Positions 1 to 64,000 of a DNA stretch of 64,000 bases are shown in pieces. The stretch lies in contig WION01000040.1 of the NCBI GenBank assembly GCA_015039365.1, forward strand, positions 186,001 through 250,000. The letters are read 5' to 3'. Source of the DNA: Amanita rubescens (Eukaryota; Basidiomycota; Agaricomycetes; Agaricales; Amanitaceae). A program made the translations under genes and the position numbers. The first letter of the stretch is position 1; the number at the start of each line of letters is the position of its first letter. The notes beneath the pieces were generated by a model. The model worked only from the letters and a program-made list of their open reading frames with translations, ran no database searches and was not told where the DNA came from.

Positions 1-3000
1 CCTTTACAACTCTATGTACTTCATCCAGGACCACGAAGAGTTAACCATCAGAAGTAATGCATCGTTGGCCATGAAGCGATTCATTGACTTCGTCGCGTCA
101 CCGCCATCACGCGATTTTGAATTCATTTTCCTTCGAATCCTGTACCCTGGGCTGAAAAATGGGCTTCGATCAAAGAACGAGCTTGTTCGAGCCGAAATCC
201 TGGGCATAATGGCACATGCGGTTGCAACGTGCGAGCAAATCGAGATGCTGAAGGATATGCGGGTTCTACTTGCCGGCGGAGACGAAGAGGCCAATTTCTT
301 TAACAATATCCTTCACCTCCAGGTCCACAGGCGTTCGAGGGCACTACGCCGTCTCGCAGACTTCTGCGATGAAGGTCATTTCCGGAGCAGCCTCCTTGCT
401 GATGTATTCGTACCATTGGTGGAAAACTTTGTCGTCTCTTCTACATCAGTCAGCCATCATCTCGTTAATGACGCCATCCAGGCAATTGGGCATATGGCCA
501 AGCGACTATCTTGGGCACCTTATCACGCACTAGTGCGTAAATATATCAAACTGTCTAAAGCCAAGGATGAGTCGGAGCGCGTTCACATCCGAACCCTGGT
601 CGCCGTGTTAGATAACTTCCATTTCCCAATGAACGAGGTAGCCGAACCTGAAGCGGATGAAGTGGATGCAGAAGAGGCAGGTGAAGGCGATGCAGAAACC
701 CGAAAAGAAGCCCGTGATACTGTTACTTTGATATCGAAGCCGATAACGGCACGTATTGCCGATGCAGTGAACGTGCGCTTACTACCCACGCTACTTGATC
801 ACTTGGAGAAGCACGACCCCACGACTGACGACAACGCGCGCTTACCGATTGCCATAGGTATTGTCAATGTGGCAAAGCACCTTCCGGAATCGACTCGCGA
901 AATTCAAATCCACCGTCTCTTAACGATCATCAGCCAGATATTCCGCAGTCATTCACAAGAAACCAGAGACCTCGCTCGTGATGCTTTGCAGCGCATCGCC
1001 GTCACTTTGGGCCCCGCTTATCTTTCGCAGATAATTCGGGAACTGAGAGGTGCCCTCTTGCGTGGGCCGCAGTTACACGTTCTAGCATTCGTGACACATG
1101 CTCTCCTTGTGCACGTAACCTCTGGCGAGCACGCAAAAGCCTTTGAAACCCTGGATGATTGTGTCAATGACGTTGCATATGTTTCGGCAGAAGTAATTTT
1201 CGGTGAATCCGGGAAAGATGTTCAGGCAGAGGACTTCAAGTCGAAGATGCGCGAAGTTCGCTTGTCGTCGTCCAAAGGTCTTGATTCTTTTACTATCATG
1301 GCGCGAGTCGCGACACCACCGAAGATCGGCAGCCTGCTTGCACCCTTGCGTTCTATTATGCATGAAACGGAATCTGCAAAGACCGTGAACCTGGTAGATG
1401 AAGTACTGAAGAGGGTAGCTGGTGGTCTCAATAGTAACAAGCATCTGGTTCCCAAGGAGTTAATCGTGCTGTGTCACACTCTCATCAGTCAGAACTCGAA
1501 GTTCTTGCAGCAAGCTCCGAGCCGCCGCCGAAAGGGAAAAGAAAAGGATGACGCCATTGTGCAGATGAAGCGGGATGTTGCTATTGAGACGGATCATTTC
1601 GCCAATAATTCGTATAAGTTTGTCCGTCATTTTTGGATGATTTAATAATGCCTGACGCCCAGATAGGTTCGTTGCCTTTGGGCTTGATCTTCTCCACACG
1701 GCTCTGCGGCGTACGCGCTTTGACTTTGGAGATTCAGAAGTAATGAACAGGCTGAACTCAATGATCGTTGTCGTGGGCAATACTTTATATTCAACAAGTG
1801 CACTGGTTACTGTCCTCGGTTTGAGGTGTGCTGCAGGACTCTCAAAGTGCCCTCTGCGTTCATTGGAAAAGTTCCTTCCCATTTTCGTGAACCAAGCACT
1901 TGATATTGTCAAGCAAACGGGCAACACCGAGGCTGAAGTCGTGCAGGTTGCATTGAAGACGCTCGCAACCATTCTTCGGGAAGGACCTCCTGTACAAGTC
2001 AAGGAAAAGGATCTTGTCTACCTTCTTGAGTTATTGCAGCCAGATATCGAGGAGCCTTCTCGACAAGCATCCGTCTTTACGATGCTTCGAGCAATCGTCG
2101 CTCGGAAATTCGTCGTTCCGGAGATCTACGACATGATGGAGAAAGTTTCCGAGGTGATGGTCACTAGTCAATCCACTCAAGTCCAAGAATTATGCCGCGG
2201 GGTGTTATTACAGTTTCTCCTGGATTATCCACAGGGCAAAGGACGGCTTCGAACGCAAATGTCCTTCCTTGCTAAGAATCTATCCTATGTCTTCGAAAGT
2301 GGCCGAAGGTCTGTGATGGAGCTTTTGCATGCCATGATATCAAAGTTTCAGGTGGATCTTATCCAAGAATACTCTGACCTTCTCTTTGTCGCACTGGTGA
2401 TGGTGATTGCGAATGACGACTCTTCCAAATGCCGCGAAATGGCTGCGCAGCTAATCAAGTCTTTGTTTACGAGACTCGATGAAAATCGTCGAAGGGTCAT
2501 CTTTTCTCATCTTCATTCGTGGGCTGCACAACGGGATCGCATACAACTTGCACGCGTGTCGTCGCAAGTCTACGGGTTCATCGTGGAAGTATTGCAAGCT
2601 GATATTGCACCATACGTCAACCTCATTCTTCAGGATCTGAGGTCCGCTCTAAAAAACGCGGCTCAAGAAATGGAAAATGGAGCGGAAGAAGACGATGGGA
2701 TGCAAGTTGATACCGAGTGGCAACTTCCCTACCACACGCTCTCAGTGCTTTTCAAAGTTGCGCGAGCTCTACCCGATTCTAACATAACCAGCGACCAGAT
2801 ACCTTGGAACTATGTTAATGCTTTCCTTCTGTTTCCACACGCCTGGGTGCGTATGGCTTCATCGCGATTGCTCGGCCTCCTCTTCACTGCTGTTCCCGTT
2901 GCTATACCTCAACCTAATCTGCCGGAAGAGCACCCATTGTCTGCATCAGGGATGCGCGATGTAGCAGAAAAGACGTGCTTGCAGTTGAAAAGCGAACATC

Positions 3001-3845
3001 TAGATGAAGCTCTTAGTCTGCAAATAGTCAAGAATTTGTTCTACGTTAGCAAGTGCTTCTATTGTCTACCTATCAATGAAGACGCAATTGAGAAAGAACA
3101 CATCGTGGAAGTTGATGATGATGGGGACGATGCGGAAGAAGACCAGGGCGATCAGGAGGTAAAAAAGAGAAGTGACCCATTGCCTTGGCTATTCTCGAAG
3201 CTGTCGTATCAGCTACGCTCCGCATATATTACTCGACGAAATAAGAGCGAGAACCCCGTATGTTTCCATAATTGATTCGAGGTTTTTTTTGTTTTCTTAT
3301 CCGAATTCAGGCGAATTGGAATCAGCAGCCATTGGCAATCTTGCGTTGGTTCGCTGCGATGACGTCTCACATGGAAGCACAGCGACTTGAGAAGTTCTTG
3401 GTCCACATTCTATCGCCTGTTTATCGATTGACGGAAGACGATACGATACGTGATCCACTTATGGGTATGTTTCGTGTCTCGTGATATTCCTACTGTCGAG
3501 AATTAACGTTGGTCATAGACGAAATCAAAACAATGGCGGTCGAGTTGCAAGATCTCGTTCAAAGCAAAGTCGGCGTTGTTAAATTTTCTAATGTCTACAG
3601 CCAAATCCGGCAGGGCGTTATGAATGTACGGAGAGACCGCAAGGCGACCCGGGCGCTCCAAGCTGCGAATAATCCCGAGGCAGCGGCCAAGAGAAAGATA
3701 CGACAAAATTTGATGAAGAAAATGAGCAAGAAAAGGAAGGAACGAGCTTTTGCGTGAGTATCTTCTTGTTCTTTGTAGTTATAAGTGAACTAATTTACTG
3801 TGAAGGGATTCGAAGGGGGCAAGGAAGAGGAGACGAGAAGAGTAA
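1..3845 (+). CDS. UTP20: U3 snoRNP/SSU processome protein UTP20, C-terminal part (5' truncated by window)
   Basis: This is the 3' part of a large HEAT-repeat nucleolar protein of the SSU processome, needed for 18S rRNA maturation. The frame is open from base 2, so the start lies upstream. The segment HLQVHRRSRALRRLADFCDEG (window residues about 100-120) is characteristic of the UTP20/DRIM family, and the protein ends in a basic tail rich in KRK/KKR. Introns inferred from GT-AG sites and frame continuity are 1618-1666, 3258-3310, 3465-3518 and 3754-3805, with the stop TAA at 3843-3845. Acidic stretches (EPEADEVDAEEAGEGDAE; VDDDGDDAEEDQGDQE) fit a nucleolar factor. About 1,150 residues are visible, against roughly 2,500 for the yeast protein. 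Frames join cleanly, so the visible part looks functional. Confidence 0.88.
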
Positions 3846-3980
3846 TTGCCACATCTAATTTATTACATTGCATTATTATATACGACCGTAACTCATGCCC
3901 TGATTGAGCAGACTCTGGTTGGGGAGATTAGATAACATTCCCCAGATCCACGACGCCCTGCTCAGCTCCTACCTTCCAGG

Positions 3981-4896
3981 ATGAAGAAGACACACGCTAA
4001 CGACACCATAATTGCTTTGCTACGGTCGCTCCCCCGCGCCGCCAGACTTGAGCGCAATGAACAAATCAAGCTCAGAAACCAAGAAAGGCAGATTGGACGC
4101 GCATATAGGGAGTCCGACCCCCTGCGCAACTATGACGGAGAACGCTACTCTTCCGACGAGTCTCTTTGCACTATCACTGATGACGATGAAGGGAAACCTC
4201 CTGTCAGCTCTACTGCTCCTAGCAAACCCCTCTCGTCACTATGGCTGATGAGACTTCAGAAGCGCAAGCAAGATGACGACCTCAACGACAATGTCGTGAA
4301 TTCGGCCCTTCAGAGAGCTAGGAAACGTCATGCGAACGGCAAAGCGGAGGTAAACCCATCCGAGTCCATCCTACTCCCCGGCTTCAACGACAGTGCATTA
4401 TGCGTTACTTTACACCGATTCGTACATCCCACTCTCTCTTTTCACCAATGCAAACTTGCGGACCATCGCTCTCGAGGGTTCAGCCCTTCCGACTAACAAA
4501 GTATATCTCAAAGAGAAGGTCCATGTTCTCGATGTTCAGAAATTTGAATCGGAACACGGCTCCGAGGAGGATTTGACCTATTTACAATGGGTTCAGGCAT
4601 CGGAAAACTACATAAGATTCTTCGAGTCTTGTGGCGAATCCGGCGTAGCTCAGGCCACCCGCTGGAAGAACCATTTCGATTTCCTCAGAAGGCGTGTTGA
4701 CACTATTGAAGACTTTCCGGCTGTCAGAGCCCTGGACATCAGGTTTAGGAAAGACTACGTCCCCAAACCTTTTGCCTTCAGCATTGCGCTATACAACTGG
4801 GAACTAGAAAAGACTATCCAATCGATCCAGTTCCAGAACCTCAAAGCCCGCGCTGAAAACGTTCGACGCAACAAGTTCAATCGTCCTAAATGCTGA
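3981..4896 (+). pseudogene. Repeat-family hypothetical protein, copy 1 (frameshifted)
   Basis: Two overlapping frames (3981-4496 and 4393-4896) form one ancestral ORF of about 300 residues. The first carries a charged N-terminal part (ARLERNEQIKLRNQERQIGR). The second carries the conserved block with YLQWVQASENYIRFFESCG and AFSIALYNWELEKTIQSIQ. Comparison with copy 2 at 14.0 kb shows one extra base near 4390, which moves the frame by +1. The family is not recognised; no transposase or Gag motif is visible. The segment from about 4330 onward is paralogous to 13.96-14.09 kb plus 15.72-16.25 kb, so this copy arose by DNA duplication. In both places its 3' end abuts CTK3 sequence. Confidence 0.6.
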
Positions 4897-5007
4897 GGGA
4901 GGGCAATCGGTGAAGTGGTCTGAGGACGTTGGGAGGCAAGGACCATGGCATTTTCATCGTTTCGAAGTAATCAAGAAGTTTATAATTGCCACAGTTCAAA
5001 GTTTGGA

Positions 5008-5292
5008 CCGACGCGAGTGTCGATGAGGGATGCGAAGGGATATTGTGAGAAATAGGCTGAACCCATCGCCTCCCTCTATCCGCTTGAACATGTCATTCCG
5101 CGACAGCGTCGTTATACTAGTTCTTTGCTGTTGTTGTTCCGCAGTAGCATCGTTCCGTTCGTTGAGAGATGCAATGACTTCGTCAACTTTTGCGGATCAA
5201 TGATTCGTTTGCTTCGCCGATTATCGAGTATCTGTTAAGGCAGAGGAGGGGAAACGATGTTCAGTATATGTGCAACGTTCGAGGAACGTAAA
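5008..5292 (-). pseudogene. CTK3 remnant A (exon 4 part plus intron 3 part, internal deletion)
   Basis: On the minus strand this matches the intact CTK3 at about 16510-16815. It includes the coding stretch for QPISHNISSH and a recognisable piece of intron 3 around the CAGTATATGTGCAACG motif. Compared with the intact locus, a block equivalent to about 16266-16511 (the CTK3 C-terminus) is missing. The spacer after the repeat-family ORF is therefore joined directly to CTK3 exon sequence near 5008. Because intron sequence is retained, this is a genomic duplicate and not a processed copy. It has no open frame. Confidence 0.75.
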
Positions 5293-5756
5293 TGAAAAAG
5301 TTCAAACTCATCATCAATCGGCATCTTATAGACAACCTTAGTTTGTGGGTTCACTTACGGCGACTTATACTTCGGTTTTGAACCATTGGTACTGTACGTC
5401 TCAGATGTAACTTTGAAGTCGTACGATCGACGAGGCATTGAGCGTCTCAGTCAAGCTGAGAAGTCTTGCACATCCGCGGTTCGACATTCGCAGGATGAAG
5501 GAGGAAGCGATGCACGCTTCTGCTGGTGTAAGCCAGTCTGCCAAAAAAAAAAAGAGAAAGCCGGGGAGCGGTTCGACAAGCTCGTGGCGTACCAAATGGA
5601 GAAGAACCGGCGGGACAATCTTCGAGCATGGTTGCAGAAAGAGAGGCTCTACGAGCTGGTGATTCATTCTCTCAAGTCATGTTCACCAACAAGATATGCC
5701 ATTACACATGTCATTTTGCATAATGGCATATCCTAAATATGTCACACAGTATGTAG
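5293..5756 (+). other. Coding-like remnant with frame change at a 12-A tract
   Basis: Two plus-strand frames (about 5438-5550 and 5550-5670) read like one charged protein interrupted at an A12 run near 5542-5553. Before it is LRSLAHPRFDIRRMKEEAM; after it is ERFDKLVAYQMEKNRRDNLR. The join needs a one- or two-base change in the homopolymer. No start codon, promoter or family could be assigned, so it may be an exon of a decayed gene or of the neighbouring repeat family. The last 60 bases before the NACHT-WD40 stop contain no feature I can name. Confidence 0.3.
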
Positions 5757-8700
5757 CTACAGCGGTGTATAACAGCGAACCCAATCAACACCTATCTTGG
5801 ACTGAGAAAAGTCAACAGTGGCAAATCCAAAGCGAGAAATGGCGAGGGTATTGAAAGGTGGACGCAATCCAGCCTCTTGTGGCACCCACATAAGATGGTT
5901 TTGCCCCTGAGAAGAGATAATCCAATTTGTGTCTGCCAGATTCCAAGCGAAGTGCTCATAACCAAGCAGAGAATCGTCATGTGAGCCAGACACTTGAACC
6001 CGTGTGCCGTCGCTCGAAAATGCAACCAAATTGACAAAGCTGGTAACCCACACCCGCACAGAGTTGTCGTCTGAGCCAGACACAATCCATGTGCCGTCGC
6101 TCGAAAACGCGACTGAATTGACCGACCTGGTGTGGCCCTTCAGCTCCTTCACCTCCACACCTGTCGATGCATCCCACACCCGCACAGAGTTGTCAACTGA
6201 GCCAGACGCGATCCACATGCCATCGCTCGAAAATGCGACTGAACTGACCGAGTCAGTGTGGCCCTTCAGCTCCTTCAGCTCCACACCTGTTAATGCATCC
6301 CACAACCTCACAGAGTTGTCATATGAGCCAGACACAATCTGCATGTCATCGCTTGAAAATGCGACCGAAAAGACTGAGTCAGCATGGCCATCCAGCTTCT
6401 TCAGCTCCACACCTGTTGTCGCATCCCACACCCGCACAGAGTCATCATCCGAGCCAGACACAATCTGTATGTCATCACTCGAAAACATGACCGAACAGAC
6501 CAAGCTGGTGTGGCCCTTCAGCTCCTTCAACTCGGCGCCTGTCGACACATCCCACACCCGCACAGATTCATCATATGAGCCAGACACAATCCGCATGCCA
6601 TCATTCGAAAATGCAACCGAACTGACCAAGCTGGTGTGGCCATTCAGCTCCTGCAACTCTACGCCTGTTGATGCATCCCACACGCGCACAGAGTTGTCAG
6701 ATGAGCCAGACACAATCCGTGTGCCATCCCTTGAAAATGCGACCGATCTGACCGAGTCAGTGTGGCCCTTCAGCTCCTTCAGCTCCACACCCGTTAATGC
6801 ATCCCACACCCGCACAGAGTTGTCAGACGAGCCAGACACAATCCGGGTGCCATCGCTCGAAAAAGCGACCGAAAAGACCGAGTCAGTGTGTCCCTTCAGC
6901 TCCTTCAGCTCTGCACTTGTTGATGCAACCCACACCCGCACAGATTCATCATATGAGCCAGACACAATCCGCGTGCCATCGCTCGAAAATGCAACTGAAC
7001 TGACCGAGTCAGTGTGGCCTTTCAGCTCCTTCAGCTCCACACCTGTCAATGCATCCCACACCCGCACAGAGTTGTCAACTGAGCCAGACACAATCCGTGT
7101 GCCATCACTCGAAAACACAACCGATCTGACTGAGTCGGTGTGGCCCTTCAGCTCCTTCAGCTCTGCACCTGTTGACGCATCCCACACCCGCACAGAGTTG
7201 TCGACCGAGCCAGACACAATCCGCATGCCATCACTGGAAAACACGACCGAAAAGACCGAATTGGTGTGGAGCTGAAGGAGCTCCACACCTGTTGATGCAT
7301 CCCACACCCGCATAGATTCATCATCCGAGCCAGACGCAATCCGCATGCCATCGCTCGAAAATGCGACCGATCTGACCAAGTCGGTGTGACCCTTCAGCTC
7401 CATCAGCTCCACGCCTGTCGACACATCCCACACCCGCACAGAGTTGTCATATGAGCCGGACACAATCCATGTGCCATTGCTTGAAAACGCGACTGAACTG
7501 ATCGGCCTGGTGTGGCCCTTCAGCTCCTTCAGCTCCACACCTGTCGACGCATCCCACACCCGCACAGATTCATCATACGAGCCAGACACAATCCGTGTGC
7601 CATCGTGCGAAAACGCGACTGAACTGACCGAGTCAGTGTGGCCCTCCAGGTCCTTCAGCTCCACACCTGTTGATGCATCCCATACCCGCACAGAGTTATC
7701 AGACGAGCCAGACACAATCCGCGTGCCATCGCTCGAAAATGCAACAGCCAAGATTCCTCCCCCAGCTGATACTGTCATCAATGGGAAATCAATACTACTG
7801 CCTTTGGTATGCGTAAAGACAGGGATGCGAGTGAATTGGTTTTTCCAGTTCCGGGAGAGACTGGTTTCCTGCGACCACGTTGCCAACGCCGAGATGTACA
7901 GGTGCGGTGTCGATTCGGCAGCCGGGCTCCCTGCGAAATAGGTAGCAAAATTGGCAGCTTCACCAATGTCGCGTGCCAATTCCGAATAGCTGTTTCCGCA
8001 CTGACCAACACCATTAGTTGTTGCAGTGCAGCTCAAACCTTACAATCCGTACCTCCAACACCCACTGACGTGCACATTGCAACATTGGGGTACACTGATT
8101 GCATAACCCAAGCAAGTTCATACCCTCGATCCAGAACAAGACACGAATTTGGAGGAACTCCGAAATGCAGCAACGAAGATTATCGGTGTTGATTGACTGG
8201 GGCGACGGCAAGTGGTGAGCCCAGTGGTGAGATGAGTACCTAAGAACAGCAGTGATGTTCTGGTTAACCCGTTCAGCCAGCGTAACAGCATTGTTGCGGT
8301 CGAACAGGAAGGATGAAGTTATATCGCCCATATTGAATTGCAAACTGGACTTCATGACACTAAAGCAAGATTCACCGAGAAGATTGTGGTGGGCTGGTTC
8401 GTTACATGAAAACAGAAAGTCCTTCTCACCAAAACGGAAGTCTGACCGGGCTTGATCAAAAATGAAGTCGGGGAAAGAGGCATGGTACCAAAAAACTCGA
8501 TCGTCTTGGGTATAGAGTACGGCATGGAGATCGTCCAGAATGGCCTTTGCGGCTTCATTATCACTGTCTGCGACGAGCGCAGCAACGGTGGAGGTGGATG
8601 TGCGTTCAGCCGTACATAGGAAGGTATAAAGGATACGCAGTCGGCGAGTCAAGAGCTTTCCTTTGAACTTTGAAAAGGCGTCGCGCATAATTTGCTGGTA

Positions 8701-10636
8701 TAATTCGTCAATTAAGGATGTAGTATCACTCGCGGAAGCCGGTTCGTACGATTTGGAAAGGAGGTCGTCAAGCATCTCGGTCTGCTCTGCGGTGGAAATC
8801 GAGTCACCCGGGGTCAAGTACCTCACCACCGTCGCAGCGTAGATGAACAGACCACCCGCCTGTTGTCCAATCTTGTCCAGCTTTGGATTGCCTGCAAGCT
8901 TCGGTAGCTTGATGTCCAAGTACGTCTTGATGTCTGACTTTGCCTCTTCGATCGGCACATCTTGGAGACGACAAACAGCCTCGGACGCGAAGGACTTGCA
9001 GAGTGTAACAATTTTAGGATCTGATCGACTCGTCACGAGAAACTTCAAGCCTCTGAGATCGTCTTCGTTGATTGCTGTGAGTAGGTCGCGTAGAAACGCT
9101 GACCCTCCGTTGTCCTTAATCTCGTCGAGAGCATCGATGATAATGAGGTAGGGTGGTTGTTCAGGGGGGCGTGTGGCTTCGGACAGTTGCCAAGGTCCAA
9201 GAAGAAGACCCGTCATCTGGCGGGAGACGTCGTGATTGACTGTGTCGAATTTGTCGGCAACATGCAATGCATTTGCATACGATTTGCATTTACGAGCAAG
9301 CTGGTAGGCGATAGTGGGAAGGATACGGGTCCGGGTTTGTGTTTCTTGGAATTGTCGCGAGCAGAGAAAGTTGCCGCCCAAGACGGTGTGCTTGTTACCC
9401 TTACCATCGACCTCGAATTGTTTGGCTATGGTATACGCAATGGTGGTTTTGCCGGAGCCAGCTTGACCGGTCAACCAGAAGACACGCGGGCTGGCTGGTG
9501 AGCGATCGTTAGCCCATTTGGTAATATCCTCCAATATCTTGACACGCGTTCCGTCCGTGCACGCTTCACGCTTCAGGCCCTGCTCTTCAAGAACAGTTCT
9601 GTGGTCAGCCTTCTCGGAGGGACGCAGACGTTCCAGGGCCGCTTTCTGTTCAATCAATCAGTGTCGGTCACAAGCCAGGAAAGCGAGATACTTGCCTTGA
9701 TGTCGTCGTGTATCATGTTCGCCGTTTCCTGGATGCTGTTCGCCATTTGTAACTGGGAACGAACAATGAGCAAATACATAAGCTTGAATGAATATATGAG
9801 TATGTACCTGGAAGGACGTCGTAGCACCATGTACGCGTTGAAAAATTTGCCTGATCGTCTTCTCGTATTCATCATGGTCTAGCGTCTGTATGGCCAGCGA
9901 TTTACGGGCAAGAACCTCTAACTTATTCATTTCTTCCTGAAGGATCCTAGGTAGTGGCATGTTCATCAAGGTATACTATTTGGCGTAGGGGGGACGACGT
10001 ACTGTTTGAGTTTCTCCATCTCCTGTTCGGCTGTCATCGGAATACCGATAGCTACAGTCCTCTCCACAGCCAGGAGTATGTTCGCCGTTTCTTCGAGACG
10101 TTGTGCAAGTTCGTCCTGGTTGTCTTCGACCGCCTGAGATAATAGTCAGCCTGTGCTCGAGATATAGAGACGATGACCCACATCTTTTATCTCAATGATC
10201 ACCTTGGCAATGGAGAATGCCATCACAACCGGATTAGCACTGAAACAGGCTGGCAGCTTCTTGAGAAGCGCTTGCGCAAACCGCGAAGCTACCCCAAGAC
10301 CCTGTTTCGCAGTCGCCTTCCAATCCGAGACCGGCGTTTGAGAATCGGTCAACGCTGGCTCTTCAGTACGAGTCGAAATTGAGCCGGTTTCGCGGTCGTG
10401 CTCTTCAAGATGTGTCCGAAGTCAATTCTCAGACGTGAGGACTGACCAATATGCTTACTTGAAGCCGTGGGCTCTACACTTCCTGCATCGTTTCCTGGGA
10501 CAGGATCGTGAGCGCCAGATGCAGAAGAGACAGGAACCAGAGTTGCATTCGATGAGCTCGCCGAGATGTCGGCTAGTTTGGGTCGCTTAGTCCAACCCCG
10601 AAAGGGTTTTAAGAACGTCGTTAGTCTGTCGGGCAT
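5757..10636 (-). CDS. NACHT-WD40 STAND protein (fungal NLR-like)
   Basis: This is a signal-transducing ATPase with a C-terminal WD40 sensor, the architecture of fungal incompatibility and non-self-recognition NLR-like proteins. The N-terminus starts with MPDRLTTFLKPFRGWTKRPK (ATG at 10636-10634) and is spread over several short exons (about 10.64-9.70 kb) encoding a helical region. The NACHT exon runs from 9645 to 8053, with Walker A GQAGSGKTT (DNA about 9468-9442) and Walker B YLIIIDALDEI. A 52-nt intron (8001-8052) separates it from the WD40 exon (8000-5757). The intron before the NACHT exon (9646-9695) has a GC donor (AAG|GCAAGT). Thirteen near-identical 42-residue WD repeats are followed by one partial and one degenerate repeat and a unique tail. 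The N-terminal exon borders near 10.35-10.45 kb are not fully resolved. The domain order is complete and I see no disabling change in the large exons. The effector domain at the N-terminus is not a recognised HET, HeLo or patatin domain. Confidence 0.85.
5980..7740 (-). repeat. Tandem 126-bp WD40 repeat block (13 full units plus partial units)
   Basis: Each 126-bp unit encodes 42 residues of the form ELKGHTDSVxSVAFSSDG followed by TRIVSGSxDxSVRVWDASTGV. Units are far more alike than WD40 repeats normally are within one propeller. Differences concentrate in the two residues after GHT, the residue before SVAF/SVVF, and the x positions of SxDxS (S, Y, V or D, then N, E or D). Repeat 4 (about 7230-7350) is two residues shorter and carries a small inversion at 7264-7288. 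Confidence 0.85.
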
Positions 10637-11355
10637 AGGGATAAGAGCAAGATATGCAAGACGCAAGGCACGAGGCTAGATCCCCTGTATGAGCGCTAGC
10701 ATTGATAGTCCAGAACGGGCAGCCTAGATAAATTAAGACATACGGGCATCACCTCCATTATGTAGTATCTTTGAGGCTGGTGATCAGGTGCCAATCCATT
10801 TCGTTCTTCGCCGCAGAGAGTACTATTCATAGAAGCGGGGTTAGCAGATGATTCTCACGGCCTATTCATTCGATTTGTCCAATTCTACGCACTTGTGCAT
10901 AAGTGGCATACTCACAGAAACCTTCCCAGATGCACAAGAATCTCGACAGGATGAGCAATTCATCTGATGTCATTTCATTTGTGCCGCATAATCCCCGTTC
11001 AGAGATACAGAGGGTGGTTAAGCAGTTTGAATCGTCTGCGCGAAAATCATGGCCGTGAATATATGCATATCATTGTAGGTACCATTACCGCACCAAACCT
11101 CCAGAAACTGAATGCCTTTTCGTACATTCTGAAGCAGTGCGCTTCCATGGATTGACAGAGAAGCATCATTTGTGTGCCTGGACCGTTTTGCACGTTTACC
11201 GTTAGGACATTAGACGAAAGAAGTAACTACCTGAAAGGTTTGCACCAAGGACATGGCCACGAATCATACAAAGGAACGTGTATCGCCCGTCAACATATAA
11301 GAGCGGCGATCGCAGCCCAAGTCAATACGACTTCAGTCCTGCATATATAGCGATC
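10637..11355. other. Intergenic region, NACHT-WD40 to lectin (divergent promoters)
   Basis: The two flanking genes diverge from this stretch. A TATA-like TATAAGAG occurs at about 11295, some 60 bases upstream of the lectin ATG. No ORF with coding-like composition and no repeat was seen. Confidence 0.4.
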
Positions 11356-11982
11356 ATGGGACTCCCAGACTCCGGAACCTACGAAATTATCAACCATGCC
11401 ACAGGGTCATACATCGACTTGAGGGCTGGCAGCATTGTGCCGAACAACAATCTTATCGGATTCCCGGGGCACGGGGGTCCTAACCAGAAGGTGAAGCAGT
11501 TTATGGTCCGCATACAAGTATATATTGATACTTGGTTTGCAGTGGGTCCTCGAAAGAGAAGGCAACATCATTACCTTGCACAGCCATTTATCTCCCGAAG
11601 CGGCTGTCGTCGACAAGGGCCACGTTGCTGTTCGTTTACTAACTGTCAATATTCGTGAGCTGAGTCATGGTCATACAGGGAAGCGGAGTTGTCGTTCGTC
11701 CTCAACGTGAACGGTATGAGATTATCGAGCAACAAACCGGATTGTACAGGTGAATGAAGACAATAAACTTCGCTATTGTGAATTGAATGGGATGCTCTAT
11801 AGGATTAAGGTTATCGGCGAAAACTTGTTTTTCAGGCTCGAGAGCGGCGCTCCTCTTACTCCAGTATGCTATTTCCGTCCAAAAGTTATGAACCGATAGT
11901 CATACAATTACACCAGGTCACGATCAATTACAATGGAAAGGGCAACGACTTATGGAAGTTCAACTTGATACCTGTAACTTAG
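11356..11982 (+). CDS. Beta-trefoil (ricin-B-like) lectin, possibly frameshifted
   Basis: The start (ATG 11356) gives MGLPDSGTYEIINHATGSYI, followed by DLRAGS and IIGF/GG-like motifs (NLIGFPGHGGPNQK). This matches the first beta-trefoil subdomain of mushroom ricin-B-type lectins. Introns are inferred at 11491-11542, giving NQK|WVLEREGNIITL, and at 11864-11916; a third near 11630-11678 is less certain. The last exons read VNEDNKLRYCELNGMLYRIK and end GNDLWKFNLIPVT with stop 11980-11982. The exon after 11679 (RYEIIEQQTGLY) joins the next block only with a one-base change near 11749, so this may be a pseudogene or an unresolved splice. Family members are cytoplasmic carbohydrate-binding proteins, often defensive. 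No signal peptide is seen. Confidence 0.62.
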
Positions 11983-12609
11983 TTGTTTGTATCCTCGTTT
12001 AGTGTAGGGCATGAGCTGCTGTAATATACACCCTGTATTCTTGTGCTTAAGTTTGTTTTCGTCATCCGCTAAAATAATACGCTCGATGACTAGTGCGTGA
12101 GGACTCGTTGAAGTTGGTGTTCATGGCGTATGGTAAATGTGCGTGTGCGCTCTCAGGTTCATTGTCCCTCGCGCCCGGGCCCCGGTCTTGTCCCCTCGCT
12201 CCCGCTCTACTTTGCCTCGCCTCGCCCTGCACTCTCCGCCGTCCCTCTCACTGGTTGTCCAACGAGGTCATCTTAGTACGCGATCTTTGTCGTCCTGACT
12301 GTCATATTCAATACTACCTTGATCTGAGTATAGCAGGCTTTACCAACAAGCCATACTCAGCCGAGAAAAAACGAACATACCACAAGCACTCTTCGTTGCT
12401 AAACAGAAGGAGCTAAAAGAACAAATCGCACGACACAAGAGCTCCCGGTTACGAAGCATCTTCACTCTTATATGTAACAGCGACCGCCTTCTCAATGTGA
12501 TCGAGCACCACGCTCATGCTTCCATGGCCTTATCTTATGTGTGCTCTGCATGGAAGAATCATCGAGGAAGGAGTTGGAACCAGGAAAGAGAAAAGTGTAA
12601 CTGGGCGCA
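11983..12609. other. Noncoding stretch after the lectin
   Basis: No ORF here looks coding. The pyrimidine-rich part (12160-12250) resembles promoter or UTR sequence but no gene start follows. It may be part of the decayed retroelement whose RT fragment lies just downstream. Confidence 0.3.
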
Positions 12610-12790
12610 GCATAACGAGTCGACTCTTGTACCGAATAATATTACCAGGCACATTCACTCCTTGAGGTAAGTCTTCAATTCGCCAAGCTCCGTGCCTTTC
12701 TAACGCCTCTCGTTCCTCTTCCATAGCTTCCTTCAAACACGCCCAATCCGGACTTCTCATGACCTCCGCAAGTGTCCGTGGTTCCAACCC
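12610..12790 (-). mobile_element. Ty1/Copia reverse transcriptase fragment (relic)
   Basis: Minus-strand residues PRTLAEVMRSPDWACLKEAM then EEEREALERHGAWRIEDLPQ match the start of the Copia RVT_2 domain: the EA...W..AM..E...L...GtW.l..lP pattern that precedes the polymerase palm. Only about 60 residues are recognisable, and neither catalytic YVDD nor integrase was found. Flanking long terminal repeats could not be paired by eye. This is a decayed insertion. Confidence 0.6.
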
Positions 12791-13955
12791 CCATTTTCGC
12801 AACCATAGCCAACCCGGGGAGGGGATCTGAGATACCATATGTTCTTGCACCTATCTTGGTCGGTGTCAGTGGCAGTATCTGAGGCTCGGTTACGCCCCAC
12901 TTTCCACGCAAGGTCACACATACACCCTCCACCTCTCTTCCATGCAGACGATCGCCACTGACATAAACAGCAAACGACTCAAAAACTTCCAAAGAAAAAC
13001 CCCACCGCCGTCACCTTTGACGACCTCCCTCCAGAACCCCCGTAATCCTAATCCTAGGCCGTCATGTTCACCAGTAACTTATTAGGTACTACATAGTAAT
13101 TATGATAGAGCACATAACGCATCCATTTCTATGCGAGGCTCGGTTACTATTTTTGGTATCCGATCGGGTTTCGATCTTTGATCGTCTATAATTAACTGTA
13201 TAGTGTTGTTGGTGGGCGTTGGTGGGCGCTCCGAGGCGCTTTTGCGTTACATTGTTACCTTGCTAAATATATCTTAGGCTAGATTAACTTCATCCTTCTC
13301 CCGAGTCCCCAGTGACGAACACGGTAGCGTCCCGAGACAGTGGCGTCACCTCGTGTGCGTCCCTATCGGCCTCATTCTCAGCCTTATGGGAACTGTCCGC
13401 TACGTCGGTGGGGGTGTGGTTGGTAAGTTCATAACTTCATTGAGGTTCTGCGAATCACGTCTTGATCAAGCTCCTAAAGTTTTACAATAGTTTCTACCTA
13501 ACTCCACGCAGGCCGCCCAAAAATCAGCTGCTATTCAAAATTTTGTGCTTCATCGCTGTATCTCAAGACGTGGTTGGTGCAGGGTGAACGAATAATGTCC
13601 CAAATCAAATTGCAGTGCAGCAGTTTCTCGGAGCACCAGGTACGCAAGCGAAATTAGGGAAGCATGACTCACGGCGTAATGTGTAATATCTACGTTATTT
13701 CCAAAAACCAGAGGCAGTCTATTTACTTGTTCAGAACCTTCAGGATGTTGATGACGTGTTCGAAATACCGTGGTTCTGGGCAAAGGATTCCAAAGGGCTG
13801 CAACGTCTCAGCCCGGCTGACATGCTCGTATTTGGATTGGGCGAACCTCGTCAGTCGAGAATCTTCTTGAGGGCAAGGAACGCAGCGCTTGATACATGGG
13901 AGGATCCGCGCATCTTCCACGAATTTTTTGGATTTGCTCCAGATCCACGTGGATC
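12791..13955. other. Region without recognisable gene
   Basis: The first part may be more of the Copia relic. A short direct repeat (TTGGTGGGCG twice) lies at about 13207-13230. At 13756-13959 an open frame of about 67 residues (LQRLSPADMLVFGLGEPRQS) runs into the repeat-family copy 2 but has no start context and no known family. Confidence 0.3.
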
Positions 13956-14093
13956 TTAGGAAACGCCACGCGAACCGCAAAGCGGAGGTAAACCCATCCG
14001 AGTCCTACTTCCCGGCTTCAACAACGTGCATTATGCGCTATTGTACACCGATTCGTACATCTCACTCTCTTTTCACCAATGCAAATTTGCGGC

Positions 14094-15720
14094 AAAGCTG
14101 CATTTGATTGGAACGCTAGGAAGTATGACAAGATAAAGATAGAGGAGCGTCAACTTTGCTTGAGTGCGAGGCTGTAGAACAAGGCGGCGAGCGGCCTAAA
14201 GATGACATTCGTCAACCGATGTAGTATCCTCCATCAGGGCAACAACGATGCTCTTCCGTGGCTACCTGAGAGTTCAGATGAATGGTCTACATAGTCTTTG
14301 GGGATTCGAGCGAGGCCGACTCGCACCTCCTGACATGGATAGGACCAAAATAGACAGGCTTGCCCAGCAATAGCCTTCTGTCGGCGGAATGGGGCAACAA
14401 TCTACGTTGAACGATCGCCAAAGGATCTGAAACCATCCGCATCATGCTATGACGCGCCGAACTGAGAAGATAAACGCGTCGGCCCCACCGCGTTCTGTCA
14501 AAACAAGTGCAGACGAACGCGTCTGTCTCAGTTCCAAAAATCTATATAACCAGCTCACTTTTCACTCACCATACCTCGTACCCTCTCTTCTTTCACTCGC
14601 CCATTCGACTACGACGACGCCCTTAAGACTTCGGCCTCGCTGCTCCCCTCGACTACTTCCTCCCATTTCGTTTTTTCTTTTCGGATAGCCGGGTCCATCA
14701 TCCACCAATCAAGGACACATGCAAGGGCCGCCAGCCCCAAATGACTTGTACGTATCGATTACTTTTGCAGTTTTGCCAAAAGCGCTGATGGTATCCCCCA
14801 AAGTTGATGACGGCTGCCCACACCAATGCGTGTCGGGCGATCCTTGAGGAATAGTGTCCCTTGGGAGCACGCGCGCAATTGCGCTCGTGACATCTTTCAA
14901 ATACACCCCTCATAGGATGGATGTGATACAACCGCTTGGGCGATATGCTCACATCTCTCGCTAGTCTGGCTGGCCGCAGAGGAATAGTGTCCCTTGGGAG
15001 CACGCCTTGGCGCATGACATCTTTCAAATACACCCCTCTTGCATTTAGAAGCTGTGTCCTACCGGTCGTCGCCAATGTGCGACTTTTCCTTTCTTTATTC
15101 CATCCCTCTCCCCGCCCTGGACCGGACTGGCCGATGCCCAAGAATGAAGATGCAAGAATCCACGAGGCGATAAGGTGAGTTTTATTTGCTTCTTTTTGTT
15201 TCCTAGTGGTGTTCTTTTTCAGTATCAAGTTGATGGATGAGATGGATTGACCGGAGTAGCGGAGGGGAGAAGGAAGTGCGAATGGGGATTGGGTGGTTGG
15301 CCATTTTCTTTGGTCTCGTCTTACGATACCCGTAGGTACTTCCCAGGGAAGGGGGAAGACTCCGCGTGCTCCCTTGTCGCGGGCCCTGGGCTTAAGACCT
15401 TTTGGTCGACCAAAGCACGTTAAAAATATTAGTAGGTTATTAGCATTGTAGTAGGGATGGACCGAGTGGAGCAGAAGAGACAGGGGGTGCCAGGATGGGT
15501 GTTGGGTGTTTGAAGGGTTGGAACGACTGGGCGCGGAACAGCGGAGGAAAGAGGGAAGAGGCGCTCGAGCGGGTGACAGAGTCTTGCTATTAGAAAAACT
15601 CACTTGAAATCCAATGCGAACGCTATTTGTGATTTCACTTGGGATTTTGAAGGTCCATTATCAACGACTCGGAAATCAGGACTTTGGGAAAGTTCTGACT
15701 AGCATTTGATACCCGCCATC
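14094..15720. other. 1.63-kb insert within repeat-family copy 2
   Basis: The insert is defined by comparison with copy 1. No terminal inverted repeats or target duplications were convincing. It contains promoter-like sequence at 14530-14690 (TCTATATAACC at about 14540, then pyrimidine-rich) followed by an ATG at 14719 (MQGPPAPNDL) and a GTACGT donor. A further exon-like piece at about 15118-15175 (DWPMPKNEDARIHEAIR) is followed by GTGAGT. This could be the captured 5' end of a gene. The 301-codon minus-strand ORF over the insert has non-coding character. Confidence 0.4.
14844..15047 (+). repeat. Pair of about 65-bp direct repeats
   Basis: The segments at about 14844-14912 and 14978-15042 both begin with GAGGAATAGTGTCCCTTGGG and both end with ACATCTTTCAAATACACCCC. 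They are 134 bp apart. The first has a short extra piece (GCGCAATT) in the middle. Confidence 0.75.
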
Positions 15721-16335
15721 ATTCTCGAGTTCAACCCTTCCGACTAACAAAATATATCCATCTGGGCCTATGTTCTCGGTATTCAGAAATTTGAATCGGA
15801 ACACGGCTCCGAGGAGGACTTGACCTATTTACAATGGGTTCAGGCATCCGAAAACTACATAAGATTCTTCGAGTCTTGTGGCGAATCCGGCGTAGCCCAG
15901 GCCACCCGCTGGAAGAACCATTTCGATTTCCTCAGAAGGCGTGTTGACACTATTGAAGACTTTCCGGCTGTCAAAGCCCTGGACATCAGGTTTAGGAAAG
16001 ACTACGTCCCCAAGCCTTTTGCCTTCAGCATTGCGCTATACAACTGGGAACTAGAAAAGACTATCCAATCGATCCAGCTCCAGAACCTCAAAGCCCACGC
16101 TGAAAACGTTCGACGCAACAAGAAGTTCAATCGTAACAACTTGCTCTACTCCAAAATGCTGAGGGAGCTGTAGTGGACAATTGGTGAGGGAAGCAAGGAC
16201 CATGGCATTTTCATCGTTTCAAAGTAATCAAGAAGTTTATAATTGCCAAAGTTCAAAATTTGGACCTGAAAGAATAGTAGTATATGAACTCTTTTAATCG
16301 TATGCCCAAAAGTCCAAAGATACTAAACACGCATG

Positions 16336-17323
16336 TCATGATAGGTCCATAGGACCTTCACCTTCTGCAGGGAAACACAGTTCGCTCTCTTCCGCAACTG
16401 CCTCCTCATCATCCTCATTCCAGTCACTCGTCGTCTCCCATTCATTTTCAAATTCAATATCAATCGGAAGTTCTTCCTGTCCCTCCGGGGCATCGGTTAA
16501 TGGCAAGAACGACGCGAGCGTCGATGAGAGATGCGAAGAGATATTGTGAGAAATAGGCTGAACCCATCTCCGCTCTCTCAGCCGTTTATGCCTCTCCCGG
16601 TCTTCCTCTATCCGCTTGAACACGTCGTTCCGCGACAGCGTCGTTGTACTAGTCCTTTGCTGTTGTTGTTCCGCCGTAACATCGTTCCGTTCATTGAGAG
16701 ATCCAATGACTTCGTCAACTTTTTGCGGATCGATGATTCGTTTGCTTCGCCAATTCTCGAGTATCTAGGGGAAACGATGTTCAGTATATGTGCAACGGTC
16801 GAGGAACGTAAACGGGTTGAAGTACCTGCTTTGTGCTGATAAGGTTTGGAAGGCCTTGCCTCCCTGCTGGTACGACGCAATCTACAATCTTTGCTACATC
16901 TCGTGCGAGATAGTCGACGTATAGCCCAGCATTGGCTTTAGCGCTCGTCTCGGAACTAATGGAGTTCGACCGGGATTTAACAAGCAAGCATGCTTCACAT
17001 AATGAATCGAGAAAGTAGAGGATGTTGATGCGAGCATTGATGGTGCCCTAATGGTTCTTGTCAGTACGATATAATACTATAACGAAAGCTTCCACACCTT
17101 CTGACATTCTTCGACAACGCAATCCCACAGATCTTCTCCGCAGGGAGGGAAATATTTCACGGCAAACCCGACGACTTTTTGAATCGACTGTTGTGAGCTG
17201 TGCTAAATGAGCATTCGAATGAATACTACTATAGTGCAGTAGGGCGAAATTTAGAAGTTTTACTCACGCGTTGAGTTTCCGTAGGAGGTTGAGAAATTGC
17301 ATTCGCACTTCAAATGGGTCCAT
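16336..17323 (-). CDS. CTK3: CTD kinase subunit gamma CTK3
   Basis: This is the third subunit of the CTDK-I kinase, which phosphorylates the RNA polymerase II C-terminal domain. The start at 17323 gives MDPFEVRMQFLNLLRKLNAS, followed by QKVVGFAVKYFPPCGEDLWD and NARINILYFLDSLCEACL. This is the CID-like helical N-terminal domain of the Ctk3 family. Introns are 17198-17267, 17048-17097 and one ending just before ILENWRSKRII at about 16766. Exon 4 carries the conserved C-terminal motif FKRIEEDRERHKRLRERRW and an acidic tail, with stop at 16336. About 270 residues, complete, with all frames joining. Three decayed copies of this gene occur elsewhere in the window (5.0, 48.4 and 53.1 kb); this is the only intact one. 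Confidence 0.88.
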
Positions 17324-17964
17324 TGTCATTGGGGGGTCGGAGGTGATCTGGCGAGTTGTTTGAAACGGGGGGTGCGTCCAAACAAAGACAATGTAACTGA
17401 TATTTCAATCGCATGCTCAATATTGTTGATTCGCGGTCGTGTCATATCGATGTTATACACGGGTTATTGTTATCGAATGTGCAGAATCATTAGCACATAC
17501 AAACTACACATGGCAAAAAAGCCTTGGACCTGTCGTCATTATCCAAGTTGCTAAATGGAGAAGTTATCCAAATATGTCTGACTGGGCCTCGGAGCTACCC
17601 GGTTCCTGGGGTCAGCACAGCCTCGTGAACTTATAGTCCTGGTGCGCTCTCCGAGTCGACCCTTTGACACGCACCCTGATTTCGCTGCGCTCTCGAGATC
17701 TCAAGTTATCTTGACCAACTTAACCAGTTGTAACTTGTCGCCTCACCTGACACACCATTGATCTTGCCCTACACACCTTCTACAATTGAACTCACACTGC
17801 CTGCTGATCTAGACAGACAACATCTGGTGTCACCTCCATCAAGCCCAGTACACAACTCTTCTTGCTTCACAATCACTCTATTTTCCATTATCTCTGGTGA
17901 ACATTTCCATTTCACTGCCCCCTCAATCAAATAATATGATCCTAATCCTAGCACAACATCAGCC
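17324..17964. other. Divergent intergenic region, CTK3 / G-domain gene
   Basis: This holds the promoters of CTK3 (-) and the G-domain gene (+). Composition changes abruptly at about 17740: CpG dinucleotides are frequent before and almost absent after. The 17760-17960 part is C/T- and A-rich, like a 5' UTR. Confidence 0.45.
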
Positions 17965-20900
17965 ATGGCACCAACAATTGGTGCACCTTCTTTAAGTAGG
18001 CTAATTTGTGTGACTAGGCATTGCTAATCCTTGCCAACTGACACATATCAGATGCAGATGAAACACATGTTCAAATGCTCAGGGAACACTACCTATGCCC
18101 TCACTTTTGCATCCTTGTCATTGGGAGGGCTAATGCAGGCAAGACAACCATCCTTGAGAAGGTTTGTGGGGTAGCAAAGGGGACAAATCCCATCATATAT
18201 GACAAGGATGGTAAGTCAGCCTGAGTTTTGTGCTTCCTTTGAGTCTTGACTGTTGAGTTCAATTTTGCAGGTAATCAGGCTTCAACAGTCTGAGATTCAT
18301 TTGATGCCAGCAGTTGAGGTGAGTCAGATAATGATGTATGGATGTACCCATTCAAATGCAATGATGCCAACAGAGAGGCCTGCATGATATTGAGCATCAA
18401 ATTACATACCCTGGAAGTAACTTTATCTTCCATGACTCTCGGGGCTTTGAATCTCAGGGTTCAACTGAGGAATTAGAGATTGCTTGGAAGTTCATTGAAA
18501 AGAAGTCTGCAGAAATTGAGCTGAAAAATCAGCTGCATGCAATTTGGTATCTTGCTTTATCCCTTTACAGTACTACTACTATGTAGCTGGCTGACCTGGC
18601 TTCCTGTAGGTACTGTATACCCATGGACAGCCCTCGTCCCATTTTACCAGCAGAACTTGAATTCTTCAATAAAGGAACAGGAAAAGGTAATTCATATCTC
18701 ATCTTGTAACCTGTTGGTTTTGAAGAGATTTTTTATTTCTACCTCCTTTCCATTGGACAACTTGCCATACTAGTACTGACTAATGAATATTTCCTTTACA
18801 GTTCCTTTGGTGGTTATATTCACTAAATTTGGTGGCCAAATAACCAGTGAATTTGTCAACTTGACTGATGCAAAGGATAAAGATAAGTGGGAGAGAGCCA
18901 GGGAAATTGCTGAAATCACTTTTCAGAAAGTCTATCTTCCTATGGTTTTCAATGCCAAATATCCTCCTGATGCATATGTGCAATTGGAAGGTGAAAATGA
19001 TAAGGATTTCCTCCTCGGAAAATGGGAGTAATATTGTTCATAGACATGGATTTACCAGAGAAGAATTGTGCCCAATTGACTCAGAAAACTGCTGATGCAA
19101 TAGATGATGACAGCATGCATCAGCTATTTGTCTCAACACAGATGAATAATCTTGACCTTTGTGTTAAATCTGCACTTCAGTGAGTGTCACATTCAAAATA
19201 TCACTTATTAAGCAATGACATTGTTTAGATATGTTCTAAAATTTGAAAATATTGACATGGGATGATGTCATTCTCATAGTTTTTTCAAAATTTCCACATT
19301 TCTGGGTATGCACTTTTTCAAACCACACATCAGCATAGGAAAATTTAAATGGTAATAGGTGGACAGGGAGGTAGGTGACCTTCATATGGAATGATAAATA
19401 CCTGCAAAAGTTCATCAGGAGGTAAGTAACATCATTGGCTTTCACATGTAAAACAACATTCAATAGTCATGCTTCAGATGGCCTGATAAAGACCTAAGTG
19501 AAACAGTGGTTAGTTTTCAATCACCATATTCATGGATGGCCAGATCTGATAATGATATTGATGTCAGTGGGTAAGTGACACTGAACTAGCATAGGATCTG
19601 ATATATTGTCTCATGAACAACTAGTTTGTGAGTAATCCTTTCTTTTGTGATCAGCAGTGTTGTCCCATAATCTACTAGGAAGTGAGTGACATCCCTCAAT
19701 TCTGATTTTTTTTGATAAATTATCCCATGGTGCATTGTGTGACCAATAGCAAGTGAGTTAATCTATCATTATAAGCAGACTTATTGCAATTCATCCCTTG
19801 ACAGGGAGTGAGTAATTCAACACTGTTTCACACCACATCTGACATGCTTAAAGAAAGTAAGTGAGATTGATAATGCAGCTTATTGGACATGACTCAATGA
19901 ACAAAGAAAGTTGGTGATGTACTATGATCTGAAAGAGTCTCAACAAATTTCATTGGATTAATAACAGGAAGTGAGTGATATTTCCTTCCAGTTTGCTTAT
20001 AAACATTACATCTTGTCCCAATACAACAGGCAGTAAATGTGTCTCCTTTTCAAAGCCTCTTCACAAGCTAATACAAAACAAACAGGATGTATGTGACCCC
20101 TTTAACTTTGACATATGTATGAACTAATTATATGAAATACTATGGCAAAAGAGAGTCAGTGGCATTGTTTCTTTTCTCCAAATCATGATGCTAATTCCAC
20201 TCTAAAGGAAGTGAGTGATGCTAGCCACACTGCTACAGGACAATTCAGACACATTCTTTTGCTTTACAGATTGTGAGTGATATTGGAATGTTTTGTTAAA
20301 AGCAATGAAATCACATCTGCTCAAATGAACACAGAAGGTTAGCAGCATGTCATACTGGTATAAGGGATTAAAATGTGACCTTATTAAATTGCCAACAGCA
20401 TGTGAGTAACATCACAAATATTTCTGAAAACCTGTTCAATTATGACTGGCAGGATGTGAGCAACATTGAAGATTCTGTGGAAGGCAGTTTCATCATCATT
20501 GCATCTTTTGCTATAACCAACAGGGAGTGAGACATTGCACATTTTGTGAAAAGGCAGTCTCATCACATCTTTAGCCAGTTGTCAGTGACATTGCACATTT
20601 CTACTATGAAAGGCAATCTCATTCCTATGACCAACAGGAAGTGAGTGACATTCCTACATTTTGTGAAAGGCAGTTCTCATATCTATGACCAACAGGAAGT
20701 GAGTGACATTGCACATTTTGTGAAAAGTAGTCTCATTCCTGTGACCAACAGCCTGTGAGTGACATTCCAAATTTTGTGAAAGGCACTCCCATTCCTATGA
20801 CCAACAGAAAGTGAGTAACAGTGCACATTTTGGTACTAGTCTCATTCCTATGACCAACAGCAAGTGAGTGACATTGCCCATTTTGTGAAAGGCAATCTCA

Positions 20901-23039
20901 TTCCTATGACCAACAGTATGTGAGTGACATTGCACATTTTGTGAAAGGCAGTCTAATTTCTATGGCCCACAGCGAGTGAGTGAAATTGCACATTTTGTGA
21001 AAGGCAGTCTCATTTCTATGGCCCACAGGTTGTGAGTGACATTGCACATTTTGTGAAAGGCAGTCTCATTCCTATGGCCCACAGCGAGTGAGTGACATTG
21101 CACATTTTGTGAAAGGCTAATTTCTATGGCACACAGCAAGTGAGTGACATTGCACATTTTGTAAAATGTAGTTTTATTCCTATGACCAACAGGAAGTGAG
21201 TGACATTGCACATTTTGTGAAAGGCTAATTTCTATGGCCCACAGCTTGTGAGTGACATTGCAATTCTGTGAAAGGCAGTCTAATTTCTATGGCCCACAGC
21301 GAGTGAGTGACATTGCACATTTTGTGAAAGGCAGTCTAATTTCTATGGCCCACAGCGAGTGAGTGACATTGCACATTTTGTGAAAGGCAGTCTAATTTAT
21401 ATGGCCCATAGTTTGTGAGTGACATTGCACATTTTGTGAGGGGCAGTCTAATTTATATGGCCCACAGCAAGTGAGTGACATTGCACATTTTGTGAAAGGC
21501 AGTCTAATTTCTATGGCCCACAGCGAGTGAGTGACATTGCACATTTTGTGAAAAGCAGTCTAATTTCTATGGCCCACAGCGAGTGAGTGACATTGCACAT
21601 TTTGTGAAAAGCAGTCTAATTTCTATGGCCCACAGCTTGTGAGTGACATTGCACATTTTGTGAAAGGCAGTCTAATTTCTATGGCCCACAGCAAGTGAGT
21701 GACATTGCACATTTTGTGAAAGGCAGTCTAATTTCTATGGCCCACAGGAAGTGAGTGACATTGCACATTTTGTGAAAAGCAGTCTAATTTCTATGGCCCA
21801 CAGGATGTGAGTGACATTGCACATTTTGTGAAAGGCAGTCTAATTTCTATGGCCCATGGCAGTTTGTGAGTGACATTGCACATTTTGTGAAAGGCAGTCT
21901 CATCACACCACTCTCCTTTGGCCAACAGTTTGCCAGTGTGAGTGACATCACAAAATTTCTGACCTGCATTCTCAGTATTCCTCAATTTGTTTGACACATC
22001 ATTACATCCTATGTATATCAGAAAGTGAGCATGTTGCCATATCTTTCCATTTGAATTATTATCATCATAGATTGTATGATTTCATTTCATTCATGTGGCC
22101 ATTCCTCTCACTCATACTGATTTCCAGGTGAGTACCACATCTGATGATATATTGGATGTTTTACTCTATGTCATAACCAGGGTGAACTTTTCTCCATGTT
22201 TCCAAGGTTCAAGAGAAAGACTGCCTTCAATGCAGCCCAGGTATTTCTTCTTCTTCTTTCTTGGGTAGTACACAACTCATGTCATTGCAACAAGCCCACT
22301 GATTGCCAGGTCTTAACTTGTAAATTACTCTTTTTCATTTAGTACTGCATTTATGCTTCAACTTTCAAGCAATTACTATCATTGCCAAGCTATCCTTTTG
22401 GATCAATCAGCCATTTGTGCCATCAATCACTGAAGCCTTGAATCAATACAAACAAAAAGGCTATGCTCAGAAGCTGAAGGCTGACATTACACTTCACTCC
22501 ATGCACTCTGATCATCAAGATTTGTTTATATTACTGTATAGACAGACAGAGCCAGCTCACATTGATGGTAGGTACTACTAAATTGTCTAGTCATGCCTAC
22601 ATCTTCTTCATCACAATTCCCAGAGCATAAGCAGCCTGTCAAACCCACTGCCAGTGAAGAGCCTGCCTCCTCATCACTGCCACCATCATCTCCCCGTGCC
22701 ACCACTATGTCCAAAACTGGGTCCTCGAAATGTAAAGTCACGTCTCCTGGTCCTGGGACATATACCACACCTGCCATCCCCTCCGCACAACTTGAAGAAC
22801 TGGTCAATAAAGTCCTCTCCCCACTGTCTGACCCTCTTGACCGCCATGCCGAGAAGTTTGCTCTCAGTGCAAGTCGGGCCCTATTTTCGCTTATGCAGGA
22901 ATGCATAGACATCATTCTTGATGTTGTCGACAAGAAAATGGCCGCGCTTGAGGACGAGGACGAGGGTGACTCGGAAGTCGAGCCGAGAAAACCTGTGGGA
23001 TCAAAGGGGTTGAAGGGGAAAGAGAAGGAGAGTAAGTGA
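17965..23039 (+). CDS. AIG1-like P-loop G-domain protein with micro-exon array
   Basis: A G-domain GTPase of a large Agaricomycete family. Exons are 17965-17995, 18052-18210, 18271-18318, 18374-18546, 18610-18686, 18802-18990 and 19044-19179. Motifs are G1 GRANAGKTT, G3 HDSRGFE, G4-like FTKFGG (the usual Asp is Gly) and G5-like FVSTQMNNLDLC. After 19179 come about 3 kb of tandem introns with 3-nt micro-exons. Then follow exons 22181-22240 (GELFSMFPRFKRKTAFNAAQ), 22310-22319 (VLT) and 22370 onward (ITIIAKLSFWINQPF), all in one phase. The gene may stop at 22581. Alternatively a 56-nt intron (22568-22623) adds a Ser/Pro-rich tail ending at 23039. Exon 3 needs a one-base shift near 18279 to connect GNQ with the frame reading LQQSEIHLMPAVERG, so the locus may be damaged or the base an error. 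The whole gene up to 22690 is CpG-poor. Cellular role unknown. Confidence 0.72.
19180..22180 (+). repeat. Tandem intron array with 3-nt micro-exons
   Basis: From donor GTGAGT at 19180 to the acceptor before 22181, the sequence resolves into consecutive blocks. Each starts with GTGAGT, GTAAGT or a related donor and ends in AG. Between blocks lie 43 exact triplets (first GAG 19419-19421, last ATT 22071-22073), one 6-nt unit (20575-20580), one 9-nt unit (21929-21937) and one 42-nt open exon (19467-19508, reading SCFRWPDKDLSETV). Block lengths in the diverged 5' half are 46-68 nt, the same as ordinary introns in this window. Triplet counts: GAA 7, CGA 6, CAA 5, AAA 4, TTT 3, GAT 3, CTT 2, GGA 2, ATT 2, nine others once; no stop codon. 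The first 240 bases (19180-19418) have several possible parsings. Whether the triplets are retained in mRNA is inference. Confidence 0.8.
20527..21937 (+). repeat. Homogenised part of the array, 56-bp unit
   Basis: The common unit is a 53-nt block (starts GTGAGTGACATTGCACATTT, contains GTCTAAT like a CTNAY branch site, ends GGCCCACAG) plus a 3-nt triplet. Exact 56-bp spacing holds for successive donors at 21303, 21359, 21415, 21471, 21527, 21583, 21639, 21695, 21751 and 21807. Units before about 20900 have CCAACAG instead of CCCACAG. Small internal deletions occur (for example the blocks starting at 21088 and 21196). Confidence 0.9.
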
Positions 23040-25824
23040 ATGAGAGGTCGCCGAGGGATTCCGTGCCATGAATCATTGAGTCGGGCGCGCCGCTAAAAGA
23101 ATTAAATGTGTATATATTATATAGTCTCCAACGCATGGTTATTTTCTTGACAGGAGTATGAAGGCCGAGGCCCACCCTTTCTTCGTCGTCGTAGCGTCAG
23201 ACTTATCAACCGTGACGCGTGACGCGTGACCAACGTTGGCGTAGTTACGAGCTGAGCTCGCAACATACAACATGCCCTCCTGCCCCATTTCTCCTTCTCC
23301 GGCCTCCCAGATCATTTCTCCACGTCATTAACACTGCCATCCCAAACTCTCCAGCTGTCACGCAAAAGTGTAGGTTCCGTCATCAATTTTATATTTACCA
23401 CGTGATCAACACCCCCCCCTTGTATTTTTTGGCGGTGATTCCAGTTCGGCTGGTGGTCTATCGAGCGCGTGGGGTTCGTTCTACCGGATGAAGGTTTTCA
23501 TTCCGTCATGACGCACGAAGAACTGCAACTGTGCATCGTTGGCCATCTATTACCTCGCAGGGCGATCTTGGACAATAGTAGTTGGAGCCTTGACGTGTCT
23601 GGCAGCAGAGGCGGTGGCCTGGGTAGCATGTTTTTCGACCCAGAACAGCTACAACAGCCGTCAAGGCAACCGAACCAATCTATCAAGGACATCGACGAGT
23701 TCAGATCGCCAGGAGATTCAATTTTCGACAAGACGAACCAACGAACATCCGAATTGACCACTTCTGTCTTCGGCGATACCCGCGCTCAAGGATTCTTGCC
23801 ACCGTTCGTGCCCCTTTACGTCCTCAACACCTCGAGCGTTCAAAGTCTCCCGAAGGAAGATGATACATGGATCAGCGTAAGTGCCATACATCTACTTGCG
23901 CATTTCCACCTAATCTTCCCGTAGATGACCGGCGGCGGGCAAATACGCCGAAATTCGGTTGCATCCGTCGTTCAATCCTCTCCTTGTGCAAGAGTAGAGA
24001 AGCGAAAGAAGATGAGTTTCCAGCCAATCTACCAGCACGAGGAAGAACAGCAATGAACCACCCATCACCTCTATGTCTTCCGCCAAACCCGACGACGAGG
24101 AACAGACGATCAAGACTACGCAGGAGGACAAAGCGTGGAAGAGAATTTTCAGTCGGTCAGGATGAAGATTCATCTGTATCTTGTGAGTTATATAGACGTT
24201 TTCAGCTTCCATTTCTTACTAGTAGGCGCAGTACCGGTTTTCTCGAGGCCGTTACCAGCAAGCCGCTCTCGCTCAAATACTTGTACATCTAGCTCTGGGG
24301 CGGATACTCCTTCCCCCTCAAGCATTGATCTTGCTCAGCTATTGACTGGTTCAAGTCATTCTCTAATTTCCAATGGAAGCGCAGCGTGTCGGACCCGACT
24401 CCGCGCACATGGACAAGCTCACCGCCGTAAATACTCTGCCCGGTGTCACGACATTCGGTATACGAAGGAGAATCTAACGTTTCTCCCGCCACGGTAAAGT
24501 CCTTCAAGTCGAGTTCCAACGTGTACCAGTCATCGTCGTCTGTTCCGGTTCAATGGATCCTAAAAGTATCAGACGGTTCGTTCTGGGACAGCGAGCGAGG
24601 GATTGCCTCGCCTCGCTCGATCTGTATCACGTTCTCAGAACCGACTCGGAAGAAGACTCAAGCAAGCGGATATGCTTGGATGCGCCGCTTTCGCTATATG
24701 CTGTCCAAATATTTTCGTCGTAGAAACAGTACGATGATTCGTCTAGATTTTCAGCTGCTTTATAATCCCTAGGCATGAAAGCGCCTCTGTAGCAGCCAAC
24801 TTCAAAGCAAAGACGAAAACGAGTCACCGAGAAAATATAAACACAATGAAGGAGGCTCTCTAACAACTCCTTCACCATTCAAGTTTGGAAGGGAACGCAT
24901 GGCGCGAATCGGACGTTTTCGAAAACTTAGCTTGGAAAGGGCTTGTTTAACCACTCGAGGGGAAGCTTGGATCTCTGTTTCCTCAGCTCAGCCTCTACAC
25001 CCATCGTCTAGAAACACCTATGGGAAGGAAGTTGTCATCTGGGTTGTTTGTCGGCCTCCGGCGCTGCAGGACCCGGAGCCAACTTCAACTCTTCGGGATC
25101 GGCTCTTCTCGTATTAATTATCAACACTAAGCATCCGGTGCATAGAACATTCCCGAAAATGATGTGCCAAAGATACAGATTCCGGCACCCACGATCACGT
25201 TGCTTCAACTCAACTCTTCAGACCCTTCGCGCACAAGAACCCTTTGCATGACTATCACACGCTGAAGTTTAAAGCAGAAACGGCTCCTTTCGGATGCAAG
25301 AAACAGTTGATCGATACACCCTATTCCGTCCAAGGTAAGCACGCCGAGATCGTGATAAAGCTTGTCTCTCATGCCCTTCTTTTGTTAGACTTCGAGACCA
25401 TGGTACAGTCAACGTCCTCTCGTGTTCGTACAGAAAATGTTATACAATGCAAACCGAGTTGCACATCTCGAGAAATGATACCGCCATTGCAGCAAGTACA
25501 GATCAAGCGTCAAGCTTAATTGACTGTTGTGCGCCACCTCCAACCGTTCCATCACTATCCTCCGATTGTTTCGCGCTTCCTTCATACATTCTGAGAGTCA
25601 AAATCAGGGGGTCCGCCAAGGGTACTGTCAGGGAGAGCAGAAAGGAATAGTTGAAGAATTGCTACGAAAGGAAGGATAAGCGGTGATAAGGAGCCCGTAC
25701 TTCTCCAAGTACTTGCGGCAACTGCCACATACGGTCCACTCCATTCAGAATCAATATGACCTAAATCAGTCCTGCTACGGATTCCTATCCTTGGCTTGAC
25801 AACTGGTCAGGCTCCCTATGCGCC
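23040..25824 (+). other. Unassigned region with fragmented coding-like frames
   Basis: Open frames at 23469-23924 (with FFDPEQLQQPSRQPNQSIKD, followed by a GTAAGT donor after TWIS) and near 24080-24175 (AKPDDEEQTIKTTQEDKAWK) look protein-like but do not join into one gene without frame changes. A possible intron lies at 24184-24223. From 24500 to 25820 no consistent coding frame was found. This may be a decayed gene or an unrecognised, intron-rich one; no domain could be named. Confidence 0.3.
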
Positions 25825-26618
25825 ATGTTCGAGGACATTACTATCCTCTTCACCGCGATCTCCGCCGTCCAGGCAGTCTGCACATGGGTAGACCAACTAT
25901 ACTCCAAGCAGCAAAAGATCGTCCAACTCGGGCAAACAGTCCAAGCTCTATCCCTCGTTCTCGAACCCCTCCAACATCTAATTCCTAAATATGAATCTAG
26001 ACAAGTCCGTATTGTCCTTCTATACGATCCGTTGGAGATCCTGAACGGAGTCAAAGGCCATCTTTCATTGTGGGGAGGGAAATCTAAAAAGTTAAAGTTT
26101 GCCATCGTTTTGGGTTTTTTATCCCCCTCTATCACTCTGGGAATGTTGTCGTCCGATGAGAAGAGACTTTCGCAGTGGACAAATCTGTTCATGTTGTCCC
26201 TCCAAATCGCTATGCTTCAGAAGCAGGTGAAGGCTGGGCGCCCTCCAATGACGATGTTTTGTCGTTGGTCGAAGAATGTCGACAAAGAGGCATGTACCCT
26301 TACTCATTCACGGCTGATGGTAATACTGATACTGAGATAGAAATATTGCTATCGTCTGCTACATTTGTTACCGCTCTCGAAGCATGGGTTCAGCAGAGTT
26401 TAGACGAAAGACTACGCAACGCGGTTCTGCTGGAACTAGACAAGCAAGATATCGGTAGCATTACGCGAAAGACTCTTCAACGCTTCGCCGGAACGAGAAC
26501 GTTAAAACAATGTATTGACGATATGAGATCTCAATATGGTACTAATACGTTCCCCGCATTTGTCGTGGATTTGACTGACAATGGTGTTACTAGGTGCGAA
26601 CGCGAGTACTCCACCTGA
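25825..26618 (+). pseudogene. Truncated STAND-type N-terminal helical domain, frameshifted
   Basis: The frame from 25825 (MFEDITILFTAISAVQAVCT) contains LGFLSPSITLGMLSSDEKRL and the downstream frame contains SNDDVLSLVEECRQRG. These resemble the N-terminal helical region that precedes NACHT domains in basidiomycete STAND proteins. The two frames need a one-base change near 26240. No Walker A, NACHT or repeat domain follows, and the second frame ends at 26618. Probably a truncated relic. Assignment of the helical domain is by pattern only. Confidence 0.45.
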
Positions 26619-27013
26619 CTCACTGAATCCCCAGAGCGTCGATCTTTGGTTTGGGTAGACGGACGAATTCGAGATGATGAGGGATGGAGTTGAGCATGCC
26701 ATGGCCCTAGGTATCCGCGTTATCCAGCTTGGTACGAGGGTTGCACCCATAGATGGGTGAGGGAAAGAAGTCGCAATAGTCGAGCTAAATTGCCTACATG
26801 GCTCACGCACAACGTTATCCTCCATATTACATATAAGTAAATCTATTGGAAGATCAATCGATCACTCATGAGATGACGAGTTGCATAAGGGGTTGAGATA
26901 AGATTCAGGGGCACCGGTTTACGTTGAAAACATTAGTAACAGCCGCTATAAGACCGAATCGTTCGTGATAACACTACGGCCCAAGCCTTGCTTGCTGCCA
27001 GCACCGTCACGTC
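26619..27013. other. Intergenic, no feature seen
   Basis: The minus-strand ORF across this stretch lacks coding character. The stretch presumably holds the promoter of the BTB gene. Confidence 0.35.
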
Positions 27014-27717
27014 ATGCCCTACAGAAACGAAGAGTATTACCTTGAAGACATTGTTTTCCAAGTAAGCGATTGTCTTCAAATCGATAGTAGCCAGCTATTT
27101 ACCTTGCAATACGAGGTCGAAGATCAACTTGTTCAAAGTACATCGACGTCTATTTGTCAAATTATCATTAGTACTCCGCGATATGTTCGTACGTGCAGAA
27201 GCAGACGGTCTAACGGATGGACAACCGCTTGTTCTTCAAGGTGTTGAGAAAAAGGATTTTATTCCACTTCCTTCGATGCCTTTATCCAATGTAAGTTCAT
27301 CTCTCGTCTGTAAGTTCTGGTACCTCTCATCTTATCCTGTGTGTGAGGAAATTTCCGGCGGATTCCAGTTTCTCGTTCACTCTGGAAGAATGGCAATCGG
27401 TGTTGAAACTGGCATCACTGTATGAGATGGCCAAAGTCAAGACTTTAGCTATCGACAAAATGGAATCGTTACTCATTAATCTTCCCTCTCTACAAATTCA
27501 TCTGGCAAGGACGTATAATATCCAGAAGTGGCTTGCACCGGCTTTGTATAGGCTTGCGCAGCGCACCAAACCTTTAGGCGAAGAGGACGTTAGACTCGTT
27601 GGGTTGTCGGATTCGCTGAAAATTTGTGCTCTGCGAGAGAAATTAAGCCGATGCAAGAAATGTGGTGCAGGGATTCATTCAGGCGACTTCGGTGAGGGAG
27701 ATCGGCCGTGCATTTGA
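27014..27717 (+). CDS. BTB/POZ domain protein (possible one-base frameshift)
   Basis: This belongs to the expanded basidiomycete BTB family, thought to be adaptors. The start MPYRNEEYYLEDIVFQ is followed by a GTAAGC donor. The BTB core reads FKVHRRLFVKLSLVLRDMFV, where family members have VEDKLFRVHR and so on. Here VEDQL and FKVHRR are in different frames around 27130, so a single base is out of place or an intron border is misread. A second intron starts at GTAAGT (about 27292). The C-terminal half (LEEWQSVLKLASLYEMAKVK) is the usual helical part of this family, and the end is KCKKCGAG and so on. The FG-rich frame just downstream could be its C-terminal tail. Confidence 0.55.
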
Positions 27718-28562
27718 TATCCGCTGATTTCGATCTGCCGAGCTCGGCGTTGCAAAATTGCACGTGTTCTGCAACGTCAATGACAACATCAGCTCCAGCT
27801 ACCCAGCCTACCGTACCGCCTACGGCAGCTCCGTCTGCTGGTACTACGGCACCACTCAAATTCCTAAACAAGCCTGTCACCCCTACCCCCGCCCCTCCTG
27901 TTTTACCCACGTCATCTCTGGCACCTACAGCCACTGCTGGTTCATCTGCTACAACTCCTGCTCCCAAGTTCACCTTTGGTGGGGCTTCGCAAGCACCTGG
28001 CGATGTAAAAAAGGATATTTTCGGTTTTTCAAGTGCCAATTCCGGTACAAGTAACGGATCTCCTGCTGGATTCTTTGGGTTCGGGAATATTCCAACACCA
28101 AGTACCGCTACATCTATCTTCTCATTTGGACCGACTCCTTCACCTACAGCTGATGGAACCAAAAATACGTTCAGCTTTAGCAATACGATCGCGCCAGCAG
28201 CTCAGACTGCGGCTCCTACTACCCTTCCTAAGTTCTCTTTCGATACAAGCAATTTGCTGAACAAGTGTTACGGGTTGTAGCTGCTTTTACCACAGCTTGC
28301 ACATCCAACGCACCAACCCCTTGCGCCGTCAAGTTTGGAGAGATTTCGGTACTATCTGGGTTTGGAAGTGGTGGAAGCGGGGTCTTCGGCGCGGGTTCGA
28401 TGTCAGCGGCATCTTTTGGTAGTATTAGGCAGCAGTCCTTTGGTTTTTCTTCAATGCCGTCTACTACGGCGGCGACCCATCCGGTGGAACGTTTACCTTT
28501 GGTAATGCGTCCTCCTCTGAGAAGCCTACTTCGGCATTAGAGAACGCTGCCGGTCCACAGTC
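27708..28562 (+). CDS. FG/PT-rich low-complexity protein or BTB C-terminal tail
   Basis: The frame 27708-28280 is rich in Thr, Pro, Ala and Ser and carries scattered FG motifs (KFTFGG, IFGFSS, FFGFGN, SFGPT). The composition continues in another frame to about 28560 (SGFGSGGSGVFGAGS, SFGSIRQQSFGFSS). FG repeats suggest a nucleoporin-like disordered segment. No folded nucleoporin domain is visible. An intron or frameshift near 28265 would be needed to join the two halves. It overlaps the end of the BTB frame by 10 bases, so one gene model is possible. Confidence 0.4.
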
Positions 28563-28694
28563 GAACACACAGTCAATCTTTGACGATATGCGTTCTTCGG
28601 TAACATGGCTTTTGGACAGACATCGTCAGGCAATACAAACAGTAGTCTCAATCTCCAGCTACATGTCAGACTCGACGTTTCTCTTTCTACCCTG

Positions 28695-29587
28695 ATGGCG
28701 AGCAATACCCCCGACCAATCCACGCCACCCCCTCGTTCGTTGGGGAGCGGGGCTCCTAGCTTTATATCCGGCGAGTACGTTCTTGTCAGGATTCCAGAAG
28801 AGATTCAGGTAGGGGGACATGTCGATAACGAAGGCAACTGCCGTTGGAACGGATCTCCCGCCCACTTCAAATGGATCAAGTTCCCAGCACTTCGCATTCA
28901 TCCGCCTAATGGACCCATTGCCGGGTAATGCTTGCATACTTGAGGTCTACCCTGTGCTTTCCTTTAGCGAGACCGGCGGAGCTGTTTCTACCTACAATAG
29001 ATTGCCTGACACCGCCAAAGCAGCACTTCTCCCGCTCCCACCTTTGTCATTCCGACACCCTACGCCTGATTCTTTCGGAGCACCGCTTGATTTAGGAGAC
29101 TGGTCAAACTCTAGAGATTCATTCCTTCATGTCATTCCTAGGCGGTTTGTTGTGCCTCCCCATAGGCCAGTGAGTCTTTCGCCTGATCAATGGTAGTTTT
29201 CTTTATTGTTATTAAATCCAGTTTAAACGAATAATACCTCCCCTTATCATCCCCTTCTCGGAGTTATCCCGCATCGATCAATACCGAGAATACTTGCATT
29301 CTACACAGACCGACGGAGAGGGACAGAAGGCAGCTGAAGCGGAGCTAGGGGGATTTTCCTTCAAGACCCAAGGTCTCCTGGTTCTCGAAAGTGTCGATGA
29401 GGATGCGGAGGACGCGGATGCTACCTTCCGAGACGAGCTCATCATGCTGGCGCGCGATGATCCGATATGGAGGGAAGAGCTCAGAAGATACTTGCAAGAA
29501 GAGGAGAAGGAGAGAGTACTGATACAGAAGGAGCGTGCAGCGAGATTAGCCCGCTGGCGGGAAGATATGGCTGTTCAGGCAATCTGA
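28695..29587 (+). CDS. Conserved hypothetical protein
   Basis: ATG 28695 opens MASNTPDQSTPPPRSLGSGA, then GEYVLVRIPEEIQVGGHVDN, then WIKFPALRIHPPNGPIAG. The next frame continues ILEVYPVLSFSETGGAVSTY and FLHVIPRRFVVPPHRP. An intron (about 29170-29221) joins it to FKRIIPPLIIPFSELSRIDQ and a C-terminal charged helix (WREELRRYLQEEEKERVLIQ), with stop at 29585-29587. The first two frames connect only if one base is removed near 28926. No domain was recognised. The strong sequence flow across frames suggests a real gene with one frameshift or sequencing error. Confidence 0.5.
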
Positions 29588-30094
29588 AAACGGTTAATGT
29601 CTCAACGTTCCGCGCGATTCTGCTTTAGAAACTTGTGCACAGTATGACTCTCAACGATTTTCTTATAACACGCATACAACTCCACGTTATTTCTCCCCAA
29701 TCCCTTGTACACTCGCATAAGCTCTTGGGACGATGACAATCATGACATCAGCAATTATTAATTAATTATAAGTCGTGAATGGAAATTGTGAGATTGGGGT
29801 TTTGAATAATTTGCTCGATGATTTCGATGGAGCATCGAGTATTGACACACTTGCTTAGCGGTCCTCGACCTCTGACGTTTTTTATTATCGCCGCTGGGAA
29901 TGAGACCGGCTCATCTAGTGCCACGTTCACATCCAGTTCCTCTGGTCACCGACGTTCGCGCGCGATGAGCTCACTTCCTGTACCCGTTCCGGTGCCCCAT
30001 CTTCGGAGCGTGTGAAGCTGGTATTTGTGTTTGTATGTCGCACGATCTCCTTTATTGCTCTTGCTCATGGCGACAGTCGTCGAACAAGTGAGCC
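29588..30094. other. Intergenic, no feature seen
   Basis: AT-rich 3' flanking sequence (ATTAATTAATTATAAG near 29757), then the promoter of the APH-like gene. An alternative ATG at 30069 is in another frame. Confidence 0.35.
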
Positions 30095-31478
30095 ATGCAG
30101 AGGGCGACATCCTCCACATCACAGAATTCTCACGTCTTCCATGTCTCAGCCAACATCCCAGCATTAGCCAGGAAATTTTTCGCCTCCGTATCAAATCCTG
30201 CCGAAATCTTGTCCTCAAAGCTCGTCTCTAGAGTCCAAGGAACTGATGTTATCGAGGGGGGATACAACTATGTACACATTCTTAACCTCGACACAGGTGA
30301 ACCTGATAGACCTTTTCCCTTTATTCTACGCCTTCCAATCGATCCAAATACCATCTCGCGATCGCAGACCTCCACTTCCGTCGGCTGTATGCTATACTGT
30401 CAGCGGCACCCCGATCTCAACATACCCACTCCGGCCATCTACGCTTACAGCTGCACCCATGGATCTGAATTTATAGCCATGGAGTATATAGACGGCAACA
30501 GTTTGAGCAAAGTGTGGATGGATCTCCCAGAGGAAGAAAAAACTAATATGGCCAGCCAAGTTGCAGAGATAATGCGTACGATGAGGACAAAAACGGCCTT
30601 TAGCATGATTGGTGGAATCAACCCAGACGGCTCCGCATGTCCTCTTGTTGATGATGTTGATGTTACCAATGGAAGGGTAAGCCTCACCTGGACTACATGA
30701 TTCCGCAGAAGCTGAATACCGTATAGGGGGTTGTCGATGGTCTCGGTCTTTACAACATTGGACCGTTAGTTCTTCGACATTCATTTGCAATACATACTCA
30801 CATTTCACACAGATATGACTCTGTGCAAGAATACATTCGGTCTGTCTTCGACCGTGAATTCCACTACATGGATCAAATGTTGCACAAGGGCACGCTCTCG
30901 GCTCACGAAACAGAATTCAGACTGGAGATGAGTGATCGCCTTTCCAACTTGACGCCTGAGGATGCATTCGAGCGCGTGAAGAGCAAGAGGGACGATTTTA
31001 TAGCACATCCATACGACCAGTGCGAGTACCCCTTTGTGTTGCGGCACGGTGATCTGCATGGACGGAACGTCATAGTGAGGTACGTTCGGCTTTTTCTCCA
31101 AGTTGATCCCACCAGATAAGCCAACATTTAGTCATTCTTCTCCCCGTCGTATACTTGCGATCCTCGACTGGGACTTTGGTGGTTCCCACGCACTCCCTTT
31201 CGCTGATACAAGGTTTCGAGGTGTGTTCGCCGGACTTTGACGATGATATTGCTGTGCGTATGAAGGATGGAGAGGAGATATATCATTTTCAAATCCTAAT
31301 TGATGAACTCGCCGGAGAACTCCCAATCGATGTGAAGATGAACAGATTAGTGCTTTCCACGAGGTGGCACATCCTTAACCGGGAAGCCCTAACACCATCA
31401 GATAAGGATACCTGTGCTAGTACTTGTCTTGATGATTCCGGAGTCGATGCTGTGGGTAGTGTTCATGCTGAGGTATGA
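30095..31478 (+). CDS. Aminoglycoside phosphotransferase (APH)-like kinase
   Basis: A protein-kinase-fold small-molecule kinase of the APH family, expanded in basidiomycetes. The N-lobe reads SRVQGTDVIEGGYNYVHILN, and the hinge has FIAMEYIDGNSLSKVWMDLP. The catalytic loop is LRHGDLHGRNVIVS (HxDxxxxN, near 31045) and the metal-binding motif is ILAILDWDFGGSHALPFAD. Introns are about 30677-30726, 30765-30812 and 31080-31130. After PFADTRF the frame changes: VCSPDFDDDIAVRMKDG reads in the next frame, so one base near 31215 is extra or wrong. The substrate cannot be predicted. The start is taken at ATG 30095 because that frame runs without break into the kinase N-lobe. Confidence 0.68.
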
Positions 31479-31874
31479 GCCTTGTGTACGTGTAATTGAT
31501 GCCCATGGAGGAAGTGGTATAGTTACACATTACGCGTCCAGATTGTCTTTGAAACATCTATGCCGGGTAAAACCAGGCAATGTGGCCTAATTCCCCGGTA
31601 AAGGTCCCGGCCGAGGAGTCCCTTGTTACTTTAAGACTTAATACTAGTCTCGTTCCCAGGCGTAATGAGCAAGGTTGGCGTTGATGTGCTCTGAAGTTGT
31701 GCTTAAGTTACTGTACAAGTTGTACAGAAATGGGTGAATGTTTAATCGGTGTTTTATGTAAATGACGTGGTACATCGCAAATGGCGCAGCTAGAACAATC
31801 CCTGTAAACTACTATCATCCATATTTTTCAACAGATCCCTTGCTTCCCTTGCTGGCTTAGCAATGAAAGGTCTA
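31479..31874. other. Convergent intergenic region
   Basis: This lies between the 3' ends of the APH-like gene and GCN1. An imperfect inverted pair (TTACTGTACAAGTTGTACAG near 31706) is present; no other feature was seen. Confidence 0.35.
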
Positions 31875-34800
31875 TCACTTCCAATACTTTGGAATATTTT
31901 CTGCGCGACCCCGCGTAGCAGGGACAACTTTTGGAATATGTTTGGTGTGTCGTCGATGACATCAAGGTCCTCATCCGGAGAAAGAACCGTATTTATGACA
32001 ATCGAGGATGCCTCTGTTATCGGAGTCCCAATAATTAGGTTTGACCTATTCGTGCATTAATACTTTGATACATTGGAAAGAAAAGCCTGCGACGTACTCG
32101 ACCACGGGTCGAAGCATTTCATGGAACATAGTCATTGCAGACATCAGGAGTCCGACCGATTGATAATACGATTCTGGAGATAACGATTAGTCAAGTTGTT
32201 GGTAGGATGCATCAAGGCGTTTTACCTTCGCGGTCCTCCCGGAAAGCCTCAGTTATCAACTCGACACACGCTTCCTTCGACTTCTCCGCCATGTTTTGCC
32301 AAGCACTCTGCACCACCTTGGCAAGCGCGAGCACTATGGTACTCGCGACGGCATCATCACTTGATTTTGCGGTATTGATCAACTCGGTTATGACGGGATC
32401 AACGCGAGGCTGGTGCTTCATGAGCACCCCTAATGCCATTGCGGCCTTTCTGCGCACTGAAACGCTGGCCGGATCGCTTGCACTCTTCACGAATGTACGT
32501 TGCAGTTGCGGGAAGAATGGCTTAACAAAGGCAGGTATACGCTCCAGCATCGAAGTCAAAGCGCTGAGAATGGCGGTCTTGACAGAGGGCGGATACGTTG
32601 TCGCTTGCGTCGCGACACGGATGAGAGGTCCTGTGAAGGGAACAACGGAGGGTTTGATAGCGGCCTCCTCCGTTCTTTCAACGAGGTCACCGATTGCATA
32701 TGCAGCATTCTCCCTTTGCTCATTGTTGCCAGTCGTGAGACCAGCGATAATGATGGGAACCATGGGCGTGACACCTTTCGGTAAGCTGAATCCTGGAACA
32801 ATAGAACCAGGGGCGCCTGTTCCTTCGATGCTTCGTCTCAATGGTACAACCAAAGGCTCCAGCTCGTCCTTTGGCAGGGACTTTACAAAGGCATCTAGGG
32901 CTTCCCATGCCGCAGTGTGCACAGGCTTCTCCTGATCCTCAAGTAGTGAGATAAGTTGCCGTATCCAATCAACCCGATATAACGAGCTATCAAGTTCCGT
33001 CTCTCGGCAGAAAATGGCAAACAAATTGCAAGCCGTAACTCTCTTTCGTGGCGTTTCGTGCCCCGCCCTGCGCAACACAGTCAGTAATCCATAACGTCAG
33101 GCAATACTCTTAACTCACCAGCCAATTAATAGCATCATTAGTGTATGCAAGCCTTCATCATCGTTGACAGCAGAAAGTGACGCATGAAGGGCCTCATCAA
33201 CTGCCGACGAAAGCTCTTCGTCGTTACTCTCTTCGGAAACTTGGACCAAAGCAGTGAGAATAACGTTTAGACGTCGACTCAAAGCATTGCCAGCTACAGT
33301 CACAAGAGAAGCCAAAGCGCGAGCATTGAAGGCGGTCATTGGAATTGCCGTTAACGTGGGTATCAACACAGGGAATACCGTCGAGGCTCGCACCTAAGTC
33401 ACAATTAGCTAAGATATCAAGACCGATCGATCGAGGTGCTCACACTCATAACCTCTTTGAGAGCTTGTAAGGCAGTTCCTGAACCCTTGCCGGGTTGACG
33501 GAGGGCTTCCAGAAGCGTTGGTATAGTTTGATCAATGGCTTTAGCACCCATTTGCTGCTGCAAGGCATCAAACGCCTTCGCTGCAGCGGCGCGGACGTTC
33601 GTTTCATCATCAACAAGTGAGCCTCTAACTATTGATATAATTCCGTCTTCGTGGTCTTCCCTCTGTCCATCGGTGGCACTCATCCTGCATTCCTCAGAAA
33701 TCAATGGTAGGAAATAAGATATTGGAATTTCACGTACACCATCTCGCATATGACAAGACATACACCTTCTCTGACCTGAGCATCTGATGACGCTGATTTG
33801 TCCTTCAAAATGGTCACAATTTCACCAAGAACCTCTTTCGCCAAACTTGCGGCAAAATTCTGTTATCGTTCTGCCTGCCGTCTGAAAGAGACTTAGAACT
33901 AATTGAAATGACAGGGTAATTCGATTACCTCTTGCTGCTCTGGTTCATCTCCGGCCATGAGATAGATTATTTGGTTCACAAGTTCAGGAAGCAATTCCCG
34001 TACTAAAGTATCATCAGCTTCGCATATTCTGGGAAAAAGAAAATTGTGGAATACCTGTCCTCGGCGTGTTGCCGACCAGGACTTTCCAGATTTGAATTGA
34101 CGACTGGCGCACGATGGCCACACCATCTTGGCGAACGATGTACAGAGCGGCCAAGACACGATCACGGCGTTCAACGCCAAGCGCATCGACAAGTGCTTTA
34201 CGAGATGATTCAACCATGATAGTTTCCGCATGTACTTCTTCCTCTTCATCCGCTTCGGCAACTTTCCCTGATATTCCAGACACCTTGAATAGCAATTCAC
34301 CAACAAGTGTAACGGATGATTGCTGCGAAAAATGAAGATTAACATGCATGAGGTCAAAGGATGAACGCAACAACATACCCGAATACGCCAGCCAGGGTCG
34401 AACATGCCTCGTTCCAACTCTGGTAGAAAAAGATCGATAGCTTTGCTGGAGTAATTTGTAACGACCATCCTTCCAGCACGCATGGCCGCTTCGCGAACGT
34501 ATTCTTCAGTATCTGAAAGTCCACTAAGAATGGGGCTGATGATTCTTGGGAGATGTGGTTGGAACCGAGTCCCAAAGGTAACCGGTAGATATACGAGTAG
34601 TGACATAAAGCCTTCTCGTACTGTTGCCCTTGGTGACTGCGCATTAACAATGATATCTGGAAGAAGCCCTTCTAATCTTTCCATTCCAAGACCGGATAAA
34701 ACTTCACTGAGACCCTGAGCGGCTCCTTGTCGGTCCACTCCGGACGTGTCAGATTTCAAGACGCGGATTAGGCCAGGAACAAGGTCAGGGAAATGCACTT

Positions 34801-37800
34801 CACCCAGTCGTTCGACAAGGGTACCCAGAGCCTTCGCAGCCGTTGCCCTTGCTTCGGGGACAGGATCAACTAAGACTTTATGCACAAGCGGCAGTAATTG
34901 CGAAAGATAAGGAACAAAATCTTTTGAATCTGTTAAAGAAGATAGATTTCCTATGATCTGTGCTGCCTTCTTTTTCGTGTCAGCACTTCGTTCGCGAAGG
35001 CCACGTTCCAAAACCGGAACAAGCTAGACAATAGTTCATTAGTTGTCATTTCCCTTTAGATGATCCCTAGTCTTACCAGTGCGAGCGATGAATGATCAAT
35101 GTAGTGCACGAAAGATGTCTTAAGCAAAGAGGATAAGGCATTGGGGGTCTTGGCTGGATCGACCAGTGCTTTAAGAAGCGCAGGGACGAGAGTCTGGATT
35201 TCCGGATTACTGATGACTTCGCCAAACATTTTCAGACTCTTGTTGGCAGTCGTGCGGACTTGTGCATGGGAATCAGTGAGGACGCCGGTAAGTCTGGGTA
35301 TGATGATGGGTAACGACAAGGAAAGCTGCCGAGGAGAACAGTATGCCATCATTCCAAGTAGTTCAATTGAACCCTTCTTCGATCGCCATTGCTTGTCGTC
35401 AAGTCCCCCCATTAGGGTTGGAAGGATGAGCTTAACGCCGTAGCCAGAAAGGTTACCCATGATGACACGGGCAGCATCTTGACTAGCTTCACGCACATCA
35501 CTAGAAGAGTCTCCAAATGACGTGAGAAGCATTGGGAGTGCATCTGTAATGTATGGCTCAAACAGGCGGCCGAGGGTACTAGATAAAGTCTCGAACGCAA
35601 ACATGACACCTTGCCTTGGTTCATAACGCTTCTTTTCTTCCATTCCGACATTGAGACGTGTCATGACACTGAATTCCTTCATGCCAGAGATCCCAATGCC
35701 CTTTATCACACCGGCAAGACCATACGCGGCACCACGACGTGTAGCATACTTCGGGGAATCAAATAACTCTTCGAAAAGATCTGTGACAAGCTTTTGAAGC
35801 CTGGGTCCGGAAATGAGCAGAACTAGAGGCGAGAGACAATCGGATACAGCAATTTGCACTTGTTCCGCAGGCGTCTTCAAGGCCTCAACTAGCCTATTTA
35901 CGATGTCTGGAAGTCGTTTGCTTTGAGCGTCGAGATGACGAGCCAACCGACCAAACAGAATGACAACGGCTTCCTTTATCTGGTCTTCTGACTCTGATGC
36001 AGCGCTGGCCTTCGACAGATGTTCTTCGAAGATAGTTATCAGCGTTGGCAGGTGTCGTCCGCCAAGGAGGTCAACAACTCTTGTCCCAGCCGAAAGCATT
36101 CCACGACGGACTTGAGCTTCTCTATCACCTAGCGCTTTCTCATCTACAAGGAATTTGATAAACGGTTCTACCTCAGTATCGATGAAGGAAGGAGCAAGCA
36201 ATTCAAATGTGCGTGCAGTCGCAACACGGGCTGGCCAAGGATCGACTCTTTCAAGACTTTGTGAAATCAGAATACCCTATAAGAAATTGAATAAAGCGCA
36301 AGAAGCGCACAATCGACTCGTACATATTCATCATATTCAGGCTCCAAAATTTTGGCCTACGAACATATTATTAAATAAAAGTTAATGTCAGGATGGAATT
36401 CGTACCTTCTCCCGGTAGTAGTCCTTTGCGACGCTAAGAGTCTTTTCGATTGTCCGAGGATATTGCACAACCGCATCAGCAATGGCCGCAGCCGCGCCGG
36501 ACCTCACAAATGCGTTATCGTGCCCTAGATAATCGACGAGTCGATTAAGGAAGTTTTCAGGTACGTCGAGCCCATTGTCCTCCCAAACATGTTGAGCAAG
36601 TCGCGCATTGTGTTCATCTTCGTCATGACAAGCAAGCCAGATCTCGGGAGACCAGTCCAAGTCAGTCAGATCAAGTGGCTATAAGGACCCAGAGTTAGTT
36701 CACCACCGTTTAAACTTGGCATATTCATACCTGAAGGGTTTGCAAGCAAGCGTTCCGGACATGCGGTTCTTGCGTTAGTAGCCCACGTAGTAGAACAGAG
36801 ACATCTTCATTTGTAGCTGTCGCGGATATGGCCTCTCCTAGTTCAATCAATGCAGAGGATGCATCTTTGCTGAGGGCAGACTGTGAACGAATTATATGCA
36901 GGAGATCCTCGAGGACCTGAAGTCGTGGATAGGTGATGTCGGAAACTACCAACCAATGACCTTAGCATTATGCGGGGTCAAAGGAGAGAAGACACCCACA
37001 TTGACCGCAATGGAATTTGACGATGTTGAGCGCCAAGGTGACCTGTTCGAGGCCTTCGTCCTCATCCGACGCAGAAATGCCACCCTGCTTCAGCACTTGA
37101 CTAAGCAAAGGATAAGCATACGAGAAAGTTGGGCCATCGAAAGCTGCCTGCTCGGATAAAGACCGCAGACGATAAAGCACTCGGATTATCAAGGCTGATG
37201 CGAAAGAGTCAGAGCCACGCCTTTTCTGAACTGAAGGACGTACTATTCAAAGGTTCCGCTTGGAATTCATCCGGCACTGTCTTGACATTGAGACTCCGAA
37301 GCGTTGCCAATCCAATCCATTTACGGAAAGCATCAAGCCTATCAGAGCAACAAGTCGCCAACAGCTATCTTATGTTACCCAGGCCCGAGACATTGTCTGA
37401 GCATCGGAACTCACCAGGTATGTATCGAAGGCACTTTCACCAACCAGAGTCGATCCGTAGCCAAGCGCTCCAACAAGCAGAAGCGAGGCAAGGGATGCAA
37501 TGTAAGGACGGAACTCCTCTATACCCGCAGCGACTAGGCTTCGGATGAAGTTCAGTCCTCGCTCGAGGTTAGCTTTTATAGACGCCACGCGCTGTCGTAT
37601 CTTCGCTTCCTTCCCTAGCTGAGCCTGCACAAGCGCTTGTTGCTGCTTTGTCAGAGTCACGGTCCCCGGAGCCTTCTTGTTTGCGAGGGATTTCCGTAGG
37701 TCATCTTCCCACTTGGCAATATCGGCATCTTTGCCTTTGGAGGGCCGAGCCTCCCCCTTGCCAGATAAAACTGGAAAATCAAAGTTAGCCAGCTTAATGC

Positions 37801-40800
37801 GAAAAAGCAAGATGATCGTATACCATCCACATAGGCAATCCCTTCTGGAGTCTTCCATATACCAATGTCGGTTTCAGTCAAATCTTTGACTAAAGCTGGA
37901 TCAAGATCTGAGCAGAGCTGATCGTTTATTCTAGGCAGCACGGTCTCGGGTGATACGAATGCCAAAGTTCGGATGGCATTGTAACTGGCTTCCTGGAACC
38001 CGCTCTGTATAACATTCAGCCAACTGACCACCTCATTCAACCACAAAACTTGCCTGTACGTCCATCATTGACGCAGTCAGTATTAGCTTTAACGCAGCAT
38101 CTAGTTTTTTATTCGTGAGCTCGCGAGGATCAGCACCGGCCTTTTGGCACAAGTCGATCCACGTCTGTCTGAGACCTCCGCCTGTAAAGCGAAATTCAGC
38201 AAGGTGCTGAAGCAATGAATGACAGACTGACAAACAAGAGGATGATGGGCCACATCGACATACTGCACCAATACCTCCTCCCGAATTTCATTCTCAACGT
38301 CTTCCGCAAAGGTAACGGCGCTGAGAAGCATACCAGCGAGACGTCCTTGTTTGTTCACAGGTGGCGGTGTCGGCTCGTCGGATGATGATGCAGTCACTTT
38401 GGGAGCAAGAGTAGGACGCGAAAGATATATAGTCAATGCCTCTCGGACGATGTTATTCGTCAACATCGGCAGCTTTTCCGCAGACCTAGTAATTATCGTT
38501 TGGGCGCTCTTCCGAGTCTCAGGAGAGTTGCTATCCACCCCCAAGTGAACAAATGCGAGCCCAAGCTGCGTTCTGCGTTAATAGTTAGGAACAAACCTAA
38601 ACGAAGAAGTTCATGCACTCACCGTAAAATTTCGCTCTTTGCCAATTCGCTCTTAAAACATTGTAATGTCGCATTGCAAGCTCTTAAGAACCAATTCTCG
38701 TCTTCGACATCTGTAATCTTTTGATAAACCTTGTCCCAGAGTAGGAAAGAGGGTTTTGTTGAACTCGTTAAAAGCGATTGAATGATTGCATTGCGGGAGA
38801 TAACATCATCTAGAGATTTGTAAGCCTCCTTGCATGTTCCAGTTGCATTGATGCGTGACATACCGAACTTTCCGGAACGCGCGAAGGAGCCTAGAACGAC
38901 GGTGATGGCAATATATCCCTCTATAGGTCCACCACTCGCGGTAAGTGCGGTAGAGGAGCTAGACTTGAGACACGCTTCTAATGCTGGCAAGATGCTCTTA
39001 GCGAAACTAATTCCCTTCTCTGCGGTCAAGATATCATCCCCTTCAAACAAAACAGAACCGGTTAGGGCGCAGAAAGCCCGCTTGACAGCTGGTTTGGAGC
39101 TATTCATTTCCTTCGCAATCAAGGTGGTCATATCAGCTGCTAACGGCTCGTCGACAGTTGGCTGCAAAAGCATCGCCACATGAGGAGCTAATACGGAAGC
39201 CAGAACAGCTGTCGCCTGTTCCTGCGTTTGAGCCTCCTTGGCGAGAATGGGGGTTGCTACTTGAATAAGGTCCGCGGAAAGCTTGGGTTTTGGTGTGATA
39301 TAACTCAGCATTGAGTACAATGCGATTCGATGTTCAGGGCCTGCGGATTTGCCCGTTTTGGGTAGGTTGAGGAGTTCGGTCACTGCTACTGGGAAAAGCT
39401 CATTTGGGTCAGAAAGATCAATAGCCGCGACGATAGTTTTGAAAAGTTGAACGGAACTTGATCTGACTAAGGCGCTGCTGGATTTTGAGCTATTGATGAC
39501 TTGCGTCACCAACCGCCGGAATACATCAGGTTCCATTGGGTGTTTATACGCAGAGAAAAATTGCGTGGCAACTGTGGGCTTCAGCGTCAAAGCGATTTTC
39601 TCATCAAGAACATTCAATAGTTACCTGGAAGTGAATGTTCAGGGGAGCGCAGGAAAGCTTTTTCCATTGCTGGAAGAATAGTCTTGGTAAGGTCATCTGG
39701 AGTCATGAATGTGGATATGAAGTCGAAAAGCGAGTTCTACAAAGGCAAGGATGAGCACATTGTCCCGCTGCCCACCAGCGTTAACAGACCGTGATATGAG
39801 GTGGGACTGAAGATCTAGAAAGCAGGACCGTGTTGGAGTATAGAGTGGTGATACCGTTCTATGTTGATCTCAGCGAAAGTTTTGACGAAATTGACAAAGG
39901 TAGCACCTTTAAATCTTGAGGCAGTCGCTCAACAAATGGTCGACTGTCATGCTTGAGGCGGATGAGGACGCTAACCGCCACGTCGATCAAAGAAATGAGC
40001 TGCAGAGGTGCTGAATACGTCTTTGCTTGGGAGAGCAGCGCCTCTATCACGACAGGAATAGTATTTCCGGACTAAAGTCGAGACATTAATAGAGAGTGCA
40101 ACATCATCGGAAATCAAATACCGAACGTAGAGCTCGCCGCACGCGAACTAAAACTCCCTTTTGCAATGAGAATTTCGCTTGCCCAGAACCAAGTATAAGG
40201 TCCAACAAGATTCCTATTGAAGTGATAACGGATCGCCATGGGTTTGACGATGTGAATTCGTCATCAAACTTGACGCAAATGGTGTATGCCCCACAAGCCC
40301 AACATAGGAGTACAAATATATCTCCAGTTGCATAAGAACTGGAATTACGTTTAGGATTGCTACGCGGGAGAAAAAAAACGCGCTCTCACCTAGCAGCACC
40401 CCGCTTTGCTACCCGTCCAACTTCCACACCCAACCAGCCAATTATCTGCTCTGCAACACCCATCTTTGTCTCATCCTGAGCACCTTTTGGAGTACCCCGC
40501 AGTTCGTCACGACGAACGAGTTCCATCCCCACGTCTTGAACAGCTTCTCTTGAGCCAGAGTCATTATACCGAGGATAAGTCAATGTCAGCAGTTTGAACA
40601 CATCCAACGTCTGGGACAGAGTCAGATCTGCAAGGTTGCATCATCTAGTATACGACACAGGCCAGATCGCCAACGTGGGCATACCGCCATGCTTTGCCAG
40701 AGACAACAATTCGTCCCGCAAGAACTGTATCCGAGTCTTCGTCTTGCCCACGAGGAGCACGCTTCGAGCGTAATTGAGTGCTTGTGACCAATCGCGGGGC

Positions 40801-40898
40801 ACGAGGTCTCGACTCCAAGAAGCGCCGCCTGCTTCTTCGTCGTCTTCCGCGCCTGCTACGGTCGACGAAATCCACGATTCGATTGCCAAATTGGACAT
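31875..40898 (-). CDS. GCN1: Translational activator GCN1
   Basis: A giant HEAT-repeat protein that binds ribosomes and GCN20 and activates the eIF2-alpha kinase GCN2 under amino-acid starvation. The start is at 40898 ([12 protein letters not shown]). About 15 exons run to the stop at 31875-31877 (ending FQKYWK). The best-conserved part is 36.2-33.9 kb: [36 protein letters not shown] (the GCN1 EF3-like segment), [20 protein letters not shown]. The last introns are near 32230-32190 and 32085-32010, giving [12 protein letters not shown] and [20 protein letters not shown]-terminal exons. Length (about 2,600 residues) and HEAT pattern fit the family. Individual exon borders were not all checked. 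No disabling change was noted in the exons inspected. Confidence 0.88.
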
Positions 40899-41537
40899 TC
40901 GACCTACGTCCTGCTCCTTTGCTTTAAGCTTTGAAAAAGTGGCCTTTTTGTACAGTGTGAAGACTCAAGAGTGTAACAGGTCAAGGAAACTTGAACCAGC
41001 GCGAGCAACCGCGACTTCAAGAAAAAATCAGATTGAGATTATCTGACCGTGGGAATCCCGGTCATCATGCCTTCTTCCCGACGCTCTGAAGTAAATCTCT
41101 CTAAGAAGGCGTATATTCTCCTCGGCGATCCGCAGCACGAGTGCAAAAGGTCATGCTAGCTATAACCATTGTTTATGCAGTAGACTCGGGACGTAGGCGA
41201 GCTGCTTTGGTGTTCAATGCATGCCAGGATGGACGAGTAGGAACGGAACGTCTTCACACTTCGGAGAAACCAAGAAATTCCAGGCGCCACGTGCACGTCA
41301 GGTCCCCCATTTTTCTAGAAGGCGGGAACATTTCTAGACGCTCTAACGTATGCGATCTCCTCTGCGGGGATTTTGGAATACTTGACGTGGCTGAGCAATT
41401 ACGCTCTACCCGGCATATCTCCTTCTTTTCTCCAGATCAATGGTAGCTGAACGCTACACGTGTACGAGGCCGGCTGGTTATAACCGCGTAGGGGTAGTCG
41501 GTCTCCTTCATAGCAATCCTCTCGTTGCGTCTTCACA
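40899..41537. other. Divergent promoter region, GCN1 / BTB gene
   Basis: The two gene starts face away from each other across 639 bases. Short non-coding frames only; no repeat was recognised. Confidence 0.4.
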
Positions 41538-42420
41538 ATGTCCCCCAGTCACGACTTGAAACATCTTGACCGTCATCCTGAATACTATATCCCGGATGGG
41601 AACATTCACATCTTGGTTAGCATCACATTCATATTCTCTCTACGGTCTTCATGACGCGTATTCACAGGTCGAAAAAACACTGTTTAAAGTTCACTCGCAT
41701 TTCTTCCTTCGAGAGTCGCCCAAATTTCAAGAATACCTCCAGAACTCTGGCCAAGCCCAAAAGGGCACATCCGACTCGAATGCGGTCGTCCTGGAGAACG
41801 TCACGGCCCACGAATTTTCCGTGTTCCTTTGGGTATTTTATGACCCGTATGTACCCATTTATTTCTTTTCAATTGAACGTACTTGTTTTTCTAACGGCAC
41901 CGTTGCAGAAAATTTTCACGCCAAACGACGGTGGAAAACTGGAAAATTATCCTGAACCTGGCCCACAATTGGTTGTTCCCAGAAGTCAAAGCTCTTGCGA
42001 TCCAAGCGTTGGAGAACATTCGGATTCCACTCGTCGAACGAATCGGGTTGTATCAACAACACCATATTCCAGAGGGTGTCATTACCCCTCATTATGCCGC
42101 CCTATGTGCTCGGGCACAATTACTCACGCTGGAGGAGACAGAGACATTAGGAATGCACACGGCCTTGATGATTTTCTCGGTTCGAGAGCGTTTACTAACT
42201 ACCCAGGATGGTGCACGTCCATTAGATCAAGTCGACAAGAAAATCTTCCCTAAGGCTATCAATGCCTATTTTGAATCGCAAAAGAAAAAGGCTTTGCTCA
42301 AAGATGGCAAACAAGGTAAGCAATTTGATAAGCCTGATAATTGATTTTTGACGTATATTTCTAGTCAACGGCGCAGGTAACCTTGGAACAGGAGGGACGT
42401 CGCCAACAAATGCCAAGTAG
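41538..42420 (+). CDS. BTB/POZ domain protein
   Basis: A complete member of the basidiomycete BTB family. The start at 41538 gives MSPSHDLKHLDRHPEYYIPD. Intron 41616-41667 separates it from VEKTLFKVHSHFFLRESPKF, the BTB core. Intron 41847-41908 gives YDP|KFSRQTTVENWKIILNLA, and intron 42316-42364 gives KQ|VNGAGNLGTGG. All three introns have standard GT-AG borders and keep the frame; stop 42418-42420. The N-terminal YYIPDGNIHIL motif is typical of these proteins, and the C-terminal half is helical. A function as an adaptor or ubiquitin-ligase subunit is family inference only. Confidence 0.82.
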
Positions 42421-42792
42421 TATACTCCTCACTGGCGTTTTACCATCTTGTCATGTATCAAGTATTAGCTAAAATTGTACAATACACATCGCAATGATTA
42501 TGAGCAGTTTGCGCAAAATAAGATAAAGACTAAGGTCATATAGAATACAGCGTGATGCAAATGGCATCTTGACAAAGGAACGTTGCAAACAGATGGACCA
42601 ATAAATGAAAGAAAGTTTATCGACAAAGCAAGGAATGATGTTAGCTTGAATAAAGAAAGAAAGGAATGTTGATGGTGGCAGTCGTGTTCTAAGCATCGTA
42701 TGCGTCCGTCATTATATATGTACAAAGTCCGCGGCGAGTTGTCGCCCGTTCCATACCTTCCTATCTACATAGAGGGCATGGCACCCATAATA
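42421..42792. other. Convergent intergenic region
   Basis: AT-rich 3' flanks of the BTB gene and the membrane-protein gene. No feature beyond presumed polyadenylation signals. Confidence 0.35.
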
Positions 42793-43447
42793 CTATGAGA
42801 TTTGTTCGCGTGTTTGGTCCAGATAGCTGGACTGGTGTCCATAGGCCGGAGGGGGAGGCAAATCATCACCCGATTCCCTATCATCGTAACCCTGTCTAAT
42901 CAGCCTTGCGGCTTTTGATTCGCGCTCTTTCATTATTTCTACCGGCGATTTTGGAGGTTCTAGGGTTGATGGGCTAGGTGGGAAGGAGGAACAGCATGGA
43001 GTGGGGGGTTCAATTTCCGTAACTCCCAATGGATTGAATGGAGCGCCCGGATTTGAAAATTCCCAAGCACCGTCTGGTCTACGTGTTGCAATCCGCATGT
43101 TAGCTCCTGGAATGTGGTCTGACACGGATCAGTCACAAGACCCGAAATAACAGAGAGGGACGGGAAAACGTACGGAAATGAGGGACCAGATTTGACGTGG
43201 AACCATATGGCGAGACTGGGGCAGGAGCGTGATTTCCCTCGAGAACCATAGACGCCCGGGGCCGACGTTCTGGATCATAATCTGTTCGACGCGCCCTCCC
43301 TCGCAAAACGAGATAAACCGCTACTCCAATGGAAAGGGCGACCACGATAACCACGACAGCGGCTATGACCCCAGCCGGCGTTCCATCATGGCTAGCTTGA
43401 TGTGAACCAGAGAGCGTCGTGGACGCTGGTGAAGATTGGCTCGACAT
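42793..43447 (-). CDS. Single-pass membrane protein with proline-rich tail (5' end unresolved)
   Basis: The frame from 43447 reads a Ser/Thr-rich stretch, then a transmembrane segment (GVIAAVVVIVVALSIGVAVY), then a basic stop-transfer RGRARR. A 53-nt intron (about 43124-43176) leads to IPGANMRIATRRPDGAWEF, and the tail is proline-rich (PPTPCCSSFPPSPS; DDLPPPPAYG). This resembles Agaricomycete surface sensors with a cytosolic proline-rich tail. Coding-like sequence continues upstream to about 43820 (VWHVVLDRGLKNEGLFASFQ and WTSIR before a GTAAGG donor near 43568). The true start and signal peptide therefore probably lie farther upstream, but frames there disagree. Confidence 0.6.
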
Positions 43448-43899
43448 GGACCTCGGCCAGCTGCGTTCCTCACGACCTCTAACAAGACGTAATCCAGGTT
43501 CGCGAGAAAAAGAAGAAAAAACAATACATTAAACACATTTTCTCAAAACAATCGAAACTAGAAGCCTTACCGGATGGATGTCCACTGATCCAGTGTTTTT
43601 GCGCACCCTTGGGCGACGAGGACGGCAACCGACGTGGCAGGAACAGTTTGGAAGCTAGCGAACAAACCTTCGTTTTTCAGCCCTCGGTCCAAAACCACAT
43701 GCCAAACGGTTCCGATATCAGGGCCGTTTTGATATCTGTCAACAACGTGACATAGCGCGATTCGAAGCCACGATTTTCTGACAGACCATGTTTGGCAATC
43801 CGTTTCAACTCGATAAAGCCCTGTACGAGAGTGTACGACACCTTATATTATCTCTCTCTTCATGTACTTACATTATACCTATGGGAGATTGAGAATGAG

Positions 43900-44311
43900 C
43901 GGCCCGGTTTGCCAAGCGGCGTTCATTTTGTGATTTTATGATTTTGTCCCTGACCCGAAGTACTAGCACTAAAAGGATGTTATTTAATCAATGTCCGACA
44001 CAATATCGTTCGATTCGTGTCAAGTCACCATTCCTCATTCTTGGAACCCATGTGTGCTACTTGCTCGAGACGATAATCTCGTATTTTGCCACCGTGGTGA
44101 ACAGTGGTAGCACGCTGGTACCACTGCCAATCGGCCGTGCCGTACTGCAGATCAATCAATCAGTAAATACGTGCAAATTCTCACCCAGCCGTCGGCTTGG
44201 GCTGAGCCAGGTCACTCCGGTCAGTGCACAATCATTCACTTAGGTCGGTGGGCACTTACCATGATTGACAAAGAGTGAGCAAGATAGACCTTTCAGAGCT
44301 CTAGTTTCCGA
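43900..44311. other. Intergenic, promoter of PrpF-like gene
   Basis: No coding-like frame was seen. The start of the following gene is fixed by its homology-like N-terminus. Confidence 0.35.
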
Positions 44312-45574
44312 ATGACGGCAGCTGTCGTGTCAAATTACATGCGTAATCTCCGGTTTTCGGCCGCTACTATTCGGTCCCTCGGGCAAACCCTTCGTCGTCA
44401 TTCGTCGAGTTGCGCCCCGAATCCAATACCAGCATCGTACCTACGAGGAGGAACTTCCAAAGGCGTATTCATAAATCGTGACTTTCTCCCCGCCGACAAG
44501 TCGGAATGGCCCCGCATCTTTCTTGGAATAATGGGTTCTCCCGATCCAGAATATGGTCGACAGCTTAATGGAATGGGAGGCGGCATCTCCAGCCTGTCGA
44601 AAATCTGCATCGTCGGTAAACCAACAGCAGAGCAAACATCTCAAGGCATACACGCAGAATATACCTTCGTCCAGGTTGGGATTCGTGATTCTGTCATCGA
44701 TTTATCTGGCAATTGTGGGAACCTATCGCACGTCATAGGTGTATTTGCCATTGACGAGAGGATTTGTCAACCTCCGATCGTTGACGGACGTGTTACCGTA
44801 CGATCTTTTAATACCAACACTCAGAAAATCATTGACACAACCTTCCCTGCCACACAAACTAGTGAAGGCGTTATCGCGGACTTAGATAAGCCAGAAGTGG
44901 CTATTGCGGGCGTATCCGGAAATGCATCCCAGATAGCTATGAAATTTATTGACCCTGCTGGTGCTCGCACCGGTAAACTGCTCCCCACGGGTTCACCGCG
45001 CGATTCTATCACCTTGCCATGCGAAAGTGGCGAAAATTATTTCGTCATCTCTCTTGTGGACGCCACGAACCCTACCGTTTTCGCGAGCTATCCGCAGCTG
45101 AATAGCGTTTTTCCTGTCGACGCCTATGTGCGCCAAGAGGAGCCGTCCTTGACGCAAGTGGGCCAGGTCCTCGAGACGATCAGGCAGCAAGGCGCAAAAA
45201 TGATGGGTTTAGATCCCGCAATTCAATCGCAGCCAAAAATTGCTTTGCTTAGCCACCCGACGCCAGCTGACCTTGAGAAACGTGTCGACATCGTAGTTCA
45301 CACTCTTTCGATGGGCGTGCTTCATAAAGCTGTGCCAGCGACTGTTGCGCTCTGCCTCGGAGTCGCCGCCAACACTGAAGGCACTTTACCATGGACTTTT
45401 CGGCGGCTGGTCCAGAAACCGACGCCAAACGACCCTGATTCTGGGTTAGTCAGGCTGAGACATCCCACTGGCATCGTAGACGTTGGAGCAGAATACACTG
45501 ATAATGGACACGTGAAGAGTGCGAACGTCATTGGAACTGGTAGAAAATTGATGAAGGGAGTTGTTTGGTGGTGA
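44312..45574 (+). CDS. PrpF/DUF453-family isomerase (2-methylaconitate isomerase-like)
   Basis: An intronless 420-residue protein of the PrpF family, with a diaminopimelate-epimerase fold. Visible motifs are YLRGGTSKGVF near residue 44 and NGMGGGISSLSKICIVG near residue 90. Also present are DLSGNCGNLSHVIGVFAID near residue 130 and the C-terminal HPTGIVDVGAEY. Bacterial relatives isomerise 2-methylaconitate in the methylcitrate cycle; fungal relatives may act on related dicarboxylic acids. The first 35 residues (FSAATIRSLGQTLRRHSSS) are basic, Ser-rich and lack acidic residues, which suggests mitochondrial import. The lack of introns contrasts with most neighbours. The exact substrate is unknown. 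Confidence 0.82.
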   Translation: MTAAVVSNYMRNLRFSAATIRSLGQTLRRHSSSCAPNPIPASYLRGGTSKGVFINRDFLPADKSEWPRIFLGIMGSPDPEYGRQLNGMGGGISSLSKICIVGKPTAEQTSQGIHAEYTFVQVGIRDSVIDLSGNCGNLSHVIGVFAIDERICQPPIVDGRVTVRSFNTNTQKIIDTTFPATQTSEGVIADLDKPEVAIAGVSGNASQIAMKFIDPAGARTGKLLPTGSPRDSITLPCESGENYFVISLVDATNPTVFASYPQLNSVFPVDAYVRQEEPSLTQVGQVLETIRQQGAKMMGLDPAIQSQPKIALLSHPTPADLEKRVDIVVHTLSMGVLHKAVPATVALCLGVAANTEGTLPWTFRRLVQKPTPNDPDSGLVRLRHPTGIVDVGAEYTDNGHVKSANVIGTGRKLMKGVVWW

Positions 45575-45990
45575 TGACGTGTTAACTTCACCCACCTTAC
45601 TCCAGCACGAACTCTCTTCTTATGGAACGAGGACGCAATGTGATTGTATAGAAGAATATAATGCCTTGGACCTGCAATATCCGCATCGATACTAGTCTCC
45701 GTAAGGTCAATCTGATATAAAAGCAGAGAAGAGACGGTCAGAAACAGCGCTTCTATTCTACAATACAAAAGCCCTTGTCAGGAAACTACTGGGCTCCAGG
45801 AGCATAGACTAAATTTTCAGAGGCGTCGAAATTGACCGACCTGAGCGCTGCGATGTCAGGTCATGTAGTCTCAAGAACAATCTCGTTTGTCAAACTAACA
45901 TAGCCAAGGGACAACCTAACCATATCGTATCTCTTCGACCACCATCATCCTCCAATCCTTTATGTACGCTTATTATCCACCGCCTTCAAC
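45575..45990. other. 3' flank of PrpF-like gene and of secreted-peptide copy 1
   Basis: Convergent 3' ends. The piece at 45789-45835 (GGGCTCC...TTTTCAGAG.CGTC) recurs at about 47042-47092 and 49975-50020, marking repeat units of the peptide array. Confidence 0.4.
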
Positions 45991-46206
45991 TCATGCCAGC
46001 GATTCATCGCCACGGCAGCAAGTGTAACATTCTCCATATTTTTCGGAATGCCATTCACGAGGACATTCAGTAGGCTCAGGGAAGCAAACGCGATAACAGA
46101 TTTTGTTATCCACCACCACCACATCTTCCGATTGGGGTGAGCTGGGGAGAGCAAGGGTGGTCGATGCGCAGAGGAGCGCCATGAAGACAGTTATTGAGAG
46201 TTTCAT
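45991..46206 (-). CDS. Cysteine-rich small secreted peptide, copy 1 (intact)
   Basis: A 71-residue preprotein. The signal peptide is MKLSITVFMALLCASTTLAL. The mature part has the pattern C-x3-C-x6-C-x11-C-x2-C-C (KICYRVCFPEPTEC...GECYTCC), which predicts three disulfides. A 5'-UTR intron (46208-46283, GTGAGT to ACAG) ends one base before the ATG, and a TATATAAAT box lies at about 46340. First of five tandem copies. Function unknown: effector-like, signalling or defence peptide are all possible. Confidence 0.72.
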   Translation of the reverse strand: MKLSITVFMALLCASTTLALPSSPQSEDVVVVDNKICYRVCFPEPTECPREWHSEKYGECYTCCRGDESLA

Positions 46207-46340
46207 TCTGTTATGAAGCGGTAAGTAAGGCTGCGCGACGCCTCGATTCTGGTCAAAATCGAGGACGTTGACGAGATACTCACCGTTTTAGAGAGGTGCT
46301 GAGGGAGCTGATGAACCTCTGGGGTGTCAACACTGAAGAT

Positions 46341-46347
46341 TTATATA
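46341..46347 (-). promoter_or_regulatory. TATA box of secreted-peptide copy 1
   Basis: TATATAA on the minus strand, upstream of the 5'-UTR intron. Copies 2-4 have TACAAAAA or TACGAAAA at the same place; copy 5 has TATAAAA. Confidence 0.55.
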
Positions 46348-47223
46348 CCCTGAATGCTAGGCTGATTATAGCAGAAGGTGTCCGTGGCATCCGTGGCATA
46401 ACTGCATCGAAAGCCTTGGCACCGATTCCCGGGATTTTGTTGGAGTTAGGTGTTTTAATCTACGTTAGCTACTGTTCGAAGTCGGAAGCTCGTACGCTCC
46501 TACTTCAATACTCTCAGGTATCTGAACAAGCGCAGGAGGTGATAGGTTGTCAAATGTCTCGACGCAATGTGAGTCTCTCTCGACTATTAGCATTACCAGT
46601 GTTTTACTCCAGCGTGAACTCAACCTTTTTTTTTCGAATAAAAGGAATATCGATTTTACGAATAGAAGCTCCGCTTCTCCCTCACGCTATGTGTCTGAAG
46701 GACGCTTTCCTGGTGTTCGATTGCGTGTAGTGAGGGAATAGGACTGGCCAATTAGGAGTAAGACGCTTCTGGATACGGTTAATACATTAACAACTAGGAT
46801 GGACTAAGGAACGATTGTGATGCCCAGAAGAGTCGAATAAAGAGCAAGATACCGCGTGACATTGCTTCTAATAACTCTGGTTCGCAAAAAGTTCTCGCAG
46901 GAATCCACTGAGCGCTAAATTCTGAGTTCTATGAAGCTTAAAGAGCAGGGCCTACAATCATCGAACTGATATGGCCAATATGAAAGGTGCTATTCCTAGC
47001 TCGCAACATAAAAGGCTCTCGTTAAGTAGCCACTGATACTGCTGGGCTCCAAAAGCAAGCGGAGCATCTATGACTCTATTTTCAGAGACGTCTAATTGAT
47101 TGCGACCACATCCGTTCGGAAGACGGGGGTGGTGTGATCTCGCAAACAGATTCGCTTCGCCTTCCAGAACAGGATCTGCAATTGCTGGACTAACACATAA
47201 CTTATCATCTACCCGCCTTCAAC
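46348..47223. other. Spacer between peptide copies 1 and 2
   Basis: Non-coding. It shares blocks with the spacers of the later copies (GCATTC...GGTAYAWAA promoter block; CTGGGCTCCAAAAGCAAGCG block at about 47042). Confidence 0.4.
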
Positions 47224-47436
47224 TCATGATTCACCGTCGGTCGGGATCCTACGGTAGCAAACGTGACATTCTCCAATATTTTGGGGATGGAATTCAGGAG
47301 GACGTTCAAGAGGCTCAAAGGAGCAAGCGTGCCAACAGATTTTGTCGCCCCTTTCCTCCGTTTGAAACGATCTGAGAAGAGCAAGAGTAGCCGATGCGAA
47401 GAGGAGTGCCATGGGGATAGTTGGTGAGAATCCCAT
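47224..47436 (-). pseudogene. Cysteine-rich secreted peptide, copy 2 (degenerate)
   Basis: The frame is open (MGFSPTIPMALLFASATLAL) but two of the six conserved cysteines are lost: the third position reads ER and the last C-C pair reads CY. The TATA position reads TACAAAAA. Probably a decaying copy or one free of constraint. Confidence 0.6.
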
Positions 47437-47680
47437 TTCGTTGCGAAGCGGTAGATAGGACTGCAGTGACGCCTCAGTTTCTGATCGAAAAGATAGAGTG
47501 GATGCTCACCGTTTAGAGAGGTATCGAGGAACTTGAAGACTTCTGGATTGTCGACATGAGAGGTTTTTGTACCTTGGATGCATGTGTAGGCTAAGCCGAT
47601 TATGGCAGAAGGGTGTTTTTCGTCGTCCTAAGTACGGTCGGAAACTCGGTTGCGCCACCATTGTGATGGAAGCCCAGTTT

Positions 47681-47907
47681 AAGACATATCGTAATAGCGT
47701 GTCAAGCGCAACACACCATAAACGTCAAATTAAACCCCCTACGCGCCAGTCATGGAGCGTAAATTTTTAGCGGATGAAGATGACAAAAACACAAAGTAGA
47801 CTACGAGGCGTACATTACGGTCGACTATGCCCTACCATGCGCTTTAAGCGCCACGGGGCCTAAACACGGATTTAAAAAAAAAAAAAAAAAAAAAAAAGAC
47901 ATATCGT
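47681..47907 (+). mobile_element. SINE-like retroposed insertion with poly(A) and 12-bp target duplication
   Basis: The direct repeat AAGACATATCGT occurs at 47681-47692 and 47896-47907. Between them lies about 180 bp of unique sequence ending in a run of about 24 A at 47873-47897. Flank, insert, poly(A), flank repeat is the mark of LINE-type retroposition. The body lacks clear Pol III A/B boxes. It contains a short frame (MERKFLADEDDKNTK) but no recognised gene. Confidence 0.7.
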
Positions 47908-48200
47908 GATGATCGATGACCCAGTGATAGCCTATGTAAACCTTGATTGTGGCTATTGTTCGGACATCAATGCAGTTCATGAGCATGATTTCATGTTCCA
48001 ATGTCCGTCGCGGAATGTTCTTCTATGCAGGTATCGTCGACATAGTCCGGATGCATTATGCCATAAAGAATGTTCGAATCTCGTGGTCAAGGCATTTGCA
48101 AGACGATTCGATCGATGGTATAACGCAGCTTGATTGTTCCGCTACCGTGCATGTCGGAAGAAGACCAATCTAATCTGGGCAACATCATAACTGTCAATCA
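47908..48200 (+). repeat. Block duplicated at 52695-53030 (unit 1)
   Basis: This shares many stretches with 52695-53030, for example CAATGCAGTTCATGAGCA and GGTCAAGGCAT. Both copies lead directly into a CTK3 remnant. Confidence 0.65.
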
Positions 48201-48590
48201 GACGTGGGGAGACATGTTGTGAGAAATTGGCCAAACACATTGCTGCTTTTATGCCTCTCGCCGTCTGTGCTGACTTTCGATTTCTGCAGGTCGATGATTC
48301 GTTTTCTCAGCTAGTTGAGAAGCATCTACCTGGGCAGATGGGGGAACAACTTCAGCATATGCGCAACACTTGACGGAGACAAATGGAGTGCTGGACCTAT
48401 TTTGTGCTTTGGAAAGGCCTTGTTTACTTGCCGGCACAATAAATAATCTTCGTTAAATCTCGAGCTCGAGATAGTCGACCTAATAACTAGCGTTAAACTT
48501 AGCCCTCAAGAACTGACGGAATTCGATTGGGATTTCACAAGCGGGATGCTTCAAGTTCCAGAGCGCATATTTGAGGGAAGATGTGGACAA
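48200..48590 (-). pseudogene. CTK3 remnant B (exon 4, intron 3, exon 3)
   Basis: Minus-strand similarity runs colinearly with 16530-16990 of intact CTK3. It passes through the exon 4 start, intron 3 (CAGCATATGCGCAAC) and exon 3 up to the part encoding SNSISSE. Many indels and stops destroy the frame. Because intron 3 is present, this is a DNA-level duplicate. Confidence 0.7.
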
Positions 48591-48618
48591 ACAACAACTT
48601 GCATGACATGTTTTCCAC

Positions 48619-49690
48619 TTGGTCAGCAATCGGAGCGAAAAGTCCTATTGTTCCTCTCTCTCCCTTGACGGTCACCACACCTGGCTCTATTCAGCCCATG
48701 CGTCCGCGCTCGAGAGATATCAAATCAAGCCATGCCATACTATACACGGGCCTTCAAGTTCTAGGCCCCGTCGTCGTTCAATGCCGCAACTTGAAGTCTG
48801 CATCGCTCTCTTGGGCTGCTGCTCTAACTTTTCGGAACTTTACCACATCATTGCACAACTTCGCGATGGATGGGTGTTGGTGGAGCTTGGAAACATGGTA
48901 AACTTTTGCCACTACAAATTCGCTCTCAAGGTCACCACAAGTGTCTCCCTGCTTTCAGTCGGGGTCTCGGGGCTGGAGATTTCGTTCATGACGATTGCGT
49001 CAACTTTTTGCAAATACGTTCTGAAGACTATCTTACCACTTGCTGATTGGCTGATTCCTTGCATCGGGTATATCTACTTCGAATCAATGTCCAATCTTTG
49101 AGGACCCTATTGGGCCATCTTCGAGCAACCGTGGGTGAACTCCTTATCAAGACGGCTCGCTACTTGCTGTTCAACCGATTTCTCACCGATGAGTCGATTC
49201 GATCCTCAATATGAGATATATCCAAAATTTGTTGGGAAGAGAAGTAGACGACGTTCAAAGAAAAGCTTGAGGTTCTGTTCTCCATTTCCTCGAATTCGGC
49301 AGGTCATTGATAATACCCCATCTAGCGTTCCATCATCGACGCGTTGGAACGAGATGAAGGGTCGTGAGAAGTTTTTTATCGTTGGCAATCTTGGAGCACA
49401 TTCGTCATAGACGTGGAGCAATGGCCAACGATATACGTCGCTCAGGCTGGAGATCAGCCGTATCTTGGAACGGCTCGAGCAGTCCGGGAATTAATCTTGA
49501 GTCGTAGAAAATTCGATGTAGAGCATGGTGGCGGTTTGGAAAACGTCGGCAGCATCACTTTGCCCGGGAGCTTTTTTGTCTTTCGAATCGGAAGACAAGT
49601 CAAAGCCCTGAACATGCACTTTACTGGGAAAGTCGACCGCCACTCAGGCACCTGGCCAAACGTCCATTGCCCATTGTCGTGTTGAATCAT
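48619..49690 (+). pseudogene. Unidentified decayed gene
   Basis: Three successive open frames read protein-like sequence. They are 48619-49101 (LEVCIALLGCCSNFSELYHI), 49135-49410 (RIRQVIDNTPSSVPSSTRWN) and 49413-49685 (VEHGGGLENVGSITLPGSFF, ALNMHFTGKVDRHSGTWPN). They do not join through plausible introns without stops. No family was recognised. The third frame is the most protein-like. Confidence 0.35.
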
Positions 49691-50221
49691 TCAGTGTCTC
49701 CGTAAAAATTGACAAGTATGTTTTAGGGCGCTATATCCAAGTCTGTAAAATGTTCTGAAATATGTTTACCAGATGTATAAGGAAGCTTAGGACCTAAGCT
49801 ATGTAATAAGTTAAGTGCTATTCAGAAGTTCATCGTACTAGATACGAAGCGACATTGCTTGTCCCGCGAACTCCAAAACCCCCGAGGAGTTGAAGAATGG
49901 CGAGTTCAGCAACCGAAGCCAGCAGGTTTCGAAATCCACCACCTTCGCATCACCCGAGCCACTAATACTGCTGGGCTCCAAAAGCAAGCGGAGTGACATC
50001 TTTGACTATTTTCAGAGACGTCTAAATCGCATCCGTACGGAAGACGAAGGCAGTGTGATCTCGCAAACATATTTGCTTTGCCTTCCAGAACAGGATTTGC
50101 AATTGCTGAACTAACGCATAACGTAGCCAAGGGGTAACCAGTAACAGCCATATCGCATCTCTCCAACCATCATTATCCAGTCTTATGCCCAATCCCTTAT
50201 GTACGCTTATCATCAGCGCCT
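49691..50221. other. Spacer before peptide copy 3
   Basis: Non-coding, with the array-specific block CTGGGCTCCAAAAGCAAGCG at about 49974 and a following TTTTCAGAGACGTCTAAAT, as at 47070. Confidence 0.4.
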
Positions 50222-50413
50222 TCAACTCAAGCAGCACGAGACACAAGAATCTCCAGATACTTCGGAAAGTCCAGTAGGACATGGAATCTCAGAAGGCCAG
50301 CAACCGGGCAAGCAGTATTCGCCACGCCTTTCGTTCATTTGAAACGAGCCGGGGAGAGCAAGGGTTGCCGATGCGCAGAGGAGCGCCATGAGGATAGTTG
50401 CTGAGAATCACAT
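50222..50413 (-). pseudogene. Cysteine-rich secreted peptide, copy 3 (nonsense at codon 2)
   Basis: The reading frame is ATG TGA TTC, where copy 4 has ATG AGA TTC: a single A-to-T change turns codon 2 into a stop. The rest of the frame is open and keeps all six cysteines with C-x3-C-x6-C-x11-C-x2-C-C spacing. A downstream in-frame ATG (codon 9, MALLCASATLALPG) could still give a short signal peptide. The TATA position is TACGAAAA. Confidence 0.7.
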
Positions 50414-51160
50414 TTCGTTGCGAAGCGGCAGGTAGGACTGCAGGGGTCAGGGCGCCTCAGTTTCTGATCAAAGAAGAGGTGTAGGGGATGCTCACCGTTC
50501 AGAGAGGCGTTGGGGAACCTGAAGACTTCTGGGGTGCCGACATTGCAGGTTTTCGTACCATGAATGCATGCGTAGGCTAAGCCGATTATGGCGGAAGGGT
50601 GAATTTTTTCCTTTTCTGAATCTGAGCAACCCTAGCCGCAACAGGTTCAGATCCTGGTGACATAACTGCATTGAATACAAATTCTTTAGCACGGATTCCA
50701 CGGCCTCCAGTATTTGGCTAGAGTCGCGCCCGCCGCATGACCCCACCTTTATAATATAGGAGCTGCTGTTGGAAGTCGGAAACTTGGACTGACACGACTT
50801 CATACATAATACTGTCAGGTAAGGATGAGAGCGAGATGGGATATGGACGAGCACTGAGGTTCAATTGCTCAAACATTCGTCAACGTGCCTCGTGCTGGTG
50901 TTCTGTTGGCCATCAATTGCGCTAGTTTGGTAGTTACCTACTATGTGTTTTTCGTCGTCCTAAACTAGGTACAGTCGGAAGCTCGTTTGCGCCCACCTTT
51001 GTGATGGAAGCTGATCTATATCGATGACCAGGGGTCTGCAATAGCTGAATTAACGCATAACACAAGGGAAACCTAACAACCATATCGCATCTCTTCAACC
51101 ATCACTAACCATTCTCCAATCTTACGTCCAATCCTTCATCTACAACCTTCAACTCATGAT
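50414..51160. other. Spacer and promoter of peptide copy 3
   Basis: Non-coding. It is paralogous to the spacers upstream of copies 4 and 5 (for example GACATAACTGCATTGAATA at about 50660, 51590 and 52490). Confidence 0.45.
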
Positions 51161-51379
51161 TCATACGTCGACCGAGACAGAGATGTCCGGGCCCTTGCAG
51201 CAAGTCCAACATTCTCCCAATTTTTTGGGATGCCATTCTTCAGGACATCTAGGTTTCTCAGGAAAGCAAACGTGAAAACAGATTTTGTCATCCCTTTTCT
51301 CCGTTTGAAACGAGCCGGGGAGAGCGAGGGAACCTGATGCGCAGAGGAGCGCCATGAGGATAGTTACTGAGAATCTCAT
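51161..51379 (-). CDS. Cysteine-rich small secreted peptide, copy 4
   Basis: A 72-residue preprotein: MRFSVTILMALLCASGSLAL signal peptide, then a possible KR processing site (EKRDD) and the six-cysteine motif KICFHVCFPEKPRC...GECWTCC with family spacing. The open frame is intact. The promoter TATA position is TACAAAAA, so expression may be weak. Confidence 0.68.
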   Translation of the reverse strand: MRFSVTILMALLCASGSLALPGSFQTEKRDDKICFHVCFPEKPRCPEEWHPKKLGECWTCCKGPDISVSVDV

Positions 51380-52036
51380 TTCGTTACAAAGCGGCAGGTA
51401 GGACTGCGGGACACGTCAGTTTCTGATCAAAGAAGAGATAGAGGGGATACTCGCCGTTTAGAGAGGCGTTGAGGAACTGAAGACTTCTGGGGTGTTGACA
51501 TTGGACGTTTTTGTACCCCGAATGCATGTGTTGGCTAAGCCGATTATGGTCTCTGAATTCGAGCAGCCCTGGCTGTGGCAGGTTCATGACATAACTGCAT
51601 TGAATATAAATTCTGTGTTGGTTTAGCACGGATTCCACGACCTCCGAGATTTGGTAGAAGTTGTATCGGCGGCGGGCGCCCCATGATCCGACTTTTATCA
51701 TATATGAGCTGCCGTTGGAAATTGGAAACTTGACCATCATGACTTCATACATAATACTGTCAGGTAAGTATGAGAGGGAGACGTGAAAGGATATGACGAG
51801 CACTGCGGTTCAATAATTTAATGATGTCCAAACATTATCAACCTGCTGTCGGTGTTCTGTCGGGTATCAATTAGTACATAATAGTCGGAAACTCGGTTAC
51901 GCCCATCTTTGTGATGGAAGTATTGCTGAACTAACACATAACATAACCAAGGGAAAATAACCATATCGCAACTCTATCATTATCCGGTCTTCATCCAATC
52001 CTTTATGTACGCTTATCATCTACCGCCGTCAACTCA
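51380..52036. other. Spacer and promoter of peptide copy 4
   Basis: Non-coding tandem-unit spacer, similar in order to 50414-51160. Confidence 0.45.
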
Positions 52037-52246
52037 TCATTCACCGTCGACCGAGATGTCGGAACAGCAAGTCCAACACTCTCCAAAGTTTCTGGGATGC
52101 GTTCCAATAGGACAGTGGGGACGCGCGGGGAAGCAAACGCGCCAACAGACTTCGTCACCCCTTTCCTCCGTTTGAAACGAGCTGGGGACAGCAAGAGTAG
52201 CCGATGCGCAGAAAAGCGCTATGAGGATGGTTGATGAGAATTTCAT
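52037..52246 (-). CDS. Cysteine-rich small secreted peptide, copy 5
   Basis: A 69-residue preprotein: MKFSSTILIALFCASATLAV signal peptide and the motif EVCWRVCFPARPHC...GECWTCC. Spacing is conserved while many other mature residues differ from copies 1 and 4. A canonical TATAAAA lies at about 52371-52377. Intact. Confidence 0.7.
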   Translation of the reverse strand: MKFSSTILIALFCASATLAVPSSFQTEERGDEVCWRVCFPARPHCPIGTHPRNFGECWTCCSDISVDGE

Positions 52247-52370
52247 TTGGTTGCAAAGCGGCAGGTGGGACTGCAGGACGCCTCAGTGTTTGATCAAAGA
52301 AGAGACAGAGGATGCTCACCGTTTGAGGAGGGCAGAGGAACCTGAAGCCTTCAGGTGCCAACATTAGAGG

Positions 52371-52377
52371 TTTTATA
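52371..52377 (-). promoter_or_regulatory. TATA box of secreted-peptide copy 5
   Basis: TATAAAA on the minus strand about 125 bases before the ATG, at the position of the TATATAA of copy 1. Confidence 0.5.
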
Positions 52378-52694
52378 CCTTGAGTGCATGTGTTGGCTAA
52401 GCCGCTTATGGCAAAAGGGTGAATGAACATACATACCCTTTCTTGTTCTGAATCTGGGCAACCCTAGCCGCACAGGTTCGGATCCTGGTGACATAACTGC
52501 ATTGAATACAAATTCTGTGTTGGCTTAGCACGGATTCCACGGCCTCCGGGATTTGGTAGAAGTTGTGTCGGCGCTCCATGATCCCACATATAATATATAA
52601 GCTGCCGTTAGAAGCTGGAAACTTGGACTGACATAACTTCATACATAATACCGTCAGGTAAGTATGAGAGGGAGATGTGGATGAAGACTGTATT

Positions 52695-53030
52695 GTCAAA
52701 GGTGCACCGGTGATGATCGACGACCCACTGGTGATCAATGAGTACGTGAGCCTAGGTAAACCTTGTTCGGACACCAATGCAGTTCATGAGCACGATTGCA
52801 AGTTCCAACGTCCGTCGCGGTTTTCCTAAGCAACAACCGTCGATATACTCCAGGTGCATTAAGCCATAAAGGATGTTCGAATCCCGTGGTCAAGGCATTG
52901 CAAGGCGATCTAAGGCGACCGAATAACAGAAGTTAGGGTTTGATTGTTCGGTTACCGTGCACGTGCATGTCAGCAGGAGACCAATCCAATCCGGGCAATA
53001 TATTATCATGACCGTGCATGAGAATTCGAA
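52695..53030 (+). repeat. Block duplicated at 47908-48200 (unit 2)
   Basis: Paralogous to unit 1. It also leads into a CTK3 remnant, so the array with peptide copies 3-5 is bracketed by two copies of the same composite block. Confidence 0.65.
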
Positions 53031-53215
53031 ATTGGCTAAACACATCGCCGCTTTATTTCTCGTCGTCTCGACACGCCCGGAACCGTCCTGTAATGCTGAC
53101 TTTCACTTTCGGTAATCCATTTTCTCCGCCAGTTGAGAAGTATCTGTATGGGCAAACAGGGAAACCGCTTCAGTATATGCGGGGAAGATGTGGACAAACA
53201 AAGACAATCTGTTTC
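53030..53215 (-). pseudogene. CTK3 remnant C
   Basis: A short, decayed piece similar to remnant B and to intact CTK3 exon 4/intron 3 (TTGAGAAGTATCTGTATGGG; CAGTATATGCGG). It ends with ATGTGGACAAACAAAGACAA, which resembles both the end of remnant B and sequence upstream of intact CTK3 near 17376-17390. Confidence 0.6.
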
Positions 53216-53462
53216 CCCGCGGTCTGATCCCGGCAAAACCGTTAACCAATCAAATGATGCACAGCTTTGATATCAGTTTGTGGGGTAGCAACAGGTCAGG
53301 AAAGGTCAGGAGATGGTACAGATGACATGGACAGGTGACAAAGGATGAGTGGTAGATGCGACGGCGCAGCACTCTACGGGCGCCGTCTGCTCACTATTTG
53401 CAATTCTATCTAGTATATTACAGTCTAACTTCACTGACACCCCTATCTATTGCTCAACGACC

Positions 53463-54628
53463 ATGTCGTACCGCATTCTCGTTTCTTCCCACTCAGACTT
53501 CATTTACACGCTCTCTTTCAATCCTACTTCGAATTCCTTGCATCTCGAACACAAGACGCACGCCGGTCACCATCCTTCCTGGATCACCTCCTCTCCGCAC
53601 GACAAATCTTTGGTCTTTGCCGGCTTGGAGCATCCAGAGGGCAAGATCGTTGTCCTTAAGTTTGAGAATGGCAAGGGCACCCTGCAGAAAACCATTTCAA
53701 GCGGTGGCCGCGACCCTTGCTCGCTTCTTGCGACAGAGAAGGAGCTCTTCGTTGCCAATGTAAGCATCTCTCCCTCATGACCCGCGATAAAACTTGCTGA
53801 CTCAATTCTTCTAGTACTCAGGCGACGGTATAGCTGTGGTTCCCATCTCGCATGGCCCGCCGTACCTTCTGGCATCATCCCCTGATACAGTTTTAATGAG
53901 CGGCACCGGGCCTAACAAGGTCAGACAATCGAGCTCTCACCCTCACGAAGTCGTGTCGATCGAAGAATTCGGCGAACTTCTCGTTCCCGATCTCGGCGCA
54001 GACAAAGTATGGCGGCTCAAGAAAACCTCAGAGGGCTGGAAGATCCAGGGACACATCCAATACGAAGCAGGAAGCGGGCCTAGACATGTCATTTACAAAG
54101 GTACTTACTAGCCATAACATTTACACTGTCGCCCTTTTTATGACGTCAATGGTCTTAGATGGATACCTGTACACCGCCCTCGAACTCAGCAATGAAGTCG
54201 CAAAGCACCGTTTGGGTCCTCTCCCTTCCGAGCCAGAGTTGATTACGGTTGCTCCAACGATGTTCAACCCACCTTCATCCCCGACCGACATGATAGTTGC
54301 TGAGATTCTCTTACCCAAGCCCAACTCGAGCTTCCCGACGCCTTACCTCTACGTTTCTAACCGGAACGACCCTTCGCCGGAGGGAGATACTGTTGCGATT
54401 TTCTCTCTCGCAAATCCGTCAAAGTTGGAACTTGTTAACGAGGTGAGGACGGGTTTGAAACATGTCAGAGGCATGGGGATCGGTGGACCGGACGACAAAT
54501 ACGTGGTTGTCGGCGGGCTCATTTCGGGAGGTGTAAAGGTGTTCGAAAGAGTGGATGGGGGCAAAGGTTTGAAACCTGTTGCTGCGGTTAAGGAAGTGGA
54601 CGCGCCAATTGGATTCTTGTGGATGTGA
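53463..54628 (+). CDS. Lactonase-type seven-bladed beta-propeller (6-phosphogluconolactonase-like)
   Basis: A member of the lactonase/3-carboxymuconate cyclase-like propeller family. Exons are 53463-53759, 53815-54100 and 54159-54628, with introns 53760-53814 and 54101-54158 and frames intact. Typical sequences are HPSWITSSPHDKSLVFAGLE near residue 40, YSGDGIAVVPI, SHPHEVVSIEEFGELLVPDL and GSGPRHVIYKDGYLYTALEL. The C-terminal blade contains PYLYVSNRNDPSPEGDTVAI. No signal peptide; probably cytosolic. The enzyme activity is a family inference. The gene ends 70 bases from the convergent CoA-transferase. Confidence 0.85.
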
Positions 54629-54697
54629 ACGACTTCATCTTTGATTACTTACTACATTGAACAATCGTATACAATGATTACTACACAATGTACAACT

Positions 54698-56393
54698 TCA
54701 CGCAATAACATTTTCATCTCTGAGTTTAGCCACCTCTTCCGCACTGAGCCCCAAGTCCTTCATCAACACCTCATCCGTGTGCTCTCCAACCTCGGGACCA
54801 GCCCATCGAGGATGAGAATCGACACCCTCCAATACCGGTACCGTTCCCAACATTTTCACATTCCAGCCTCCTCCCTCTTTGGATTTCTTATTCTCCACCC
54901 AAACATCTCTCACGGCGCCTCTCGCCTCTATTTGGACATTCTCCACGACCTCCTTCACAGTAACCACACGTCCAACTGGCACTCCAGCCTTATTCATAAC
55001 TTCTATCACCTCATCAGGCTGTCTTTTACCCGTCCAAGCTGAAATAGCGTCTTCAATCTCTTTTTGCCTTTGAACGCGATGGTGGTTGTGTTGATAATCG
55101 GGTCCGATGAGATCAGGACGGTCGATTGCCTGCATGAGTCGGTTGTAGATCGTATCGCCGTTGGCGCCGATGACGGTGTAGGTCGGGAGGGTTGGGTTGG
55201 AAGGGTCGGGTAAGCATGGGTAAGCGTTCGTAGGTACAATCCCGGTTACGGATGAGCCAGATGGACCGCGGATCTGTTGAAATAGTCAAACATGATCGGT
55301 TTCAGTAATAACATTGTCCAATACCTTTCCTTTGCGATCGTATTCGGGGATGATACCCTCCATGAGATTGAGCATGCTAGTCTGCTGTTAAGCGTCGGGG
55401 AGAAGAAGAAAAAAGTCTGACAGGCAAACGCACCTTTCAGTGATGCTCACGTCCACCGTTGACCCTTTCCCGTCCTTTTTCTGCCGGGCCAGCAGTGCTA
55501 GGACGGTACCGAACGCGGCGTGCAGACCTGCGATTGAATCTCCCAAGCTGATGTTCGGTCGAACAGGCGGACCTTCTAATCCACCCGTCTGGGGATCTGT
55601 GAAGCCGTTGATGTACCGGAACCCAGACTCTGCCTCACAAACGGAGGCGTACCCTGGTCGAGGAGCCCAAGGACCCGTCTGGCCATACCCACTTACTCGC
55701 GTAAAGATGAGAGATGGGTTGTGCGGATGTAGATGAGCCGGTCCCATTTCCCATTTTTCCAAGGCTACAAACGTGACGCCATGAGAAGATTCGACTAGAG
55801 AAAATATTCTTCAAACGACTGACTTCCAGGCTTGAAATTCTCTAGGATCACGTCGCTCCTTATGGCGAGTTGTTTCGCCAAGCTAATCGTGAATTGGTTA
55901 ACATGTAATGTGCGCGAGGATCAGCACGTACTTTCTGCCTTCAGGTTTCCTCAAATCGATCGCAACGCTCTTCTTATTCCTCCCTATGCTTCTGAACCAT
56001 GGGCTCGTTCCATCCACGTCGAGCTCTCTCCACACACGCAAAGGATCGCCGATACCAGGCGGCTCAATCTTGATGACCTCCGCCCCAAACTGGCTATACG
56101 GTGCACCGCCAAATTTAGCAAATTTAGTTCGTGACAGGCTTCGCGTACCCAAGGAGCTGACCACCAAACGGTCCCGCTATCAGTTGACCCATTTCTAGCA
56201 CGCGTACGCCTGCCAGAGGAAGGTTACCTGGAGCCGAACTTGACATGACACGACTTGCAATGTTCATATTAGCAAGTTGCCGTTCTAGATGCGACTGTTG
56301 CGAAACTTACGAGTTGACCCTCGTGCTTCCATGCAATTGTATTTTGTGAGAAATGCGAGCCGATGCTGCTCGTGGTAGTGCTGTGGGGTTCAT
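54698..56393 (-). CDS. CoA-transferase family III (CaiB/BaiF), probably mitochondrial
   Basis: The start at 56393 gives MNPTALPRAASARISHKIQL, an Arg/Ser-rich presequence without acidic residues. After a first intron come LAGVRVLEMGQLIAGPFGG and YSQFGAEVIKIEPPGIGDPL, the N-terminal CoA-binding region. The FKPG..EKWEMGP segment includes FTRVSGYGQTGPWAPRPGYA, with GDSIAGLHAAFG following. The last exon (55135-54698) contains GVPVGRVVTVKEVVENVQIE. Family members move CoA between dicarboxylic acids or racemise acyl-CoAs. The order of motifs resembles succinyl-CoA:dicarboxylate CoA-transferases; the substrate is not determined. Several GT-AG introns, no disabling change seen. Confidence 0.83.
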
Positions 56394-56448
56394 GTTGTGG
56401 TTCACTCAAGTTCTACCGCAGACCCAAACCTAGGGTTAGGTCATAACT

Positions 56449-57924
56449 TTGAACCACACGACGATGGCACCTCGAAAAAAGTCGAAGCCAAAGCCAAAAC
56501 CTTTCACGAGCACCGGGAACCCTCACAGAGAAACCCGAAATGGTGTTCATCCTACTAATTCACGCGCCGTCCAATCACCCGAGAGCACTGCGGGACCCAT
56601 CACTAGGTCTCGTGTTATGCGCGCCCATTCACCACCGCCTATCCATAGCATCCCTTCGGAGGTCCTTAGCGAAATCTTCATTCTTGCCTCGCTAACCGAC
56701 CGGGAATTCTTCGAAAGGCCATACTTTTACGACAACGAGAGACGGACTCTCATACTTTGCGCCGTATGTTCTTCATGGCGGTTTCTGGCATTTTCCACCC
56801 CTCGATTGTGGAACAGGATCTCCATCAGTGTCTCACATGTTAAAGAGGACCAGGCTAAAAGGAAGGCTGCCGACCTTGTCCAATGGATTTCGCGCTCTCG
56901 TTCGCTCCCTCTCACACTACATGTATCCGGTCGTTTCAGCAATCCTTCGTACGGGGCAGTCCCTGACGCACCCATTATATCAGTTATCAATGACCACGCT
57001 GCTCGCTGGCAAACCTTGTACTTCGAACATTTTGATCCATCCGAGACATCGTTGTTGTTTCGCAATAATGGATGGCACTCGTTGCGGCGATTACGTTATG
57101 ACTATTCAGATCCTGGGCCATGCCCAAACGAAAACGTTCCTTGGGCGCATCTCACGCACCTCGAAATTCAGGATTATACGCCCTATCGGGCCGCAGCAAT
57201 GGTTTTCATGAAATGTCCGAAACTCGTGTGGTTATCGATCTTTCTTCATCCATTAGTAATTGGACAAAGTACACTTCCCATAATAATCTTGGAAGACTTG
57301 GTCACCTTCCGTCTTCATACGTACTGTCTGGCCGGTTTCCAATCAATCCTGGATCGGGTTCCAAGTTTGCCCTCTCTACGAGAATTTTCTGTTAATCAAA
57401 TTGCAGGGGATATTGAACCGCTGTCGAACTTTTTTACACGATCATCTTGTACCCTTGATAGATTGGAGATTTGTGCAAGCGTCATGCCGGGGGACTACCT
57501 CGATATCCTGGCACACTCGTCTTGCGAGTCGCTCACTTCGCTTTCCATGCGTCCTGCACGTCTCGGTTTGTCAGTTGACGAAGAAGTACTTCAAAGACTT
57601 ACCTTACATCGGAACGACGCCATATGCAGTCATTTATCGTCCTTGACGATCGAGTATCACATTCCAACTTCTTTACTCTCTGCAGCCCTGAACATGGTGA
57701 AGTCTCGAATTGAATCTGCTGCTGGCCAGGTACCAGAGGAGCCGGCGCTTCAGTGTCTCCGACTTCACGTCATATATCTCAAGAAAAACATGGCAAAACT
57801 GGATAAGGTTGGAAGGAGGAGTGGAATGGAATACAGCCGTAAAAGGACCGAATCCGGTTGCATCTCAGTTCTGTTTCGAAGACAAGGCTTCAGGGAACCG
57901 CCTGACTTCAGCGAAGCGTTTTGA
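56449..57924 (+). CDS. F-box protein (basidiomycete F-box/LRR-like)
   Basis: A single 491-codon exon. The N-terminus is basic and disordered (MAPRKKSKPKPKPF). The F-box core reads IHSIPSEVLSEIFILASLTD then LCAVCSSWRFLAFSTPRLWN, the standard basidiomycete F-box-like signature. The remaining 350 residues have weak LRR periodicity (LTHLEIQDY, LVWLSIFLH, LDRLEICASV, LTSLSMRPARL). Probably an SCF ubiquitin-ligase substrate adaptor; target unknown. Its ATG is only 56 bases from that of the divergent CoA-transferase. Confidence 0.82.
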   Translation: MNHTTMAPRKKSKPKPKPFTSTGNPHRETRNGVHPTNSRAVQSPESTAGPITRSRVMRAHSPPPIHSIPSEVLSEIFILASLTDREFFERPYFYDNERRTLILCAVCSSWRFLAFSTPRLWNRISISVSHVKEDQAKRKAADLVQWISRSRSLPLTLHVSGRFSNPSYGAVPDAPIISVINDHAARWQTLYFEHFDPSETSLLFRNNGWHSLRRLRYDYSDPGPCPNENVPWAHLTHLEIQDYTPYRAAAMVFMKCPKLVWLSIFLHPLVIGQSTLPIIILEDLVTFRLHTYCLAGFQSILDRVPSLPSLREFSVNQIAGDIEPLSNFFTRSSCTLDRLEICASVMPGDYLDILAHSSCESLTSLSMRPARLGLSVDEEVLQRLTLHRNDAICSHLSSLTIEYHIPTSLLSAALNMVKSRIESAAGQVPEEPALQCLRLHVIYLKKNMAKLDKVGRRSGMEYSRKRTESGCISVLFRRQGFREPPDFSEAF

Positions 57925-58225
57925 TCATTTTTGGGAGGTTGCGAATGTCGTGGTTACATTACGTTCATCATCATGAAAGTCGTTCCTTCTCACTATAGAG
58001 ACCAGCTCATTTCCATTGTTTGCACCTCTCGGACTCTCAAACGCGCTACTTAGCTAAAAGCATTGGGTTGCCCCTATGGTAGCTTTGGACATTGTTATCG
58101 GGTAAATGCAAGTTTCTTATATGCCCTTTCATTAATTTCATTCGTCGAAATTTGTCGGGTGATCTGGCCGGCATAGCAGATATATACATATATTTAATTC
58201 ATAATATAAAATCCTCGCACTCGAC
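57925..58225. other. 3' region between F-box gene and small unknown gene
   Basis: AT-rich towards the end (TATATACATATATTTAATTC at about 58178). No gene. Confidence 0.35.
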
Positions 58226-58843
58226 CTATGTAGTACCTGATCCACTCGCGCCACTACTACCAATGACACCTGCCGAGACTTTTATCGTCCACATATCCCA
58301 AGATTCGATCTTTGTTTTATCCGCTCCTTCCTGTACACACATCCCTCTATAAATTCCTGGTTTATACTCCCAGAACTCTGCCTCATCTTTAGGTGCCGAG
58401 TCGGGAATCTCTTTCATCGTTTTGTCAGGAATTGTGCCTTTAGGAAGACCCAATTTCTACAAAAAGCCCGTTACATGTCAGAAGCTAGACTTAAAATTGC
58501 GGTAAACCACTCACTTCGACGGATTTCTTCGTTGCCCGTTTCCAAAAAGCATGGTGAGAATCCAGGTCTACACTCGTGAATTTCGGATAGGCCTTCGCAA
58601 TCTGACCATCCTTGAAATATACAACGCGCTTCCCGCCCGCTTTATTGCACTGGCGATGATTAATACGGGTTGAGAATAAAAAAAGAAGTGATCACTCACA
58701 GACCAATAGCCGTCGAGCACTGATACCTCTGCTGCTCTCCGGGAAAGATGGGAGCGTCGTTGCGTGCGGCGTTTGCCGGTAAATGATGAACGGCAAGTCG
58801 TGAGAGTTGTTTTCTCTCTTGTGTCTCGAACCTTAGGCTTCAT
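58226..58843 (-). CDS. Small hypothetical protein, three exons
   Basis: Exons join as VLDGYWS|CNKAGGKRVVYFKDGQIAKA...KKSVE|KLGLPKGTIPDKTMKEIPDS. The introns are about 58652-58700 (GTGAGT to CCAG) and 58458-58515 (GTGAGT to GTAG), and both keep the frame. The C-terminus is EFWEYKPGIYRGMCVQEGAD then KIESWDMWTIKVSAG. The first 40 residues are strongly basic (GKRRTQRRSHLSRR). The clean splice structure supports a real gene of about 165 residues. No family recognised. The start at 58843 is the first in-frame ATG and is uncertain. Confidence 0.6.
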
Positions 58844-59959
58844 TCAACGAAAACCAAACAGCTTCAAGAGTCGTTGTGAGCGACAACATGAAAGCCAGGT
58901 AACGGGAAAGGTTGCGATGGAGCTTTATGGATACTTGGCAAGTTGAACTAAACATTTTCTGCTCGACCCCCGCTTACTCAGTTGCGGGCAGTCATTCCCC
59001 CTCCTCCAGAAATCACTACACAGCCCAACTAAATCCTCTTGTTCTCGGCGGCAACGACGTACTCCGGAAGTAATGCCCACCTGCTCGCTTCCTGTGTCCA
59101 TAGCCTAGCGCTGAAAACGACCGCCTCACACACTTTATCTGCTTGTCCTTACCCCGCGCGATAGCGGCAGACGGAGGTCGTAAGTCGCCTCCTGATCACA
59201 TCTAGATGGACACTTTTTCGCTCGTCCCCCTCGGGCTTCTACCAGACAATGATTTGACGATGACTGACCGTCATATATGTTCGTAATGCCTTTCCCCTGC
59301 AAACTTCGTACCTTGTACATTGTCGGGCATTCCAAGCAAATGTCGTTTCTCTTGGCGCTTTGAAATTGGTTCTAGCAATGCCCGTTCTCCCCATGCGCTG
59401 GTGTTGGACATTGTTGGACGTCACAACGCCTCAGCAGGTTAAGCACCGAGCATTGTTCGCTATTGACATGCTTTACAGGTTAAAGCATGTCTCCACCTCT
59501 TTCACCCTTTCATCCACCTACCACAAGACCTCTTTGTTACGTGCCTCTTTCTATGCTTCACGAACAGCTTCGTAAGTTCGTAGACATATAAATAATTTAA
59601 TATTTCTCCCCTCACCTCAGTACAAATATCCATTGGCATTAGATGTGTGATGTCATGATATCTCGCTTCAGGACCATGGTACTAGATGTTGATCCACCAG
59701 GCTTCTGCCCTCGTATTGTTTGGTCAAGTAACAGCAGCAGCATCGCTTGCATATGAACCAAGTGCCTATGACAGGCTAACAGCGCAATGAGGATACGAGG
59801 ATCAGCTGAGGCTGACGGCGGCAACTCAGCGACGCTAAACAAGGCAAACAAATGTACACAATCATTGCCAGTGCCACGCACCCTCAGATATCTCCTCCAG
59901 TTGGCTGTGGAATGCTCCGCGTGAGGAGCCACGTGCCGCTAACTCTGTATCCTGCCAAA
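58844..59959. other. Long intergenic stretch
   Basis: About 1.1 kb without a coding-like frame. A short inverted pair (CACCGAGCATTG / near-match) and pyrimidine-rich parts occur at about 59490-59540, but no tRNA, transposon end or repeat could be supported. Confidence 0.35.
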
Positions 59960-61303
59960 ATGAGTTCCGAAATACCAACGGAAATTTTACACGACATCTT
60001 TCATCTTCTTTGCGATCAACCTATCGCTCTCCACGATTTAAATAACAAATCTCACTTTCACGAATTCCCGTGGGCCGTTGGACAGGTTTGCAGGCACTGG
60101 AGAGGGGCATTTCTGTCCCACACGCTTTTGTGGACCTCTTTTGCCCTAAAGCCTGGCAATTTCAGATCCGCTCACTTTGTTGAAATGAACCGCCGAGCGG
60201 CCTTATACCTCGAACGATCTGGACAGCAGCTTCTCACCATAGACGTGTCCATGCCGTGTTCAGGCACCCAAACATTTTCTAAAAAAATTTGGGGAATGCT
60301 ATTATCGTGCATGAGGCGATGGAAAAAGGCCGATTTGAAGCTGGGAGGTGGAGCAAAGCTAGTCTTGGATGGACTCCTCAGGTACAGAGGGTGCATGTCA
60401 AGCCTCGAGTCCCTCAGGATGTCCATACCCGATTTCCTAGCCCAGGCGCGGCACTATAACGCATTCCAAATCGCGCCGCACCTAACTGAACTTGATCTAT
60501 CCCACCCCGGATACGTGGCAACATGGCAGTTCCCATGGGCACAATTGACAAGGCTCAAACTTGAAATACTCCGCGGAGAGTTCGACAAGGGCAGCAATAA
60601 TCCGTGGGGAGTTCTATTCCAGTTAGAAAATATCGAAGAATTACACATCATCATCTCAAGCATCGGCGTACCAAGGCGCCGTTCCCCACTTCCCATTACA
60701 CGCCTTCCTAGCCTTCGGCTTCTCGAAATTTCCTTAGTCTTTGCCATGATGTTCTCCTGGTTCACTGCGCCTTCATTGGAACATCTTCACATACACGGGT
60801 GCGCCGAATTCTGCTACAATTGGTTGCATGATGAGCAGCCCAACGAAAGAGAAATAACGTCTTTAATTCAACGTTCATCTTGTCACATTCGCCGATTGAT
60901 ACTTGATGATTTTAGAGCGAAGGAGATGCGCATATTAATGAAAGCACTGGCCAGCGTCGAAGAGCTCGCTATTACTTACCCAATGCGAACCCTCGATGTA
61001 ATACAGGATATTACAGGACTCGAGGGTTGCATCTACATGCCCAAAATGCGGGTATTGCAGGTTCGGACGCATATTGTTTACGAGGTAGAGAAAACAGTGA
61101 CCGGGATTTCTCGCTTTTTGGAGGTTCGAGGGAAGGAATCGTCCCTTCCGAGCCACAACATTGTGCCGCTCGAGAAGTTTGTGATCTGGTTGACCTTCAA
61201 GTTATTCCCCGATGAGGTCTTGGAAGTGATGCGCAGTTGGCCATCCTTTGTTCAAGTTTATATCAATGGCTCGGTGCTCGAGCGATTGACTCCATCCCTT
61301 TGA
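59960..61303 (+). CDS. F-box protein
   Basis: Start at ATG 59960 (MSSEIPTEILHDIFHLLCDQ), because the F-box begins there; the frame is open 108 bases further upstream. The F-box continues FPWAVGQVCRHWRGAFLSHT and LLWTSFALKPGNF. The C-terminal part has LRR-like periodicity (LTELDLSHPGY, LTRLKLEILRGEF, SLRLLEISLVFAM). Single exon, 447 residues. It belongs to the same expanded family as the gene at 56.4 kb but is clearly diverged. Likely an SCF adaptor, target unknown. Confidence 0.82.
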   Translation: MSSEIPTEILHDIFHLLCDQPIALHDLNNKSHFHEFPWAVGQVCRHWRGAFLSHTLLWTSFALKPGNFRSAHFVEMNRRAALYLERSGQQLLTIDVSMPCSGTQTFSKKIWGMLLSCMRRWKKADLKLGGGAKLVLDGLLRYRGCMSSLESLRMSIPDFLAQARHYNAFQIAPHLTELDLSHPGYVATWQFPWAQLTRLKLEILRGEFDKGSNNPWGVLFQLENIEELHIIISSIGVPRRRSPLPITRLPSLRLLEISLVFAMMFSWFTAPSLEHLHIHGCAEFCYNWLHDEQPNEREITSLIQRSSCHIRRLILDDFRAKEMRILMKALASVEELAITYPMRTLDVIQDITGLEGCIYMPKMRVLQVRTHIVYEVEKTVTGISRFLEVRGKESSLPSHNIVPLEKFVIWLTFKLFPDEVLEVMRSWPSFVQVYINGSVLERLTPSL

Positions 61304-61507
61304 TTGTCGTGCTATCCTGGGCTTAGTACTGCATGAGTAGCGGATGCGGGAATTTGCTTGAACCTAGGGTACATTTAGTTTAGAATTTTTTGTACAAAAA
61401 TTAGTCTTACACCTTTGCAACAGTGAATGTCCGCTATTCTGGAATTCGGCATGTCTCGGCAAGAGGTTACCACGATAAGGTCACACACCGCCATTGTCGC
61501 TCACGCG

Positions 61508-62800
61508 ATGCCAAAATACGACCCCGACAAATGGATAGAACAACTCCTCCAATGTCAACACCTCCCAGAACAAGACATGAAAATCCTCTGCGACCGCGTG
61601 CGTGCCATTCTGATCGAAGAATCCAACATCCAGCCGGTCTCAACGCCGGTAACCATCTGCGGCGACATACACGGGCAGTTCTGGGATCTCTTGGAGCTGT
61701 TAAGGAAAGGTGGAATGGTACCCCAAACAAGTTACATCTTTATGGCACGTATGTGTTGCGTTCGGGGGTCGATTGTGGTATGCTTATGTACGTTGGCTGC
61801 TGCAGGGTGATTTTGTCGACCGGGGACATTACAGCCTAGAAACTGTTTCTCTCCTCTTAGCTCTCAAGGCACGACATCCAGACAAGGTGACTTTGCTGCG
61901 CGGAAATCATGAGAGCAGGCAGATAACCCAGGTTTACGGGTTCTACGGTGCGTTCGTTTTCTTGAACCGACGGTTTCGGTTCGATCTAAAGCTCGTCTTT
62001 CTGCTTGTTGTAGACGAATGCCAACAAAAGTACGGCAGCGCGGCGGTGTGGAAAGCATGTTGCAATGTATTTGACTATCTCAACTTGGCTGCAGTATGTT
62101 ATCCATCCGCACACGATCTTCCGCAGTTACCTCATTCACAAACAGATTATCGATGGAACAACACTATGTGTGCACGGCGGACTCTCTCCAGACATTCGAT
62201 CGCTGGACCAGATACGCATTCTGTCGCGGGCGCAGGAGATACCCCACGAAGGTGCATTCTGTGGTACGCGTGTTCCGCTAGCCCTTTTCCGTCCGCGCGC
62301 CCTTTATATATGCGGTCATTTTAGATCTGATGTGGTCAGATCCGGATGACATTGATAATTGGGCTGTCAGTCCGCGAGGCGCCGGATGGCTATTTGGCGA
62401 TAGCGTCACTCGGGAGGTGCGCACCCCACCAACTTTGTATTTTAACTTCATTTACAGCTAATCTCATTCATACCACGACAGTTCAATCACGTAAATGCAC
62501 TAACACTTATCGCCCGCGCCCACCAGCTAGTCCAGGAAGGCTACAAGTACATGTTCAACGAACAACTCGTCACGGTCTGGTCTGCTCCAAATTATTGCTA
62601 TCGGTGTGGGAACGCGGCATCGATATTAACATTGGAAAGTGATGGCAGGAGGGAGTTTACGGTGTACAACGCAGCGCCGGAGAACGAGCGGGATAAGGGT
62701 ATGCAGGTTAGACGGATGGTGAGTGCATTATCCGATTGCAACGGCAAAAATTACTTCTCACCCCAATTTTGAACAGAATACGATGCCTTACTTTGTATGA
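61508..62800 (+). CDS. Serine/threonine protein phosphatase PP6 catalytic subunit (Sit4/Ppe1-type)
   Basis: The start [20 protein letters not shown] aligns with the usual start of this family. PPP motifs are [104 protein letters not shown] and the terminal [26 protein letters not shown] and [20 protein letters not shown] fit PP6 better than PP2A. About six introns. The first (61745-61805) must use a GC donor (ATG|GCACGT) to keep the frame; the nearby GTATGT would give a stop. The last exon (62777-62800) holds NTMPYFV. The enzyme acts in cell-cycle and nutrient signalling. Confidence 0.87.
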
Positions 62801-63125
62801 TTGCGGTGAGGGTGATTTACGGCGACTTGCATATACTATGTACCTCCATTAATTAAACCATGCACGCATAAACAACAGCGGGACGTGCGATGGATTTTAG
62901 AAAATCAAGCCAAGAATATACCGCAGGCAAACGCCGAGATTTGATGTGCTCAGAGAAAAGCATTACGGAAGATTCACCCTCACAGAACGGAAATGAACTG
63001 AATGTCATAATTTTTTTCACTCGAAAGTTCGAATAGATTCATCAAAGGGTACGTTACACTCGTTACATGCGTTCAGCGTAAATCGAAAACCTACAAGAAA
63101 CACAACATCTACTCTGACACCCATA
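62801..63125. other. Convergent intergenic region
   Basis: 3' flanks of PP6 and of the last gene. No feature seen. Confidence 0.35.
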
Positions 63126-64000
63126 TCACCTCCTGCCATTCCCACCCCATCCTTTCTTTGCCGATTTAGGCGTTGGACTTTGCTTTCCACTAGGATCTTC
63201 GCCCTTTAGCAGATCAGCCATGTCATTGTTTTGCGCTGACACAGTAGTATTAATATTTTTAAGCGTACCACGGTCAGCCCCAGACTCAGTAGTCCCAGCG
63301 CCAGCCTTTGTGGTTTCCTTGGAATCTTTATTTGTGCTTGCGTCCTTGTTCGAATCCTTTCCACCGTCCTTGTTGCCGTCTTTTGAGGCGTCGGCACCTG
63401 AGCCTAAAGCATTGGAAACCATCCTTTCAAGCTTGTTACTAAATGATGACGTTGTGCTTGCACTCGTGGGACCATGTTCGCTTTCGTGCTTGGAAGGCGG
63501 CTTTGGAGGAGCTAGTTCCGGAGCTAGTCAAAACGTAACAAATCAGTCAACGTTATAATTCACCCGATCAACCGAACAATTTACCTGATGACGTGGCATT
63601 CGTATTTGATGTGGTTGAAATTTGTATTACGGGATTGGGCCTTCCAGTTGGCGCAGCGGTATTTTTCCGGTTGCTGCCCTTTTGTTCCTCCCCGACATCG
63701 GGAGCCATGGAGCCGTTGGTCCCATTCGTTGTCGTTGTCGAGGTGATAGTAGGGAAGACCGGGGCGCCCGGCTCAACAGGTGACTCTTCAGTTACGGGAG
63801 CTGGGATACCAAAGAGGCCGCGGATGAGGGTGATCATCTCATGTTGGGCAAGGGTAGCAGTAATAGGGCTGCGGGCACCCGTCGGCAAGAGGCTTCCGCG
63901 AGCGAATTCTCTCGCTCTTGCAATCATAAGCGTTGTCTCCAGGCCGAGCCTTTGCCCTTCTTCCAGCTCCAAGGGCTGTTCACGATGACACAGCGCTGCA
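63126..64000 (-). CDS. Unknown protein, C-terminal part (truncated by window end)
   Basis: The exon from beyond 64000 to about 63583 reads LEEGQRLGLETTLMIARARE, LAQHEMITLIRGLFGIPAPV and a Ser/Thr/Asn-rich stretch. An intron (about 63525-63582) joins it to ELAPPKPPSKHESEHGPTSA and KLERMVSNALGSGADASKDG. A lysine/aspartate-rich low-complexity part (KDGNKDGGKDSNKDASTNKD) and a basic end (KKGWGGNGRR) follow. The helical part at the window edge may belong to a conserved domain whose rest lies outside. Not identified. Confidence 0.6.

Follow-up and report, generated by a model that had tools for sequence, protein, structure and literature searches.

Arrays of predicted single-codon exons in a G-domain gene family of Amanita rubescens

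Results

A 64,000-nucleotide stretch of Amanita rubescens DNA (the window) contains a G-domain gene with an array of short introns, and this array is very probably coding sequence laid out in phase-0 single-codon exons, which would be spliced singly and would form a hypervariable insert in the protein, with units that vary without harm to the frame and arrays that seem to recombine. The evidence, read from sequence throughout, consists of the layout, the register, the absence of stops, the conservation of early codons beyond that of introns, the variability of the codons, one unit-sized difference and unequal flanks. A splice-chain model of the window yielded 48 introns (median 53 nt) and 47 internal exons from 19306 to 22180, with ordinary exons on both sides. 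Exactly 3 nt was the length of 43 of the 47 internal exons, in agreement with the sequence-only reading, which had proposed tandem introns separated by 3-nt micro-exons. That reading had listed 43 three-base exons and two exceptions of 6 and 9 bases; in the model, the four exons of other lengths are those of 12 nt (19359-19370), 42 nt (19467-19508) and 9 nt (21929-21937) and the last modelled exon (22071-22127), which by eye is the ATT codon running on into a 107-nt intron. It had also placed the array start at 19180; the micro-exons begin at about 19359, because 19229-19305 is an ordinary 77-nt exon that had been overlooked. The gene comprises the following features.

17965..17995, + strand: exon 1 (MAPTIGAPSL..), start of the G-domain gene, from sequence reading
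18052..18210, + strand: exon 2, P-loop GRANAGKTT, from the alignment of 17 loci
18271..18990, + strand: exons 3-6 and their introns, G domain, DSRGFE and TKF motifs, with small indels against relatives
19044..19179, + strand: exon 7 (MDLPEKNC..CVKSALQ), phase 2 at its end
19229..19305, + strand: exon 8 (HVLK..FSKFPHFW in relatives), phase 0 at its end in relatives
19359..19370, + strand: 12-nt exon VDRE
19419..19421, + strand: single-codon exon GAG
19467..19508, + strand: counterpart of the relatives' 30-nt exon MANEQLSETQ, changed in the window copy
19568..20401, + strand: preamble of 15 single-codon exons (TGG TTT GAA CAA GGA AAA AAA GAA GCA GAT AGA GAA ATT AAG CAT) with mutually dissimilar introns
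20453..21865, + strand: variable part of 26 single-codon exons (GAT GGA CCA GAA GAA CCT AAA CAA TAT CGA ... GAT TTT), mostly in homogenised introns of about 53 nt
21929..21937, + strand: 9-nt exon TTTGCCAGT
22022..22024, + strand: single-codon exon AAA
22071..22073, + strand: single-codon exon ATT, as in paralogues, then the 107-nt intron, from reading by eye
22181..22240, + strand: ordinary exon after the array (GELFSMFPRFKRKTAFNAAQ)
22295..22319, + strand: 25-nt exon PTDCQVLT.., placed from PTDCQVLVS of P0122 and from paralogues
22370..22567, + strand: exon ..KLSFWINQPF..
22624..23039, + strand: final exon of the window copy, ending in TGA

A zero-length AG|GT site lies at 22127/22128, inside the 107-nt intron. 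Two earlier versions of the model were dropped: a phase-2 reading of the triplets, guessed from exon 7, since exon 8 and the relatives' open reading frames (ORFs) set phase 0, and a 10-nt exon 3' of the array, replaced by the 25-nt exon because P0122 has PTDCQVLVS. The 42-nt exon is 30 nt long in the 14 other modelled loci. The window copy is probably damaged or carries assembly errors, because small indels distinguish three or more of its ordinary exons, among them exon 3, exon 8 and the 30-nt exon, from those of aligned relatives.

The same layout is shared by all 17 loci located with the repeat and by all three retrieved through the G domain. In 14 of the 17 the initial five codons TTT GAA CAA GGA AAA were exact, and full exon chains could be modelled in 15, of which 11 were stop-free; these 11 models have 40-87 three-nucleotide exons each and a median intron of 62 nt. 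In L011, 87 of 88 internal exons are 3 nt long, and 101 exons join into an open CDS of 1,521 nt, with one exon boundary 3' of the array amended later from P0122. Even distant paralogues have mainly 3-nt exons (49 of 55 in L025, 51 of 54 in L026), and stop triplets are present in these two and in one chain of L027. Across the 75.7-Mb genome, a strict three-in-a-row pattern gave 4,644 matches (2,500 + 2,144), overlapping ones and possibly a second haplotype included, and the reversed pattern gave 0 + 0. The loci are not all independent, because the copies on contigs C667/C79/C239 and C769/C228 may be alleles. In L012, L018 and L020, 23 junctions are 0, 1, 2 or 4 nt long; these copies may be decayed or mis-sequenced, or the register may not be absolute.

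The protein appears to be GTPase-like. The best PF01926 (MMR_HSR1) profile score, that of P0002 (E 0.00046, 20.7 bits), lies under the curated cut-off of 21.9, with P0009, P0012 and P0001 scoring weaker; precomputed PF01926 annotation is attached to some homologues. Searches of Pfam, PDB sequences and Rfam returned nothing above threshold.

The two parts of the array differ in conservation. The preamble comprises about 15 one-codon exons with the consensus WFEQGKKETDREIKY, and keeps its register despite mutually dissimilar introns; across 13 loci its triplets were 95.7% identical versus 89.3% for intron interiors, the triplet being more conserved than the intron in 11 of 14 units. On its 3' side follow 24-71 variable codons between introns that are often near-identical. 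Here, unit pairs with introns more than 95% identical had triplets of 35-67% nucleotide identity in the ten loci tested, and L015 and L017 differed at 19 of 31 aligned codons with 5' flanks 1.6% apart. The commonest array intron was identical in sequence within each of the eight locus pairs compared, and in seven aligned loci the predicted protein was conserved to either side of the variable part. The ten arrays compared showed weak block sharing of codon words: two-codon words numbered 256 (shuffled mean 253), three-codon words 78 (52, maximum of 300 shuffles 77), four-codon words 12 (5.8, maximum 16) and five-codon words 1 (0.5). Equal neighbouring codons exceeded chance at p<0.05 in one of the ten arrays. 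Whole units also come and go, as L010 and L011 differ by the pure insertion of one 65-bp unit. In the pairs L012/L020 and L016/L018, one flank of the array had diverged far more than the opposite flank, and the threshold for unequal flanks was passed by 8 of 66 locus pairs, five of them including L024. The arrays seem to recombine within and between family members, which would be the cause of the unequal flanks.

These codon differences could be written by a mutational generator at the junctions, for instance imprecise joining at unit duplication, with selection merely purging stops and wrong lengths. Such a process, which bears on how the diversity arose and does not conflict with coding one-codon exons, would fit junctions that vary beside introns that do not, as well as the lengths of 0, 1, 2 and 4 nt found across L012 and L020 together. 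However, in L020 many aberrant lengths look as though an AA or TT had lost one of its two bases, an effect that sequencing error would also produce, the 3-nt exons even of L020 include 0 stops, and the pure one-unit insertion suggests ordinary unit duplication; we consider this origin rather unlikely. Another explanation would have introner-like elements, known in fungi (PMC4457414), inserted repeatedly, codon by codon, into an older coding exon, so that identical introns are recent and codons ancestral. The near-identical introns, up to the identity of the commonest one in the eight locus pairs, agree with this, but nothing in it calls for insertion at every third base, and the preamble has the same register despite diverged introns. 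The codons themselves vary between close paralogues; they are not simply ancestral, because those of L015 and L017 differ so widely despite the small 5' flank divergence. This makes the insertion scenario very unlikely.

The coding reading is further supported by the register. When strict splice sites were required, 3-nt exons in the window formed a run of up to 22, versus 0 or 1 for each of the other twelve lengths between 0 and 12, and 200 dinucleotide shuffles of the window gave at most a run of 1 at length 3; long chains arose from exon length 3 only in all eight regions tested. Among junctions measured directly, 615 of 640 were 3 nt, and these 615 triplets, taken from recognisable junctions in arrays without preselection for stop-free models, contained 0 stops versus 44.5 expected. 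An initial count of 0/638 in 11 arrays was set aside since those arrays had been chosen as stop-free models. The introns have GT donors, AG acceptors and a short fungal length, mostly about 46-70 nt; a branch-site-like motif entered the model through loose scoring. Mutual identity averages 51% among the 15 introns that follow the TGG exon versus 85% among later ones, confirming that the 5' half has diverged beyond alignment, and the longest-chain introns of L025 and L026 share 53-54% versus 48% for shuffled introns, a baseline measured on L025-L027 only. Thus, as the sequence-only reading had argued, a register that a plain minisatellite would lose persists in unrelated introns, both in the 5' half of the window array and in L025 and L026. 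A minisatellite within one long intron, its spacing a by-product of the repeat and its triplets non-coding, would accord with the tandem repeat called by TRF in the 3' part and with the frame-neutral removal of whole arrays where all exons are multiples of three; against it stand this register, which similarity between units alone does not carry, the missing stops, the excess conservation of preamble codons and the gap-free ORFs of relatives, and we regard it as extremely unlikely. A minisatellite, the decay of every copy and a register arising by chance were each tested and judged unlikely on register, length-3 chains, conservation and stop count.

JGI contigs of relatives (1.4-1.9 kb), which we take to be cDNA because introns are missing, have ORFs unbroken through the block. 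P0001 crosses 24 of 25, P0005 34 of 34 and P0008 24 of 24 intron positions of L011 without gaps, unlike P0127 and P0168, whose translation runs through introns. For the stretch predicted from the genome as W|F|E|Q|G|K|K|E|T|D|R|E|I|K|Y, the relatives' ORFs read WFEKGKKESDREIEY or WFEHGKKDTDKQIVY ungapped; P0001 diverges from the expected sequence after DGG. Removal of the array as one big intron, named beforehand as the outcome that would count against single-codon exons, does not fit these relatives. A protein search with the variable region as query matched P0122 only. The proposal of single-codon exons in a G-domain gene is therefore supported for the gene family by the layout in 17 of 17 loci, the 0/615 stops, the register and the relatives' ORFs. 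That the family is dead, with translation stopping before the array as in the public A. rubescens protein model P0002 (which ends at VDRVVDGQ and lies on a contig equal in length to that of L021), is scarcely credible even with the window copy apparently broken, given open frames in 11 of 15 modelled arrays, protein conserved on both flanks of the variable part in seven loci and relatives' ORFs that run through the block.

Discussion

In the proposed mechanism, every AG-NNN-GT triplet would be a complete phase-0 one-codon exon between ordinary short spliceosomal introns. The introns would be removed singly, in stepwise and presumably sequential splicing, and the mRNA would gain one amino acid per unit because each step leaves one codon. 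Translation is predicted to give a P-loop GTPase-like protein in which a hypervariable insert of about 24-71 residues, often charged or Gly-rich, lies between the conserved 15-residue stretch and a conserved C-terminal part. Repeat units (intron plus codon) would be gained or lost in frame-keeping steps, such as the 65-bp step seen, and near-identical introns would allow arrays to recombine within and between family members. As to the source and upkeep of codon diversity, we infer that selection on the protein, perhaps for recognition, maintains it. More tentatively, the one-codon array may be a diversification cassette, a possibility to which we give nearly even weight: the identical introns would provide frame-safe homology, so that units could be exchanged, gained or lost and every such change would make a new in-frame protein, hypervariable residues would turn over far faster than introns, and selective codon inclusion could add isoforms.

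One-codon exon arrays look like a new way of building, and perhaps of diversifying, a gene. In the het-d/het-e genes each unit encodes a WD repeat of about 42 residues, unlike in Amanita, where a unit consists of one intron with a single codon and the gene has a G domain. Introner-like elements are scattered insertions, unlike the Amanita introns, which stand in tandem at three-base spacing. Recursive splicing uses zero-length AG|GT exons, unlike the Amanita array, where each step would deposit one codon in the mRNA.

Likenesses are nevertheless evident. In het-d/het-e, fungal NLR WD-repeat genes, units are swapped within and between members, as seems to happen in Amanita, and a few residues per repeat are under diversifying selection (PMC1805685). 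Near-identical introns at many places recall the fungal introner-like elements (PMC4457414), and stepwise removal of segments recalls recursive splicing, in which an intron is taken out in segments (PMC6110457). Exons this tiny do get spliced, namely a 3 bp micro-exon in Drosophila homothorax (PMC7392893) and one of 1 nt, with SRA support, in the fungal gene CYP621A of Fusarium (PMC12940212), with one such exon per gene described in the abstracts rather than the dozens in succession of the Amanita array. Schistosome micro-exon genes have 10-20 short exons per gene, mostly of 15 bp and the smallest of 6 bp (text) or 3 (abstract), with introns of 0.1-5 kb (PMC10526429). In common with them, the Amanita gene consists largely of very short exons in unbroken series, with lengths mostly divisible by three, that are troublesome for automatic annotation; unlike them, it is fungal and G-domain bearing, with 40-87 three-nucleotide exons and short introns, and the available text of PMC10526429 does not mention one-codon exon arrays or homogenised introns. 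Literature searches of open-licence PMC papers, mostly on micro-exons, small exons or intron gain, listed no gene of this build.

If the predicted splicing is true, the spliceosome copes with about 100 introns in one gene accurately enough to make a protein, exons too small for exon definition are still spliced, and gene structure goes as far as giving each amino acid its own exon, at thousands of sites within a single genome. Introns could then be neutral homology for codon reshuffling with the frame kept, and near-identical introns beside very different codons pose a testable puzzle of selection versus targeted mutation. Standard annotation would also truncate members of this Amanita family, P0002 being an example.

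Array layout and tests against chance

A chain search for GT...AG introns revealed runs spaced exactly 3 nt in the window; all 16 comparison regions, chosen by their match to the window's repeat, contain such runs too. A splice-chain model, with loose scores for donor, acceptor, branch and length, gave full paths in 15 of the 17 loci. The two others are L013, which stops at a contig end, and L009, which has no path, we think, because its last array intron holds 1.35 kb of foreign sequence. As the sequence-only reading had claimed, the window exons keep a 3-nt spacing: 43 of the 47 internal exons in the model were exactly 3 nt, and the figures for loci L010 and L011 were 86/87 and 87/88, respectively. 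When no frame was assumed, 615 of the 640 junctions between recognisable introns in the 17 loci measured 3 nt. The other 25 comprise 17 in L020, five in L012, one in L018, one 9-nt exon in L009 and another in the window. Junctions of 0, 1, 2 and 4 nt lie amid the 3-nt exons of the L012 and L020 arrays, many resembling a pair from which one A or T is missing; these odd lengths look like decay or sequencing error.

When strict splice sites were required, the window's longest chain had 22 exons at an exon length of 3 and 0 or 1 at each of the twelve remaining lengths in the range 0-12. Seven other regions gave longest chains of 8 to 71 at length 3 and of at most 2 at the other lengths, while for each of these eight regions (window included) 200 dinucleotide shuffles yielded chains of no more than 2 at length 3. 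Genome-wide, three consecutive AG-NNN-GTRAGT units had 2,500 and 2,144 matches on the two strands, and the reversed pattern 0 and 0. The counts are to be read as thousands of sites and not as exact, given overlapping matches and the possible presence of two haplotypes in the assembly. Near-identical loci may be alleles.

No stop triplet was present among the 615 three-nt exons at recognisable junctions in the 17 loci, against 44.5 expected from first-base and last-two-base frequencies, or with four near-identical copies left out (0/436 versus 27.9 expected). Likewise, the first triplet was a stop in none of the 100 genome-pattern matches listed, all on contigs C1 to C3, where 8.3 were expected.

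Reading frame and transcript-like ORFs of relatives

In L011, exon 8 (the last ordinary exon before the array) ends in phase 0, so each later 3-nt exon supplies a complete codon. The L011 model has 101 exons and an open CDS of 1,521 nt; one exon 3' of the array, modelled at 10 nt, has a length of 25 nt, as shown by the ORF P0122. Exons of 12, 3 and 30 nt are followed by a preamble of 15 single-codon exons and then by the variable codons. The preamble consensus, W F E Q G K K E T D R E I K Y, was matched exactly by 5 of 13 loci, with one to five codons differing in the remainder; this comparison omitted L018 and L023, as well as L009 and L013, for which there was no model. Across the 13 loci, preamble triplets were 95.7% and intron interiors 89.3% identical, triplet identity being the higher at 11 of 14 units and the lower at three.

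A protein search found short JGI contigs whose ORFs are unbroken across the sites of many introns in the A. rubescens genes. Gap-free spans covered 24 of 25 L011 intron positions in P0001 (386 aa, 1,446-bp contig), 34/34 in P0005 (1,903 bp) and 24/24 in P0008 (longest contig 1,494 bp), with the preamble block reading WFEKGKKESDREIEY, WFEHGKKDTDKQIVY and WFAEAKKQADGEREY, respectively. P0122 (2,135 bp), which reads ..FCLKICDELFSMFG..PTDCQVLVS and matches the array end in other loci, was the sole match when the variable region was the query. In contrast, translation runs through introns in P0127 and P0168. The block is less well kept in more distant relatives, being contiguous in P0012, P0009 and P0148 and gapped in P0011, P0051 and P0067. 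From the lack of introns, we infer that the gap-free ORFs are probably cDNA of relatives. The public A. rubescens protein model P0002 stops at VDRVVDGQ, exactly at the array start; its Pfam PF01926 score was slightly under threshold.

Hypervariable codons between near-identical introns

Within-array unit pairs with introns more than 95% identical had triplets of only 35-67% nucleotide identity in the ten loci tested; in L021, the values were 99.9% for introns and 46% for triplets. L015 and L016 show 0 substitutions in 1,698 flanking bases, yet two codons differ; for L015 and L017, flank divergence is 1.6%, but 19 of 31 aligned codons are changed. L010 and L011 are one 65-bp unit and two small intron changes apart. 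Flank divergence upstream and downstream of the array was 8.3% and 2.3% between L012 and L020, and 2.0% and 0.0% between L016 and L018; such inequality was above threshold in only 8 of 66 locus pairs, five involving L024, whose 3' part has diverged from all other loci. These sequence differences are consistent with gain and loss of units together with exchange through the arrays. Of 317 triplets in eight loci, 299 had A or T as their third base and not one ended in AG, as would be expected if a competing acceptor inside the triplet must be avoided.

The layout extends to more distant paralogues, with 49/55 exons of 3 nt in L025 and 51/54 in L026. Introns of their longest chains were 53-54% identical among themselves, versus 48% when shuffled. 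Both may be damaged, because stop triplets and odd exons are present. In L027, a first run of 32 one-codon exons starts WFEQGKNQ and has introns averaging 58% identity; a second run begins with TGA.

Proposed splicing and diversification

The predicted protein carries GRANAGKTT, DSxGFE and TKFD, which we take to be P-loop GTPase-like motifs, and in seven aligned loci the variable insert is flanked by conserved protein parts. Very probably, phase-0 exons of one codon are spliced singly, giving a G-domain protein with a hypervariable insert encoded by arrays that seem to recombine. The introns, at about 46-70 nt, would probably be recognised across the intron. At a 3-nt exon the acceptor machinery would overlap that of the next donor, and removal is therefore probably stepwise, the upstream exon lengthening by one codon per step.

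In schistosome MEGs, the short exons number 10-20, most of them 15 bp, and the introns are long (PMC10526429). A 2024 paper states that no functional microexons had been described in filamentous fungi (PMC11121469). An exon of 3 bp in Drosophila (PMC7392893) and one of a single nucleotide in Fusarium, reported in 2026 (PMC12940212), are on record. Among the open-licence PMC papers listed, none showed a gene in which one-codon exons follow one another by the dozen. Fungal non-self recognition genes are described as diversifying with repeat-unit exchange (PMC1805685); we propose a similar diversification logic for the one-codon arrays.

The window copy and neighbouring features

Compared with the other loci, indels are present in ordinary exons of the window copy, which is possibly a pseudogene or affected by assembly errors; no stop triplet occurs among its 3-nt exons. 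The following features were also observed:

Window 22120-22133: TTTCCAG/GTGAGT, an acceptor abutting a donor, with an exon of zero length between them, as known from recursive splicing
Window 22624-23039: last exon, encoding a long tail rich in Ser/Pro and in charged residues (..KGKEKESK)
Window 5757-9657, minus strand: a GQAGSGKTT P-loop (by eye, NACHT-like) in one ORF, and about 13 WD repeats of high similarity in an adjoining ORF
Window 6047-7742: WD tandem repeat, period 126, 13.5 copies
L009:8230-9579: 1,350-base insert in the last array intron, absent from the window

The last exon of the L011 model encodes a short tail ending SFSCC, so 3' ends differ within the family. L010 and L011, identical in sequence here, have a GC donor, not GT, after the 12-nt exon VDRE. 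The minus-strand ORF pair lies about 10 kb away from the array and resembles a fungal NLR whose WD repeats are internally conserved. In L009, the closest copy to that of the window, the insert has terminal inverted repeats (TAGTGTTGCCG...CGGCAACACTA) flanked by two copies of CTCTCACT and resembles a hAT-type non-autonomous element.
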